Shown: in pieces, positions 1 to 56,225 of the stretch
Layout: each line of letters opens with the position of its first letter
Position numbering within the stretch: position 1 is the stretch's first letter
NCBI GenBank assembly: GCA_017470095.1
Contig: JAFUFC010000055.1
Location: 1 to 56,225, forward strand
DNA from: Clostridia bacterium
GTDB lineage: Bacteria; Bacillota; Clostridia; Christensenellales; Aristaeellaceae
Length of the DNA stretch: 56,225 bases
Direction: 5' to 3'
The notes under the pieces: model-generated
What the model was told of the DNA's origin: nothing
Seen by the model: the letters and a program-made list of their open reading frames with translations, nothing else
The model's database searches: none
Made by a program: the position numbers and the translations under genes

Positions 1-1
1 G

Positions 2-388
2 AAGCGCCTTGCAGAGCTGGATCGATTGTTCATGCGGCTATACGAGGATAATGTGGCGGGCAAGGTCAGCGATGAACGTTACGTTACCATGAGCGCGGCC
101 TATGAGAACGAGCAAGCGACGCTGAAAGTTGAGGTCGCTGCCTTACAGCAGGAGATCGAAGCACAGAGCACGCAGGCGGAGAACCTTGACCGCTTTATCC
201 AGACGATTCGGCGCTATGATGAGCTGGACCATCTTACGCCCTATGCAGCCCGCGAGCTGATCCACGCTGTCCGTGTTGGCAAGGCCGAGAAGATTGACGG
301 CAAGCGCCACCAGGAAATCTGCATCGAATATGACCTTGTGGGCTTCATCCCGATCAACGAACTGCTGAAAGCAGTACAGGCGGCATGA
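2..388 (+). CDS. Large serine recombinase, C-terminal fragment (partial at 5' edge)
   Basis: The reading frame is open from the first bases of the window, so this is the tail of a longer gene. The visible part has a coiled-coil stretch rich in Glu, Gln and Ala (AAYENEQATLKVEVAALQQEI), followed by a compact end of the type seen in DUF4368-like C-termini of large serine recombinases (DHLTPYAARELIHAVRVG, then a charged beta segment). Such enzymes integrate or excise transposons and conjugative elements. The catalytic serine domain lies outside the window, so activity cannot be judged. The apparent start at position 26 (TTG) is internal to the protein. Its position suggests that the right end of an integrated element lies between here and about 460. 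The family call rests on the overall pattern. Confidence 0.7.
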   Translation, partial: KRLAELDRLFMRLYEDNVAGKVSDERYVTMSAAYENEQATLKVEVAALQQEIEAQSTQAENLDRFIQTIRRYDELDHLTPYAARELIHAVRVGKAEKIDGKRHQEICIEYDLVGFIPINELLKAVQAA

Positions 389-405
389 CCTGAAATCATG
401 CCGCC
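381..405. terminator. Hairpin overlapping recombinase stop codon
   Basis: There is a perfect 9-bp inverted repeat, GCGGCATGA / TCATGCCGC, with a 7-base loop, and the stop codon lies inside the left arm. No T-run follows, so it may be an mRNA 3' end structure rather than a classical intrinsic terminator. The rest of 406-675 holds a family-A repeat end (456-486) and otherwise nothing I recognise. Confidence 0.35.
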
Positions 406-455
406 CGCAGGATAAACCCAAAGTATGTTTTATGAACATTTAGTCTTGACAAATA

Positions 456-486
456 GAATCTCAATCTTTTAGACGTCAAATAGTAT
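456..486. repeat. Family A foldback repeat, right-end fragment (A4)
   Basis: The segment matches the right terminus of the family A elements at 30781, 43910 and 51432, including the block TTTTAGACGTCAAATAGTAT. The left and central parts of the element are missing. The homology stops close to the likely end of the recombinase-bearing element. Confidence 0.6.
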
Positions 487-675
487 CTTTTTATGGAGCC
501 CTTGCTATCTTCACCCAACGCTTTTGCGTTCAATAACCAGGCGGGGAAAATTCTTCCACGGGGAGAATGCGCGCTTCCCAATGGTTCTTCCGATCAGCTC
601 CCACGCAGAAACGACGAAAATATATCCATCTTTGCCATCCTCGCTTCCCCCCATGGTGGACCGCGTTTTTCTCCC

Positions 676-704
676 TTTGCAGTCGGGTGTTTTTTTGTTA
701 TAAT
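676..704 (+). promoter_or_regulatory. Sigma-A-type promoter of the TetR gene
   Basis: TTTGCA, a 17-bp spacer and a consensus TATAAT. The predicted start near 711 leaves a short leader holding the AAAGGAGG ribosome binding site at 723-730. Confidence 0.6.
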
Positions 705-737
705 GGAGGGGGAAAAGTTAAAAAAGGAGGCGCGGCC

Positions 738-1325
738 ATGAACGCGTTCGTTCGCACCGGGATTCTGGATACCGCACGGCGGAAATTTAACGAAAAAGGC
801 TATGATCGGGTCTCCATGCGGGAAATTGCCGAGGAATGCGGCATGGCGGTGGGCAACCTGACCTATTACTATCACCGGAAGGACGATCTGGTTCAGGCCA
901 TCATGCAGGATGCCTTCCTGTCCGCTAAGCCGGAGCACCCGATCCTGTCCCTGGCGGATCTTAACGATCAATTCAGCCGTATGATAGATACCCTGTTGCG
1001 CTACGCTTTTTATTTTTTGGACGACGCCTTTATCACCGATCAGGACGACCACAACAGTGCTATCCGGCAGCGTATTCTGGTGGGCATCCGCCAGCTCCAG
1101 GCGGATGGGCTGTTCACGCCCGATTTTGACCAGGAAACCCAGCGTGCCCTGCTGGATATGCTGCTAATGACTCACTTGGTCTGGATGCGCATGACGCTGC
1201 GGTTGAGCGCTGCCCCCTCGAAAGCTGATTTTTTGCGGCGGCATTGGCTGGTGCTTCGGCCCTATCTGACGGAAAAAGGCAAAGCCGCCTGTGAAAACAT
1301 GTTAAAAGAGCCGCCCTTCCAATGA
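738..1325 (+). CDS. TetR/AcrR family transcriptional regulator
   Basis: A 195-residue protein with an N-terminal TetR helix-turn-helix at about residues 8-52: ILDTARRKFNEKGYDRVS, then MREIAEECGMAVGNLTYYY and the usual KDDL turn. The rest is a helical ligand or dimerisation domain with no recognisable ligand signature. The ATG at 738 was chosen because AAAGGAGG lies 7 bases upstream; an upstream extension of the frame has no support. It converges on the secreted protein gene at 1360-2067, whose promoter carries a perfect 18-bp palindrome of TetR-operator type. That gene is therefore a plausible target, though autoregulation cannot be excluded. Confidence 0.9.
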   Translation: MNAFVRTGILDTARRKFNEKGYDRVSMREIAEECGMAVGNLTYYYHRKDDLVQAIMQDAFLSAKPEHPILSLADLNDQFSRMIDTLLRYAFYFLDDAFITDQDDHNSAIRQRILVGIRQLQADGLFTPDFDQETQRALLDMLLMTHLVWMRMTLRLSAAPSKADFLRRHWLVLRPYLTEKGKAACENMLKEPPFQ

Positions 1326-1335
1326 AGAGCGGCTC
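1308..1335 (-). terminator. Intrinsic terminator of the 1360-2067 gene
   Basis: GAGCCGC / GCGGCTC hairpin. Read on the minus strand it is followed by TTTT. It overlaps the 3' end of the convergent tetR gene. Confidence 0.55.
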
Positions 1336-1359
1336 TCAGTGCTTTGGTATAAATCGGTT

Positions 1360-2067
1360 TTACTTTTCGATGGCGTTGGCATAGGCTTCCTGAGCCAGCA
1401 GGAAGTAGTTCGGCGTGCCGGCCAAAGTAGCGCCAGACACAGCGTCTGCCACGCCCCAGAAGCCGTCGCCGTTCTGGCTGATCTGATCCTGGGTGAAATC
1501 CACGCCGTTGTTCACCAGGAATTCCTCAATGGCAGCGATATTGCCGGGGAAGGTGATCGGGCTGACCCAGAAATGCACGCCATGCTCGATGGACGCCTTG
1601 GTGCCGATTTCCACGGTCAGGGCCACATGGCCTTCCGCGTCCAGCAGATCGGCTTTTTCCTGAGCAAAGTACCAATCGCCGCCTTCTTCGGTGGTGATGT
1701 AAGCGATAAATTCGCCCTTTTCCTCGTTGCTCACGGTCATATCCTCGGCAATGGTCCATTTCAGGCCATCCAGGAGGAAAGCAGAGGGGAAGAGCTTGTT
1801 ATTCAAAGTCAATGCGCCGGACACAGTGGCATCCTTGGGCAGTTCGGCCCAGCCTTCGGCGCCGCCAAAGGACACGGGCAGCAGCTTCTCATCGAAATGA
1901 ATGGCGGTCAGCTTTCCATCTTCCACTTCCGCGGTGGCGCGGATCAGGCTGTCCGGGCTTTCGCCTGCCATGTGGTACACATTGTAAGCCACGCCCGTCT
2001 CCGCGCAAGCGGCAGCGGCAAAGGCACACAGAATGACAGCCAGAAGAATGCAGGTCAGTTTTTTCAT
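1360..2067 (-). CDS. Secreted protein with a flavinylation-like DAVSGAT motif
   Basis: A 235-residue protein with a clear signal peptide (MKKLTCILLAVILCAFAAAACA, cleavage near residue 22). No domain is obvious over the middle, but the C-terminus has D208-A-V-S-G-A-T214, which fits the DxxS/TGAT pattern to which ApbE attaches FMN in RnfG/NqrC-type FMN-binding domains. The early segment (TAEVEDGKLTAIHFDE) also resembles the first strands of such domains. I infer a diverged extracytoplasmic FMN-binding protein; no ApbE gene lies in the window. A strong promoter and a palindromic operator lie directly upstream, and a TetR gene converges from the other side. It could instead be an unrelated secreted protein with a chance motif. 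Confidence 0.6.
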   Translation of the reverse strand: MKKLTCILLAVILCAFAAAACAETGVAYNVYHMAGESPDSLIRATAEVEDGKLTAIHFDEKLLPVSFGGAEGWAELPKDATVSGALTLNNKLFPSAFLLDGLKWTIAEDMTVSNEEKGEFIAYITTEEGGDWYFAQEKADLLDAEGHVALTVEIGTKASIEHGVHFWVSPITFPGNIAAIEEFLVNNGVDFTQDQISQNGDGFWGVADAVSGATLAGTPNYFLLAQEAYANAIEK

Positions 2068-2090
2068 TGGAACCTCTCCTCTTGTTTGAA

Positions 2091-2108
2091 TTAGTACATC
2101 TGTACTAA
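2091..2108. promoter_or_regulatory. Perfect 18-bp palindromic operator
   Basis: TTAGTACATCTGTACTAA: 8-bp arms with a 2-bp centre, placed just downstream of the minus-10 box of the minus-strand promoter, where a bound repressor would block initiation. The size and symmetry suit a TetR-family dimer, and the TetR gene at 738 is the nearest candidate. Confidence 0.6.
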
Positions 2109-2111
2109 GCT

Positions 2112-2140
2112 AATATAACACAAATCACACCGTATTTCAA
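2112..2140 (-). promoter_or_regulatory. Promoter of the secreted DAVSGAT protein
   Basis: On the minus strand: TTGAAA (2135-2140), a 17-bp spacer, and TATATT (2112-2117), close to the sigma-A consensus. Confidence 0.65.
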
Positions 2141-2290
2141 GGCGTAATACCGAAAAAAACGGTTCATTGGCGAGCTATGTTCAAACGATCAAGCGATACG
2201 AGGGGGAAAATGAACTGAGGAAAGATCCGGTCGTTCCTCCCGGCACATAGAAGCCTCTCTACTGATTCCTGGTTTATGCCCTAATGTTTG

Positions 2291-2433
2291 CGTGTTTTTC
2301 TAAATTCGGAAAGATGTATTTACGGCGTTACGGGCAGCATTCCCGCGTTGCTTTCTCTCGATTTACCTTCAGTAAACCATTGCCAAAGCGCCTGGAGATG
2401 CAAGCCCATCCGCTCGAAACCGCACATTAGACT
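2291..2433. repeat. Family B foldback repeat, degenerate copy (B3)
   Basis: Aligns by eye with the family B elements at 21930 and 31463: TTCTAAATTCGGAAAGATG, the central CGATTTAC...GTAAA hairpin, CAAAGCGCCTGGA and CCGCTCGAA are all kept, but the right terminus has decayed. It lies just past the 3' end of the M24 peptidase gene. The rest of 2141-2290 holds only a short open frame (see rejected items). Confidence 0.6.
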
Positions 2434-2464
2434 TTGGTATAAGTCATTTTGCACGTTGGATGGG

Positions 2465-3703
2465 TCAATCCTTGCCATGCATGAAGCTTTCGATTTCGTC
2501 CGGATCCTTGATGATATCCTTGCTCAATACCTCGCATCCATCTTCGGTAATCAGCAGGTCGTCTTCAATCCGGATGCCGATTTCTTCCTCGTCAATATAC
2601 AGCCCCGGCTCGTCGCTGATAATCCAGCCGGGCTGCAGCACATTCCCAGCGAAGGTGGCATCATGGCAGTCGATTCCGATGGAATGGCTGACCGAGTGCA
2701 TATAGTATTTGCCCACGTCATTAACATCCTGAATCAGTCCCAAGCTAACCAAACCCTCGCCAAGAACCGATGTTGCGATGTCGTTGAGGTCCTTCAGCGT
2801 GATGCCAGGGCGGGCCGCGGCAGCCACGGCCAGATTTGCTTTCAGCACCAGGCGATAAATTTCTTTTTGCCGGGGGCTGTACACGCCGTTTGCGGGATAG
2901 GTGCGCGTGATATCGCTGCAATAATTGCCATATTTCGCGCCCAGGTCCATCAGCAGCAGGGAACCGGGCTGAATCACATCCCGATTGGTGTTATAGTGCA
3001 TCATACATCCGTTTATACCCGATGCGGAAATGGTGTTGAAAGCAAAGCGAACGGCGCCCAGGGATTTGCAGGTGTATTCAAAATTGGCTTGCGCCTGGTA
3101 TTCCAGCATGCCGGGCTTCAGGGTGCTCATCACATGCTCCAGCCCTTGCCGAGTAATGTTAACCGCTTGCCTGACCAAGTTGATTTCGTCTGTGTCCTTG
3201 CGTTCTCTTAAGGGCACACAGGCTTTATGCAGGTCGCGCAGCGTCACGGCAGGATAGAGGCGGGCGAATTCCCGGGCCTTCACGGTATTGTAGTCATCGG
3301 GATCCTCCATGCCGCAGCGGTACAGATCAAAATAGGCATATTCGATATCAAACCGCCCCATGTAGCGGCTGATTGCGGAGCCGATCTCTTCGATGTAGCA
3401 GATGTCCTTGATGCCGCTTACCTGCGCCGCATCCTCTTTGGTGGGCATTTTGCCAGTCCAGCGCTCATGCAGGGGATCGGCAGCCTCGATAAACAGGGTC
3501 TGATGAACAGTGCCGCCGACTTTGACTGCCATAAAGGCCATGTTTTCCCGTTCCATTCCAGTCAAATAGAAGAACTGGCTGTTGACTTCAAAATTGTAAT
3601 AATCGTCCTCATTGGTGTGCACCGGCACACCGGCATAGGAAACAACCATGCTGCCTTCCGGGAGCGTTTCATATAGCCGATTCCTGTGTTCCTGTACAGA
3701 CAT
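2465..3703 (-). CDS. M24B family aminopeptidase (Xaa-Pro aminopeptidase P type)
   Basis: A 412-residue cytosolic metallopeptidase that removes N-terminal residues preceding proline. The N-terminal creatinase-like domain (about 1-165) leads into the pita-bread domain. The five expected metal ligands are all visible: LLMDLGAKYGNYCSDITR (two Asp), HSVSHSIGIDCHD (His), ISDEPGLYI (Glu) and GIRIEDDLLIT (Glu). The length is normal for the family. The start at 3703 has an AAAGAGGTG-type ribosome binding site. It appears monocistronic, with the two tRNA genes upstream and a degenerate family B repeat just after the stop. Confidence 0.9.
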   Translation of the reverse strand: MSVQEHRNRLYETLPEGSMVVSYAGVPVHTNEDDYYNFEVNSQFFYLTGMERENMAFMAVKVGGTVHQTLFIEAADPLHERWTGKMPTKEDAAQVSGIKDICYIEEIGSAISRYMGRFDIEYAYFDLYRCGMEDPDDYNTVKAREFARLYPAVTLRDLHKACVPLRERKDTDEINLVRQAVNITRQGLEHVMSTLKPGMLEYQAQANFEYTCKSLGAVRFAFNTISASGINGCMMHYNTNRDVIQPGSLLLMDLGAKYGNYCSDITRTYPANGVYSPRQKEIYRLVLKANLAVAAAARPGITLKDLNDIATSVLGEGLVSLGLIQDVNDVGKYYMHSVSHSIGIDCHDATFAGNVLQPGWIISDEPGLYIDEEEIGIRIEDDLLITEDGCEVLSKDIIKDPDEIESFMHGKD

Positions 3704-3920
3704 AAAAACACCTCTTTTGAATATAATTAATGAAATTGTACATCAATCGACACGTGTTGGCAAGTGGATAAAGCGAGGAATAGTCTAAACAGCATCCATA
3801 AATCATTCTATGGCAAAAGCTTCAGTCAAGCGTTGGCTGAGGCTTCTTTATCGGCGTGTCGCGTCAGAATGCATGGGGATGGCTTTAAAGGGCAAATCAT
3901 TTTGCGTCCGGAAAAGCAAG

Positions 3921-3970
3921 AAAAAAGTGAGTGCCCGCGGCTTTGAAAGCCTTGTAAACACTCACTTTTT
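3921..3970 (-). terminator. Terminator downstream of the tRNA genes
   Basis: AAAAAGTGAGTG and CACTCACTTTTT form a 12-bp stem with A/T runs on both sides, so it can act in both directions. It follows the minus-strand tRNA pair. The rest of 3704-3920 has no recognisable gene. Confidence 0.75.
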
Positions 3971-3975
3971 CCTCA

Positions 3976-4052
3976 TGGTGGCTCCGAACGGATTCGAACC
4001 ATTGACACTCCGGGTATGAACCGAATGCTCTAGCCAGCTGAGCTACGGAGCC
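3976..4052 (-). tRNA. tRNA-Met (CAU), elongator type
   Basis: The complete cloverleaf can be drawn: acceptor GGCTCCG/CGGAGCC, D arm GCTC...GAGC, anticodon stem TTCGG/CCGGA with loop TTCATAC (anticodon CAT), T arm AATGG TTCGAAT CCGTT, discriminator A, and an encoded CCA. The paired G1-C72 and overall similarity to elongator tRNA-Met argue against an initiator. A lysidine-modified tRNA-Ile2 is the alternative reading of a CAT anticodon. Confidence 0.9.
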
Positions 4053-4055
4053 AGA

Positions 4056-4132
<77 letters not shown>

Positions 4133-4160
4133 ATGTGTGCGCCCTTTTGACGCAGAAGTT

Positions 4161-4189
4161 ATTTTACATCTGTTTTCTGGTTTTGTCAA
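4161..4189 (-). promoter_or_regulatory. Promoter of the tRNA-Met pair
   Basis: Minus strand TTGACA (4184-4189), 17-bp spacer, TAAAAT (4161-4166). Near-consensus, as expected for a stable RNA operon. Confidence 0.75.
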
Positions 4190-4228
4190 TCCCTTTTTTG
4201 AAGATTTTTGGGAAAAATTATTTTTTGG

Positions 4229-4261
4229 TTTAAGGTTTCTTTAAGCCTGCCGTTTTATACT
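4229..4261 (+). promoter_or_regulatory. Promoter with TTTAAG-N5-TTTAAG direct repeat
   Basis: TTTAAG at 4229-4234 and again at 4240-4245 (11-bp period), then 10 bp, then TATACT at 4256-4261. No good minus-35 hexamer exists at 17 bp. The layout is typical of promoters activated by OmpR/PhoB-type response regulators. The same layout recurs at 45830-45862. Confidence 0.6.
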
Positions 4262-4342
4262 GACACCGTCATCAGAAAGGCGCCGATGACTGAACTCATT
4301 CCTCAACGATGACAGGAAAGCAAAAAAATGGAGGTTACGAAA

Positions 4343-5203
4343 ATGAAAAAGCTTGTTATTCTGATGCTGTCTCTGGTTATGGTTCTCAGCATTGCGATGG
4401 CGGGTGCTTCGGCAGAAAATACCACGACCACCACGTCCCAAGCAATTACCGGTACTCAAAGCGCCAATAACAACCGGCGCGGCAACGGCCCCATGAACGG
4501 CCAGCAGGGCATGCCCAACCAGAACCGCGGCCAGCAGCCTGGCGGCAACCGGCAGATGCCCAAGAACAACGGCAAGAACAACCAGATGCCCAGCAATGGC
4601 CAGGCTCCTAACGGCCAGGCCCCCAACGGCCAGGCCCCCAACGGCCAGGCCCCCAACGGTCAGGCTCCTAACGGCCAGGTTCCCAATGGCCAGCTGCCCG
4701 GCAACAGCCAGAAGGCTCCCATGGACGGCGGCAACAGCCAGCAGACCCCTGATACCCAGGCTCCGTCCAATGGCCAACAGACCCCGGACAACCAGATGCC
4801 CCTTCGCGGCCAGCAGGGCAAGAGCCAGAAAGATTTTGGCGGCAAGGGCAAGGTCAGCTTTGATGATCTGCTCAAGAACGGCGTGATCACCCAGGAGACC
4901 TATGACAGCATTATCAAGTACATGCAGGAAAACGCTCCCAAGCAGCAGGCTCCGGCAGGCAGTGCCCAGGCGCCCGCTGCGGCCGAAGACGATACCGCGA
5001 GTGCCGCTCAGCCCGCCGATGGCGAAAAGCCTGCCGACCTGCCCGAATTGCCTGCCAATGGCGAAAAGCCCGCTGATCTGCCGGCCAACGGCGAAGATGG
5101 GCTGCTGAAGGATCTGCTCTCCTCCGGCACTATTACGCAGGATGCCTATGACGCCATCGTAGCTGCTCAGAATAGCACTGAAAGCGAAGCTGCCCAGAAC
5201 TAA
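4343..5203 (+). CDS. Secreted Asn/Gly/Pro/Gln-rich repeat protein with two SHOCT-like motifs
   Basis: A 286-residue protein. Signal peptide at residues 1-24 (MKKLVILMLSLVMVLSIAMAGASA), then a disordered region rich in N, G, Q, P and M, with six tandem QAPNG-type units near the middle. Two related helical motifs follow: VSFDDLLKNGVITQETYDSI and GLLKDLLSSGTITQDAYDAI, which resemble the short C-terminal SHOCT motif. They are separated by a second disordered linker. The ATG at 4343 is used because GGAGGTT lies 6 bp upstream; the ATG at 4328 overlaps that site. Function is unknown; a cell-wall or matrix role is a guess. Its promoter matches that of the beta-helix protein at 45922, so the two may be co-regulated. 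Confidence 0.8.
   Translation: MKKLVILMLSLVMVLSIAMAGASAENTTTTTSQAITGTQSANNNRRGNGPMNGQQGMPNQNRGQQPGGNRQMPKNNGKNNQMPSNGQAPNGQAPNGQAPNGQAPNGQAPNGQVPNGQLPGNSQKAPMDGGNSQQTPDTQAPSNGQQTPDNQMPLRGQQGKSQKDFGGKGKVSFDDLLKNGVITQETYDSIIKYMQENAPKQQAPAGSAQAPAAAEDDTASAAQPADGEKPADLPELPANGEKPADLPANGEDGLLKDLLSSGTITQDAYDAIVAAQNSTESEAAQN
4601..4690 (+). repeat. Six 15-bp tandem units encoding QAPNG/QVPNG
   Basis: Six in-frame 15-bp units of the type CAGGCCCCCAACGGC, several differing only at third positions. The near-identity suggests recent slippage expansion and length variation between strains. Confidence 0.9.
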
Positions 5204-5218
5204 ATGGAGCAACAGAAA

Positions 5219-5252
5219 AGGCCGGGGGGTGAATTCCCCCTGGCTCTTATCA
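5219..5252 (+). terminator. Intrinsic terminator of the PNGQA-repeat gene
   Basis: GCCGGGGG / CCCCCTGGC hairpin followed by a T-rich stretch (TCTTATCATTT), starting 16 bases after the stop codon. The remaining bases to 5403 are AT-rich with no gene. Confidence 0.7.
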
Positions 5253-5403
5253 TTTCCACAATTGACCAATAAACCACGGGATTTTTTAAAAATATTTGGG
5301 AAAATTTCACCACTTTTTTAATAAAAACATGATATTTGTTCTTTTTTTGCCCGCAAAAATGGCCGCGTAGTAACATGCGCGGCGTAAAAAAGCGAAAGTG
5401 TGT

Positions 5404-6351
5404 TCACGCTGGACAGTCATGCATGCGGATCCGGCGCAGGGTCATCCAGGTCATGGCGGCCAACACCAGGATCATCACACCGTAGAGCAGCAGGGGCGGC
5501 CAATCGGATTTATCCAGGGCAAATTCGCCGCCGCCAATCAGCGCCACGCCCAGCAGCAGAAGGAGGATCTCCCGGATGGCTGTTTTTTTGCCTGCGCTGC
5601 GCAGGCCGCCGATCAGAGCAGTCAAGAGCAGCACAGCGTAGCCGATTTGCGTGACCGGGCCAAAGATGAGAATCAGCAGTACATCATCCTGCCGCAGGAT
5701 TTCAGGGATGATTTGGGTGCCGGCGATTAGCGCCAGGGCGTACAAGGCTCGAGTGCCGGGGCGGCGGCAGGCGGCTTTGACAAGAAACAGGGCAGCTATC
5801 AGCAGCAGTACAGCTTCGATGAAGCTGACGGACAGGGACCAATCGCCCCATCCGCTATCGATCGACAGCGGCGGCCAGCACAGCAGAGGATTGCTGACCA
5901 ACGGGCCAAACCCCTGGCCGCTCAGCGGCTCGATCAGCCGCTCAAAGGCGAACAGCCCCAGCCCTGGCAGGGCAGCGCCGTCCAGCAGGACAGCGGGGGA
6001 GGCACCGGCTATTTTGCCTGTTGCCCAGGCGCCCAGCAACACGCCCAGCAGCACGCCAAAGGCGTTCACGCTGCCTGTTTCCAGGGTGAAAAAAGGCAGC
6101 CAACCCTTTGGATCGCCCAGCTCATCGAAAAATACGCTATTGCACCGCACGGCACAGTAAACACCCCGGCCCAGCAGCAGCCCAAACAGCAGCGCCAGCA
6201 GGAAAAACAACCCCACTGGCCGGGCCGAAAGGCCCTTTTTCCGGGATCGTGCCAGCATCACGCTTCCGGCAGCCAGAATGGCCAGCGCGGTCAGCAGGCT
6301 GTACACGGTCACATCCGTGCCCAGAAGGGAAAGAAAGGGAATTTCGCTCAT
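5404..6351 (-). CDS. Polytopic membrane protein, degenerate Lgt-like
   Basis: A 315-residue protein with about eight hydrophobic segments. Its layout follows prolipoprotein diacylglyceryl transferase: GLLLGRGVYCAVR where Lgt has the ARIYYV strand, then NAFGVLLGVLLGAW for the HGGLIG helix, then a segment ending ERLIEPLSGQGFGP at the GRxGNF region, then FIEAVLLL. The residues Lgt needs (the His of HGG and the Arg/Asn of GRxGNF) are not preserved, so transferase activity is doubtful. It is the last gene of a minus-strand block; its ATG lies one base after the stop of the glycosidase gene, so the two are translationally coupled. It may be a lipid-binding or scaffolding paralogue. Confidence 0.55.
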   Translation of the reverse strand: MSEIPFLSLLGTDVTVYSLLTALAILAAGSVMLARSRKKGLSARPVGLFFLLALLFGLLLGRGVYCAVRCNSVFFDELGDPKGWLPFFTLETGSVNAFGVLLGVLLGAWATGKIAGASPAVLLDGAALPGLGLFAFERLIEPLSGQGFGPLVSNPLLCWPPLSIDSGWGDWSLSVSFIEAVLLLIAALFLVKAACRRPGTRALYALALIAGTQIIPEILRQDDVLLILIFGPVTQIGYAVLLLTALIGGLRSAGKKTAIREILLLLLGVALIGGGEFALDKSDWPPLLLYGVMILVLAAMTWMTLRRIRMHDCPA

Positions 6352-6352
6352 G

Positions 6353-7306
6353 TTATTTCACCAACGTAAAAAAGCAAATCATATCAGACAAGGGGCGGCC
6401 AATGTTGGGCATATTCAGCTTCCGGTAGGCCAGCTTGTTCTTGGCCCATTTTTTGTAGATCAGGGCGGAACTGTTGCCGCCATCCAGGTTGTAGGCCAGC
6501 TGGAAGCCCTCTTCACGAACTTCCTTTCCCAGCTTGGCGCACAGGGCGGAAAACTCCGCCACCGTCAGGCCGCTGGTGTAGGTCACGGAATCGCCGTCGG
6601 CGGTGATGAGCATATACTCCAGGGGCCCGATCTGGGCGATGGCGGCCCGCTGGGTTTTTTTCTGGGCGATAATGTTACGGTTTTCGTATTTTTCGCCGAC
6701 GGTGGTTCTGCCGTTTTTCACCAACACCGGGCCAAAGCAGAACACGTTGTACATTTCCTTGCTGTGCGCTTTGTAGTAGGCCTTATAATCATCGGCGGTG
6801 CAGTTGCGCAGGGCGGTAAAATTGCCGTTTTTGTCGATGACCAGCACGTCATAGGCACCATTGGCCCGATTGCGGATCTGCTTGCACTGGCGCATCATCA
6901 CCTGGCATTTGTCGTCGGTGACGCAGTAATCCCCGTTCATGCCCACCACCGCGTTTACCGCCTGGCAGATCTGGATGCCGGTGGCGGTGGTGCTGCGGTT
7001 GCCGCTAAAGCCGGCGGAAGGGTTGCGCACTTGCTCGGCTGATACGGCCCGCAGCTGAGAGGGATCGACGATCTTGACGTGGGCCGTGGTGTATTTTACG
7101 CCTTTATATTTGCCGGTGCTGATCTGAACGGTGATGGATTCATCCTCGTAGAAATCATTGGTGGTGCTGTAATTTTCGTTTTTGGGTTTGGGCCCTGCCA
7201 TGTGCTTGTTCAGCGGCATGGGGGACAGGCCGGATGCCTGAGCGCTGGGCAAAAGCAGGCAAAGCATCAGGAAGATCGTTCCAAGCCTGACAGAGACACG
7301 CTGCAA
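6353..7306 (-). CDS. Secreted phosphodiester glycosidase (NAGPA/DUF2233) family protein
   Basis: A 317-residue protein with a signal peptide (residues 1-24, ending SAQA). The NAGPA-type domain spans about 75-315, with AVVGMNGDYC, VLVKNGRTTVGE and the diagnostic NLDGGNSSALIYK near the C-terminus, which contributes active-site Asp and Gly residues in this family. Family members cleave GlcNAc-phosphodiesters or act on cell-wall glycans; several bacterial members are exopolysaccharide or teichoic acid enzymes. The substrate here is unknown. It lies between the thrH-like gene and the Lgt-like membrane protein, with a good AAGGAGGAATT ribosome binding site. Confidence 0.82.
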   Translation of the reverse strand: MQRVSVRLGTIFLMLCLLLPSAQASGLSPMPLNKHMAGPKPKNENYSTTNDFYEDESITVQISTGKYKGVKYTTAHVKIVDPSQLRAVSAEQVRNPSAGFSGNRSTTATGIQICQAVNAVVGMNGDYCVTDDKCQVMMRQCKQIRNRANGAYDVLVIDKNGNFTALRNCTADDYKAYYKAHSKEMYNVFCFGPVLVKNGRTTVGEKYENRNIIAQKKTQRAAIAQIGPLEYMLITADGDSVTYTSGLTVAEFSALCAKLGKEVREEGFQLAYNLDGGNSSALIYKKWAKNKLAYRKLNMPNIGRPLSDMICFFTLVK

Positions 7307-7383
7307 ATAAATTCCTCCTTGTTTTGCGGCAGGTCTTTGAGCAAATGGGGTCAGGTGGCTGCCGCACCGATGGGCCGGGCAGC

Positions 7384-7983
7384 TTACAGCGCGGCCTTAA
7401 TGGCGGCCAGCAAATCGCTGTATTCCTCAAAGGCGGGGTACTGGGGGTAATCGCGCTTAATTTGTTCCGTGCTGCGGAACAGGAAGCCGGCCTTGCTGGC
7501 CTCGATCATGCCCAGATCATTGAAGCTGTCGCCGGCGGCAATGGTGTCAAAGCCAATGGACTGCAGGGCCTTCACCGTTACCAGCTTGGATTTTTCAGCC
7601 CGCATTTGAAAGCCGGTCACCGTGCCGTCTTCCGCCACCTGGAGGGTGTTGCAAAAAATGGTGGGCCAGCCCAGCTTTTTCATCAGGGGGGTGGCAAACT
7701 GGGTGAAGGTGTCGCTGACGATGATCACTTGGGTGATGGCGCGCAGCTCATCCAAAAATTCCCGGGCCCCTGGCATGGGATCGATGGTGGCGATGGTCTG
7801 CTGAATTTCCTTCAATCCCAGGCCGTGGTCCTTCAAAATGCCCAGTCGCCAGTTCATCAGCTTGTTATAATCGGGCTCGTCCCGAGTGGTGCGCTTCAAT
7901 TCGGGGATACCGCTGGCTTTTGAAAAAGCAATCCAGATTTCCGGCACCAATACGCCTTCCAGGTCCAGGCAGACGATATTCAT
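7384..7983 (-). CDS. thrH: Phosphoserine phosphatase / homoserine phosphotransferase, ThrH type (HAD)
   Basis: A 199-residue HAD protein that begins MNIVCLDLEGVLVPEIWIAF, the hallmark ThrH start in which the usual DxDxT is DLEGV. Motif II is VSDTF, the Lys of motif III lies in AEKSK, and motif IV is AAGDSFNDLGM. Length and order match Pseudomonas ThrH throughout, so the family call is firm. ThrH dephosphorylates phosphoserine and can transfer phosphate to homoserine. It sits in a minus-strand run with asnA and a second HAD protein, suggesting amino acid metabolism, although the genes may be separately expressed. Confidence 0.88.
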   Translation of the reverse strand: MNIVCLDLEGVLVPEIWIAFSKASGIPELKRTTRDEPDYNKLMNWRLGILKDHGLGLKEIQQTIATIDPMPGAREFLDELRAITQVIIVSDTFTQFATPLMKKLGWPTIFCNTLQVAEDGTVTGFQMRAEKSKLVTVKALQSIGFDTIAAGDSFNDLGMIEASKAGFLFRSTEQIKRDYPQYPAFEEYSDLLAAIKAAL

Positions 7984-8042
7984 ACGATCACCCTTTCTGA
8001 TTGAATGGTTTTTGGTCTTTTATGCTGTATGCTTCGGCACTG

Positions 8043-8810
8043 TTACGTGTTTTCCAGGATTTGATCGATCGTTTCCAGCACGCTGCGGCAGGGCGCAAAG
8101 CCCTTTTCCTTCAGGCCCGCGGGAGCGGTGTCCATCAGGTAGGGATGCCCCACAATTTTTAGCATGCTCAGGTCGTTATACTGGTCGCCGAAAGCGGCTA
8201 TCTCTGCCAGCGGAACGCCCAACGCATCAGATAGGGCGCGCATGCCCTGGCCTTTGTTTGCCAGCGTAAAATCCAGCCATTTGGCCCCGGCGATATCCAC
8301 GTGCAATTGGCCCTGCCATTTCTTTTGCAGGGGAACGGCCCGCTCTGCCACGCTTTCCGGATGGAAGCCGGACAGCTTGATATAGCTGTCCGCAAAGGCG
8401 AAAGGATCGTCGATGATGGTGGCGGTGTTCCGCAGGCGGTAGACGATATCGTCGGTGTAGGCTTTACTGCCGGAGGAGAGAAGATAGCTGGTTTCCGGCG
8501 TGCTGATGAGCAATTCCATGCCCGCGCCCAGGATATCCCGGATGATTTCCTCCGCCATAGCCCGGGGGAACAGGCTGGACTGCCGCTTTTCCCCGGCCAC
8601 GATATAGGCTCCATTTTCGCACAGGAAAGCCATTTCCTGCCGCACGGGGAAAAAGAGCCGTTGAAGGTTGCCATACTGCCGTCCACTGGCAGCGGCAAAA
8701 AGGATGCCTTTTTCTTTTAAGCGCCGGATGCGGTCAAAGGCGCCCTCCGGCAATTGTCCTCGGGCGTCCAGCAAGGTGCCGTCCAGGTCGCTGGCAATCA
8801 ATCGTATCAT
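8043..8810 (-). CDS. Cof-type HAD-IIB phosphatase
   Basis: A 255-residue sugar or nucleotide phosphatase of the Cof subfamily. Motif I is ASDLDGTLLDARG at residues 5-17, motif II AASGRQYGN, a C2 cap of about 100 residues, the Lys motif near TLANKGQGMRAL, and motif IV FGDQYNDLSML. The start at 8810 is used because GAGGAAA, overlapping the stop of the upstream DUF368 gene, is correctly spaced; a longer frame has no ribosome binding site. Overlap with the neighbour's stop suggests co-transcription. The substrate cannot be predicted. Confidence 0.88.
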   Translation of the reverse strand: MIRLIASDLDGTLLDARGQLPEGAFDRIRRLKEKGILFAAASGRQYGNLQRLFFPVRQEMAFLCENGAYIVAGEKRQSSLFPRAMAEEIIRDILGAGMELLISTPETSYLLSSGSKAYTDDIVYRLRNTATIIDDPFAFADSYIKLSGFHPESVAERAVPLQKKWQGQLHVDIAGAKWLDFTLANKGQGMRALSDALGVPLAEIAAFGDQYNDLSMLKIVGHPYLMDTAPAGLKEKGFAPCRSVLETIDQILENT

Positions 8811-8820
8811 GGGCGTTTCC

Positions 8821-9714
8821 TCAGGCGTCTTCCTTGCTGTGCTTGGCCAGCAGCCAGGCGATGGCAAAGCCGATGGCGAAGGTGATCACCGCCGCCACCA
8901 CCAGGCCCACGGACAGGGAACCCATATTGGTCTGGATCAGCAGGGCAAGGGGGGAAGCCGCCACCAGGCCCAGCACGCCGCAGTAGGTGGCGGTGGGATA
9001 CTTGGCGGTGAGCCATTCAATCAGCTTCGCTACGCCGAAAATGCCCAGCACGATGCCAATCAGGAAGGGAAGCAGCATCAAAACCGGCTGGCCCATGGCG
9101 GCAAAATCAACATGCAAAAGGGCGTGGCCAAAGGTTTTCAGCGCGCCGGTAACGGCTTTGTAATAGCCCAGCAGCATCAGCACCAGGCTGCCGGATACGC
9201 CGGGGATGATCATGGTGCCGGAGGCCACCATACCCAGCAGCACCATAATGAGCATCTGGCCCGCGTTCATGTCGATGGTGTCGGCGTTTTGGATGCTGTC
9301 CTTGTTTTGCAAGCCCATCCAGATGATCAGGGCGAACAGCAGGACGAAGGCAATGATGGCCGCCGGGCCGATCTTTTTCCGGTCGATCTTTTTGATCAGG
9401 GGGCTCAAACCGCCCAGGATCAGGCCGATAAACAGGGTGTTGGTGGGTAATTCATGGTTTTCCAGGCCCCAACTGATCAGGCTGGCAAAGGCCAGAATGC
9501 CGATCAGCATGCCCACCACATAGGGAAGCAGGGCCTTGATGCTTTTCCAGAATTCCTTGAACAGGTGGGTGATGGAGTGGATCAGGGTGTCATACACGCC
9601 CATGCTCACCATCATCGTGCCGCCGGATACACCGGGGATGATATTGGCCACACCGATGACCACGCCCCGCAGGATCTGGTTCAGATATGTCTTGATCAAT
9701 GCAAGCAATTTCAT
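8821..9714 (-). CDS. popT: DUF368 membrane protein, PopT-type polyprenyl-phosphate transporter
   Basis: A 297-residue polytopic protein. The two DUF368 signature segments are present: VANIIPGVSGGTMMVSMGVY and SGTMIIPGVSGSLVLMLLGYY, an internally repeated half-structure with PGVSG in each. DUF368 proteins have been assigned as undecaprenyl-phosphate translocases that recycle the C55 lipid carrier to the cytoplasmic face, supporting wall and glycan synthesis. The start at 9714 has a GGAAAGGAA site upstream; ten extra residues are possible. It precedes the Cof phosphatase gene in the same operon. Confidence 0.85.
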   Translation of the reverse strand: MKLLALIKTYLNQILRGVVIGVANIIPGVSGGTMMVSMGVYDTLIHSITHLFKEFWKSIKALLPYVVGMLIGILAFASLISWGLENHELPTNTLFIGLILGGLSPLIKKIDRKKIGPAAIIAFVLLFALIIWMGLQNKDSIQNADTIDMNAGQMLIMVLLGMVASGTMIIPGVSGSLVLMLLGYYKAVTGALKTFGHALLHVDFAAMGQPVLMLLPFLIGIVLGIFGVAKLIEWLTAKYPTATYCGVLGLVAASPLALLIQTNMGSLSVGLVVAAVITFAIGFAIAWLLAKHSKEDA

Positions 9715-9784
9715 GGTTTTGCGTTCCTTTCCAAAGAAAATCAACCGGCTCAGTTTACCATACTATTCCTATTTCGTCAACGCG

Positions 9785-9813
9785 GAAAAAGGCCGGAAGC
9801 CAACGCTTCCGGC
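9785..9813 (-). terminator. Intrinsic terminator of asnA
   Basis: Minus strand GCCGGAAGC / GCTTCCGGC with a 4-base loop, followed by CTTTTT: a strong rho-independent terminator. It isolates asnA from the popT gene downstream. Confidence 0.85.
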
Positions 9814-9832
9814 ATGAATTTTATGAAAGAAA

Positions 9833-10840
9833 TTACAGAAGAATGATGCCCGCCTGTTCGCAGATATCGTGGGTTTGTTTGTCCCAGTAGGAGGATTGCA
9901 CTTCGCCGATGTGGGCCTTGCCCAGCAGCAGCATGCTCATGCGGCTCTGGCCGATGCCGCCGCCGATGGTGAAGGGCAGTTCGCCCTTGAGCAGGGCCTG
10001 ATGGAAAGGAAGGTTTCGCCGTTCTTCCTTTCCAGCCAGCTTCAATTGCCTTTCCAGCGATTCTGGCGATACGCGGATGCCCATCGACGAAATTTCAAAG
10101 GCGCAGTCCAGCACGTCGTTCCAGAACATGATGTCTCCGTTCAGGTCCCAATCGTCATAGTCTGGGGCCCGGCCGTCGTGGGGGACGCCGGATTTGAGCT
10201 TCTTGCCGATTTGCAAGATACCCACGGTTTTGTGCTCCTTGAGGAACAGGTTTTCCCGCTCCTTGGGCGTTTTGTCCGGGTACAGGTCCTCCAATTCCTG
10301 GGTGGTCACGAAGGTAATTTCCCGGCACAGGGTGGTTTTCACCTGCGGGTATTCCCATTTGAGCCGGTCCAATGTAACGCAGATGGCGGTCACGATGCGA
10401 TTCATGGCCTCTTTCAGGGTATCGAGGGTGCGGTCCTTTTCCTCAATGACCTTTTCCCAGTCCCATTGGTCCACGTACACAGAATGCAGGTTATCCAGCG
10501 TTTCGTCCCGGCGGATGGCGTTCATGTCGGTATACAGCCCTTCGCCTACCGGGAAACGGTACCGGGCCAGGGCAAAGCGCTTCCATTTGGCCAGGGAATG
10601 CACCACCTGGGCTTCTTCACCGGTTTCCAGCATGTCAAAGGAGACGGGCCGCTCAATGCCGTTCAGGTCGTCGTTCAGGCCCGAGGCTCCGTCCACAAAC
10701 AGGGGCGCGGACACGCGCTTTAAATTCAGCGCGTGGGATAAATTGCTCTGGAAGGTTTTTTTGATCAGGTCGATGGCGGCCTGGGTTTCATACAGGGACA
10801 AAGTGGAAACATACCCTTGCGGAACGATCACATGGCTCAT
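9833..10840 (-). CDS. asnA: Aspartate-ammonia ligase (asparagine synthetase A)
   Basis: A 335-residue cytosolic enzyme of the class II aminoacyl-tRNA synthetase fold that makes asparagine from aspartate, ammonia and ATP. The family pattern is present along the whole length: an early ETQAAIDLIKKTFQ helix, SAPLFVDGASGLNDDLNGIERPV, AKWKRFALARYRF, HSVYVDQWDWEKVI and the terminal GGGIGQSRMSMLLLGKAHIGEVQ. Length is normal. The ATG at 10840 has AAAGGAGGG 8 bases upstream; the longer frame starts inside the promoter. It is expressed alone from a consensus promoter and ends at a strong terminator. Confidence 0.95.
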   Translation of the reverse strand: MSHVIVPQGYVSTLSLYETQAAIDLIKKTFQSNLSHALNLKRVSAPLFVDGASGLNDDLNGIERPVSFDMLETGEEAQVVHSLAKWKRFALARYRFPVGEGLYTDMNAIRRDETLDNLHSVYVDQWDWEKVIEEKDRTLDTLKEAMNRIVTAICVTLDRLKWEYPQVKTTLCREITFVTTQELEDLYPDKTPKERENLFLKEHKTVGILQIGKKLKSGVPHDGRAPDYDDWDLNGDIMFWNDVLDCAFEISSMGIRVSPESLERQLKLAGKEERRNLPFHQALLKGELPFTIGGGIGQSRMSMLLLGKAHIGEVQSSYWDKQTHDICEQAGIILL

Positions 10841-10877
10841 GGCACGCCCTCCTTTTGCTTCAATGAATTTCTGTAAA

Positions 10878-10906
10878 ATCATAGCAAGCGGAGCGGCGGT
10901 TGTCAA
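10878..10906 (-). promoter_or_regulatory. Promoter of asnA
   Basis: Minus strand TTGACA (10901-10906), 17 bp, TATGAT (10878-10883). No T-box or other leader fits between it and the start codon. Confidence 0.8.
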
Positions 10907-10964
10907 TCGCTTTTCTGTTCTTTTGCTGGCTTTATGGGGGAAGAAAAGCGCAGGAGGCCGCCGC

Positions 10965-12671
10965 TTATTCCATCACGCTGTCTTCTTTTTGCAGCAGCTC
11001 TGTGATGTCCCCGGCCGCGGCGGAAAAGGAGGCATCCAAAGCGGTTTCGCCCCGAAGCAGGGAAAGGAACAGGGCGGCGATTTCAACGGCGCCGGATTCC
11101 TGCAAGTGAGTGTTGTCCGCCGCGCCATCGGGGTAGTTTGGATGGCCAGGCTGCACGTGGCAAAAGCGGGTGCGGGTGCCCTCCTCGCCCAGGCGTTGGA
11201 AGAGGGCCATGGTGGCGTTTTCCAGATCGACCAATGGCACGTTCCGCTCCTTGGCCAGCTTGCGGATGGCGGTGGGATATTCGCCGTGGGTGGCGGTCAG
11301 GCGGCCCTGGGCGTCAAAATTCCGCCGGGCGATGGGCGTAACAAGAATGGGCTCCGCGCCATGCTGCCGGGCTGTGTCGATATATTGGCTCAGGTATTGC
11401 GGGAAGGTGCCGTCCACGGTGGTACACCGGCGGGGGTCATCCTTTTCGTCGTTGTGGGCAAAGCCGATCACCAATTTGTCTCCGGGCCGCAGGCAGGGCG
11501 CGATGTGGGCCAGGCGTTGTTCCTCAATAAAGCTCCTGCTGGAGCGGCCGTTGATGGCGCAGTTTTGCACAAAGCCTTCCGGCAGCAGCGCGGGCAACTT
11601 CTGCCCCCAGCCCATCATGGGGTAGCGTTGGGGAATGTAATCGGCCATGGTGGAATCCCCGCACAGGAACCAGGTGGGTACCCGGCGGTCGGGCTGCCAG
11701 GCATCGTAGCTGCCCAGCACATCGGTCAGGGTGACGGCTTGGGCCTCCTGGGCTGTCAGGCGCTTTTGCTGGGGGTGCCGGAGGCTTTGATCCGCCCGGG
11801 GGCCTGTGGTGCCGCTTTCGCCAAGCCGCTCCGTAACGGGCCGTTCTTCATCCCAATCATAAAAGCCTTGGGGAGATACGTGGGCGTCCATTTCACAATC
11901 AATGAACAGGGTGCGGGCAAATTTGCGCCAGGGGCGTCCCAGATAGGCTTGCCCTTCGCCGCATGCCCCGGTCAAAAGGCAGCGGTGGAACACCAGGCCG
12001 TAGGGCTGCTCTTCTGGCGTATTGGCGGCGGTATACCAGCCGCCCCGATCGTTCATGAATAAGGTGCATTTTTCAAACCAGCACCGGTAGGGCCCGAAAA
12101 TGAAGTCGACGTCGCCCTGAATGAAGCATTCCTCAAAATATTGTCGGGGAAAGGTCGGCGGGCAGTCGCCCACGCTGTCGACGCACGGGGCATCGCTTTT
12201 ACGGGGAGCAATTTCGTTTTCCACCCTGGGCATCGTTGGACCGCAGAAGAGCGTATCCTGATGGGCGATCAGGCGGCATTGCCGGTAAACGCCCCGGTCC
12301 CCCGCCGCGTACAGCGCTACGGCCTGGCCCACGAGGCGGCCGTCCCCGGCATCGTTGCGGATGGTGATGTGTTCCATTTCAACGTTCCGTCCGCTCACCA
12401 GCACGGTAAAGGAAAGGAAGGTGCCCTTTTCCTTTCCGTCGGGATAGGGATCCTTGGCGCAGGCGGAATGGGTGATTACCGTGTCTTCGCTGGTTTCTCC
12501 GGCCCCGATGAGGCGCACGTTATCCTTATTGATGACGACCCGTTCCTGATATACCCCCGGCTGCACCAGCACGATAGCCGGGGCCCGTCCGCTAAGCGGC
12601 AGGGCGTCGATGGCCGCTTGGATGGAGGTAAATTCTCCGCTGCCGTCCTTTGCCACGATATACATGTTCAT
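10965..12671 (-). CDS. Pectin methylesterase (CE8) - rhamnogalacturonan acetylesterase (CE12) fusion
   Basis: A 568-residue two-domain esterase. Residues 1 to about 325 form a right-handed beta-helix pectinesterase: GSGEFTSIQAAIDALP, GQAVALYAAGDR, HQDTLFCG, GDVDFIFG (catalytic Asp pair) and LGRPWRKFARTLF. Residues about 345-550 form an SGNH hydrolase: CGDSTMADY (Ser), NGRSSRSF (Gly/Asn block), GFAHNDE (Asn) and DNTHLQESG (Asp/His). Together they would strip methyl and acetyl esters from pectin fragments. There is no signal peptide, so it should act inside the cell on imported oligosaccharides. The GH51/araD operon nearby handles pectin side-chain sugars. Confidence 0.9.
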   Translation of the reverse strand: MNMYIVAKDGSGEFTSIQAAIDALPLSGRAPAIVLVQPGVYQERVVINKDNVRLIGAGETSEDTVITHSACAKDPYPDGKEKGTFLSFTVLVSGRNVEMEHITIRNDAGDGRLVGQAVALYAAGDRGVYRQCRLIAHQDTLFCGPTMPRVENEIAPRKSDAPCVDSVGDCPPTFPRQYFEECFIQGDVDFIFGPYRCWFEKCTLFMNDRGGWYTAANTPEEQPYGLVFHRCLLTGACGEGQAYLGRPWRKFARTLFIDCEMDAHVSPQGFYDWDEERPVTERLGESGTTGPRADQSLRHPQQKRLTAQEAQAVTLTDVLGSYDAWQPDRRVPTWFLCGDSTMADYIPQRYPMMGWGQKLPALLPEGFVQNCAINGRSSRSFIEEQRLAHIAPCLRPGDKLVIGFAHNDEKDDPRRCTTVDGTFPQYLSQYIDTARQHGAEPILVTPIARRNFDAQGRLTATHGEYPTAIRKLAKERNVPLVDLENATMALFQRLGEEGTRTRFCHVQPGHPNYPDGAADNTHLQESGAVEIAALFLSLLRGETALDASFSAAAGDITELLQKEDSVME

Positions 12672-12831
12672 TGCTCCTTTCCTGAAAACCGAAAGAATTC
12701 CGGCAACAGCATACCAAAAATAATGAAAAAAAGTATGTCTGTTTTTTTACTTTCTCATAAAACAATCGGTCACGCGCGTTGAAACGCTGCCGCAAAAGCA
12801 GAGAAAATACAAAATTCCCCATTTTTCCGTA

Positions 12832-12860
12832 TTGACCGGCAGCATGCGCCGTTGTACAAT
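12832..12860 (+). promoter_or_regulatory. Promoter of the glycine riboswitch-symporter unit
   Basis: TTGACC, 17-bp spacer, TACAAT; the predicted start at about 12867 lies just before the riboswitch. Confidence 0.7.
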
Positions 12861-12884
12861 ACCCCTGTCACGCGAAGCGCGCAG

Positions 12885-13048
12885 GAAATACCCCGCGGGG
12901 TAACCGAAGGAGTAAAACTCTCAGGTGCCGTTTCACACGGCAAAGACTGCGCGCGGATGACACTCTGGAGAATCCCGGCGTTTGGCTGGGTGCCGAAGGT
13001 GCAAAGCCCCGAAAAGGGGTCAATCTCTCAGGCAAAAGGACAGAGCGG
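12885..13048 (+). ncRNA. Tandem glycine riboswitch
   Basis: Two consecutive aptamers. The first carries CCGAAGGAGTAAAACTCTCA followed by AGACTGCGCGCGGA and ACTCTGGAGA; the second carries GTGCCGAAGGTGCAAAGCCC, then TCAATCTCTCAGGCAAAAGG and ACAGAG. These conserved cores define the gcvT-type glycine riboswitch. The downstream gene is an AGCS family sodium:alanine/glycine symporter, a well-known target. A run of seven T lies at 13074-13080, but I see no strong terminator hairpin before it, so the expression platform is uncertain. Confidence 0.92.
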
Positions 13049-13132
13049 TATTCCCTATACGGGTATTGCGGCGTTTTTTTGTGGAGAGTTCTGCTTCGGC
13101 GGGCTCTTATTTTTGTTGGGAGGATGATATTC

Positions 13133-14641
13133 ATGGACGGCTTCATCAACACCCTGGCTTCCCTCAATGACAAAGTAAACGGCGTGGTATGGGGCGTGCC
13201 CGCGCTGACGCTGCTCATCGGCACCGGCGTGCTGATGACTTTGCTCACCAGGTTTTTCCAGTTCACCCGGTTTGGACATATGTGGAAAAACACCATCGGC
13301 GGCCTGTTCAGCAAGAAGCAGATCCGTCACAGCCACGATAAGCATTCCATTTCCCAGTTCCAGGCCCTGTGCACGGCCCTGTCCGCCACCATCGGCACTG
13401 GCAACATTGCCGGCGTGGCCTACGCCATTACCATGGGCGGCCCCGGCGCCGTGTTCTGGATGTGGATTGCCGCCATCGTGGGCATGATGACCAATTATTC
13501 CGAAAACGTGCTGGGAATTTATTTTCGGCGGCGGAATGAGAAGAGCGAGTGGTCCGGCGGCGCCATGTATTACTTGAAAGACGGCGTGGGCCGGATGAAA
13601 TATGGCAAGGCCATCGGCTCTGTGCTGGCGGTGCTGTTTTCCCTGTTTGCCATCCTGGCTTCTTTCGGCATTGGCAACATGGGCCAGGTCGCTTCCATCA
13701 CCGAAAGTATCAACACCCTGGTCGCCGCTAATCCCAGCACGGTGAACCTGGTCACTGGCCTGGTGGTGATCGTGCTTTTGTCCTTGGTTATTTTGGGCGG
13801 CCTCAAGCGTATTGCTACCACCAATGAGCATATCGTGCCCTTCATGGCTGTGTTTTTCATCTTTGGCTCCCTGATCATTATCATCATGAACATCAGCAAG
13901 GTGCCTGCGGCTTTCGGGGCCATCTTCAAAGGCGCGTTCAACTTCAAATCCGCCGCCGGCGGTGTGGGCGGCGCGGTCATTGCCCAGGCCATGACCTGGG
14001 GCTTCAAGCGCGGCGTGTTTTCCAACGAAGCGGGCCTGGGCTCCTCGGTGATGGTGCATTCCGCTTCCAACGTAAAGGAACCGGTGGTTCAGGGCCTGTG
14101 GGGCATCTTTGAGGTGTTTGCCGATACCATCATCGTGTGCACCTGCACCGCCTTGGTCATCCTGACGACTGGCGTGGTGGATATGGAAACCGGAGCTTCC
14201 ATTTCTGGCGCGTCCAAACTGGGCCTGGCCACCGAGGCTTTCACCAAAAGCTTTGGCACCTTCGGCGGCGTTTTCCTGGCGGTGGCTGTTTGCCTGTTTG
14301 CTTTTACCACCATCCTGGGCTGGAGCTATTACGGAACCAAGGCCTGGGAGTATCTGTTCGGTACCAAATCCACCCTGGCCTATAAGATTGTGTTCATTTC
14401 CATGGTCGTCGTCAGCGCCACTATCGACGTGTCCCTGGCCATTGACCTGAGCGACACCTTCAACGGCCTGATGGCCATCCCCAACTTGATCGGCGTGGTA
14501 TGCCTATCCGGGCTGGTGGTAAAAATAACGAAGAATTACACCGTGCGCAAGATTACCAAGACCAAGCCGGAGGAGGAACCCATGTATTCCTTCTCTCCGG
14601 ATATCCAACGGGAGCAGGAATCCCGGACGGACGAAGACTGA
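13133..14641 (+). CDS. AGCS family sodium:alanine/glycine symporter
   Basis: A 502-residue inner-membrane symporter with about eleven transmembrane helices. Family signatures include LCTALSATIGTGNIAGVAYAI near residue 80, GGPGAVFWMWIAAIVGM, GFKRGVFSNEAGLGSS and TTILGWSYYGTKAWEYLFG. It imports small neutral amino acids with Na+. The ATG at 13133 is preceded by GGGAGG at 13118-13123; an in-frame ATG nine bases earlier abuts that site and is unlikely. The leader holds a tandem glycine riboswitch, so expression should respond to glycine, which makes glycine a likely substrate. A terminator follows at 14654. Confidence 0.94.
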   Translation: MDGFINTLASLNDKVNGVVWGVPALTLLIGTGVLMTLLTRFFQFTRFGHMWKNTIGGLFSKKQIRHSHDKHSISQFQALCTALSATIGTGNIAGVAYAITMGGPGAVFWMWIAAIVGMMTNYSENVLGIYFRRRNEKSEWSGGAMYYLKDGVGRMKYGKAIGSVLAVLFSLFAILASFGIGNMGQVASITESINTLVAANPSTVNLVTGLVVIVLLSLVILGGLKRIATTNEHIVPFMAVFFIFGSLIIIIMNISKVPAAFGAIFKGAFNFKSAAGGVGGAVIAQAMTWGFKRGVFSNEAGLGSSVMVHSASNVKEPVVQGLWGIFEVFADTIIVCTCTALVILTTGVVDMETGASISGASKLGLATEAFTKSFGTFGGVFLAVAVCLFAFTTILGWSYYGTKAWEYLFGTKSTLAYKIVFISMVVVSATIDVSLAIDLSDTFNGLMAIPNLIGVVCLSGLVVKITKNYTVRKITKTKPEEEPMYSFSPDIQREQESRTDED

Positions 14642-14653
14642 GCGGTAAATACC

Positions 14654-14683
14654 AAAAGGAGCAGGCTGCGCTGCTCCTTTTTT
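14654..14683 (+). terminator. Intrinsic terminator of the symporter gene
   Basis: AGGAGCAG / CTGCTCCT stem followed by TTTTT. Separates the symporter from the chromate transporter/arabinose operon. Confidence 0.88.
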
Positions 14684-14797
14684 GATACGGAAAGATGATA
14701 ATTCTGTGCGTTTTGCGTCCGCTGTGCCGTTTTGCCTATTCCTTAGATGCCGGTTTTGTGCTATCATACAGGAAAGCAATCGTAAGGAGGGGAAACC

Positions 14798-15376
14798 TTG
14801 AGCACGTTGTTGGAATTATACTGGACGTTTGTGCAGATCGGCTACGTCACCTTCGGGGGCGGATACGCCATGCTGCCCATTCTGGAAAGGGAACTGGTGG
14901 ACAAGCGGCACTGGACCACCATGGATGACCTGCGGGATTATTTCTCCATCGGGCAGTGCACGCCGGGCATCATTGCCCTGAATGTGTCGACCTTCATTGG
15001 TGAAAAAAAGGCCGGGATCAAGGGTGCGCTGGCGGCCACGGTGGGCTTCCTCACCGGGCCCATTGTGATCATCCTGGTCATCGCCGCATTCCTGAAAAAC
15101 TTTGCCGATCTGCCTATCGTGCAGCACGCCTTCGCGGGCATCCGGGTGTGCGTGTGCGTGCTGATTTTGCAGGCTATTTTGCGGCTGTGGAAAAAATCGG
15201 TGGTGGACGCGGTGGCGCTGATCATGTACCTGGTCATTTTTGTGCTGAACGCCTTTTCCAGCGTGTTGCCGGTGAAAATCCCGGCGGCGGTGCTGGTGAT
15301 CCTGGCCGGGCTGATCGGCATGATGATTTCCATTCGGCGCTCCGATGGAAAACAGAAGGCAGGTGAGGCACCGTGA
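14798..15376 (+). CDS. Chromate transporter (CHR) family, first half
   Basis: A 192-residue membrane protein, one half of a two-gene CHR transporter. Typical signatures are TFVQIGYVTFGGGYAMLPILE near the N-terminus and IGQCTPGIIALNVSTFIG. Bacteria with the split form use two short CHR proteins, usually for export of chromate or a similar oxyanion. The start is TTG at 14798 with AAGGAGGGG 5 bases upstream. The next CHR gene overlaps it by 4 bp (GTGA), so the pair is translationally coupled, and the L-arabinose genes follow closely in the same direction. Confidence 0.9.
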   Translation: MSTLLELYWTFVQIGYVTFGGGYAMLPILERELVDKRHWTTMDDLRDYFSIGQCTPGIIALNVSTFIGEKKAGIKGALAATVGFLTGPIVIILVIAAFLKNFADLPIVQHAFAGIRVCVCVLILQAILRLWKKSVVDAVALIMYLVIFVLNAFSSVLPVKIPAAVLVILAGLIGMMISIRRSDGKQKAGEAP

Positions 15377-15936
15377 CGCTGCTGCGCCTGATGCTGGAGT
15401 TTTTTAAGACCGGCTTGTTCTCCGTGGGCGGTGGCCTGGCCACGTTGCCTTTCCTCTATGAAATGAGCGATAAAACCGGTTGGTTTTCCCACGCGGATAT
15501 TGCCGATATGATCGCCATTTCGGAATCGACCCCCGGCGCCATCGGCATCAATATGTCCACCTACGCTGGGTTTACCACCGCGGGCATCCCTGGCGGCGTC
15601 TTGGCTTCCTTGGCCTTGGCTACCCCGTCGGTGATCATTATCCTGATCATTGCCAAGTTCTTAAACAAATTTCGGAATAACCGGTTCGTGGAAGGCGCGT
15701 TTTACGGCCTGCGTCCTGCTTCCATCGCCATGATCACGGCTGCGGGGATGAACGTGGCCAAGGTGGCGCTGGTGAACCTGAACGCCTTCAGCGCCTCCGG
15801 CAGCATCGGTGATTTGTTTGTCTGGAAGGCCCTCATTCTGGCAGTGGCCATCTTTATCGGTCAGCGGAAGCTCAAATGGAGCCCGATTCTGTTTCTGGCC
15901 ATTTCGGCCGTCGTGGGCATTCTTTTTCAATTCTGA
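15373..15936 (+). CDS. Chromate transporter (CHR) family, second half
   Basis: A 187-residue partner of the preceding protein, with KTGLFSVGGGLATLPFLYEM, IAISESTPGAIGINMSTYAG and about five hydrophobic segments. It starts with GTG overlapping the upstream stop codon. Only 29 bp separate it from the GH51 gene, with AAGGAGG in the gap and no terminator, so it appears to be part of the arabinose operon. Chromate is an unlikely natural substrate in that setting; the true anion is unknown. Confidence 0.9.
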   Translation: MTLLRLMLEFFKTGLFSVGGGLATLPFLYEMSDKTGWFSHADIADMIAISESTPGAIGINMSTYAGFTTAGIPGGVLASLALATPSVIIILIIAKFLNKFRNNRFVEGAFYGLRPASIAMITAAGMNVAKVALVNLNAFSASGSIGDLFVWKALILAVAIFIGQRKLKWSPILFLAISAVVGILFQF

Positions 15937-15947
15937 AAAACCTGTGA

Positions 15948-17465
<1,518 letters not shown>

Positions 17466-17486
17466 CGTGGAAAAGGAGGAAGCCTG

Positions 17487-19055
17487 ATGGATTTTCAACA
17501 TACCGCCTTGGGCATTGAACTGGGGTCTACCCGCATTAAAGCTGTGCTGATTGATGAAAAGCACGTTCCCATCGCTTCCGGCAGTCACGAATGGGAAAAC
17601 CAGCTGGTGGACGGCGTGTGGACCTACAGCCTGGAGGCCATTCACGCCGGCGTGCAAAGCTGCTTTGCCGATCTGAAACGGGACGTGCGGGAAAAATTTG
17701 GCCAAACGCTGACCACCGTGGGCGCCATGGGCGTTTCCGGCATGATGCACGGCTATCTGCCCTTTGATAAGGATGGCCACGCCCTGACGGAATTCCGCAC
17801 TTGGCGCAACACCATGACCGGGGAAGCGGCAGCGGAATTGACGAAGCTGTTTCATTTCAATGTGCCCCAGCGCTGGAGCATTGCCCATTTGTACCAGGCC
17901 ATGCTCAAAGAGGAAGCGCATTTGCCCTGCCTGGCTCATTTGACCACCCTGGCGGGCTATATCCACGAAAAGCTGACCGGTCAAAAGGTGCTGGGCATCG
18001 GCGAAGCCAGCGGTATGTTCCCCATCGACAGTGAAAATCTTCATTACGACGCAGCCATGATGGAACGGTTTGACTGCTTGATCGAAAAAAAGGGCTATGC
18101 TTGGCGGCTGGGGGAGGTGCTGCCCCGGGTGCTCATCGCGGGGGAAAACGCCGGCTGCCTGACGGCGGAAGGCGCAGCCTTCCTGGACCCAGCGGGGGAT
18201 TTGAAGCCCGGCATTCCCTTCGCGCCCCCGGAGGGCGACGCGGGCACCGGCATGGCCGCCACCAATTCTGTGGCTGTGCGCACTGGCAACGTATCGGCCG
18301 GCACCAGCGATTTTGCCATGGTGGTGGTCGAAAAGCTTCCCAAGGTGCATACGGAAATCGATATGGTCACCACCCCGGCAGGCAAGCCGGTGGCTATGGT
18401 GCACTGCAATAACTGCACCAGCGATATCAACGCCTGGGTGAGGCTGTTTGGCGAATTTGCCCAGGCTATCGGCGCGCCCATCGACCGGAACACCCTGTAT
18501 ACCACCCTGTTCCAGCAGGCATTGGCAGGGGAACCCGACTGCGGCGGCCTGCTGAGCTTCAATTACTTCTCCGGCGAAGGCGTTACGAACCTGGATGCGG
18601 GTCGGCCGGTGTTCGCCCGGACCCCGGACGCCCGCATGACCCTGCCCAATTTTATGCGTACCCACCTGCTTTCCGCCCTGGCCACCCTGAAAATCGGCCT
18701 GGATATTCTGACGAAGGAAGAACATGTGCCGATCGACAAGCTCTATGGCCACGGGGGCTATTTCAAAACGCCCGGCGTGGGCCAGCGGATGCTGTCCGCC
18801 GCGGTGGGCGCGCCCGTTTCTGTAATGGAAACGGCGGGGGAGGGCGGCCCCTACGGCATGGCCCTTTTGGCGGCCTATATGCTATGGAAAAAAGAGGATC
18901 AGCCCCTGGACGCGTATCTGAATGACGTGGTGTTTGCCGGCGCTCGCTCCTCCACCCTGATGGCGGAGGAACAGGATATTGCCGGGTTTGCCGCGTTCCT
19001 GAAGCAATACAAAAAAGCCCTGCCCGTGGAACGGGCGGCCATCGAAACCCTGTGA
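17487..19055 (+). CDS. FGGY family carbohydrate kinase, probable L-ribulokinase
   Basis: A 522-residue two-domain sugar kinase. The N-terminal ATPase-fold start is [30 protein letters not shown] and [13 protein letters not shown] define the sugar side; [11 protein letters not shown] is the second phosphate-loop; and [46 protein letters not shown] is the usual C-terminal FGGY signature region. Position between GH51 and araD makes L-ribulose the likely substrate, though the protein is closer in style to xylulokinase-like FGGY proteins than to classical AraB. The ribosome binding site is AAAGGAGG. Confidence 0.85.
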
Positions 19056-19066
19056 GGTGAAGCGAT

Positions 19067-19768
19067 ATGCTGGAAGCATTGAAGGAAATCGTATGCAAAG
19101 CCAACCTGCTCCTGCCGGAGCACCAATTGGTCACGTTCACTTGGGGCAATGTATCGGGTATCGACCGGGAAAAAGGCCTGGTTGTGATCAAGCCCTCTGG
19201 GGTGGATTATGACGGCATGACGCCGGAGGATATGGTGGTGGTCGATCTGGAAGGCAACCGGGTCGAAGGCAAATGGAAGCCCAGCAGCGATACGCCCACC
19301 CACGTGGAGCTGTACAAAGCCTTTCCGGCATGCGGCGGCATCGTGCACACCCATTCCCGTTGGGCCACTTCCTTCGCCCAGGCCGGTATTGATATTCCCG
19401 CCATGGGCACCACCCAGGGCGATTATTTCTACGGCCCCATTCCCTGCACCCGGTCTATGACCGACGGGGAAATTAAGGACCGCTACGAAAAAGAAACCGG
19501 CAACGTGATCATCGAAACCTTCCGCAGCCGCAATATCGACCCCGCCCAGGTGCCCGGTGTGGTGGTATTCTCCCATGGCCCCTTTGCTTGGGGAAAGGAC
19601 CCCATGGAAGCGGTGCACAATGCCGTGGTCATGGAGGAATGCGCTTTTATGGATTATCATGCCATGATGCTCAACCCCCGCCAGGGACCCATGCAGCAAA
19701 CGCTTCTGGATAAGCATTACCTGCGCAAACACGGCAAAAACGCTTATTACGGGCAAAATGATGGATAA
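19067..19768 (+). CDS. araD: L-ribulose-5-phosphate 4-epimerase
   Basis: A 233-residue class II aldolase-fold, zinc-dependent enzyme converting L-ribulose-5-phosphate to D-xylulose-5-phosphate. Visible features are [11 protein letters not shown], the [15 protein letters not shown] substrate strand, the zinc pair in [12 protein letters not shown], and [10 protein letters not shown] typical of AraD rather than fuculose aldolase, with the third His in the SHGPFAWG segment. Length is standard. It follows the kinase by 11 bp and overlaps the next membrane protein gene, completing the arabinose module. Confidence 0.95.
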
Positions 19769-20426
19769 GAAAAAGCGGATCAAACACCGCTTTCGGCTGG
19801 GGCTGAACCTGTTCTTGGCCGGGATGGAATTCTGGCAATGGCTGAGCATGGTGTTCGTGGTGCAGGATGGGGTGCTGTCCGCCACGGGCCTGGGCAGCCT
19901 GAAATATTTTACCGTCCTGTCCAACCTGCTGGAGGGCGCTGCTTCCCTGCTGTGGGGGCTCTGCGCCTGCCGGGAAAAGCATGCGCGCTTGGCTGCAAGG
20001 GTCAAGTATATCGCCGCCGTATCCGTGGGGCTCACGTTTGTGACGGTCCTGGTGTTCTTGGGCCCATTTTTTGGCTATGGAGGCATGTATACTGGCAGCA
20101 ATTTTTGGTTCCATCTGATACTTCCCTTGGCCGCCATGGCGGAATTTATGCTGCTCAATGATGCGCCCATGACGCACCGGGACAACCGCTTGGCCGTTGC
20201 GCCCATGTTGCTGTATGGTATCGGGTATCTTGCCAATAACCTGATCAACGGCATCGGCGCTTGGCCTCATACCAACGATTTCTACGCTTTCCTGACCTGG
20301 GGTTATCCAGTGGGCATGGTGATCCTGGTGGTGATCATCGTGGGCACGTATGGGATTGGCTGGCTACTGCGCCAGGCCAACAGCCGCATGCTTCTGCGCC
20401 TGGCAAAAACAGTACGGAAAAAATAA
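19758..20426 (+). CDS. Six-helix membrane protein, Pr6Pr-like
   Basis: A 222-residue protein with six predicted transmembrane segments. The phrase [21 protein letters not shown] resembles the FxxFTxQSN signature of Pr6Pr-type membrane proteins; the family call rests on that and on the helix count. The start at 19758 overlaps the end of araD by 11 bp; a second ATG at 19761 is equally possible. Function is unknown. Its place as last gene of the arabinose operon may reflect convenience rather than a role in sugar use. Confidence 0.6.
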
Positions 20427-20500
20427 ACTCATTATCGAAATGATTTTGTAACAATATTGGGATTTGTCCCAAAACAGCCCTTATTCAGCCAAAAAATCCC

Positions 20501-20529
20501 TTGATTTCATGGTGTAAATATGATATATT
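20501..20529 (+). promoter_or_regulatory. Promoter of the SH3-domain protein gene
   Basis: TTGATT, 17 bp, TATATT in an AT-rich stretch. Confidence 0.65.
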
Positions 20530-20573
20530 TGTTACGAAAATATTTCATTTTTCACGAAAGAGAGGGATGAAAC

Positions 20574-21653
20574 GTGAAGAAATTTTCTTTTCTTTTGGCG
20601 CTGCTGCTGATCACGCTGGCCTTGGCCGGGTCCGCTATGGCGGAAAGCCAACTGGATTTTGAACTGAAATGTAAGAAAAAGACCAGCTATGCCGCCGACG
20701 TTTATGATTATAACAACCCGGATTCCGGCGTGAAGGTGGATCATATCGCTGCAGGCACTTATGTGATCGTGGAGAATGGCGACGGCGGCTGGACCCGGAT
20801 TACCTACATGAAAAACGGCGCGCGGAAAAAGGGCGCCGTGCAGGTCCGCCTGTCCGACACCCGCTCCACCGTCCGCCTGGACGACGGCACCATCCTGAAC
20901 GTTCACGAAAAAGACCCCAATTATGCCGGCAAAATCAAAAAGGGCAACCTGGAATTTGACGTCACCGTGTACGATGACGAAATGGATTATATGACCTACA
21001 TGTTCGGCGAGGGCCCGGAACCCCGGCGCGCCGACGGCAGCAATGGGCGGGAAAAGGAGCGGTCCGGCAACAGTGGAAAGAAACGGTCGCCCTCCAAATC
21101 CGGCGGCATGAGCGTGGAAGTGGTTGAGCTGGGCAGCGCCTTCACCACCATCAAAAAGAACGGCGAAACCGTCACCGTGCCTACCGGCAGCCTGAATTAT
21201 GGGGAGGATGTGCCCACGGATAAAAAATTGGCCGTGATCTACGCGCCCCGCACCGGCACTGTGGGGCTGCATCGGGGGGCGTCGAAGGAATCCCGCACCA
21301 TCAAAATCTGCAAGCCCGGCGTCATGGTCATGGTGCTCAAAGCGGACGAACCGTACAGCAAGGTCAATTATCAGGGCACGGTGGGCTACGTGAAAAATAC
21401 CAGCTTGCAATTCTTTGGCGCCGCCGCTCAGGATGCCTTTTTTTCCTCTGGCCTGATTAGCAGCAAGGGCAAAACCACCGGCAAAACCACCATCCGGATT
21501 CGCAATACCGCCGATCAGGCCAGCGCCGTGGTGGCCAATTGGCAGGTGGGCACTCCGGTTACGGTGCTTTCAAACCCCAAGGGCTGGTACGAAATTGAAG
21601 CCAAGGGCATCCGGGGCTTTGTGAAGGAAGAATTCCTGACGATGAACGAATGA
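20574..21653 (+). CDS. Secreted bacterial SH3-domain protein
   Basis: A 359-residue protein starting with GTG behind GAGAGGGA. Signal peptide at 1-23 (ending GSAMA). The mature part holds an early SH3-like segment (HIAAGTYVIVENGDGGWTRI), a charged linker at about 145-180 (GREKERSGNSGKKRSPSKSG), then two more SH3b repeats (GLHRGASKESRTIKICKPG ... GYVKNTSLQF and IRIRNTADQASAVVANWQVG ... GWYEI ... GFVKEEFL). SH3b domains usually bind peptidoglycan. No catalytic domain is visible, so it may be a wall-anchored binding protein. Monocistronic. Confidence 0.82.
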   Translation: MKKFSFLLALLLITLALAGSAMAESQLDFELKCKKKTSYAADVYDYNNPDSGVKVDHIAAGTYVIVENGDGGWTRITYMKNGARKKGAVQVRLSDTRSTVRLDDGTILNVHEKDPNYAGKIKKGNLEFDVTVYDDEMDYMTYMFGEGPEPRRADGSNGREKERSGNSGKKRSPSKSGGMSVEVVELGSAFTTIKKNGETVTVPTGSLNYGEDVPTDKKLAVIYAPRTGTVGLHRGASKESRTIKICKPGVMVMVLKADEPYSKVNYQGTVGYVKNTSLQFFGAAAQDAFFSSGLISSKGKTTGKTTIRIRNTADQASAVVANWQVGTPVTVLSNPKGWYEIEAKGIRGFVKEEFLTMNE

Positions 21654-21659
21654 CAGCCG

Positions 21660-21680
21660 AGGGCTTTTTCAGCCCTTATT
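21660..21680 (+). terminator. Short hairpin after the SH3 gene
   Basis: AGGGCT / AGCCCT hairpin with a 5-base loop, followed by TATT. Weak as an intrinsic terminator. The rest of the gap to 22152 is filled mostly by repeats A5 and B1; 21681-21777 holds nothing I recognise. Confidence 0.35.
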
Positions 21681-21777
21681 AGGCTCCCGAGCCAGGAAGT
21701 GAAGCAGCTTTGCCCAATCCCGCAGAAAAAAACGCAGCTTTGCGCAAGCTTATGGAATATCGCTGGACGTATAAAAT

Positions 21778-21930
21778 TAATCTCAGTTTAAAACCTCATT
21801 ATCTTTGGATGCCTTTCCCGCTCTGGCTTTGCTTTATTCCGGTCAACGTAGCGGTGCTACGCCTCCCTTCATTCAGCTGAACCAGGGCGAAAAATCCATC
21901 TTCATTTAATAAGATTTTAGACTGAGATTA
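21778..21930. repeat. Family A foldback repeat, divergent copy (A5)
   Basis: Shares the conserved core (GCTCTGGCTTTGCTTTATTC, GGTCAACGTAGC...GCTACGCCTCCC, TTCATTCAGCTGAACCAG) with the other family A copies, but has its own compensated terminal inverted repeats, TAATCTCAGTTTAAAA and TTTTAGACTGAGATTA. It abuts repeat B1 directly. Confidence 0.8.
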
Positions 21931-22104
21931 GAGCCTGTTTCTAAATTCGGAAAGATGCATTTTCGGTGTCTCAGGCTGCACTTCTGTGTTGCTTTTCCTC
22001 GATTTACATCCAGTAAATCATCGTCAAAGCGCCTTGAATTGCAGCCCAATCCGCTCGAAGATGCACATTCCTCATTTTAGAAACAGACTCTAGAAACAGA
22101 CTCT
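21930..22104. repeat. Family B foldback repeat (B1)
   Basis: Terminal inverted repeats AGAGCCTGTTTCTAAA and TTTAGAAACAGACTCT; central hairpin GATTTAC...GTAAATC. The last 13 bases (TAGAAACAGACTC) are duplicated in tandem at 22079-22104. Confidence 0.85.
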
Positions 22105-22152
22105 TATTTCCCGGATGCTTTGCATCCGCTTGGCGCCCTGCGAATTTCTCGC

Positions 22153-22818
22153 TTACATCTCGTTGGTGGAAGTGATCCGGCCCAGCGCCACAGGCAAATT
22201 GCCGTTGCGAGTGCGGATCTCGTCCAGCAGGGGACGGGATTGGAAATGCTCCGGAAGCGAAACGTGGAAGGTGAGCTGGTACACGCTGCCCATTTCCATG
22301 GTGCGCACCCTTTCAAGGGTCCAGGCCTTGGTGTGGGCGTTCAAAAGATCGTCAAACATGCCGTCATAATCCAGCGATTCGGGCACGCTAATTTTCAGCT
22401 CCCGGCGCATCACGCCGTTCTGGCCGAAGTGCACCGCGTCCAGCACCAGCACCATGACCGCGTAGCCCGCAAACAGCAGCGCTGCCATGCCCAAGTAACC
22501 CGCGCCCAGGCACATGCCCAGCACCACCGACAGGAACACCGCCAGGATCTCCCTGGCGCTGCCTTGAACGGAACGGAACCGCACCAGGCTGAACGCCCCG
22601 GCTACGGCAATGCCCGCGCCCAAATTTCCGTTCACCACCAGGATAACGGCGGAGGAGATCATGGGGAGCAGGGCCAGCGTGACAGCGAAGGAAGGGGTGC
22701 AGGGGTTCTTTTTCATATACAGCAGGGAGGAAAGAACGCCCAGCGCAATGGCCGCGCCCAGACACAGAAGAATGGGGCCCAGGCCGGTGCCGCCCCGGAT
22801 GAACAACGTTTCAAGCAA
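22153..22818 (-). CDS. DUF4956 membrane protein
   Basis: A 221-residue protein with four hydrophobic segments in the first 130 residues, including LGAGIAVAGAFSLVRFRSVQGSAREI, the most conserved DUF4956 block. A C-terminal cytosolic domain of about 85 residues follows (VRTMEMGSVYQLTFHVSLPE). It overlaps the VTC-domain gene upstream by 8 bp. DUF4956 and VTC genes are commonly adjacent in Bacillota, so it is likely the membrane partner of a polyphosphate polymerase, perhaps for export or coupling. Confidence 0.85.
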   Translation of the reverse strand: MLETLFIRGGTGLGPILLCLGAAIALGVLSSLLYMKKNPCTPSFAVTLALLPMISSAVILVVNGNLGAGIAVAGAFSLVRFRSVQGSAREILAVFLSVVLGMCLGAGYLGMAALLFAGYAVMVLVLDAVHFGQNGVMRRELKISVPESLDYDGMFDDLLNAHTKAWTLERVRTMEMGSVYQLTFHVSLPEHFQSRPLLDEIRTRNGNLPVALGRITSTNEM

Positions 22819-23554
22819 TGGAATACGCCTCCTTTTGTGTTGGGGCGGGCTGAGCCGCTCCCTGGAAAATATAACGGGTATAGGCCGTGCCGTATTTGGA
22901 AAAATGCACGCGCCGAGCGCCGATGCTCTCCAGCAGCCGTGTCAGCCACAGGGGATACACCCCGGGAATTTTGACCTCCATGATCACTTGCCCCTCTGGC
23001 AGCAGCAGTTCACCCGTCTGCGGGGCAGTCAGGGCCAGATCGTCAAACCGGCAGCGGATGCGCCGGTCAAAAGTGATGCGGATGTCCGGGTCTTTTTCGG
23101 ATATCCAGGCGTCCCGGTCATAGAGGATCATGCATTTGGGCTCCAGCCCCTCATAGAAGGATACGAACCGGTCGATTTCTCGGCCGATCTGGCCGCATGC
23201 AGACGGCATCCGACCTTGTTTCAGCCCCTGCACCGAGTCCTTGAGCGGCAGTTCCACCCGGCGCTTGTACACCACACCCTGGTATTTTTTCTTTAATTCC
23301 ACGAAGGATTTGCCGTCGATGGTAGGCTGCCCATAGGCTCGCAGGCGCAGCTTTTCTTTGTAATTGGGCCGCTCGATGGACCGGCGGATGAGGATGAAAT
23401 CCGGCGTATCGTAATACAGGCTCTGGACGGCGGGATCGCCGAAATCCAGCATAAAGAAGAAGCGCAGCCGCAGGGCGTCGGCCATGGCCCGGGCTTGCTG
23501 CTCGCTGATCAGAAACTTTTTTTCCACCCGGGCAAATACCGCCTGGTCCGCCAT
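22811..23554 (-). CDS. VTC-domain polyphosphate polymerase
   Basis: A 247-residue protein with the triphosphate tunnel metalloenzyme fold of the VTC4 catalytic domain. Basic and acidic tunnel-wall segments are visible: ARVEKKFLIS, VQSLYYDTPDF, YKEKLRLRAYG, KSFVELKKKYQGVVYKRRV, CMILYDRDAWI, DIRITFDRRIRCR and GQVIMEVKIPGVYPLWL. It is expected to make polyphosphate from ATP. The start at 23554 was picked for its AGGAGG site. It is co-transcribed with the overlapping DUF4956 gene. The frequently associated CotH kinase is not present here. Confidence 0.87.
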   Translation of the reverse strand: MADQAVFARVEKKFLISEQQARAMADALRLRFFFMLDFGDPAVQSLYYDTPDFILIRRSIERPNYKEKLRLRAYGQPTIDGKSFVELKKKYQGVVYKRRVELPLKDSVQGLKQGRMPSACGQIGREIDRFVSFYEGLEPKCMILYDRDAWISEKDPDIRITFDRRIRCRFDDLALTAPQTGELLLPEGQVIMEVKIPGVYPLWLTRLLESIGARRVHFSKYGTAYTRYIFQGAAQPAPTQKEAYSIA

Positions 23555-23690
23555 GCGCTCACCTCCTGAAGGCCAATTTTGCTGTGTACAGACACAGTGT
23601 ATCATTATATACCCAAACGTCAGCATTCGTCAATTATTTTCCGTATTTTGAACCTTCGCGGTTTTAGCACGGTCAAATTTTGATGATCTG

Positions 23691-23719
23691 TTGCGGACCC
23701 TTCCGTTCCATGGTAAAAT
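23691..23719 (+). promoter_or_regulatory. Promoter of lacZ
   Basis: TTGCGG, 17 bp, TAAAAT, about 90 bp before the start codon. The inverted repeat around it (GTTCC...GGAAC) could bind a repressor, but this is weak. Confidence 0.5.
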
Positions 23720-23773
23720 AGGGAACGGCTTCCGGGCCGCCGCGACCGAAATGAGCGCGTGGCGGGACCTTGA

Positions 23774-26809
<3,036 letters not shown>

Positions 26810-26853
26810 AGTGAGCGGAGTCCTTCGTGCCAGGGCCCGCCTGGGCCCCGGAC

Positions 26854-26895
26854 CCATCCCGAATGTTTCAATATTTTAAGAGGAGAAATAGTATT
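26854..26895. repeat. Family A foldback repeat, right-end remnant (A6)
   Basis: CATCCCGAATGTTTCAATAT then TTTAAGAGGAGAAATAGTAT aligns with the right end of intact family A copies. The stop codon of the minus-strand M32 gene overlaps its terminus. Confidence 0.55.
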
Positions 26896-28396
26896 ATACC
26901 CCGTACACATCCTTGCACTTTGCTTCCAGGTAGTCCAGATAGTACGTGGGGTCAAAGGGCGCGCCCATGGCGTTATCCAGAATTTGCGCGGGGGTGAGGG
27001 AGGAGCCAAAGCGCCAGATGTGTTCCCGGTTCCATTCGTTCATGGGGCCAAAATCGCCCTTTTCGAGAGCGGCGTCGATATCGACGGTTTCCTTCATACG
27101 CGCCAGGAATTGCGCGCCGTAAGCGCTGCCCAAAGCGTAGGAGGGGAAGTAGCCGATGGCGCCGAAGGACCAATGGCTGTCCTGCAAAACGCCCTGCTTG
27201 TCGTCGGGCACATCGATGCCCAGATAATCCTTGTACATTTGATTCCAGGCCAGGGGCAGATCGCGCACTTTCAGTTCCCCGGCCATCAGCCGCTTTTCCA
27301 GTTCATAGCGGATCATGATGTGGAGGGAGTAGGTCACTTCGTCCGCTTCCGTGCGGATCAGGCTGGGCTGCACCCGGTTAACGGCCTTGTAGAAATCTTC
27401 CCAGGTGTACCCCTTCATCTGTTCGGGGAACAATGTCTGCATCTTGGGGAACACGAAGCGACAGAACGCCCGGCTGCGGCCCAGGATGTTTTCACAAAAA
27501 CGGCTCTGGCTCTCGTGGATGCCCATGGATACGCCGCCGTCCAGCACGGTGTAGGCCAGGTCGTCGTCGCTGCCGGTATCGTAGAGGGCGTGGCCGCTTT
27601 CGTGGATCACGCTGAACATCGACGAGGACACGTCCTCCCGGTAATAGTGGGTGGTGATGCGCTCGTCCAAGTGGCTGCCCAGGCTGGTGGTGAAGGGATG
27701 CTCGGTGGTGGAAAGGCCCACGCGTTCGAGGTTCAGGCCCATTATGCTCATCAGGTAGTAGGAAAGCTCCTCCTGCTTGTCCTCGGGAAAATCGCCTTTA
27801 ATGCAAGCGTCGCTCACCTGGGGCTTTTCCGAGCAGGCGGCGATCAGGGGCACCAGCCGCTCCCGGAGCTTGGCAAAGAACGCGTCGCAGCTTTGCCTGC
27901 TGATGCCGGGCTCAAATTCGTTCAGCCAGTAATCGTAGGGGTCCATATCCGGGGCGATGTAGTGGGCGAAGCGGATGCGGTTTTCCACGATCTTCTCCAG
28001 GTACGGCTCGAAGGACGCGAAATCATCGTTGTTCTTGGCGCTGTACCACACATCCTGGCTTTCCACCACCAGCTTTTCGTAGGCTACATATTCATCCATG
28101 GGGATTTTTTGCATGGCGCGGATGTCCTTAAGCAGCAGGTACATCATCCGCTGCTCTTTGGCGTTCAGTTCCTCTTTGTGGGCGTCCAGGTATTCCAGCA
28201 ATTCGACGGTGTCCTTGCCGGTGGAGAGGGTGTACATGATTTCGCTTAAAATGCCCATGGTGTGGGCCCGGTTGGGGGCGGTGCCCTTGGGCGCGGTGGT
28301 TTCGCCATCGTAGCTGAGCAGCCCCAGGGCGTGGTTGTAGGCGCTCATTTTTTCTTGCAGGGCTGTTAATTGCTCCCGGGCGGTGTTCAAATCCAT
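26894..28396 (-). CDS. M32 family metallocarboxypeptidase (Taq type)
   Basis: A 500-residue zinc carboxypeptidase, largely helical and cytosolic, that trims C-terminal residues from peptides. The zinc motif HESGH is in MFSVIHESGHALYDTGSDDD, with the third ligand Glu in GIHESQSRFCENILGRS. The family's ARADEVTY-type segment appears as IRTEADEVTYSLHIMIRYELE. The start at 28396 is preferred because GGAAGG lies 9 bases upstream; an ATG nine bases earlier touches that site. The stop codon lies in the end of a family A remnant. Confidence 0.93.
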   Translation of the reverse strand: MDLNTAREQLTALQEKMSAYNHALGLLSYDGETTAPKGTAPNRAHTMGILSEIMYTLSTGKDTVELLEYLDAHKEELNAKEQRMMYLLLKDIRAMQKIPMDEYVAYEKLVVESQDVWYSAKNNDDFASFEPYLEKIVENRIRFAHYIAPDMDPYDYWLNEFEPGISRQSCDAFFAKLRERLVPLIAACSEKPQVSDACIKGDFPEDKQEELSYYLMSIMGLNLERVGLSTTEHPFTTSLGSHLDERITTHYYREDVSSSMFSVIHESGHALYDTGSDDDLAYTVLDGGVSMGIHESQSRFCENILGRSRAFCRFVFPKMQTLFPEQMKGYTWEDFYKAVNRVQPSLIRTEADEVTYSLHIMIRYELEKRLMAGELKVRDLPLAWNQMYKDYLGIDVPDDKQGVLQDSHWSFGAIGYFPSYALGSAYGAQFLARMKETVDIDAALEKGDFGPMNEWNREHIWRFGSSLTPAQILDNAMGAPFDPTYYLDYLEAKCKDVYGV

Positions 28397-28498
28397 ATGG
28401 TACATCCTTCCTTTCGGTTGTTTTCCGGAGAAAAGTATAGCAACAATTCCCGATTCTGGCAAGCGCCGGTGGGGCGGGAGAAAAGAAGGAAGAAAACC

Positions 28499-28527
28499 TT
28501 GCATTTTTTTCCTTCATCGGGTATACT
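28499..28527 (+). promoter_or_regulatory. Promoter of the yybP-ykoY riboswitch/transporter unit
   Basis: TTGCAT, 17 bp, TATACT. Predicted start at about 28534, only a few bases before the P1 helix of the riboswitch. Confidence 0.7.
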
Positions 28528-28536
28528 ATCGAATTG

Positions 28537-28650
28537 GCAAAAGGGAGTAGTTCGCGCCGGGGTCCGGCGTGCTGCGGTGCCGCCAAGCCCGGTGAAGGGA
28601 AAGCGCTTCACCCGTTCCGCAGATGAATTTTGTTCAGAACAAGACTTTTA
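28537..28650 (+). ncRNA. yybP-ykoY (manganese) riboswitch
   Basis: The leader begins AAAAGGGAGTAG and closes with CAAGACTTTT, so P1 is AAAAG/CTTTT. This matches the yybP-ykoY arrangement in which GGGAGUAG and CAAGA face each other above P1. The metal-sensing loop region reads CCGCCAAGCCCG, comparable to the conserved CGUCA-type loop, and ACCCG stands at the partner site. The 3' strand of P1 is reused in the terminator hairpin that follows, giving a classical ligand-ON switch. The assignment was made by eye against the known class. Confidence 0.75.
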
Positions 28651-28695
28651 CCATGCTGCATCGACTGGGCATGATGAAAGTCTTTTCTTTTTGCC
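28641..28695 (+). terminator. Riboswitch-controlled terminator
   Basis: AAGACTTT pairs with AAAGTCTT, extended by CATGC/GCATG inside, followed by TTTTCTTTTT. Its left arm is the 3' strand of riboswitch P1, so the two structures are mutually exclusive. Confidence 0.7.
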
Positions 28696-28722
28696 CGCAA
28701 GACAAGGAGGTTTTCCATTTCC

Positions 28723-29997
28723 ATGAATCTGCAATTGATCGCTTTGATCCTGTTCATCGTGATGTACGCAGGGATGATCGCCTTTACCAAGTACCGGCCC
28801 TGGATTGCCCTGGGCACGGCGGTCATTTTCCTGCTGCTTGGGGTGCAGCCGCTGCATGGGGTGCCGGGCGCCATCGATTGGAACGTGCTGATGATGTTGG
28901 CCGGCACCATGGGCACGGTGGCGCTGTTCATCGAATCCAAAATGCCAAATCGCATGGCCGACGGCCTTTTGCGCCTGACCCCCACGGTGATGGGCGCGGC
29001 GGTGGCGCTGTCGCTGTTTTCCGGGTTCGTGTCGGCGTTCATCGATAATGTGGCCACGGTGCTGATGATTGCCCCGGTGGGCCTGGCTATTGCAAAAAAG
29101 CTGAAAATTTCTCCCGTGCCGCTGCTGATTTCCATCTCCGTTTCCTCCAATTTGCAGGGGGCGGCCACGCTGGTGGGGGACACCACGTCCATCATGCTGG
29201 GCGGATACGCGGACATGGATTTCCTGGATTTTTTCTTCATGCAGGGGAAATTCAGCATCTTCTGGGCCGTTGAGCTGGGCGCGCTGGCCACGGTGCCGGT
29301 GATCATGTTCATCTTCCGCAAAAACCGGGAAAAGATCGAGCCCACGCCTCTGACTGAGGTGACCGATTATTTTCCCTCCGTGCTGCTGGTGCTGAACGTG
29401 GTGCTGTTGATCGCCGCGTCCTTCATCCCCAATAAGCCTGCCGTGACCAACGGCCTGATCTGCATCGCGCTGTGCGTGATCGGCCTGGCGCGCACCCTGA
29501 TCAAGGACCGCAACCTTGCCGGCGTAAAGACTGCGGTGGAAGGCATCGACTTTGAAACGCTGCTGCTCCTGGCCGGGTTGTTCATTGTCATTTCCGGCAT
29601 CACGGAAGTGGGCATCATCGATGAAATCAGTAAATTGTTCGTGAAGATTGGCGGCAACAGCCTGTTCCTCATGTACACGCTGATCGTGTTCGGATCGGTG
29701 CTGTTCTCTGCGTTCATCGATAATATCCCCTACGTGGCCACCATGCTGCCGGTGGTGCAGGGCATTGCCGGGCTAATGGGGTGCAATCCGCTGCTGCTCT
29801 ACTTCGGTTTGCTCTGCGGAGCGACCCTGGGCGGCAATTTGACCCCCATCGGCGCGTCGGCCAATATTGTTACCATCGGTATGCTGCGCAAAAACGGCTA
29901 CGAGGTCAAAACTTCCGATTTTATGAAGATCGGTTTCCCCTTCACCATGATGGCCGTGCTGGCGGGATATTTGTTCTGCTGGTTTGTGTGGGCCTGA
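28723..29997 (+). CDS. Ion transporter (IT) superfamily permease, ArsB/SLC13-like
   Basis: A 424-residue protein with about eleven transmembrane helices arranged as two inverted halves. The repeated re-entrant signatures are VSAFIDNVATVLMIAPVGLAI and FSAFIDNIPYVATMLPVVQGI, with SSNLQGAATLVGDTTS and GATLGGNLTPIGASANIV, as in ArsB/NhaD/citrate-type carriers. Such proteins move arsenite, sodium, sulfate or carboxylates. The yybP-ykoY riboswitch in front, which senses Mn2+ in known cases, points instead to a link with metal homeostasis, possibly efflux; that is inference. RBS AAGGAGG; terminator at 30010. Confidence 0.88.
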   Translation: MNLQLIALILFIVMYAGMIAFTKYRPWIALGTAVIFLLLGVQPLHGVPGAIDWNVLMMLAGTMGTVALFIESKMPNRMADGLLRLTPTVMGAAVALSLFSGFVSAFIDNVATVLMIAPVGLAIAKKLKISPVPLLISISVSSNLQGAATLVGDTTSIMLGGYADMDFLDFFFMQGKFSIFWAVELGALATVPVIMFIFRKNREKIEPTPLTEVTDYFPSVLLVLNVVLLIAASFIPNKPAVTNGLICIALCVIGLARTLIKDRNLAGVKTAVEGIDFETLLLLAGLFIVISGITEVGIIDEISKLFVKIGGNSLFLMYTLIVFGSVLFSAFIDNIPYVATMLPVVQGIAGLMGCNPLLLYFGLLCGATLGGNLTPIGASANIVTIGMLRKNGYEVKTSDFMKIGFPFTMMAVLAGYLFCWFVWA

Positions 29998-30009
29998 ACG
30001 GGGAAAAAA

Positions 30010-30049
30010 TAAAAAAGCAGGAAAAGCGATTTTGCTTTTCCTGTTTTTT
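30010..30049. terminator. Bidirectional intrinsic terminator
   Basis: AAAAAAGCAGGAAAAGC and its complement GCTTTTCCTGTTTTTT form a long stem with A and T tracts. It serves the transporter on the plus strand and the flavoprotein gene on the minus strand. Confidence 0.85.
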
Positions 30050-30113
30050 GGTTGCATGACCTGTGGCAATACCGAAGGAAGAGGGGCGGAAGAAGCCCCT
30101 TGGTGGCAGGGCG

Positions 30114-30746
30114 TTACAGCCCATCCGGGAACGATGTGAACATATGCTCCGCTTCCTGCGCTGGCAGGCCATGCTTTTCCTTCTCGGCGGCAATGGCCCG
30201 CAGGAGGAAGGCCATGTTCCGGCCCAGGGTGCGCATGGTTTGCAAACCTTCCAAATCCTTTTCCACGTCTTCCCGGGTGAAGCCGTGCACCATGTTCCAG
30301 TATTGGCTGGCAACCACGGGCATGCCGCTGATAGTGAAATACTTGTTCAAAATATCGAAGGTGGCGGTGTTGCCGCCCCGGCGGCAGGAGACCACGGCGG
30401 CGCCCAGTTTCATGGTTTTATCAAAGCGGCTGGAGTAAAACAGCCGGTCCAGAAAGGCGATCAAGCTGCCGTTGGCGGAACCGTAATACACCGGGGAGCC
30501 TACGATCAGCCCATCGGCCTGCTGGAATTTCCGGGCGGTTTCGTTGACGGGATCGTCCTTGAATACGCAGCCGTCAGTTTTGCCGGAACAGCTATCGCAG
30601 CTGACGCAGCCCCGGATGGCCTGGCGGCCGATCTGGACGATTTCGGTGTCAATGCCCTCGGCGCGCAGCACGGTATCAATTTCCTCCAGGGCCCGGGCGG
30701 TGCATCCATTTTTGTTGGGGCTGCCATTGATCATTAATACTTTCAC
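30114..30746 (-). CDS. NADPH-dependent FMN reductase-like flavodoxin-fold protein
   Basis: A 210-residue protein with a flavodoxin fold. VLMINGSPNKNGCTARAL is the FMN phosphate-binding loop, and a Cys cluster follows in GCVSCDSCSGKTDGC, as in iron-sulfur flavoproteins and related reductases. SPVYYGSANGSLIAFLDRLFY is the second flavin-contacting loop. The GTG at 30746 was chosen because GGAGGAAA lies 6 bases upstream; the longer frame would run into repeat A1. Its promoter appears to lie partly inside repeat A1. A role in flavin or iron reduction would fit the nearby P19 operon, but the genes are not linked by transcription. Confidence 0.85.
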   Translation of the reverse strand: MKVLMINGSPNKNGCTARALEEIDTVLRAEGIDTEIVQIGRQAIRGCVSCDSCSGKTDGCVFKDDPVNETARKFQQADGLIVGSPVYYGSANGSLIAFLDRLFYSSRFDKTMKLGAAVVSCRRGGNTATFDILNKYFTISGMPVVASQYWNMVHGFTREDVEKDLEGLQTMRTLGRNMAFLLRAIAAEKEKHGLPAQEAEHMFTSFPDGL

Positions 30747-30776
30747 GCGCGTTTCCTCCGTTTCTTCTGTTTTTTG

Positions 30777-30805
30777 ATTATAATACCATTCTCCGTCTAA
30801 AACAA
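30777..30805 (-). promoter_or_regulatory. Promoter of the flavoprotein gene, overlapping repeat A1
   Basis: Minus strand TTGTTT (30800-30805), 17 bp, consensus TATAAT (30777-30782). The minus-35 box and the spacer lie inside the left end of repeat A1. Confidence 0.6.
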
Positions 30806-30943
30806 TGAATCTTGGGTTGCCTTTTCCGCTTTGGCTTTGCTTCATTCCGGTCAACGTAGCGCAGCTACGCCTTCTTTTATTCAGATGAACCAGAGCGAAA
30901 AATTCGTCCCGAATCTTTCAGCCTTTTAGACGTCCAATAGTAT
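30781..30943. repeat. Family A foldback repeat, full length (A1)
   Basis: A 163-bp element. Left end TTCTCCGTCTAAAA and right end TTTTAGACGTCCAATAGTAT are terminal inverted repeats; the interior is one long imperfect palindrome centred on GTAGCGCAGCTAC. About 85 percent identical by eye to A2 and A3. Confidence 0.85.
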
Positions 30944-30968
30944 AACATGAAGGAACACGCGCGCGCAA

Positions 30969-31020
30969 CAAAAAAGCGCCCGACTGAGCGGACGCCAAAA
31001 CGCCCGGCTGAGCGGACGCG
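30969..31020 (-). terminator. Two tandem near-identical terminators after the DtxR-type gene
   Basis: Minus strand: GCGTCCG-CTCAGC-CGGGCG followed by TTTT, then GCGTCCG-CTCAGT-CGGGCGC followed by TTTTTT. The 24-bp unit is duplicated. Both hairpins are stable and the second has the better T-run. Confidence 0.7.
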
Positions 31021-31034
31021 TAAGAAAATTCAAT

Positions 31035-31430
31035 TCATTCATCCATATTCGTGGAAACGGTGATGCTGTGCTGGGCCAGGTAAGCCTGCAGGGCGTCAAA
31101 GGAGGCATTGCTCAAGGCCCGTTCGATGGCTCCGGCTTCCTGCCGGGCCACAGCATCGTCTACGCCGGCCTGGCGCAGCAGCGCTCGAAAATACAGGCAC
31201 CGCCGGTGCAATTGCCAGGCCCGGTCTTCCCCTATGGCGGTCAGGGATAGGGCCCCGTCCGGCGCGGTGTTCACCAGCTTTTCAGCGCCCAGCTGCTTGA
31301 GCGCCACGCTGACGGCGGCTTTCGAGCAGCCCAGATAATGGGCCACATCCACCGACCGAACGCAGAAATATTTTCGGCTCAGGATTAAAATAGCTTGCAG
31401 GTAACGGTCGATGGCGCGTGTATTTTCCAT
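31035..31430 (-). CDS. DtxR/MntR family regulator with altered metal site
   Basis: A 131-residue protein with a winged helix at about residues 7-66 (YLQAILILSRKYFCVRSVDVAHYLGCSKAAVSVALKQL, then LSLTAIG) and a dimerisation helix region (GAIERALSNASF). The family is clear, but against MntR the usual metal ligands appear replaced: the acidic pair around the first helix reads DRYLQ, the central RH..L block reads RRCL, and the IEHH block reads IERA. Only one Glu is kept. Cysteines occur at 23, 35 and 78. It may therefore sense something other than Mn or Fe, perhaps redox state. Length is short, without the SH3 domain. Confidence 0.82.
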   Translation of the reverse strand: MENTRAIDRYLQAILILSRKYFCVRSVDVAHYLGCSKAAVSVALKQLGAEKLVNTAPDGALSLTAIGEDRAWQLHRRCLYFRALLRQAGVDDAVARQEAGAIERALSNASFDALQAYLAQHSITVSTNMDE

Positions 31431-31462
31431 GGATGGTGATCCTTTCTGTTGTGTATCCTTTA

Positions 31463-31637
31463 ATTAGAGCCTGTATCTACATTTGGAAAGATGCGTTTTC
31501 GGTGTTTCAGGCTGCATTTCCGTGTTGCTTTTCCTCGATTGATCCTTTGGCCCCGGTAAACTATCGTCAAAGCGCCTGGAATTGCAGCCCAATCCGCTCG
31601 AAGATGCACATTCTTCATTTTAGAAACAGTTTCTAAT
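31463..31637. repeat. Family B foldback repeat (B2)
   Basis: ATTAGAGCCTGTATCT and AGAAACAGTTTCTAAT are its terminal inverted repeats; the interior matches B1 (GGAAAGATGC, TTTCGGTGT, TTGCTTTTCCTCGATT, CAAAGCGCC, CCAATCCGCTCGAAGATGCA). It fills the gap between the Ada/AraC and DtxR-type genes, and supplies the Ada stop codon. Confidence 0.85.
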
Positions 31638-32193
31638 TTTCCAGCTGCCGGAAATAATCGCTACGGTATTCAGAGGGAGTCATCCCCGTCATTTTTCTGA
31701 ACACGTGGGAGAAGTGAGAGGAGGAGGTGAACCCGGCCTGCTCTCCTGCTTGGGAGATGCTCACCTCTCCTTGGGCAAGCAGGGCCTTGGCTTTTTCGCA
31801 GCGGACGAAATTGTGGTACCACAGCAGCGTGCAGCCGGTGTTTTCCCTGAAGGTTCGCAGCAGGTAACTGCCGTTGATGTACAGGGAAGCGGATAGGGTG
31901 GCCAGGGAAAATTTCTCGGCGCTGTGCTCTTCGATGTATTGCTTGGCGGCCTGCACCAATTCATGCTTGGCGCCTTTCCAATTGGGCCGGTCGGGCCGGC
32001 AGTGGCCGCAGGGCTTGTAGCCTTGGCTCAGGGCCTCCTCCAAAGAGCGGAATATGGCCACATTCCGCGCTTCCCGGGCGCGAAGGGGGCAGGAGGGAGC
32101 GCATACGATCTTCTGGTTGATCAGGCCGCAAAACAGCTTGCCGTCGTACCGGGCGTTGCGGTCGCGAATGATCTGCCATTCTTCTTTGGTCAC
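31633..32193 (-). CDS. Ada-type Zn domain plus AraC HTH regulator (AdaA-like)
   Basis: A 186-residue protein. Residues 1-75 form the Ada metal-binding domain, with the four-Cys site CAPSC and PCGHC; the first of these Cys is the methyl acceptor in Ada. Residues 80-186 form an AraC DNA-binding domain with two helix-turn-helix units (FSLATLSASLYINGSYLLRTFRE and SISQAGEQAGFTSSSHFSHVFRKMTGMTPSEYR). It probably senses methylphosphotriesters and activates alkylation repair; no methyltransferase partner is adjacent. The stop codon lies inside repeat B2. It is divergent from the iron operon. Confidence 0.92.
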   Translation of the reverse strand: MTKEEWQIIRDRNARYDGKLFCGLINQKIVCAPSCPLRAREARNVAIFRSLEEALSQGYKPCGHCRPDRPNWKGAKHELVQAAKQYIEEHSAEKFSLATLSASLYINGSYLLRTFRENTGCTLLWYHNFVRCEKAKALLAQGEVSISQAGEQAGFTSSSHFSHVFRKMTGMTPSEYRSDYFRQLEN

Positions 32194-32238
32194 GTTTTCT
32201 CTCTGCCTTTCTGCACTAACAGCGGTTTATGGGACGTT

Positions 32239-32254
32239 GTTAGTTAGAACTAAC
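32239..32254. promoter_or_regulatory. GTTAG palindrome 1, DtxR/IdeR-like operator
   Basis: GTTAGTTAGAACTAAC: 7-bp arms with a 2-bp centre, between the divergent ada-like and FTR1 genes. Resembles the GTTAG...CTAAC core of DtxR-family operators. Confidence 0.6.
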
Positions 32255-32360
32255 TTACTTATGTTAACACAGATAAACTCATCCGTCAACGGTTTTTGAA
32301 ACTGGTCAATATTAGACAAAAAATATCAGTATAAAAGTCAATTTTGGAATAGCACCTTTG

Positions 32361-32405
32361 GTTAGATTATGCTAATATAACGTCTGCGGGTTAGATAAAT
32401 CTAAC
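32361..32405. promoter_or_regulatory. GTTAG palindrome 2 and half-site upstream of FTR1
   Basis: GTTAGATAAATCTAAC at 32390-32405 is a second perfect 7-2-7 palindrome of the same form. GTTAGATTATGCTAAT at 32361-32376 is an imperfect copy that covers the likely minus-10 region (TAATAT, 32373-32378). I see no good minus-35 box. Confidence 0.6.
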
Positions 32406-32486
32406 GAAATGGAAAAATCGGCCCGTTTTTCGCCGGAATCTCCCCGTTTTTTGAGGAAAGCAGGCGAAAAAGAAAGGAAGTACAGC

Positions 32487-34241
32487 ATGGAAAGGAAAAA
32501 AGTCGCGTGGCTGCCGCTGATGCTGGCGTTGGTCATGCTGCTGATGACGGCGCTGCCCCTGGCCGGTCTGGCAGAGGGAAATACCTCCACCCGCTGGAAG
32601 GACGCGGCGGATGCCATTGACAAGTATGCCGACACAGCGTTCTCGGATTATCTGGCCGGCGATTACGGCAAGGCATACAAGAACGTCAGCGACGCATATT
32701 TCCAGATTTATGAAATTACCGGTTTTGAACGCCAGACGCTGAGCTACATCAACGGTCCCCGGAAAAACGCTGTGGAGCTTCAGTTCTCCGCCTGCAAAGC
32801 GGCGGTGAAAAAGGATAATGCTGTTGAAGAAAATGTGACCGCCGCCCGGTCCGCTCTGGTCAAATTGAAGACCATGATCCGTGAGGACTGCAACAAGCTG
32901 TCCGTCAAGGATGGGGAAGCGGTATCGGAAATCAGCTATTGGAAGGATGGCCAGCAGGTCGACTCCGATCCTTTTGCGGATTACGGGGACGGCGCTGATG
33001 ACGGCGCTGTGCACTACAAGACCTGGTCCGAAGCGTATGACGCCATTGACGAACTGCTGGACACCGCGTATATCGGTTATCGGGGCCGGGATTTTGAATC
33101 CGCCGTCGATAACGTGAATACCGCGTACTACACGGTGTACGAAGAATCTGGCCTGAGCCACAAAATTTACAGCGAAATGGGCATTGAAACCCGGGAGAGC
33201 GTGGACGCCACCTTCACCAAACTGAAGGATATCCTGGCCAGCGATCGCTTCCAGTCGAAGGGTTTCCAGCGGCAGGCCAAGGCCGTGAAGAGCGCCATCC
33301 TGGCCCAGACCACCGTGCTGGATGAAAAGAACGCCGCGGAACAGGCCGAAAAGGCCGCAGCCGCACAGGCGGCCGCCGAAGCCGCCGCCCAAGAAACGGT
33401 GCAGAGCGATCCCCGGCTACTCACTTTCCTGGGCGCATTCGGCATCATTGTCCGCGAGGGCCTGGAAGCCATTCTGGTCATCGCCGCCATCATCGCCTAC
33501 CTGGTCAAGAGCGGCAATGCCAAGAACTTGAAAAACGTGTACATCGGCGCTGTGGCTGGTATCGCGGCAAGCTTTGCCGCCGCCGCCGTCCTGGCGTGGG
33601 CAAAATCCACCTTCGCCGCCGCTGGCATGGCCCAGGAGATCATTGAGGGCATTACCGCCCTGATCGCCGTGTGCGTGCTGTTCTATGTGAGCAACTGGAT
33701 GATCTCGAAGGCCGAGGCTGCTTCCTGGAGCCGGTATATTGATGGTAAGGTGCAGTCCTCTGTGGAGCAGGGCAGCGCGTTTGCCCTGGCCTTCACTGCT
33801 TTCCTGAGCGTGTTCCGCGAAGGTGCTGAAGTGGTGCTGTTCTATCAGCCTATGCTCAGCGAGGGCAACCCCGGCATGGTGTGGGCCGGATTCGGCGTGG
33901 GCTGCGTGGTGTTGGTGTTTGTGTACCTGGCCATTACGAAACTGTCCATCAAGCTGCCCATCAAGGTATTCTTTACCGCCACTTCGATCCTGATGGCCGT
34001 GATGTGCGTCAGCTTCCTGGGCAGCGGCATCAAGGAACTGGCCGAGGGCAACGTGTTCGACGTCACCTTGCAGGTGCCGGGCATTCCGGAAAACGATGTT
34101 TTGCAGGTGCTGGGCATCTACCCGTACCTGGAGACGCTGGTGCCCCAGCTGATCTTGGCCATCATCCTTTTGATCACCTTCATGATCGCCCATTATCGGG
34201 GGAAGATGGACGCCCTCAAGGCCGAATACCACAAGGGCTGA
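32487..34241 (+). CDS. FTR1 family iron permease with duplicated extracytoplasmic domain
   Basis: A 584-residue protein: signal peptide (1-30), an extracytoplasmic part with two related helical repeats (about 35-125 and 170-265, each with an AYxAIDxxxDTA-like start and a DAYFxxYE-type helix), an Ala/Gln-rich linker, then seven transmembrane helices. The two iron-binding REXXE motifs are REGLE (about residue 323) and REGAE (about 445). FTR1 proteins pass iron after an extracytoplasmic redox step. The ATG at 32487 has GGAAG 6 bases upstream; a longer frame from 32409 overlaps the palindromic operator and is unlikely. First gene of the iron operon. Confidence 0.93.
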   Translation: MERKKVAWLPLMLALVMLLMTALPLAGLAEGNTSTRWKDAADAIDKYADTAFSDYLAGDYGKAYKNVSDAYFQIYEITGFERQTLSYINGPRKNAVELQFSACKAAVKKDNAVEENVTAARSALVKLKTMIREDCNKLSVKDGEAVSEISYWKDGQQVDSDPFADYGDGADDGAVHYKTWSEAYDAIDELLDTAYIGYRGRDFESAVDNVNTAYYTVYEESGLSHKIYSEMGIETRESVDATFTKLKDILASDRFQSKGFQRQAKAVKSAILAQTTVLDEKNAAEQAEKAAAAQAAAEAAAQETVQSDPRLLTFLGAFGIIVREGLEAILVIAAIIAYLVKSGNAKNLKNVYIGAVAGIAASFAAAAVLAWAKSTFAAAGMAQEIIEGITALIAVCVLFYVSNWMISKAEAASWSRYIDGKVQSSVEQGSAFALAFTAFLSVFREGAEVVLFYQPMLSEGNPGMVWAGFGVGCVVLVFVYLAITKLSIKLPIKVFFTATSILMAVMCVSFLGSGIKELAEGNVFDVTLQVPGIPENDVLQVLGIYPYLETLVPQLILAIILLITFMIAHYRGKMDALKAEYHKG

Positions 34242-34327
34242 TGAACTTGTTTCTCCTGGGCGCGGGACCCCGCATTCGCGCCCTGGTGATAAATGGACCC
34301 CAATAAAATTGAGGAGGAAACTGACTT

Positions 34328-34924
34328 ATGAAAAAGGTTATCGCCCTGCTGCTGGCCGCCATGATGCTGCTGGCTGCCGTTTCCGCTCTGGCTGAAGAAG
34401 ACAAGGAAATGGGCTTCGAAGAAACCCCCATCCTGCTGGATGGTACCAAGACTGAGGAAGATCCTGACTACGAAGACGAAACCGACGTTGGCGAACTGCA
34501 TATCGCCGCCGTGTACTTCCAGCCCGTTCAGATGGAGCCCGCCGATCAGGCTGGCCTGACCGTGGAAGAATCCAACATCCATCTGGAAGCTGACATCCAC
34601 TGGAATAAGAACGAAGTGGGCTTCGACGTGGGCGCTTGGGTTCCCTACCTGACCGTGGACTACAAGATCACCTCTGAAACCGACGGTTCCGTGGCCGCTG
34701 AAGGTTCCTTCATGGTCATGAGCGCTGACGACGGCCCCCACTACGGCGCCAACGTGAAGCTGGACAAATCCGACGTTTATACCCTGACCTTCACCATCCA
34801 CAATCCCGCTGAAAACGGCTATCTGCTGCACGTGGACGAGGAAACTGGCGTGACCGGCCGTTTCTGGGAAGAACCCATCGTTGTGGATTTCGTTCATTGG
34901 GAATACACCGTGCAGGAATGGTAA
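34328..34924 (+). CDS. P19/Tp34 family extracytoplasmic iron-binding protein
   Basis: A 198-residue protein with a signal peptide (1-22, ending SALA), an acidic linker, and the P19 immunoglobulin-like domain. Candidate metal ligands are the Met and His in VYFQPVQMEP, NIHLEADIHWNKNEVGFDVGAWVPYL and DDGPHYGANV, in the order expected for the copper and iron sites of P19. P19 proteins bind ferric or ferrous iron and hand it to the FTR1 permease. It has a strong ribosome binding site (GAGGAGGAAA), and two hairpins follow the gene, so it may be expressed above the level of the downstream genes. Confidence 0.93.
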   Translation: MKKVIALLLAAMMLLAAVSALAEEDKEMGFEETPILLDGTKTEEDPDYEDETDVGELHIAAVYFQPVQMEPADQAGLTVEESNIHLEADIHWNKNEVGFDVGAWVPYLTVDYKITSETDGSVAAEGSFMVMSADDGPHYGANVKLDKSDVYTLTFTIHNPAENGYLLHVDEETGVTGRFWEEPIVVDFVHWEYTVQEW

Positions 34925-34963
34925 TTTGATTCCTGCCTGAAGAGACGGACGGGGAATGAACGC

Positions 34964-35004
34964 TTCCGGGGCCAAAGCTGGTTTCAGCCCCGGAAACGGC
35001 CCTT
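34964..35004 (+). terminator. Hairpin downstream of p19
   Basis: TTCCGGGG / CCCCGGAA stem with a 16-base loop, then ACGGCCCTTTCTCC. It may stabilise or partly terminate the P19 transcript. Confidence 0.45.
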
Positions 35005-35122
35005 TCTCCTCAAATGGAGCAATCCAATTCTTACAGCCGCCGTGCCGGGCATGCCTATGTCGGCAAAGGGTGACTACAATGTTATGCCAGCGCTGGGGTT
35101 TCCCTGGCGGCGCATAAAAAAC

Positions 35123-35176
35123 ACTGCTGGCACGGCGATCCGCGGGGGATTGGCCTGCCAGCAGTTTGCTTATTTT
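35123..35176 (+). terminator. Attenuator-like hairpin before the DUF2318 gene
   Basis: ACTGCTGGCA / TGCCAGCAGT perfect 10-bp stem with a 23-base loop, followed by TTGCTTATTTT. It lies 30 bp before the next start codon and could lower expression of the transporter genes relative to p19. Confidence 0.5.
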
Positions 35177-35195
35177 AACTTGGAGGGGTCATACT

Positions 35196-36515
35196 TTGCT
35201 GAATTACATTGTTACGGTTACAGAAGACGTGGTCATGGCGGCGGTCATGATCTGCCTGATGTGGGCGCTGTGCCGGCTGGCTTTTGGCCACAAGGGCGTG
35301 CGGTTCGTGGCCGGGGGCCTGATCCTGGGCTTCGTCGCTTCCGGCGTCATGGCCTACATGAAAAACAAGACCAATAAAATTGCCACCAACCAATGGAATT
35401 TTTACATCTTCCTGGCGACGATTGGGCTGACGCTGCTGTTCCTGATTTTTTCCGTCATTTTTGGGCGGAAGCACCGGAAGCTGATGTACTACGGCACGGA
35501 TACCGACGCGGGCATTGGCTTTGGCGGCTTCGCTGTGGGCATCATTTCCGCTTTGCTGACGGCCGTGCTGGTGTTTTATGAGGGCCCGGATGTGCTGGCC
35601 TACCCTTTCTTGTTTGAAACGGCGGGCAATGGCGTGCTGTCTGCTGAATGGGCGCTGCGACTGGCGGGATATTTGCTGGCGCTACTGCTGGTGTGGGTGT
35701 ATGTGCGCTTTTTGTATCGCTGCGTTATGAGCCTGGACAGCACCCACGCGGTGCTGTGGGCAATCAACGCGATGATGCTGGTCAACGCGGTGCGGTGTCT
35801 GGGCCTGGGGGTGAGCAAATGGACGGCTCGTTCCCGTTGGCTCAAATGGATGCCCGCTTACAGCAGAGGCAAATATCCTTGGGCGTTTCCGCTGGCCAAA
35901 TTCACCACCAATAATACGCTGGTGTTTGTGCTGGCGATCCTGGCTTTGTCCCTGGTGATTCCGGTGATCCTGTTCATTCGTCATACGAAAGTGCGGCAGG
36001 CGTACGATAACCCGGCCCAGCTGCGCAAGCTGAAATCCATCAACCGCCGGAACCGGCGCTGGGCCGTGGGTGCGCTGGTGTGCGCGGCGCTGGCGGTGTT
36101 CAACCTGACGGTGGTAAACGCCTACAATAACCGGCCCATCGAACTGTCCCAGCCGGAGGAATACGAAGTTCGGGGGGATGAAATCTACATCGATCTGAAC
36201 CAAGTCAACGACGGCCATCTGCACCGGTTTGAATATACCACGGACAATAAGATCGGCGTGCGGTGGATCGTGGTGAAGAAGCCTGGGGCAGGGGCCTACG
36301 GCGTGGGCCTGGACGCCTGCGATGTGTGCGGCAACGCTGGCTATTACGAGCGGGGCGAGCAGGTGGTGTGCAAACGCTGCGACGTGGTGATGAACATCAA
36401 CACCATCGGCTTCAAGGGCGGCTGCAACCCCATTCCGCTGGCTTTTACGGTCAATGGCGGCCAGATGATTTTCCAACTGTCGGATATCTTGGCCGGGGAA
36501 AAGGAATTTAAGTGA
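35196..36515 (+). CDS. DUF2318 membrane protein with Cys-rich C-terminus
   Basis: A 439-residue protein with eight or nine transmembrane helices and an extracytoplasmic C-terminal domain (about 330-439). That domain holds C375-xx-C378 (DACDVCGNAGYY), a second CxxC (VVCKRCDVVMNI), and a further Cys in GGCNPIPL, the DUF2318 signature that probably binds a metal or Fe-S centre. Campylobacter jejuni has a homologue in the p19 locus. The start TTG at 35196 follows GGAGGGG at 35181. It is probably an electron-transfer or metal-handling partner of the transporter. Confidence 0.9.
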   Translation: MLNYIVTVTEDVVMAAVMICLMWALCRLAFGHKGVRFVAGGLILGFVASGVMAYMKNKTNKIATNQWNFYIFLATIGLTLLFLIFSVIFGRKHRKLMYYGTDTDAGIGFGGFAVGIISALLTAVLVFYEGPDVLAYPFLFETAGNGVLSAEWALRLAGYLLALLLVWVYVRFLYRCVMSLDSTHAVLWAINAMMLVNAVRCLGLGVSKWTARSRWLKWMPAYSRGKYPWAFPLAKFTTNNTLVFVLAILALSLVIPVILFIRHTKVRQAYDNPAQLRKLKSINRRNRRWAVGALVCAALAVFNLTVVNAYNNRPIELSQPEEYEVRGDEIYIDLNQVNDGHLHRFEYTTDNKIGVRWIVVKKPGAGAYGVGLDACDVCGNAGYYERGEQVVCKRCDVVMNINTIGFKGGCNPIPLAFTVNGGQMIFQLSDILAGEKEFK

Positions 36516-36528
36516 AGGGGGAAGAAGG

Positions 36529-37824
36529 ATGCTTTTCAGAATGATCCGGGGCGCGCTGTTCCGGCAAAAGGGAAAAATGCTCCTGATCGCCTTTACCATT
36601 GCGCTGGGCGCGTCCCTGGCCACCGGCATGCTGAACGTGATGCTGGATGTGGGGGACAAAGTGAATCAGGAATTGAAAACCTACGGCGCCAATATCGTGG
36701 TGAAGCCCAAGGATTCCTCTCTCTTGTCCGACATTTATGATGTGGGGGACGGAGAAGAACTGAACGCCGCCTACCTGCGGGAGGATGAGCTGGGCAAATT
36801 GAAGACCATCTTCTGGGCCTTCAACATTGTGGACTTTACGCCCTTCCTGGACACCGCTGTGACGCTGCCGGACGGCGAAAGCGTGAAAATGGTGGGCACC
36901 TGGTTCAACCATCATCTGGATCTGCCTACCGGCGAGAGCCTGGACGCGGGCGTGGCCGGTATGCGCTCCTGGTGGGATATCACCGCGGGCGAATGGCTGG
37001 ATGAAAGCGATACGGACGCCCTGAATGAAATCATGGTGGGCGCGCAGCTGGCCCAGCAGGAAGGCTGGCAGGTGGGCGACCAGGTGAAGCTGACCGGCAC
37101 CCACGGGGAGGCGGATGTTACCGTGACCGGCATTTATGACGCCGGCGGCGACGAAGACAACCAAATCTTCGCCACCTTGGACCTGGTGCAGCAACTGACC
37201 AACCGAGAAAACAAGGTGGCTTCCATTGAGGTATCGGCCATCACTACCCCGGATAACGATCTGGCCCGCCGGGCGGCCCGGAACCCCAAATCCTTATCCC
37301 AACGGGATTACGAAACCTGGTATTGCACCGCCTACGTCAGCGCCATTTGCTACCAGATCCAGGAAGTGATTACCGGTTCCGTGGCCAGCGCCGTGCGCCA
37401 GGTGGCGGAAAGCGAAGGGGCCATCCTGGATAAAACCCAGCTGCTGATGATCCTGATCACCGCGCTGAGCCTGGTGGGCTCCGCTTTGGGCATCTCGAAC
37501 CTGGTCACCGCCAGCGTGATGGAGCGGTCCCAGGAGATTGGCCTGCTCAAGGCCATCGGCGCCCATGATGGGGCCATCACCGGCGTGGTCATGGCGGAGA
37601 TCCTGATCACCGCATTGGTTGGCGGCGTGGCGGGGTATTTTATGGGCTTTGGCTTTGCTCAGCTCATCGGCCACAGCGTGTTTGGTGCGGCGGTGGAAAT
37701 GAAACCCATGGTCATTCCCATTGTGGCGGTGCTGATTTCTCTGGTAACCATCGCCGGGAGCATGCCCGCTATCCGGATGGTGCTGCGTCTCCGTCCTGCC
37801 GAAGTGCTGCACGGCGGACATTGA
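36529..37824 (+). CDS. FtsX/MacB-type ABC permease, P19-operon type 1
   Basis: A 431-residue protein: one N-terminal membrane helix, a large extracytoplasmic domain (about 40-290), then three C-terminal helices with the FtsX motif ERSQEIGLLKAIGA. Two Cys lie just before the membrane region (WYCTAYVSAICYQ), as expected for the first permease of P19 loci. It would pair with the ATPase at 39333 and the second permease as a MacB-like, mechanotransmitting complex rather than a classical importer. It begins 13 bp after the DUF2318 gene. Confidence 0.92.
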   Translation: MLFRMIRGALFRQKGKMLLIAFTIALGASLATGMLNVMLDVGDKVNQELKTYGANIVVKPKDSSLLSDIYDVGDGEELNAAYLREDELGKLKTIFWAFNIVDFTPFLDTAVTLPDGESVKMVGTWFNHHLDLPTGESLDAGVAGMRSWWDITAGEWLDESDTDALNEIMVGAQLAQQEGWQVGDQVKLTGTHGEADVTVTGIYDAGGDEDNQIFATLDLVQQLTNRENKVASIEVSAITTPDNDLARRAARNPKSLSQRDYETWYCTAYVSAICYQIQEVITGSVASAVRQVAESEGAILDKTQLLMILITALSLVGSALGISNLVTASVMERSQEIGLLKAIGAHDGAITGVVMAEILITALVGGVAGYFMGFGFAQLIGHSVFGAAVEMKPMVIPIVAVLISLVTIAGSMPAIRMVLRLRPAEVLHGGH

Positions 37825-37850
37825 TCAAGGAAAGGCACGGATCACACGCT

Positions 37851-39314
37851 ATGACGAAAAGAAGAATGTTTCTGCGGATGATTACCGCATCCCTGCTCCG
37901 GCGGCGTTCCCGCATGCTGATCGCGTTGTTGTCCATCGGCATCGGGGCCACCATCCTGTCCGGCCTGGTAACGATTTATTATGATGTGCCCCGGCAGATG
38001 GGCGCGCAGTTCCGCTCCTACGGGGCCAATATGATTCTGCTGCCGGAGGGGCAGAAGGAAATGTCCCCTGATTCTTTGCATGAAACCCTGAAATTAATTC
38101 CGGAGGATCAGCTGGTGGGCGCCACGCCCTACCGCTACGTGCGGCTGGATATGACGCTGCGCCAGCAGTCCTTCACCTCCGCCGGTACGGATTTTTCTCA
38201 GGTGCAAAAGACCAGCCCTTATTTCAGCGTAGAGGGGCGGTATCCGGAAAACGACCGGGAAGTGCTGGTGGGCAAAGAAATTGCTGATACCATCGGCGTG
38301 AAGGTGAATAGCCCCATGCAATTGACCTATAAGCCCACCGTGACCGTCAGCGACCACGCGGAGGACGACTGGGTGGCGGGGGCCACCCTGGCCGGCAGCG
38401 CCGAGGGCTGGAATAACAGCCTGGTCACCGTGACGGCGGTGCTGGACGGCGATAAGAAAATTGCCTCCATCGAGATTGACGCTTCCACTCAGACGGAAGA
38501 ATACGGCGGCCGCGCCATGACCGACCTAAACTTCCAGAAGCAGTTTATTGGCAAATCCCTGCCCTTGACGCTGGGAGAGGACGTTGACGCATTGACCGGC
38601 GCCACAGTTACTTCCACCGCCATCGTGGACGCCCTCAACACCTCCCGGAACGCTTCCCAGGCCACTGTGGCCGCGGAACGGACTGGCTATTTCACCGTTA
38701 CCGGCATTCTGGAAACCGGCGGCGAGGAAGAATCTTACGTGTTCATTTCACTTTCGGATATGGCGTATTTGACCGGGGAGAACAAGCTGGACGTGGCGGA
38801 GCTGAGCATTTCTGCCAACGCCGATCAGTTGGACGCCTACGTAAACGCCATCACGGAAGCGGATGCCGGCGTTATTCCCCGGCTGGTCAAGCGGGTTACC
38901 CGGTCTGAAACCGCGGTATTATCAAAATTGCAGGCGCTGGTGTTCCTGGTCACGGCGGTGGTGCTGCTGTTAACCATGATCTGCGTGTCCACCACCATGA
39001 TGGCTGTTGTCTCCGAGCGCCGGCGGGAAATCGGTCTGCGCAAAGCCCTGGGCGCGTCGGATAATTCCATCCGGGCGGAGTTCCTGGGCGAGGGCATGTT
39101 CCTGGGCGGGCTGGGCGGCATCATGGGTTCAATTTTGGGCTTTGTGTTTGCCCAGGTGGTCAGCGTCAATGTGTTTGGCTCGTCCATTATGTTCCAGCCC
39201 CTGCTGCTGCCCATCACGGTGATCGTGTCGATGGTAATCGCTGCGCTGTCCTGCCTGCTGCCCATCAAACGGGCCGTGGCCATTGATCCGGCCCTGGTGC
39301 TTAAGGGCGAATAA
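37851..39314 (+). CDS. FtsX/MacB-type ABC permease with inserted FMN-binding domain
   Basis: A 487-residue protein. N-terminal helix, extracytoplasmic region about 35-360, then three C-terminal helices with ERRREIGLRKALGASD. Inside the extracytoplasmic part, residues about 175-262 read as an FMN-binding domain: SLVTVTAVLDGDKKIASIEI, then TEEYGGRAM and D246-A-L-T-G-A-T252-VTS, followed by AIVDALN. D-x-x-T-G-A-T is the ApbE flavinylation consensus, so T252 is a predicted FMN attachment site. The domain splits the usual MacB periplasmic fold. The start ATG at 37851 follows AAGGAAAGG; a TTG at 37821 is possible. This is the most unusual gene of the operon. Confidence 0.92.
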   Translation: MTKRRMFLRMITASLLRRRSRMLIALLSIGIGATILSGLVTIYYDVPRQMGAQFRSYGANMILLPEGQKEMSPDSLHETLKLIPEDQLVGATPYRYVRLDMTLRQQSFTSAGTDFSQVQKTSPYFSVEGRYPENDREVLVGKEIADTIGVKVNSPMQLTYKPTVTVSDHAEDDWVAGATLAGSAEGWNNSLVTVTAVLDGDKKIASIEIDASTQTEEYGGRAMTDLNFQKQFIGKSLPLTLGEDVDALTGATVTSTAIVDALNTSRNASQATVAAERTGYFTVTGILETGGEEESYVFISLSDMAYLTGENKLDVAELSISANADQLDAYVNAITEADAGVIPRLVKRVTRSETAVLSKLQALVFLVTAVVLLLTMICVSTTMMAVVSERRREIGLRKALGASDNSIRAEFLGEGMFLGGLGGIMGSILGFVFAQVVSVNVFGSSIMFQPLLLPITVIVSMVIAALSCLLPIKRAVAIDPALVLKGE

Positions 39315-39332
39315 TCAGAGGAGGAAAACAAG

Positions 39333-40007
39333 ATGAGCCTTCTGGAATTGAAAAACGTATCGAAAATATATGGAGAATTGAAAGCACTGGATCACGTGAA
39401 CATTCATGTGGATCAGGGCGAATGGGTGGCCATCATGGGGCCCTCCGGCTCGGGCAAGAGCACGATGATGAACATTATCGGCTGCATGGATAAGCCCAGC
39501 GTGGGCGAAGTGCTGCTGGACGGCGTGGATATCTCCAAGGAAAGCAGCAAAAAGCTGACCGATATCCGCCGGGATAAAATTGGCCTGATCTTCCAGCAGT
39601 TCCATATGGTCAATTACCTGACCGCCGTGGAAAATGTGATGGTCAGCCAGTATTACCATTCCATGCCCGATGAGGAAGAGGCGCTGGAAGCTCTGGGCCG
39701 GGTGGGACTGCGGGACCGCGCCCGTCATTTGCCTAGCCAGCTTTCCGGCGGCGAGCAGCAGCGCGTGTGCGTGGCCCGGGCATTAATTAATCATCCCGAG
39801 CTGATCCTGGCCGACGAGCCTACCGGCAACCTGGACGAGGCTAACGAAAATATTGTGCTGGATCTGTTCCGGCAATTACACAACGAGGGCACCACCCTGA
39901 TCGTGGTTACCCACGACCCCGAGGTGGCCGAGGCGGCCCAGCGCACCATCGTGCTGGAACATGGCCGGGTGGCCCGAGAAGTGATTAACGAGAATTTCGG
40001 TAAATGA
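39333..40007 (+). CDS. ABC transporter ATPase, LolD/MacB type
   Basis: A 224-residue ATPase with Walker A GPSGSGKST, Q-loop QQFHMVN, signature LSGGEQQRV, Walker B LILADEPTGNLD and switch His in VVTHDPEVA. The LolD/FtsE-like length and motif style match the FtsX-type permeases just upstream, with which it overlaps functionally as the first energising module. RBS GAGGAGG. Confidence 0.93.
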   Translation: MSLLELKNVSKIYGELKALDHVNIHVDQGEWVAIMGPSGSGKSTMMNIIGCMDKPSVGEVLLDGVDISKESSKKLTDIRRDKIGLIFQQFHMVNYLTAVENVMVSQYYHSMPDEEEALEALGRVGLRDRARHLPSQLSGGEQQRVCVARALINHPELILADEPTGNLDEANENIVLDLFRQLHNEGTTLIVVTHDPEVAEAAQRTIVLEHGRVAREVINENFGK

Positions 40008-40031
40008 TACGAGGTTTAAAAGGTAAAAAAT

Positions 40032-40430
40032 ATGAAGCAATTCTCTTTCTCTGCTTGTGTTATTTTGCTGCTGGCCCTGGTAATCGCAATCGGTAGCGTC
40101 AGCTTCCTGGGCCCCTGCGTTCATGAGGATGGCAGTTTTGGCGCGTGCCACTGGGCCGGCCAGGGGATGCTGGGCATTGGCATCCTGCTGGCGGCGCAGA
40201 GCTTGCTGGCCCTGGTATCCAAGCAGCCCCGCACGAAAATGGGCGTATATCTGGCGCTGGTTTCCACGGCCTTGCTGGGGATATTCGTTCCCGGCACCCT
40301 GATTTCCCTGTGCCGTATGGCCACCATGCGCTGCCGGGCCATCATGCAACCGGCCATGACCATCCTGTGCGTGGTGACGGCGGCCGTATCCATTGCAGAA
40401 TATTTTACTGAACGGAAAAAAGCCAAGTGA
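40032..40430 (+). CDS. DUF4418 small membrane protein
   Basis: A 132-residue protein with four transmembrane helices. Conserved Cys/His pairs face the outside: FLGPCVHEDGSFGACHWAGQ between helices 1 and 2, and LCRMATMRCRAIMQP between helices 3 and 4, both typical of DUF4418. Such genes occur next to FtsX-type transporters. A role in metal or electron transfer is plausible but not shown. It joins the first and second ABC modules of the operon. Confidence 0.85.
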   Translation: MKQFSFSACVILLLALVIAIGSVSFLGPCVHEDGSFGACHWAGQGMLGIGILLAAQSLLALVSKQPRTKMGVYLALVSTALLGIFVPGTLISLCRMATMRCRAIMQPAMTILCVVTAAVSIAEYFTERKKAK

Positions 40431-40434
40431 GGAA

Positions 40435-41640
40435 ATGATGAAACGAATCTCTCTTCCCTGGAAAAACTTGATCCGAAAGCCGGGGCGCACCTGCGCCCTG
40501 GTTTTGTTGACGGCGTTTCTGGCGCTGTCGGTGTTTGGCGGGTCGCTGGTGGTGCTGTCCCTGCGCAGCGGGCTGAACAGCCTGGAGGCCCGGCTGGGGG
40601 CGGATATCATCGTGGTGCCTGCGTCCGCTACTTCCAAAATCAACGTGCAGGAATTGCTGCTGCAAGGCACCACCGGTACCTTTTATATGAATGCCGCCAA
40701 TCTGAAACGGGCGGCGGAGGTGAACGGCGTTGAAAAGCTGGCTGCCCAGACGTTTCTGGCGTCCTTGAAGGCAGAATGCTGCTCCAGCAAGGTGCAGGTC
40801 ATCGGCTTTGATCCGAAAACGGATTTCATTGTGCAGCCCTGGATCGCCCAAAGCCTGGCTCATGAGCTGGGTGAAGGCGAAGTGGTGGTGGGCAGCAAGG
40901 TGGAGGCCGAGGTGGGGGAAACCATTCGGCTCTACAATGCGCGCTGCAAGGTGGCGGCTCGGCTGTCGCCCACCGGCACCGGTCTGGATACGGCGGTGTA
41001 TTGCAGCCATGTTACCATGAAAATGCTGCTCAAGGCGGCGGAGGATAAGGGCATCAGCCACAAGGTCACCAGCGATTCGGACGATCTGATTTCCGCCATT
41101 TATGTGAAGGTGAAGGACGGCTATGACATCGATGAGGTGACGGGCAACCTGAACCTGCATGTGCGCAAGGTATCCGCTGTGCGCACGAAGAGCATGATTA
41201 CCGATGTGTCCGACAGCTTGGCCGCCGTGTCCGGCACGGTCACGCTGCTGATCATTGCGGTGTGGGTGCTGGCATTCATCATCCTGCTGATTGCCTTTGC
41301 CATGATCAGCAACGAGCGGAAGCGGGAGTTTGCCGTGCTGCGTTTGGTGGGTACGTCCCGACGCATGCTCAGCCGAATGGTGCTGGCCGAATCAGCCCTG
41401 TCCAGCTTCCTGGGCGCTCTGGCGGGCATTGGCGTTGCGGCGGCGGTGGTGCTTCCATTTGCCACCCTGATCGAAACCAGCCTGAATCTTCCGTACCTAA
41501 CGCCCGGCACCGGCACGGTGCTGCTATTGGCGCTGGGCACGCTGATCGCCACCGTGTTCATCGGCTCCCTGGCCAGCGCTTTTGCGGCGTTTCGCCTCAG
41601 CCGAATCGACCCGGGCGCCATCTTGCGGGAGGGTAATTGA
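40435..41640 (+). CDS. FtsX-like ABC permease, second module
   Basis: A 401-residue protein: N-terminal helix (TCALVLLTAFLALSVFGGSLV), an extracytoplasmic domain of about 200 residues with SKINVQELLLQGTTGTFYM, and three C-terminal helices with the FtsX-type ERKREFAVLRLVGTSRRML. Cysteines occur in LKAECCSSK and YNARCK. It overlaps no gene but starts 4 bp after the DUF4418 stop. Two Met codons stand at the start (40435 and 40438). It pairs with the ATPase that follows. Confidence 0.9.
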   Translation: MMKRISLPWKNLIRKPGRTCALVLLTAFLALSVFGGSLVVLSLRSGLNSLEARLGADIIVVPASATSKINVQELLLQGTTGTFYMNAANLKRAAEVNGVEKLAAQTFLASLKAECCSSKVQVIGFDPKTDFIVQPWIAQSLAHELGEGEVVVGSKVEAEVGETIRLYNARCKVAARLSPTGTGLDTAVYCSHVTMKMLLKAAEDKGISHKVTSDSDDLISAIYVKVKDGYDIDEVTGNLNLHVRKVSAVRTKSMITDVSDSLAAVSGTVTLLIIAVWVLAFIILLIAFAMISNERKREFAVLRLVGTSRRMLSRMVLAESALSSFLGALAGIGVAAAVVLPFATLIETSLNLPYLTPGTGTVLLLALGTLIATVFIGSLASAFAAFRLSRIDPGAILREGN

Positions 41641-41641
41641 C

Positions 41642-42316
41642 ATGATCCTAAAGGCAGAATCCATTGCAAAGCGCTATTTCCGCAAAACGGGGGAAGCCAA
41701 TTATTTTTACGCCGTCAAGCCTGTGGATCTGACACTGGAGAGCGGCACGGTTACTGTACTGATGGGGCGCAGCGGGTCGGGAAAAACCACATTGCTGAAC
41801 ATGCTCTCCGGGCTGCTTTGGCCCAGCGAGGGGCAACTGTGGCTGGGAGAAACGAATGTATACAGCTTGGATGATTGGCGTTTGTCCCGGCTGCGCAATG
41901 AGCAGATTGGCGTGGTGCCACAGGGACGCAGCGCCATCGATACCCTGACGGTGATGGAAAATGTGCTTCTGCCCGGGGCACTGTATGGCAAAGCGGACAA
42001 AACCGGCATGGCCCGGAAGTGGCTGGAGGAAATGGGTATTGGGCATTTGGCGGACGCCCGGCCTGGCGAACTGTCCGGCGGTGAACTGCGCCGTATGGCC
42101 ATTGCCCGCGCTATGACGATGAATCCCCAAGTGATTCTGGCCGATGAGCCCACCGGCGATCTGGACGATGAAAATACCGCCCTGGTGCTGAACGCCTTCC
42201 GCACCGCCGCCAGCCAGGGAAAGATTGTTTTCCTGGTCACCCACGAAACCGACGCCTTGCGGTATACCGATCGGGCGTTTCAAATGGACGCCGGGGAGAT
42301 ACAGCTGGTCAAATGA
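41642..42316 (+). CDS. ABC transporter ATPase, second module
   Basis: A 224-residue ATPase with Walker A GRSGSGKTT, Q-loop VVPQGRSAI, signature LSGGELRRM, Walker B VILADEPTGDLD and switch LVTHETDA. It starts one base after the stop of its permease. Last gene of the operon; a strong terminator begins at its stop codon. Confidence 0.93.
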   Translation: MILKAESIAKRYFRKTGEANYFYAVKPVDLTLESGTVTVLMGRSGSGKTTLLNMLSGLLWPSEGQLWLGETNVYSLDDWRLSRLRNEQIGVVPQGRSAIDTLTVMENVLLPGALYGKADKTGMARKWLEEMGIGHLADARPGELSGGELRRMAIARAMTMNPQVILADEPTGDLDDENTALVLNAFRTAASQGKIVFLVTHETDALRYTDRAFQMDAGEIQLVK

Positions 42317-42347
42317 AAAAAGCCGCTTGAGAAAGAGCGGCTTTTTT
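42316..42347 (+). terminator. Terminator of the iron operon
   Basis: AAAAAAGCCGCT / AGCGGCTTTTTT with an 8-base loop, directly at the stop codon of the last ATPase. Confidence 0.9.
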
Positions 42348-42388
42348 CATGCGGAAACGCTCATATTTTGGGTTGTTCGGCGTATGGA

Positions 42389-42421
42389 TAAAAAGAAAAG
42401 CCGCGAAAATTTCACGGCTTA
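42389..42421 (-). terminator. Terminator of abrB-like gene
   Basis: Minus strand AGCCGTGAAA / TTTCGCGGCT followed by TTTCTTTTT. Confidence 0.85.
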
Positions 42422-42436
42422 GGGCCCGGGTGTGCA

Positions 42437-42682
42437 TTAAAATTCTTTTTTCAGTTCTTCCAGGCAGCGTTTACAGATCAGCTTATCCTTGTAGCGCTGC
42501 ACATCCCGGGCATCATTGCAAAAAATGCAGGCAGGATGGTATTTTTTCAAAATGATTTTGTCGTCCTCTACAAAAATTTCCAATGTATCCCGCAGGCCGA
42601 TATCCATGGTTCTGCGCAATTCAATGGGAATCACGATCCGCCCCAGATCATCCAGTTTACGAACTACACCTGTCGATTTCAT
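42437..42682 (-). CDS. AbrB/SpoVT family regulator with C-terminal zinc-finger-like motif
   Basis: An 81-residue protein. The swapped-hairpin AbrB DNA-binding domain occupies residues 1-50 (GVVRKLDDLGRIVIPIELRRTMDI ... LEIFVEDDKIILKKY). A second part has two CxxC pairs, CIFCND and CKRCLEEL, suggesting a small zinc knuckle. Transition-state and sporulation regulators in Clostridia often have this form. The start at 42682 has GAGGGGGAAG upstream. A consensus promoter and an inverted repeat lie in front, so autoregulation is likely. It is divergent from spmA. Confidence 0.92.
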   Translation of the reverse strand: MKSTGVVRKLDDLGRIVIPIELRRTMDIGLRDTLEIFVEDDKIILKKYHPACIFCNDARDVQRYKDKLICKRCLEELKKEF

Positions 42683-42697
42683 GTTTCTTCCCCCTCT

Positions 42698-42727
42698 TTT
42701 GACGCGATGAATATTTTCAGCGTCAAA
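42698..42727. promoter_or_regulatory. Inverted repeat downstream of the abrB promoter
   Basis: TTTGACGC and GCGTCAAA, 8-bp arms separated by 14 bp, between the minus-10 box and the start codon of abrB. A likely repressor site, perhaps for AbrB itself. Confidence 0.5.
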
Positions 42728-42731
42728 GTTC

Positions 42732-42760
42732 ATTTTACAAAATTCGCCTCTTTCTGTCAA
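42732..42760 (-). promoter_or_regulatory. Promoter of abrB-like gene
   Basis: Minus strand TTGACA (42755-42760), 17 bp, TAAAAT (42732-42737). Same hexamers as the tRNA promoter at 4161. Confidence 0.75.
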
Positions 42761-42847
42761 GGGAAAAAAGTCCATTTCTGTTGGTTATTTACAAAAAGAA
42801 TAAAAAAAGATCATCAATTTGGAATATTCTGGGAGGAAAAAAGCAAA

Positions 42848-43408
42848 GTGTTGCATGTCTTATTTGGTGGATTGCTGGGATTGGCGCTTTTGTGGGGCTT
42901 GGCTCGGGGAAGTGGAGAAGCGGTGGCGTCGGCCGCCTTGACGGCTGCGGGGGAAGGGGTGCAAAGCGCCATCGGCATGGCGGGGGGATTTGCGTTGTTT
43001 TGCGGGCTGATGGAAATTTTGAAGCGGGCTGGAGCCATCGATGGCCTGGCCCGGCGCATCCGGCCATTGTTGGTTCTTTTGTTGGGCCGGGACGTGCCGG
43101 AGGATGCCTGGCCTTACGTGACCATGAACCTGGCGGCCAACATGCTGGGCCTGGGCAACGCCGCCACGCCCATGGGCATCGAGGCGGCCCGGCGCATGGC
43201 CCATGGGGAAACGGCTACCAACGCCCTGTGCTTGTTCCTGGTGATCAATTCTTCTTCGGTGCAAGTGCTGCCCACTTCCGTGATTGCCCTGCGGGCCGCG
43301 GCGGGTTCGGGGCAGCCGGGGGCCATTGTGCTGCCAGCCCTGCTGGCTACCGGCCTATCGACGGCGGTGGGCATTCTGGCCTGCAAGATCGCGCAGAGGC
43401 GGCCATGA
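42848..43408 (+). CDS. spmA: Spore maturation protein A
   Basis: A 186-residue membrane protein with a gate/nucleoside recognition-type domain. Typical SpmA blocks are GFALFCGLMEILKRAGAIDGLARRIRPLL and YVTMNLAANMLGLGNAATPMGIEAARRM. SpmA with SpmB is needed for full dehydration and heat resistance of spores in Bacillus. The start is GTG at 42848, or TTG at 42851, behind GGGAGG at 42831. It overlaps spmB by 4 bp. Confidence 0.9.
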   Translation: MLHVLFGGLLGLALLWGLARGSGEAVASAALTAAGEGVQSAIGMAGGFALFCGLMEILKRAGAIDGLARRIRPLLVLLLGRDVPEDAWPYVTMNLAANMLGLGNAATPMGIEAARRMAHGETATNALCLFLVINSSSVQVLPTSVIALRAAAGSGQPGAIVLPALLATGLSTAVGILACKIAQRRP

Positions 43409-43899
43409 ACGCGCTGTTACCGCTATTCGTGCTGCTGTGCCTGGGGGTGGGGGCATTCCGCCGGGTGCCGTTGTATGACGTTTTTTTGGAAGGAGCCCGG
43501 ACGGGCATCGATACCGCCCGGCGCATTGTGCCAGCCCTGATCGCCATGCTGTGCGCCATTCGGACCTTCTCCGCCTGCGGGCTGATGGACGCTTTGTGTG
43601 CCCTGTGCGCTCCGGCGCTGAACGCGGTGGGCATTCCGCCCCAGGTGCTGCCGCTGATGTTGCTCAAGCCTTTGTCCGGTTCCGCGTCCCTGGCGGTGCT
43701 GAAAACCATTCTGGACACCTACGGCCCGGACAGCCGCATCGGTTTGGTGGCCAGTGTGATGATGGGCAGCAGCGAAACGGTGTTTTACACCTGCGGGGTG
43801 TACCTGGCGGCGGCAGGCGTGAAAAAGAGTCGCCACACCGTGCCCTGCGCCCTGTTGGCATGGCTGGCGGGCAGTGTGGCGGCTGGGTTTCTTATTTGA
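43405..43899 (+). CDS. spmB: Spore maturation protein B
   Basis: A 164-residue membrane protein, partner of SpmA, with the GARTGIDTARRIVPALIAMLCAIRTF and LKPLSGSASLAVL blocks and GSSETVFYTCGVYLAAAGVKKSRH near the end. The start overlaps the spmA stop (ATGA). The gene ends 10 bp before repeat A2. The pair supports a spore-forming host. Confidence 0.92.
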   Translation: MNALLPLFVLLCLGVGAFRRVPLYDVFLEGARTGIDTARRIVPALIAMLCAIRTFSACGLMDALCALCAPALNAVGIPPQVLPLMLLKPLSGSASLAVLKTILDTYGPDSRIGLVASVMMGSSETVFYTCGVYLAAAGVKKSRHTVPCALLAWLAGSVAAGFLI

Positions 43900-43909
43900 A
43901 TGGTCATTT

Positions 43910-44070
43910 ATACTATTTTCCGTCTAAAATGTTGAATCTTCGGTTGCCTTTTCGGCTCTGGCTTTGCTTCATTCCGGTCAACGTAGCGCAGCTATGCCTC
44001 CCTTCATTCAGCTGAACCAAAGCGAAAAATTCATCCCGAATCTTTCAATCGTTTAGACGCCAAATAGTAT
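43910..44070. repeat. Family A foldback repeat, full length (A2)
   Basis: A 161-bp element with terminal inverted repeats ATACTATTTTCCGTCTAAAA and TTTTAGACGCCAAATAGTAT-type ends (right end reads GTTTAGACGCCAAATAGTAT). Its right end overlaps the last codons and the stop codon of the minus-strand GH2 gene. Confidence 0.85.
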
Positions 44071-45703
44071 GAAGCTGGCCCAGCATTTCCTGGGCCAGGG
44101 CCTGCATGCGCCCTTCATCGGCCTTGATGAAGGCCCGGTCATAGGTGATCAGGCCGTTGGTTTCGTCTTCGATATCGGTGAGCTGGGTGTAAATGCAGCC
44201 GCACAGGCCTTTTTGGACGGCGGGCAGGATTTGGCTCCGGTACAACGCCTCAATACCACTCATCAGGCTTTCCCGATCGGTGAACTGCTTATAGCCATAG
44301 GACTTATCTTGGTTGAAGCTGTGGGCTGGGATTTTCCAGGCGTATCCGCCGAATTCGGACAGCACCACCGGAAGGGGAGATTTTTTTATTCGGAAGGGAT
44401 GAAAATACACGTGGGGGCTTTCCACATCCGTTTTCCCGCCCCGGAACCAGCCGGAGGCGCTGTCGATGATGCGGGTAGGATCGAGGGCCCTGAGCTTTTC
44501 GTACATCCCGGTGGAATCGAACTGGCCCCAGCCTTCGTTAAAAATCGTCCAGTATACGATGCAGGGGTGGCTGCGTAGCCGCTGCACCGTGGCTTCCATA
44601 TATTCCAGGAATTTTGCCCGCTGCGCGGCGTTGGGATGCTTTTTTTGATCCTTACGCCGTTGGAAACCGATGGTGGGCAGGGCGGTGTCCCGTAGGAAGG
44701 AATAAGGGCCGTTGTTCACCATGTCCTGGAATACGACGATGCCCAGCTGGTCGCAGGCGTAGTAGAAAGATTCGGCTTCCACCTTCACGTGCATCCGCAA
44801 CGTGTTGAAGCCCAGGGCCTTGGCGGCCTGGATATCCCGCGCATAAGCGCCATCGTCCGGCGGGGTGTAAATGCCCTCTGGCCAGTACCCCTGATCCAGC
44901 AGGCCGTGGAAAAAGTAGGGCTTACCATTCAGGCACAGCCGCGGGATGCCGTTTACAGGCCGGATGTCGATGGCGCGCAGGGCGAAATAAGAATGCACGG
45001 TGTCCTTGCCTACGGTCAAATCAAAATCATACAGGTGTGGGTTTTCTGGCGTCCAATACACGGGATTTTGGGGCGCAATGACGGCCTTGCCTTCGTCCAA
45101 ACGGAAGGAGGTGCCGTCGCTCAGGGTGACGGTACCGCTGCCGATGCCCGGTGTGGAGATTTCCACCCGGTCTCCCCGGGGCGTGATGCCGATTTCCTGG
45201 ATGTAGTATTCCGGCACACATTCGATCCACACCGTTTGCCAGATGCCGGAAACCGGTGTATACCACATGCCTCCCCGGCGCAGGCTTTGCTTGCCATAGG
45301 GAATTACCGGACTGCTTAAATGGTCTTGGACGGCGATGACGATTTCGTTTTCCGATCGGGCATACGCCGTGATGTCCAGGGTATCGTGGGCAAAATCCCA
45401 AAAACCGGCGTCCAGGCCGTTGATGTATACCCGGGCCTCCTGGTCAACGCCGCCGCAGTGCAAAAGAACCCGCCCGTGTTGATATCCTTCGGGCAAGGCG
45501 AAAGCGCGGCGGTACCACATCACCGTGTGTTCTTCGTGGGCCCGCCCGATGCCGGACAAGGGCGACTCCATGCAATAGGGCACGGTGATGGTTTCCGGGT
45601 ATGCTGCTGGCGCCGGGCCATCGGAAACGGCAAAATCCCAGGGGCCGTTCAAATTGATCCAGTTATCCCGGCGCATGTGGGGCCGGGGATAGGCGTTCAG
45701 CAT
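44045..45703 (-). CDS. GH2 family glycosidase (beta-glucuronidase/galactosidase type)
   Basis: A 552-residue enzyme without signal peptide: a sugar-binding domain with NLNGPWDFAVS and VDQEARVYINGLDAGFWDFAHDTLDITAY, an Ig-like domain, and a barrel with FHGLLDQGYWPEG, NTLRMHVKVE, the acid/base Glu in FNEGWGQFD, and the nucleophile Glu in LSEFGGYAWK. It is shorter than LacZ and lacks the small chain. The last eight or so residues (HTIWRLND) and the stop codon are encoded within the end of repeat A2, so the C-terminus was reshaped by the insertion. The substrate is uncertain. Confidence 0.88.
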   Translation of the reverse strand: MLNAYPRPHMRRDNWINLNGPWDFAVSDGPAPAAYPETITVPYCMESPLSGIGRAHEEHTVMWYRRAFALPEGYQHGRVLLHCGGVDQEARVYINGLDAGFWDFAHDTLDITAYARSENEIVIAVQDHLSSPVIPYGKQSLRRGGMWYTPVSGIWQTVWIECVPEYYIQEIGITPRGDRVEISTPGIGSGTVTLSDGTSFRLDEGKAVIAPQNPVYWTPENPHLYDFDLTVGKDTVHSYFALRAIDIRPVNGIPRLCLNGKPYFFHGLLDQGYWPEGIYTPPDDGAYARDIQAAKALGFNTLRMHVKVEAESFYYACDQLGIVVFQDMVNNGPYSFLRDTALPTIGFQRRKDQKKHPNAAQRAKFLEYMEATVQRLRSHPCIVYWTIFNEGWGQFDSTGMYEKLRALDPTRIIDSASGWFRGGKTDVESPHVYFHPFRIKKSPLPVVLSEFGGYAWKIPAHSFNQDKSYGYKQFTDRESLMSGIEALYRSQILPAVQKGLCGCIYTQLTDIEDETNGLITYDRAFIKADEGRMQALAQEMLGQLHTIWRLND

Positions 45704-45829
45704 AAATAAAAACTCCTTTGCTGTGAGCTGCCTCCATTATAATCCATCTTTTTTCCGCTGAAAAGCGGCATTTTTGCTGTCATTTCGTTGTTTACCGGTC
45801 TGGACGTTTTTTAAAAAAACATTGATTCT

Positions 45830-45862
45830 TTTAAGCAAACTTTAAGGGAAGAACATTACAAT
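45830..45862 (+). promoter_or_regulatory. Promoter with TTTAAG-N5-TTTAAG direct repeat
   Basis: TTTAAG at 45830-45835 and 45841-45846 (11-bp period), then 10 bp, then TACAAT at 45857-45862. The spacing is the same, base for base, as in the promoter at 4229-4261. Confidence 0.6.
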
Positions 45863-45921
45863 AAGCCCGTAAGCAAGAGAGCTTACCACCGAAACAAAAA
45901 GTTCCTGAGGAGGTTATCACA

Positions 45922-47448
45922 ATGAAAAAGCTTTTCAGTATCTTGTTAATTGCAGCGCTTCTTTTTACCAGCGTATCCGCATTTGCACAGGGCAATGGCA
46001 CGCCCCCGGACATGCCTTCCGATGCCATGAGCAATCCTCCGTCCGACATGGGCACCCCGCCTAATGGCATGACCCCGCCTAATGGCATGACCCCGCCGGA
46101 CGGTATGGGCAATCCTCCAGACGGCATGCCTGGCGGTATGGGCGGCCCTGGCGGACAGAGCAGCTTTTCTGGCACGTATGACGCGGTGATGACCGTGGAT
46201 ACCGATACCGCCCTTACCGACAATATGGCGTCTACCGGAACGGATGAAAACGCCCTGCTGGTTATCGATGGCACCGTCACCCTCAGCAACGCGGCCATTA
46301 CCCGTACCTCTTCCGATTCCACCGGCGGTGATAACGCCAGCTTCTATGGCGTGGGCGCGGCCATCTTGGCTACCGGCGGCACCCTGACCCTTGACAACGT
46401 GACCATCGATACCGACGCGGCCGGCGGCGCGGGCGTGTTCAGCTACGGCGATGGCGTGGTGTACGTGAGCAACAGCACCATCACCACCCAGCAGGGCGCC
46501 TCCGGCGGCATCCACGTGGCGGGCGGCGGCAAGCTGTACGCCGAAAACCTGACCGTCACCACCTCCGGCAACTCCTCTGCCGCCATTCGTTCCGACCGGG
46601 GCAGCGGCACCATGATCGTGGATGGCGGCACCTACACTTCCAACGGCTCCGGTTCTCCTGCCGTATACGTCACTGCCGATATTACCATCCGCAATGCCGA
46701 CCTGACCGCCACTGGCTCAGAGGCGCTGTGCCTGGAAGGGCTGAACGCCGTGCGGCTCTATAACTGCACGCTCACCGGCGATATGCCGGATCAAAGCCAA
46801 AACGACAACACCTGGACGGTGATTCTCTACCAGAGCATGAGCGGCGACTCCGCCGTGGGCCAGGGCAGTTTTGAAATGGACGGCGGCCAGCTTATCAGCC
46901 AGAATGGCGGTATCTTCTATACCACCAACACCGAGAGCGTGTTCGTCATCCGCCAGGTGGATATTCAGGCCAGTGAAGACAGCGAGTACTTCCTCCGCTG
47001 CACTGGCAATGCCAACCAGCGGGGCTGGGGCGCCACCGGCAGCAACGGCGCGGACTGCGTATTCACCGCCATCCAGCAGGTGATGAACGGCGATGTGATC
47101 TGGGACAGCATTTCTACCTTGAACCTGTACTTGACCGACAGTACGGCCTTCACCGGCGCGGTGATCGATGATGAGTCCTGTGCGGGCAACGGCGGCAGCG
47201 GATCTTGCCGGGTGGTGATCGACGCTTCTTCTTCCTGGACCGTGACCGGCGACAGCACCGTGACCACCCTGGAATGCGCCGGCGCTATCACCGACGCCGA
47301 AGGCAATACCGTTTCCATTGTGGGCCAGGACGGCACCGTGTACGTCCAGGGCGAGAGCGCCTATACCATCACCGTGGGTGCCTACTCCACCGACGTGAAT
47401 CTGGATGGCGCAGGCCAAATTTCCTCCTTTGAATCCCACACGCTGTAA
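45922..47448 (+). CDS. Secreted right-handed beta-helix protein with PPNGM-rich N-terminus
   Basis: A 508-residue protein. Signal peptide 1-23 (ending SAFA), then a Pro/Asn/Gly/Met-rich, probably disordered segment with repeats such as TPPNGM (24-75). The rest (about 80-500) is a repetitive parallel beta-helix, with strands of the type GGTLTLDNVTIDTD, GVVYVSNSTITT and GGKLYAENLTVTTS. This resembles adhesins or carbohydrate-binding surface proteins; no catalytic residues are apparent. The promoter layout is shared with the PNGQA-repeat protein gene at 4343. RBS AGGAGG. Confidence 0.85.
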   Translation: MKKLFSILLIAALLFTSVSAFAQGNGTPPDMPSDAMSNPPSDMGTPPNGMTPPNGMTPPDGMGNPPDGMPGGMGGPGGQSSFSGTYDAVMTVDTDTALTDNMASTGTDENALLVIDGTVTLSNAAITRTSSDSTGGDNASFYGVGAAILATGGTLTLDNVTIDTDAAGGAGVFSYGDGVVYVSNSTITTQQGASGGIHVAGGGKLYAENLTVTTSGNSSAAIRSDRGSGTMIVDGGTYTSNGSGSPAVYVTADITIRNADLTATGSEALCLEGLNAVRLYNCTLTGDMPDQSQNDNTWTVILYQSMSGDSAVGQGSFEMDGGQLISQNGGIFYTTNTESVFVIRQVDIQASEDSEYFLRCTGNANQRGWGATGSNGADCVFTAIQQVMNGDVIWDSISTLNLYLTDSTAFTGAVIDDESCAGNGGSGSCRVVIDASSSWTVTGDSTVTTLECAGAITDAEGNTVSIVGQDGTVYVQGESAYTITVGAYSTDVNLDGAGQISSFESHTL

Positions 47449-47473
47449 ACAATCAATCATTTGCCCGAGAGCT

Positions 47474-47502
47474 TTTCAGCCCACGGGCATTTGTGCTATA
47501 AT
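47474..47502 (+). promoter_or_regulatory. Promoter of the AlaX-type gene
   Basis: Weak minus-35 TTTCAG, 17 bp, consensus TATAAT. A TGCCCG/CGGGCA hairpin (47463-47489) overlaps it and may end the upstream transcript. Confidence 0.5.
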
Positions 47503-47534
47503 TGCATAAAACATCCAAAGAAAGGAACCTTTCC

Positions 47535-48719
47535 ATGATTACAGACCGGCTGTATTACGAGGACGCGTATCTGCGTTCGTTTGACGCCCGGGTGGCGGCG
47601 GTGCGGCAGGATGGGTGGATCGCCCTGGATCGCTCCGCCTTTTATCCCACGTCCGGGGGACAACCCTATGATACCGGCACGCTCGCCTGCGGCGGCCACG
47701 TGGCTCGGGTGACCGACGTGCAGGTGGAAAACAATGTGGTATGGCATCAGGTCGATGGCACGGCGTGGCCGGTGGGCGCGCTGGTGCACGGGGAAATCGA
47801 CTGGGAGCGGCGGCTGGACCATATGCAGCAGCACGCGGCGGACCATATGCTGGCCGGCGCGGCCTGGGAATTGTACGGTGGGGTCACCATCGGGCTGCAC
47901 CTGGGGAAGGAGAGCAGCACCATTGATATGGCTTTGCCTGACGGCCGCACCCGTCTGACGGAAAAACAAATGGATGCGTTGGAAAACCTGGTCAACCGGC
48001 GGGTGCAGCAGGATGCCCCCATTCGCTGCTGGTTTCCGTCGGCAGAGGAATTATCCGCCCTGCCTTTGCGCAAAAAGCCCACGGTGACCGAGCATGTGCG
48101 GGTGGTGGCCATGGGAGATTACGAAATGGTAGCCTGCGGCGGCACCCATCCCCCTACTACCGGGCGCATCGGCCCCATCAAAATCCTCTCCTGCACTCCC
48201 TCCCGGGGAAAAATGCGGCTGTGTTTTGTGGCGGGTATGCGGGCTGTCGATTATTTCCGGAAAGCGGCTAAAAGCGCCGGAGCCGTGGCCGCGGCCCTGT
48301 CCTGCGCCATCGAAGACGCGCCGGAATCCCTGCAAAAGGAGCGGGACGCCCATGCCGCCCAGCGCAAAGAAGGAGCCCAGCGCTTGGCGCAGGCGGCGGT
48401 GCAAGCCATCCGGGCGCAGCGGCGGGGAAATGTGTACGCCGCCCATTTGCCCTTTGCTGATCACGATACCTTGCTGCGAGCCGCGGCGGAGCTGACCGCC
48501 CAGCCGGAAGCGATCGTGCTTTTATCCTGCCCCCGGGGGGAGGGGCGGCTGCTGGTGTTTGCCCGGGGAGCCGCCGCCATGGCGGATATGGCCCAATTGC
48601 TTCGCAAAAGCGGCGCTCGGGGCGGCGGCAAACCGGATATGGCCCAGGGCAGTGCCGCAGACGACCTTGCCTTGAAAACGGCTGTTGATCTGCTGCAGGC
48701 GTCATCAAGCGCGCCATAA
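47535..48719 (+). CDS. Alanyl-tRNA editing protein, AlaX-L type with DHHA1 domain
   Basis: A 394-residue protein. The editing domain (about 1-240) has SAFYPTSGGQPYDTG, the first zinc motif in HMQQHAADHML, and CGGTHPPTTGRIG as the second, the standard AlaX signatures. A C-terminal DHHA1 domain follows (about 300-394: GGGKPDMAQGSAAD, with LSCPRGEGRLLVFARG). It hydrolyses mischarged Ser- or Gly-tRNA-Ala in trans. The ATG at 47535 has AAAGGAACC upstream. Monocistronic, between the beta-helix gene and a convergent kinase gene. Confidence 0.92.
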   Translation: MITDRLYYEDAYLRSFDARVAAVRQDGWIALDRSAFYPTSGGQPYDTGTLACGGHVARVTDVQVENNVVWHQVDGTAWPVGALVHGEIDWERRLDHMQQHAADHMLAGAAWELYGGVTIGLHLGKESSTIDMALPDGRTRLTEKQMDALENLVNRRVQQDAPIRCWFPSAEELSALPLRKKPTVTEHVRVVAMGDYEMVACGGTHPPTTGRIGPIKILSCTPSRGKMRLCFVAGMRAVDYFRKAAKSAGAVAAALSCAIEDAPESLQKERDAHAAQRKEGAQRLAQAAVQAIRAQRRGNVYAAHLPFADHDTLLRAAAELTAQPEAIVLLSCPRGEGRLLVFARGAAAMADMAQLLRKSGARGGGKPDMAQGSAADDLALKTAVDLLQASSSAP

Positions 48720-48735
48720 AAAGCGATGGCGTTTT

Positions 48736-48832
48736 CCCTAAAAACGCAAATTCCCCCTTCTTCCGTGGGCTGCGTCTTACCGGGCGGATGATATCCGCCT
48801 CTACGGAATTCCAGGGTGGTTTGCGCGTTTTT
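48736..48832. terminator. Long nested hairpin between convergent genes
   Basis: AAAAACGCAAA and TTTGCGCGTTTTT form the base; TTCCGT/ACGGAA and GGCGGAT/ATCCGCC lie inside as nested stems. The A and T tracts on both flanks suggest a bidirectional terminator for the AlaX and kinase genes. The length of about 95 nt is greater than needed, so another role is possible. Confidence 0.5.
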
Positions 48833-49803
48833 TATACCTGTCGGTCGACGCTGGCCATCAGGCGGTCCAGCTGAGCGGGAGAAAGAAAATCTCGAGCGGC
48901 GTAACCTATCGCCCCGGTTAGAGGACCGTAGGCAGGCGGGCTCAGGCGACAGCCCAGCGCCTGGATTTCCCGGCCAAAGGGGCGCAGGATGCAGTCGCCA
49001 GTTTTGAATAAACCGCCGGACCAGGAAACGGGGATGGCCGATGCTTCATTAAAATCAAGCCGTTTTTTCAGGGCGTTTACCAGCTGGCACAGCTGCTCCG
49101 CTGCCCGCTGGTAAATGGCCTGGGCGCAGGGATCGCCCCGGCGGTACAATTCAAAAATGTGCCGTTGGAAAGCGGCCACCTTGTCCCCGTCGCCGCCGTG
49201 AGTCCATTCTTCAAAGGCGCCGCAGATGAACAGAGGGTCCGTCAGGTGAAATAAATCCATCATGTAATCATAAAGCAGTGTACGTTCCATTCGCCCGTCG
49301 GCCTGCCGGTAAAAGGCGTTGATACCCTGAACGGCCACCCAGTAGCAGGAACCCTCATCCCCGAAAAAAAGCCCCCAGCCCCCAGACCGTCCGGCGCCGC
49401 CTTTTCCGTCCTCGCCGTAGGCAATGGAGCCGGTGCCGCTAACCACGTGAATGCCCGGCTGGCACCGCAGCGCGCCGCTCCAGCCTACTACCGAATCATT
49501 CACCAGGATGCGCCGCACCTCCGGCAGGGCTGAAGCAACTGCCGCGTCCATCATTTGGGCGGAGGTTTCCGTTTCTCCATAGCCGGTCAGGCCGAAGGCG
49601 GCACAGGTGATCTGCTCCGGCAATATTTGTGCTGCTTGGAGCACAGCCCGCAGGTCCGCTGCCATATCCCGGGCGTAGGTGTCCGCCCCGCCCCGGAATA
49701 GGGTAATGGCCGGAAATTCCTTCCGGGCCAGCACCCGGCCCTGGTCATCGGCTACGGCAAAAGCAATTTTGGTGGATCCGCTGTCACAGCCCAAGAAAAT
49801 CAT
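48832..49803 (-). CDS. BadF/BadG/BcrA/BcrD-type ATPase, N-acetylglucosamine kinase-like
   Basis: A 323-residue ASKHA-fold protein. The first phosphate loop is FLGCDSGSTKIAFAVAD, the second GIHVVSGTGSIAYGEDGKGGAGRSGGWGLFFGDEGS, and the adenosine motif lies near SWSGGLFKTGD. These match the BadF/BadG family, whose Gram-positive members include N-acetylglucosamine and muramic acid kinases. It is probably a cytosolic sugar kinase; nothing nearby fixes the substrate. RBS AAGAGGTGA. Confidence 0.83.
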   Translation of the reverse strand: MIFLGCDSGSTKIAFAVADDQGRVLARKEFPAITLFRGGADTYARDMAADLRAVLQAAQILPEQITCAAFGLTGYGETETSAQMMDAAVASALPEVRRILVNDSVVGWSGALRCQPGIHVVSGTGSIAYGEDGKGGAGRSGGWGLFFGDEGSCYWVAVQGINAFYRQADGRMERTLLYDYMMDLFHLTDPLFICGAFEEWTHGGDGDKVAAFQRHIFELYRRGDPCAQAIYQRAAEQLCQLVNALKKRLDFNEASAIPVSWSGGLFKTGDCILRPFGREIQALGCRLSPPAYGPLTGAIGYAARDFLSPAQLDRLMASVDRQV

Positions 49804-50010
49804 TGGCTCACCTCTTGTTCGATTGTTTCCTTCCCATACAGCATATCACGGCCCGGACCGCATTGCAAGCATCCTGGGCCTGGAAAAGAAAAATGCAGGA
49901 AACGAAAGAATACAATTCATCTTTTGCCGTAAATTTAGTCGAAAACGGCCAAAAATGGAGTTTTTTATTTTGTAAATGGCATATTTTTCATAAAAATACA
50001 AAATAGGTAC

Positions 50011-50039
50011 TTGCCAGCGGGCCATTTTTGTGGGACAAT
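50011..50039 (+). promoter_or_regulatory. Promoter of the aminotransferase gene
   Basis: TTGCCA, 17 bp, GACAAT. The flanking gap 49804-50118 is otherwise AT-rich with no gene. Confidence 0.5.
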
Positions 50040-50118
50040 AACAAGCGCCGCAGGCATATTCGGCCCCCGGCGTACATAGGTAAGCTTATGCACACAGTCA
50101 GCGGAAAGGAAGAGCAGC

Positions 50119-51414
50119 ATGAAGCCTTATGCGGAGATGACGGCGGAGGAACTGTCCGCCGAGCTTGTGGATCTGAAAGCCCAGTATAAAAAGGTGCAGG
50201 CCCTGGGGCTGCACTTGGATATGAGCCGGGGCAAACCCTGCCAAGAGCAGCTGGATTTATCCATGGGTATGATGGATGTGCTGGATTCTTCCTCTGATTT
50301 GACCTGCGAGGACGGCACCGACTGCCGCAACTATGGCCAGCTGACCGGCATTGAAGAAGCCCGGGAGCTGCTGGGCGACATGATGGAAAACAACCCCAAG
50401 GACATTATTATTTACGGTAATTCTTCTTTGAACGTGATGTTCGATACCATCAGCCGGGTGTGGACCCACGGTGTGATGGGCAATACGCCTTGGTGCACAC
50501 TTCCGGAGGTGAAATTCCTCTGCCCGGTGCCTGGGTATGACCGGCACTTCGCCATCACCGAGTATTTCGGCATCAAGAATGTGCCCGTGCCCATGACGCC
50601 CACCGGCCCGGATATGGATATCGTGGAAAAAATGGTGCGGGAAGACGATACCATCAAGGGCATCTGGTGCGTGCCCAAATATTCCAACCCCCAAGGCATT
50701 TCCTATTCTGATGAAACGGTGCGCCGCTTCGCCCGGCTGCAGCCCGCGGCCCCAGATTTCCGCATTTTCTGGGATAACGCTTATGGCATGCACCATCTCT
50801 ATGACCATCAGCAGGATTATTTGATTGAGATTCTGGCCGAATGCAAGCGGGCCGGGAACCCCGATATGGTATATAAATTTTCTTCCACTTCCAAGATCAC
50901 TTTTCCTGGCAGCGGCATTGCCGCCGTGGCCACAAGCCCCAATAATATGGAGGATTTCACCTCCTACCTGCGGCATCAAACCATCGGCCATGATAAAGTG
51001 AACCAGCTGCGCCACGTGCGCTTCTTTGGCGATATCCACGGCATGGTGGAGCATATGCGTAAGCACGCCGAAATCATCCGGCCCAAGTTTGAGGCGGTGG
51101 AAAACATCCTGGAAAGGGATCTGGGGGGCCTGGGCGTGGGAAATTGGACCTGCCCTCTGGGCGGCTATTTCATCATGTTCGATTCCCTGCCCGGCTGCGC
51201 CAAGGATATTGTGGCCCGGGCCAAGAAGGCCGGCGTGATCATGACTCCCGCTGGAGCTACCTGGCCCTATGGTCTGGACCCCAACGATTCCAACATCCGC
51301 ATCGCGCCTACCTATCCCTGCCTGGCGGATTTGAAAACCGCCATGGAGATCTTTACTCTGTGCGTGCGGATTGCCAGCGTGAAAAAACTGCTGGCAGAGA
51401 AGCAGGCCCAGTGA
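50119..51414 (+). CDS. PLP-dependent aspartate aminotransferase (subgroup Ic type)
   Basis: A 431-residue fold-type I aminotransferase. MSRGKPCQEQLDLS, NYGQLTGIEEARELLGDM and IYGNSSLNVMFD shape the N-terminal half; the Asp-Tyr pair is in IFWDNAYGMHHL, and the PLP Lys lies in FSSTSKITFPGSG. The C-terminal GVIMTPAGATWPYGLDPNDSNIRIAP carries the carboxylate-binding Arg. The pattern is that of aspartate transaminases of subgroup Ic. Monocistronic, followed by repeat A3. Confidence 0.9.
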   Translation: MKPYAEMTAEELSAELVDLKAQYKKVQALGLHLDMSRGKPCQEQLDLSMGMMDVLDSSSDLTCEDGTDCRNYGQLTGIEEARELLGDMMENNPKDIIIYGNSSLNVMFDTISRVWTHGVMGNTPWCTLPEVKFLCPVPGYDRHFAITEYFGIKNVPVPMTPTGPDMDIVEKMVREDDTIKGIWCVPKYSNPQGISYSDETVRRFARLQPAAPDFRIFWDNAYGMHHLYDHQQDYLIEILAECKRAGNPDMVYKFSSTSKITFPGSGIAAVATSPNNMEDFTSYLRHQTIGHDKVNQLRHVRFFGDIHGMVEHMRKHAEIIRPKFEAVENILERDLGGLGVGNWTCPLGGYFIMFDSLPGCAKDIVARAKKAGVIMTPAGATWPYGLDPNDSNIRIAPTYPCLADLKTAMEIFTLCVRIASVKKLLAEKQAQ

Positions 51415-51431
51415 GGCAAGATACCCATTTG

Positions 51432-51592
51432 ATACGATTCTCCGTCTAAAACATGGAATCTTGGGTTGTCTTTTCTGCGCTGGCTTTGCATCATTCCGGT
51501 CAACATAGCGCAGTTACGTCTCCCTTTATTCAACTGAACCAGAGCGAAAAATTCATCCCGAAGCTTTCAATCTTTTAGACGTCAAATAGCAT
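51432..51592. repeat. Family A foldback repeat, full length (A3)
   Basis: A 161-bp element with ATACGATTCTCCGTCTAAAA and TTTTAGACGTCAAATAGCAT as terminal inverted repeats, in the gap between the aminotransferase and the convergent amylase gene. The rest of the gap (51593-51670) shows only a short CCGGAAA/TTTCCGG hairpin. Confidence 0.85.
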
Positions 51593-51670
51593 TAGAACAA
51601 TAATGGCCCGGAAACTCAGCCCGCTCATTGCAGCCTGGATTTCCGGGCGTTTTTTGATGCGGCGATTTCC

Positions 51671-53299
51671 TTACCGCAGCACGGCGCTGGTCTGCTCCTC
51701 CAACGTCAGCACGGTGCCATCCAGTGTGGCGGAGCCCATGCCAGCGAAGGCGGCCAGGGTTGAAAATGGCTGAGGGGCGACAGCACTCAGATCGATGGTC
51801 ACGGTGCGGGGTGTGGTGTTGTGGAAAACGGCCACGGTTTGTCCATCCAAGGTGCACAGGAAGCCGCCGGCCTTGGTATCGGGCAAATTCAGGGCGGTGT
51901 ATTCGCCCTGGGCAATTTCTGGGTTGGCTTTGCGGATAAGTAGCAGACGCTTGTAATAATTGTACAGGCTGTCGCCCATGCGGGCCAGATCCCGAACGGA
52001 ATAGGGAGACTGCTTGTCGTACGTGGCGCCTTCCGGATCCTGGACCGTGTCGCCGTCGCCCCAGAGCATGGCCAGCCGGCGGTTGGCGTCGGTGTTGGCG
52101 CCGCCCCGGGAGCCACGCAGGCCGATTTCCTCACCATAATAGATGAAGGGGGAGCCGGGGGAGAGCAGGTACAGATTGGCGGCCATTTTCATCTGTCCGC
52201 TGGCGGCGGTTAAGTAGCCCGCGGCCCGGTCCATATCGTGGTTGGATACGAACGGGATGTTCATGGCGTTTTTGTTCAGGGTATGCACGCGGTCCAGGTA
52301 CCGCTGGATATAAGCGGTAAACCGGTTCACGTTGCCCGCCTTGGCAGTTTCGGCAATGATGCCGTTGGCCTGGCTGGCGGCGAAATTGAAGCAGTTGGTC
52401 ATGGGGATATACTGGTCGATGATGCCGTCCCCGTCCCACACTTCCGCCACGGTGTACAAATCGGGCTTGAGCTGCTTGAGTTCACCGATGTACCATTTCC
52501 AGAAGGCCACGGATTTTTCGTTGTCGCCGAAATAGATATACTTGGCCGCGTCAAAGCGGAAGCCGTCCACGCCCAAATTGAGGTAAAATTTTGCCACGTC
52601 CAGCAGGGCTTGGCGCACGATGGGCTGGTCAAAGTCCGGCTCGGGCATGGAATCAGAAAAATTGGCTTCGTAAAACAGATTGCCCACGCGGGCCTTGGCA
52701 AAATGGCGGCCTGACGGGAGGGCATCGTTTCCGTCGAGCCAGACGTAAAAGTCATAGTAACCATTGCCGGGGTTATGCATCAGGTGGGCGTTGAGAAAAT
52801 TCTTGAACCAGCGGTTCTGGGTGCTGGTGTGGTTAATGGGCAGATCCAGAATCAGCTTCACATCCCGCTGATGGCACAGGTTGATCAGGGCTTTCAGGTC
52901 GTCCATGGAGCCAAAGGCTGGATCGATGGTGTAAAAATCGGTTACATCGTATTTATGATAGGAGGGGGAAGCAAAAATGGGAGTGAGCCAAATGCCCTCG
53001 ATGCCCAGGCTCAGGCCGGAGGTGGGGTCGCCGTCGTTCAGGTAATCCATCCGGTTAATGATGCCCTTTAAATCACCGATGCCGTCGCCGTTGGAATCAG
53101 AAAAGGAACCCACGAATATTTCGTAGAACACCCGATGGAGATCGTTTTCTTGGATCGTCTCCGGCAGGACGATATCGTCCACAATGGCTTCGCCCTGGTC
53201 GTTCAAATGGTATTGGCCGGTGCTGTCGTACCTTTCTTCCGCCAGGCAGGAGGTGAACAGCATCATTAGCAGCAAGAGGACGCAAAGAACCCGTTTCAT
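51671..53299 (-). CDS. Secreted alpha-amylase-type glycosidase, GH13 (probable lipoprotein)
   Basis: A 542-residue protein with a signal peptide ending LFTSC, which fits a lipobox loosely, so it is probably lipid-anchored. The barrel shows the GH13 regions: DLPINHTS (I), DGFRFDAAK with the nucleophile Asp (II), VAEVWDGDG with the acid Glu (III) and VSNHDMDR (IV), then a C-terminal beta-sheet domain ending VLTLEEQTSAVLR. It would hydrolyse alpha-1,4-glucans outside the cell. Monocistronic. RBS AAAGAAGGCGG. Confidence 0.92.
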   Translation of the reverse strand: MKRVLCVLLLLMMLFTSCLAEERYDSTGQYHLNDQGEAIVDDIVLPETIQENDLHRVFYEIFVGSFSDSNGDGIGDLKGIINRMDYLNDGDPTSGLSLGIEGIWLTPIFASPSYHKYDVTDFYTIDPAFGSMDDLKALINLCHQRDVKLILDLPINHTSTQNRWFKNFLNAHLMHNPGNGYYDFYVWLDGNDALPSGRHFAKARVGNLFYEANFSDSMPEPDFDQPIVRQALLDVAKFYLNLGVDGFRFDAAKYIYFGDNEKSVAFWKWYIGELKQLKPDLYTVAEVWDGDGIIDQYIPMTNCFNFAASQANGIIAETAKAGNVNRFTAYIQRYLDRVHTLNKNAMNIPFVSNHDMDRAAGYLTAASGQMKMAANLYLLSPGSPFIYYGEEIGLRGSRGGANTDANRRLAMLWGDGDTVQDPEGATYDKQSPYSVRDLARMGDSLYNYYKRLLLIRKANPEIAQGEYTALNLPDTKAGGFLCTLDGQTVAVFHNTTPRTVTIDLSAVAPQPFSTLAAFAGMGSATLDGTVLTLEEQTSAVLR

Positions 53300-53354
53300 G
53301 GATCCGCCTTCTTTCCATTGTGCTTTTCTTCATAGTATCCCATTTTTCCGTTGC

Positions 53355-53383
53355 TTGTCAAGGGGGAAGAAATATGATATACT
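53355..53383 (+). promoter_or_regulatory. Promoter of the GH53 operon
   Basis: TTGTCA, 17 bp, TATACT. The predicted start near 53390 rules out start codons at 53384 and 53393 for the first gene. Confidence 0.65.
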
Positions 53384-53410
53384 TTGGAAAAAATGAAGGG
53401 TTTGGAACGC

Positions 53411-53899
53411 ATGAAACGGTTGTATACGCCAGAAAAAATGGCGCAGTGGAAAAAGCGTGCCCGAGTGAGCGGAGGGGCCGTTTGCGCTTTGATGGCGGCA
53501 GCGCTGGCAGCGTGCGTTTATTTGTGCGCCCAGGTGCGCACCGGCAACGCAGGGCGGATGCTGCGCTACGTGATCGGGCTTTTCACGCTCTCTGGCTGGG
53601 TGAGCATTGTTTTGCTGCGCTTTTGTTACCGGCCGGCTCAGGCGGAATACCGGCATATGGCGGGCATTTTGGCCGGGGAAACAGAAGAACACGCAGGCAC
53701 CGTTGCCTGGCTGCCTGGCGCTTTTTCTATTCCCAAGAGCATTACCATTCGTAAGGCGATATTAACGAAGGAAGACGGCGAAACGGAAACGCTGAATGTG
53801 GACGTTCGTTTGGCGGACACGATGCCGCCAAGCGGCGCCGCAGTACGGCTGGAAACGGTACGGAAATACATTACGGCCTATGAGGTGCAGCATGAATAA
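53411..53899 (+). CDS. Hypothetical membrane protein with two N-terminal helices
   Basis: A 162-residue protein. Two transmembrane helices (about 21-43 and 52-76) are followed by a soluble domain of about 85 residues (SIPKSITIRKAILTKEDGET, then VRLETVRKYITAYE). No family is recognised. The start at 53411 is favoured by the promoter position and GAAGGG 10 bases upstream. It overlaps the next gene by 8 bp, so it belongs to the GH53 operon. Confidence 0.7.
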   Translation: MKRLYTPEKMAQWKKRARVSGGAVCALMAAALAACVYLCAQVRTGNAGRMLRYVIGLFTLSGWVSIVLLRFCYRPAQAEYRHMAGILAGETEEHAGTVAWLPGAFSIPKSITIRKAILTKEDGETETLNVDVRLADTMPPSGAAVRLETVRKYITAYEVQHE

Positions 53900-54461
53900 T
53901 ATCCGAAAAATCACTGGGCTGATTCCGGCGCTGGTGCTGTGGCTCATGTTCAGCGTGCTGCTGTGGGGCTTTGTGTTTACGAAGATCACCGACGCGCCGG
54001 CACAGAACAAAATTGTCCTGTTTGTGGATGCTGCCGTACCGGGGGAAGCGGCCCTGGCCCAGGCGCTGGAGGAGGGACGAGGAGAACATATCCGCATGGT
54101 GCAGGTGCATCCCTTCACCTATGCCATGCTGGACGGCGGCCCCCTGGAGCAGGCCGACCTGTATATCGTGCCCGCATCTCATGTGGAAACGTATCAGGAA
54201 TGGTTTCGGCCCCTGCCTCAAGCCCTGGAGGAAAGGGATGATCTGCTGTTTTGGAAGGGACGGGCCTGGGGCGTTCGGGTCTATGATGCAAACGGGGGCC
54301 GGGGCGCGGCGGAGGCGTATATTGATTATGAAACGCGCGGAGCGGAACGAGAGGATTATTATTTGATTTTCGGCGCCCGCTCCCTACACGTTTTGACCAA
54401 TGAAAACGCGGTGGATGATGAGGCGGTTTTCACAGCCAGGCGGCTGCTGAACCTACGGTAA
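53892..54461 (+). CDS. Hypothetical membrane-anchored protein
   Basis: A 189-residue protein with one N-terminal helix (IPALVLWLMFSVLLWGFVF) and an extracytoplasmic domain of about 150 residues. The segment from LFVDAAVPGEAALAQAL to DLYIVPASHVETYQEWF looks like an alpha/beta substrate-binding-protein half, but no family is certain. It sits between the two-helix protein and the GH53 enzyme, with 8 bp overlap upstream and 21 bp to the next gene. A role in sensing or anchoring is only a guess. Confidence 0.7.
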   Translation: MNNIRKITGLIPALVLWLMFSVLLWGFVFTKITDAPAQNKIVLFVDAAVPGEAALAQALEEGRGEHIRMVQVHPFTYAMLDGGPLEQADLYIVPASHVETYQEWFRPLPQALEERDDLLFWKGRAWGVRVYDANGGRGAAEAYIDYETRGAEREDYYLIFGARSLHVLTNENAVDDEAVFTARRLLNLR

Positions 54462-54482
54462 AGAAGGAAGGGAGGACGTGGC

Positions 54483-56225
54483 ATGAAAAAACGGCAAATT
54501 GTGCTGCTAATGCTGTTGGCGGCAGCGCTGCTGCTGGCTGGAAACGCTTTCGCGAAGGAGGAAGAAAGCGGCTTGTATGTTAAGAAGGTGGAAAACCTGC
54601 CGGATGATTTCATCTTCGGCATGGACGCGTCCAGCGTGATCGCCCTGGAGGACAGCGGCGTGCGCTATTTTGATTTTGACGGAAACGAAGCGGACGTGTT
54701 CCAGGTGCTGTCGGATAACGGCATGACCCACATCCGGGTCCGGGTGTGGAATCACCCCTACGACGGGGAGGGCCATGGCTACGGCGGCGGAAACTGCGAT
54801 ATTGAAAAGGCCGTGCGTATTGGCCAGCGGGCCACAAAATACGGCATGAAGCTGATTGTGGATTTCCATTATTCCGATTTCTGGGCCGATCCTTCCAAGC
54901 AGATGGCGCCGTTGGATTGGCAGGGCATGGAGATTGAGGAAAAGACCGAATCCGTATATGCCTACACCGTCGATTGCCTGAACCAATTGAAGGCTGCCGG
55001 GGTGGACGTGGGCATGGTGCAGGTGGGCAATGAAACCAACAACTGGCTTTGCGGGGAAAAGACCTGGTTCAACATCCAGTACCTGATGCAGGCCGGAGCC
55101 AGAGCCACCCGGGAAACGTATCCCCAGGCGCTGGTGGCGCTGCACTTTGCCAATCCGGAAAAGGAAGGCAGCTATGCCACCTACGCCAAGAAAATGGCCT
55201 ATTATAATGTGGATTACGATGTATTTGCCACCTCCTATTATCCGTACTGGCACGGCACGCTGGACAACCTGGCCAACGTGCTGACGGAGATTGCCGATAC
55301 CTACGGCAAAAAAGTGATGGTCATGGAAACATCTTACGCCTATACCGGAGCGGACAGTGATTTCTTTGGCAACACCATTGGCGACGGCGGCGCGGTGGTG
55401 AAGGATTATCCCTTTACCATTCAGGGCCAGGCCAACGCCATCCGGAACGTGACCGACACCATCGTGAACCGCACGCATAACGGCATCGGCGTGGTGTACT
55501 GGGAAGGCACATGGATCACAGTGGGCGGCGCTTCCAGGGAGGAAAACAGCGCCTTGTGGGAGCAATACGGCTCCGGCTGGGCCACCAGCTATGCTGTATC
55601 TTATGACCCCAACGACGCGGGCAAGTATTACGGCGGCTGCGCGGTGGATAATCAGGCGCTGTTTGATCCGGAGGGGAAACCCTTGGAATCCTTGAAGGTG
55701 TTTCAATTCATGAAGGAGGGAAACGAGGCGCCCATCGGGGCCGACGCCATTGAGGATGTTAACGTCATCTGCGACCTGAACGCACCCATCGTGCTGCCTG
55801 GCACGGTGAACGCCGTGATGAACGACAACAGCCGCCAGGCGATTAACGTGGTTTGGAACGTGACGCAAGAAATGGACGCGGCCATGCATGCGGGAGGCGT
55901 GAAATGGTACGACGTTGCTGGTACCGCCGGGGGCATGGAGGCGCACTGCTTTGTTTCCATGGTGGAATATAATTATTTGACCGATTATAGCTTTGAAGAA
56001 GGCGGAAAAAATTGGGTCATTACCGACCTAAAAAAAGCCGATGAACTGTATATCGAGGACAAAAAGACCGATTCGCTCACCGGCAGTAAGCACATGCATT
56101 TCTGGAGCGCAGCCCGGGACAGCATCGAATTCACCCTGGAGCAGCAGGTGGCCGATCTGCCGGCGGGCAATTTCCGCTACACCGTTTCGATCATGGGCGG
56201 CGACGGGGGAGAAACGGACATTTAC
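54483..56225 (+). CDS. Arabinogalactan endo-beta-1,4-galactanase, GH53 (partial at 3' edge)
   Basis: 581 residues are visible with no stop before the window ends. Signal peptide 1-24 (ending GNAFA). The GH53 barrel (about 35-390) shows FIFGMDASSVIALEDSGVRY, HIRVRVWNHPYD, LIVDFHYSDFWADPSKQ, the acid/base Glu in VGNETNNW (about residue 184) and the nucleophile Glu in VMETSYAYTG (about residue 282), then a bacterial Ig-like domain (IVLPGTVNAVMND...VVWNV) and the start of a carbohydrate-binding-like module. It would cut galactan side chains of pectin, complementing the arabinose operon and lacZ. RBS GGGAGG. Confidence 0.93.
   Translation, partial: MKKRQIVLLMLLAAALLLAGNAFAKEEESGLYVKKVENLPDDFIFGMDASSVIALEDSGVRYFDFDGNEADVFQVLSDNGMTHIRVRVWNHPYDGEGHGYGGGNCDIEKAVRIGQRATKYGMKLIVDFHYSDFWADPSKQMAPLDWQGMEIEEKTESVYAYTVDCLNQLKAAGVDVGMVQVGNETNNWLCGEKTWFNIQYLMQAGARATRETYPQALVALHFANPEKEGSYATYAKKMAYYNVDYDVFATSYYPYWHGTLDNLANVLTEIADTYGKKVMVMETSYAYTGADSDFFGNTIGDGGAVVKDYPFTIQGQANAIRNVTDTIVNRTHNGIGVVYWEGTWITVGGASREENSALWEQYGSGWATSYAVSYDPNDAGKYYGGCAVDNQALFDPEGKPLESLKVFQFMKEGNEAPIGADAIEDVNVICDLNAPIVLPGTVNAVMNDNSRQAINVVWNVTQEMDAAMHAGGVKWYDVAGTAGGMEAHCFVSMVEYNYLTDYSFEEGGKNWVITDLKKADELYIEDKKTDSLTGSKHMHFWSAARDSIEFTLEQQVADLPAGNFRYTVSIMGGDGGETDIY

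What the first reader, a model, noticed from the sequence alone, without database searches (positions are those of the whole stretch)
32487..42316. P19-FTR1 iron operon with a flavinylated-type ABC permease
The operon order FTR1, P19, DUF2318, two FtsX/MacB permeases and an ATPase matches the known Campylobacter p19 locus (cj1658-cj1663), but the second permease (37851-39314) contains an FMN-binding domain with D246-A-L-T-G-A-T252, the ApbE target pattern. Campylobacter has thioredoxin-like genes at the corresponding place. My inference is that a covalently bound flavin performs the extracytoplasmic redox step that P19/FTR1 systems need, making the transporter itself a ferric reductase. The DUF2318 and DUF4418 Cys clusters could relay electrons.
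Basis: partly seen in the sequence, partly recalled or inferred. Interest (0 to 1): 0.85.

Follow-up and report, generated by a model that had tools for sequence, protein, structure and literature searches.

The report
Flavin domain inside an iron permease
A group of gut bacteria has spliced a flavin-carrying electron-transfer domain into the outer part of a membrane permease in a known iron-uptake operon, where relatives keep it as a separate gene, which suggests that the permease itself handles the electrons needed to take up iron.

Summary
Window 32487-42316 is an FTR1-P19-DUF2318-permease-permease-ATPase iron operon followed by DUF4418-permease-ATPase. The second permease (37851-39314) carries an FMN_bind domain (Pfam E=1e-9) with the ApbE motif D246-A-L-T-G-A-T252. 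Its insertion splits the MacB-type outer domain. The genome has one ApbE, with a lipoprotein signal.

That P19/FTR1 operons of Gram-positives have an FMN-binding protein is published (2017 and 2018, as a separate gene; 2021, form not stated). I found no paper that places it inside the permease. In the window's family 39 of 40 such permeases are fused (37 of the 39 keep the strict motif), with no separate FMN gene behind the ATPase in 35 of 35 assessable loci. The 20 intact unfused permeases read (one from this family) lack the insert; 11 have a separate FMN gene directly behind the ATPase. Fused operons form one clade. The inserted domain groups with Rnf-type FMN domains rather than with the operon's own FMN genes (favoured, not proven).

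DtxR-type palindromes upstream support iron control. That flavin is attached, and that it reduces ferric iron, are inferences; direction is open. Verdict: new variant of a known system.

The parts
31038..31430 (-). DtxR/MntR-type metal-dependent repressor, candidate regulator
   Evidence: PF01325 E=5.8e-5 (23.7 bits, below its cut-off of 26) and PF02742 E=0.0013 (19.1 bits, cut-off 27); a homologue somewhere in the locus in 27 of 80 genome-contig loci, 26 of the 58 that hold FTR1
32239..32254 (.). palindrome GTTAG-N6-CTAAC, DtxR-like operator candidate
   Evidence: the three exact TTAG-N6-CTAA sites of the whole 56-kb window all lie in 32240-32404 (expected 0.20)
32361..32376 (.). second palindrome (one mismatch to GTTAG-N6-CTAAC)
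32390..32405 (.). third palindrome GTTAGATAAATCTAAC
   Evidence: TTAG-N6-CTAA within 300 bp before FTR1 in 43 of 54 sequences (shuffled 0.6%), in 0 of 54 stretches inside FTR1 and 0 of 67 before FetA
32487..34241 (+). FTR1 iron permease (FetM-like) with a long N-terminal part before the FTR1 domain; REGLE and REGAE motifs visible
   Evidence: PF03239 E=2.5e-37, residues 315-518; sequence
34328..34924 (+). P19 (FetP-like) extracytoplasmic iron-binding protein; H85, H138, H168 conserved
   Evidence: PF10634 E=1.6e-51; the three His in 63/63 rows of the fused set and 22, 22 and 21 of 22 others
35196..36515 (+). FetA-like membrane protein with FtrD-like/DUF2318 domain, CxxC-x13-CxxC-x14-C (TTG start with GGAGG before it)
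   Evidence: PF10080 E=2.5e-29; the five Cys and H347 (P0009 numbering) in 69/69 and 20/20 rows
36529..37824 (+). FetB-like MacB/FtsX permease, no insert
   Evidence: FtsX 9.3e-18, MacB_PCD 6.3e-13
37851..39314 (+). FetC-like MacB/FtsX permease with an FMN-binding domain inserted in its outer domain
   Evidence: FtsX 2e-21, FMN_bind 1e-9; MacB_PCD appears once the insert is removed in silico
38364..38666 (+). FMN-binding domain insert, residues about 172-272 of the permease
   Evidence: PF04205 at 192-263; profile match to RnfG and an FMN4 domain of solved structure; alignments
38586..38606 (+). ApbE flavinylation motif D246-A-L-T-G-A-T252; T252 is the predicted FMN attachment site
   Evidence: invariant D246, G250, A251, T252 in 71 sequences
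39333..40007 (+). FetD-like ATPase
   Evidence: ABC_tran 4.7e-34; best NCBIfam match MacB, below that model's cut-off
40032..40430 (+). DUF4418, membrane protein with four hydrophobic stretches and four conserved Cys between them
   Evidence: PF14387 5.2e-22; C29, C39, C94, C101 in 57/57 and 4/4 rows; in another set of 34 rows one (L060) lacks C39
40435..41640 (+). third MacB/FtsX permease with a vicinal Cys pair C115-C116
   Evidence: FtsX 1.7e-15, MacB_PCD 6.2e-10; C115 in 52 and C116 in 53 of 53 rows, both in 5/5 others
41642..42316 (+). second ATPase
   Evidence: ABC_tran 1.4e-33

Best explanation
This is a P19-FTR1 (FetMP-FetABCD / BfeUO-SifABCD type) iron-uptake operon in which the stand-alone extracytoplasmic FMN protein of related operons has been replaced by an FMN-binding domain, probably of Rnf type, inserted into the MacB-type outer domain of permease FetC. 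ApbE most likely attaches FMN to T252 outside the cell membrane (inferred, strong). The flavin then most likely passes electrons between a membrane electron source (in this genome perhaps the Rnf complex with its multi-FMN protein, inferred) and iron held by P19/FTR1, perhaps through the Cys cluster of FetA, so that iron is in the right redox state for FTR1 (inferred). FetBCD is of the MacB/LolCDE type, whose known members do mechanical work outside the membrane (recalled), so ATP may move the flavin domain between donor and acceptor (speculative). The operon is probably repressed by a DtxR-type regulator (supported by conserved palindromes). Shown here: gene content, insertion site, motif conservation, ApbE, one fused clade, absence of the separate gene in fused operons. 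Not shown: covalent FMN, redox activity, direction.
For: Pfam assignments. Insert splits MacB_PCD: absent in the native protein, E=1.4e-11 once the insert is removed, E=2.2e-10 in the natural unfused homologue L065. Hydropathy: one stretch at 22-40, a long loop 41-361 that holds the insert, then 362-380 and further stretches between 416 and 469, the MacB layout, in which the loop is outside (recalled). ApbE with an LSGC lipobox. Strict motif in 78 of 80 loci and 37 of 39 in an overlapping set. Slot: 39 of 40 family permeases found with the window's as query are fused, and none of the 35 assessable fused loci has an FMN gene within 1.5 kb after FetD; in the genome contigs set 0 of 67 assessable; of 20 intact unfused FetC read, 11 have an FMN gene directly after FetD. 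FetB tree: 19 fused loci = one clade 100/99, L065 next to it (99/97), both nested among separate-FMN operons. Purifying selection on the insert, dN/dS 0.16. Palindromes before FTR1. Published: B. breve sifE and apbE mutants grow normally with the ferric chelator and are impaired ('-' or '+' in Table 3) with dipyridyl and phenanthroline, close to the pattern of sifA-D (passages).
Against: No biochemical evidence of FMN on this protein. No structure could be predicted. ApbE is nearly universal in the family (37 of 39 fused genomes, 111 of 120 family genomes), so its presence is not specific evidence; the two fused genomes without it are 72-73% complete. Nine of 20 unfused operons have no FMN gene in the slot, so an FMN protein is not essential to every such system. 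The 80 genome-contig loci are the best matches to a fused query (80 kept of 554), so that set cannot show how common unfused forms are. The ferrous-side phenotype and the suggested oxidase role of FetE/F do not fit a simple ferric reductase. Electron donor and acceptor are guesses.
Confidence: 0.6

Rival explanations
1. Electrons flow the other way: the flavin takes electrons from ferrous iron so that FTR1 can carry ferric iron, as in the fungal Fet3-Ftr1 pair, with the flavin replacing oxygen in an anaerobe.
For: FTR1 permeases in fungi work with an oxidase (recalled). B. breve sifABCDE and apbE mutants are impaired by dipyridyl and phenanthroline, not by the ferric chelator. The authors suggest that C. 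jejuni FetE/F act as oxidases in vivo.
Against: A purified multi-FMN protein of this domain family, SaFMN3, has a midpoint of -184 mV (PMC10339131, passages), low for oxidising most ferrous complexes (recalled). The genome's Rnf complex with a multi-FMN protein would suit outward electron flow; its link to the permease is a guess.
Confidence: 0.2
2. The flavin is a redox sensor that gates the ABC machine, not an electron carrier on the iron path.
For: The domain sits inside the outer domain of a MacB/LolCDE-type permease.
Against: Relatives carry an FMN protein or, by Liu 2018, a thioredoxin as a separate gene in the same slot, which fits an exchangeable electron carrier better than a built-in gate.
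Confidence: 0.12
3. The FMN domain is a remnant without flavin.
For: No direct evidence of flavin; one contig has lost the motif region (L064 = L158).
Against: D246, G250, A251, T252 invariant in 71 sequences and dN/dS 0.16; ApbE present.
Confidence: 0.04
4. A known P19-FTR1-FMN operon in which the fusion changes nothing in mechanism.
For: The FMN/P19 link is published. The AU test does not reject a shared origin of the inserted domain and the operon FMN genes (p=0.24), as a plain gene fusion would need.
Against: In the best tree the inserted domains group with Rnf-type FMN domains (95/94), apart from the operon FMN genes (100/99), so it looks like a replacement. Insertion within a permease core domain also fixes where the electron step happens.
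Confidence: 0.25

Closest known systems
Bifidobacterium breve bfeUO-sifABCDE (PMC5449479)
   Same: two iron-uptake genes bfeUO, a membrane protein, two FtsX permeases, an ATPase and an FMN-binding protein; the published apbE mutant has a chelator phenotype close to that of sifE
   Different: SifE is a separate gene after the ATPase; no DUF4418 module mentioned in the passages read
Campylobacter jejuni fetMP-fetABCDEF (PMC6083913, PMC10783030)
   Same: same first six genes and order; DUF2318 Cys pattern CxxC-x13-CxxC-x14,15-C
   Different: thioredoxins FetE/FetF instead of an FMN protein; no FMN domain reported in FetC in the passages read
P19-associated flavinylation clusters of Meheust et al. 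2021 (PMC8238504)
   Same: P19/FTR1 with an FMN-binding domain, redox role in iron uptake proposed; 260 clusters
   Different: [quoted passage not shown] the word permease does not occur in the main text; the supplementary gene table was not open to me, so fused members may be in it
RnfG/NqrC and multi-flavinylated FMN domains
   Same: domain family and ApbE motif; profile matches to RnfG (9eri_G 4e-6, 7zc6_G 1.7e-5) and to FMN4 domain 1 (8p2b_A 1.8e-5)
   Different: here inserted in an ABC permease, not a subunit of Rnf/Nqr
MacB / LolCDE permeases
   Same: FtsX domain, MacB_PCD (split by the insert); PDB matches MacB and LolE
   Different: carries a redox domain; iron operon context

Membership tests
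P19-FTR1 (Fet/Bfe-Sif) iron-uptake system | FTR1, P19, DUF2318, two FtsX permeases and ATPase in this order | tested here: met
   FTR1 to FetD uninterrupted in this order in 53 of 80 genome-contig loci, the others mostly cut off on one side
P19-FTR1 (Fet/Bfe-Sif) iron-uptake system | DUF2318 motif CxxC-x13-CxxC-x14,15-C (Liu 2018) | tested here: met
   window CxxC-x13-CxxC-x14-C; five Cys in 69/69 and 20/20 rows
P19-FTR1 (Fet/Bfe-Sif) iron-uptake system | seventh gene for an extracytoplasmic redox protein (FMN or thioredoxin) | tested here: not met
   no separate FMN gene; the FMN domain is inside FetC. Not a required part: 9 of 20 unfused operons also lack an FMN gene in that slot; thioredoxins were not searched for there
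P19-FTR1 (Fet/Bfe-Sif) iron-uptake system | iron regulation and iron phenotype | tested here: inconclusive
   DtxR-like palindromes and a weakly matching repressor; no expression or growth data
ApbE-flavinylated FMN_bind proteins | PF04205 domain and D-x-x-[S/T]-G-A-[S/T] | tested here: met
ApbE-flavinylated FMN_bind proteins | extracytoplasmic location with an extracytoplasmic ApbE | tested here: met
   hydropathy and lipobox, ApbE; prediction only
ApbE-flavinylated FMN_bind proteins | covalently bound FMN | not testable with these tools
   needs protein work
MacB/LolCDE-type ABC permeases | FtsX domain, MacB_PCD, one helix before and three after the outer domain | tested here: met
   MacB_PCD only after the insert is removed; the last two helices are not cleanly separated by hydropathy
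RnfG | subunit encoded in an Rnf operon | tested here: not met
   no Rnf protein among the nine genes; an Rnf operon is on another contig, C110

The most novel reading that the evidence does not exclude
FetBCD is a redox-active ABC machine: ATP hydrolysis drives movement of a covalently flavinylated domain on the permease itself, coupling ATP use to electron transfer with iron outside the membrane; the flavin is supplied with electrons by the cell's Rnf-linked multi-flavin protein, from whose domain family the insert came.
Probability: 0.25. Interest if true: 0.85.

Novelty: new variant of a known kind. Interest (0 to 1): 0.58.

Why it matters
The role of the FetBCD-type transporter in P19/FTR1 iron uptake is unknown: the 2023 Campylobacter study says that its function and substrate remain unclear (PMC10783030, passage). 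A fusion is evidence that the extracytoplasmic electron carrier and the permease FetC act together, and it gives one protein on which the redox step can be tested. It also lets the published B. breve apbE phenotype, ascribed there to Fe-S clusters, be read as loss of flavin on SifE.

Tried and rejected
Structure prediction of FetC (A2) and DUF4418 (A3) was not available, so how the insert sits on the permease is not known. DUF4418 as a DsbB/VKOR-like thiol-quinone protein: suggested by four hydrophobic stretches and four Cys, but Pfam at E<=10 over 57 members gave no DsbB or VKOR among the 25 families shown of 55, and a PDB profile search gave nothing at E<=1; kept only as a lead. ApbE co-occurrence as evidence: set aside as uninformative (37/39 against 111/120 in the family). 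Fusion of the operon's own FMN gene: not favoured by the tree, not rejected by the AU test (p=0.24). Five operator consensus patterns (recalled) were tried upstream of FTR1; only the DtxR one was clearly nearer than in a shuffle (6.0 against 8.4 mismatches), Fur and MntR types were not. A terminator between P19 and FetA, as in B. breve: none reported there by the scan of 32000-35400. No literature match for a flavinylated permease: searches, and passages or sections of the papers opened; no paper was read whole, and subscription papers, preprints and supplements were not searched.

Rows dropped and limits: the first FMN tree used 59 domains, 17 of them from the 39 fused permeases; there the inserted group had weak support (59/78) and its side of the tree 62/85. 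The second used 43, with 15 inserted, after I left out two domains of L071 and all rows of L009, L015, L016, L034, L038, L060, L061, L075-L077, L080, L082, L107, L114, L119 and L126 that had been eligible, several for long branches; the higher support comes from that smaller set. The FetB tree used 37 loci, 19 of them fused. A2 took 70 of 80 FetC loci plus the window, A3 56 of 58 DUF4418 rows plus the window. Of 16 P19 loci fetched from the phylum sample, L177 and L192 have no intact FetC and were not counted; one of the 7 class P19 genomes (G315) was not fetched with its flanks. The set of 39 and that of 80 overlap and are not independent; the 80 are the best of 554 matches.
Full report
Observation. 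The second permease carries FMN_bind at residues 192-263 and the ApbE motif at 246-252. The domain interrupts the MacB-type outer domain: MacB_PCD is not detected in the native protein, is detected at E=1.4e-11 when the insert is removed in silico, and at E=2.2e-10 in the natural unfused homologue L065. A profile of 71 homologues matches MacB and LolE over the permease part, and RnfG and a multi-FMN domain over the insert. Hydropathy puts the insert in the long loop after the first helix, which is extracytoplasmic in this family (recalled).

Is the flavin likely to be attached? One ApbE was found in the genome, on contig C110, with a lipoprotein signal. D246, G250, A251 and T252 are invariant in A2. 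In the 80 loci 78 keep the strict motif and 79 keep D-x3-GAT; in the overlapping set of 39 it is 37 and 38. The exceptions are one contig with Ala for the first Ser/Thr (L048 = L151) and one with a deletion over the motif (L064 = L158). The FMN domain is under purifying selection (17 pairs). ApbE itself is near-universal in the family (111 of 120), so it adds no specific weight.

What it replaces. P19 was found in 7 of 391 genomes of a class sample and 17 of 398 of a phylum sample, the window's genome counted in both. All 20 intact unfused FetC genes read (L065-L070 and L178-L191) are 372-400 residues long; 11 of the 20 loci have a small FMN_bind gene directly after FetD, 9 have none that my profile found. 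One of the nine (L184) has in that slot a small protein with a weak cytochrome c7 match (E=4.3e-4, below cut-off). In the window's own family 40 such permeases were found with the window's protein as query: 39 fused, one (L065) unfused with a separate FMN gene. None of the 35 fused loci with enough downstream sequence has a separate FMN gene within 1.5 kb after FetD, nor have any of 67 in the genome contigs set; that second set holds the 80 best matches to a fused query and so cannot show unfused forms. No fused form was seen outside the family: among 200 relatives searched with the permease, 80 of other families had best E-values no lower than about 1e-15, and the 19 unfused loci from outside the family are noted above. 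Record titles name uncultured Clostridia, Christensenella and similar bins, many from rumen or gut compartments of sheep, goat and roe deer.

History. A FetB tree of 37 loci, which avoids the insert's own columns, puts the 19 fused operons in one clade (100/99); the nearest outside row is L065 (99/97), and both lie inside a clade of separate-FMN operons. So one insertion is enough. The FMN domains themselves, in the smaller set: operon FMN genes form one clade (100/99), inserted domains another (98/98), and the latter join RnfG and Rnf-multi-FMN domains (95/94), with Rnf-multi domains as sister (94/86). Forcing inserted and operon FMN domains together costs 6 log units, p-AU 0.24. In the larger first set the same arrangement had only weak support (62/85). 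Replacement by an Rnf-type domain is therefore favoured but not proven.

Electron source. Contig C110 of the genome holds ApbE, a NusG_II protein, a 1018-residue protein in which a local profile found eight FMN-like stretches (six pass in Pfam, four strict motifs), RnfC, RnfD, two Rnf-Nqr membrane proteins and an RnfB-like ferredoxin protein. Multi-flavinylated RnfG proteins are described by Meheust et al., who name Christensenellales for a subset with a multi-heme domain (section 18 read). That this Rnf system feeds the permease flavin is inference.

Regulation. The three exact TTAG-N6-CTAA palindromes of the whole window lie within 250 bp before FTR1 (expected 0.20; no shuffle of 100 reached three). 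The pattern lies within 300 bp before FTR1 in 43 of 54 sequences, against 0.6% in shuffles, and in 0 of 54 stretches inside FTR1 and 0 of 67 before FetA. The arms resemble the DtxR consensus (recalled), the only one of five tried that was clearly enriched. A gene with weak DtxR-type Pfam matches lies next to the operon; a homologue lies in 27 of 80 loci.

The second ABC module. DUF4418 occurs in 7 of 7 P19 genomes and 16 of 384 others in the same class sample (two of the 16 below Pfam's cut-off); five of the seven are of one family, so these are not independent. Its four Cys are in 57/57 and 4/4 rows, with one exception in another set (L060, 1 of 34); a vicinal Cys pair of the third permease is nearly invariant. 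Of 14 loci with DUF4418 and no P19, 13 have a matching permease and most an ATPase beside it; of six looked at more closely, three (L085, L088, L089) lie near sulfur-amino-acid or nitrogenase-like genes and two (L083, L095) beside another ABC operon. Its role in iron uptake is unknown. It was not detected, with the window's protein as query, in the P19 loci from other classes.

Known and new. Liu et al. 2018 state that Actinobacteria, Firmicutes, Spirochaetes and Synergistetes encode an FMN-binding protein as the seventh gene instead of a thioredoxin, and that either can serve as a source of extracytoplasmic reducing power (passage). Lanigan et al. 2017 name sifE a possible ferric reductase; in their Table 3 sifE and apbE mutants grow normally with ciclopirox olamine and are impaired with dipyridyl and phenanthroline (sifE -, -, +; apbE +, +, -), close to sifA-D (-, -, -); they ascribe apbE to Fe-S clusters. 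Meheust et al. 2021 count 260 P19 clusters with an FMN-binding gene. Domain databases may well list this combination; I could not check.

Direction and mechanism. A ferric-reductase role is the simplest reading, but the mutant phenotypes point to ferrous uptake, and the Campylobacter authors suggest oxidation by FetE/F. I leave the direction open at about 3 to 1 for reduction (judgement).

Noticed in passing
own genome contig C110 (locus L071, 8682-18029): Rnf operon in which a 1018-residue protein with about eight FMN-binding stretches stands where RnfG would be, next to the one ApbE found; four strict motifs.
   Followed up: partly
own genome contig C157 (locus L072, 5810-10768): A 1652-residue protein that looks like two copies of (two FMN_bind + FAD_binding_2); the genome has 25 FMN_bind matches in all.
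   Followed up: no
window 40032-42316; loci L083-L096: DUF4418 + permease (vicinal Cys pair) + ATPase is a conserved module that also occurs without P19, in L085, L088 and L089 near CysK/MetB-like or nitrogenase-like genes. One paper in the library mentions DUF4418 (listing only seen).
   Followed up: partly
L184 13728-14003: In the slot after FetD an unfused P19 operon has a small protein with a weak cytochrome c7 match, a possible third kind of electron carrier in this position.
   Followed up: no
L178 5339-6040: The stand-alone FMN gene of one P19 operon carries two FMN-binding domains.
   Followed up: no
L064 / L158: One fused permease lacks the stretch with the motif (in-frame deletion or assembly fault).
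   Followed up: no
window 36529-37824: FetB has a Cys (C266) kept in 78/78 rows of the fused set and 20/21 others, and a second (C274) kept in 78/78 but only 7/21 others.
   Followed up: no
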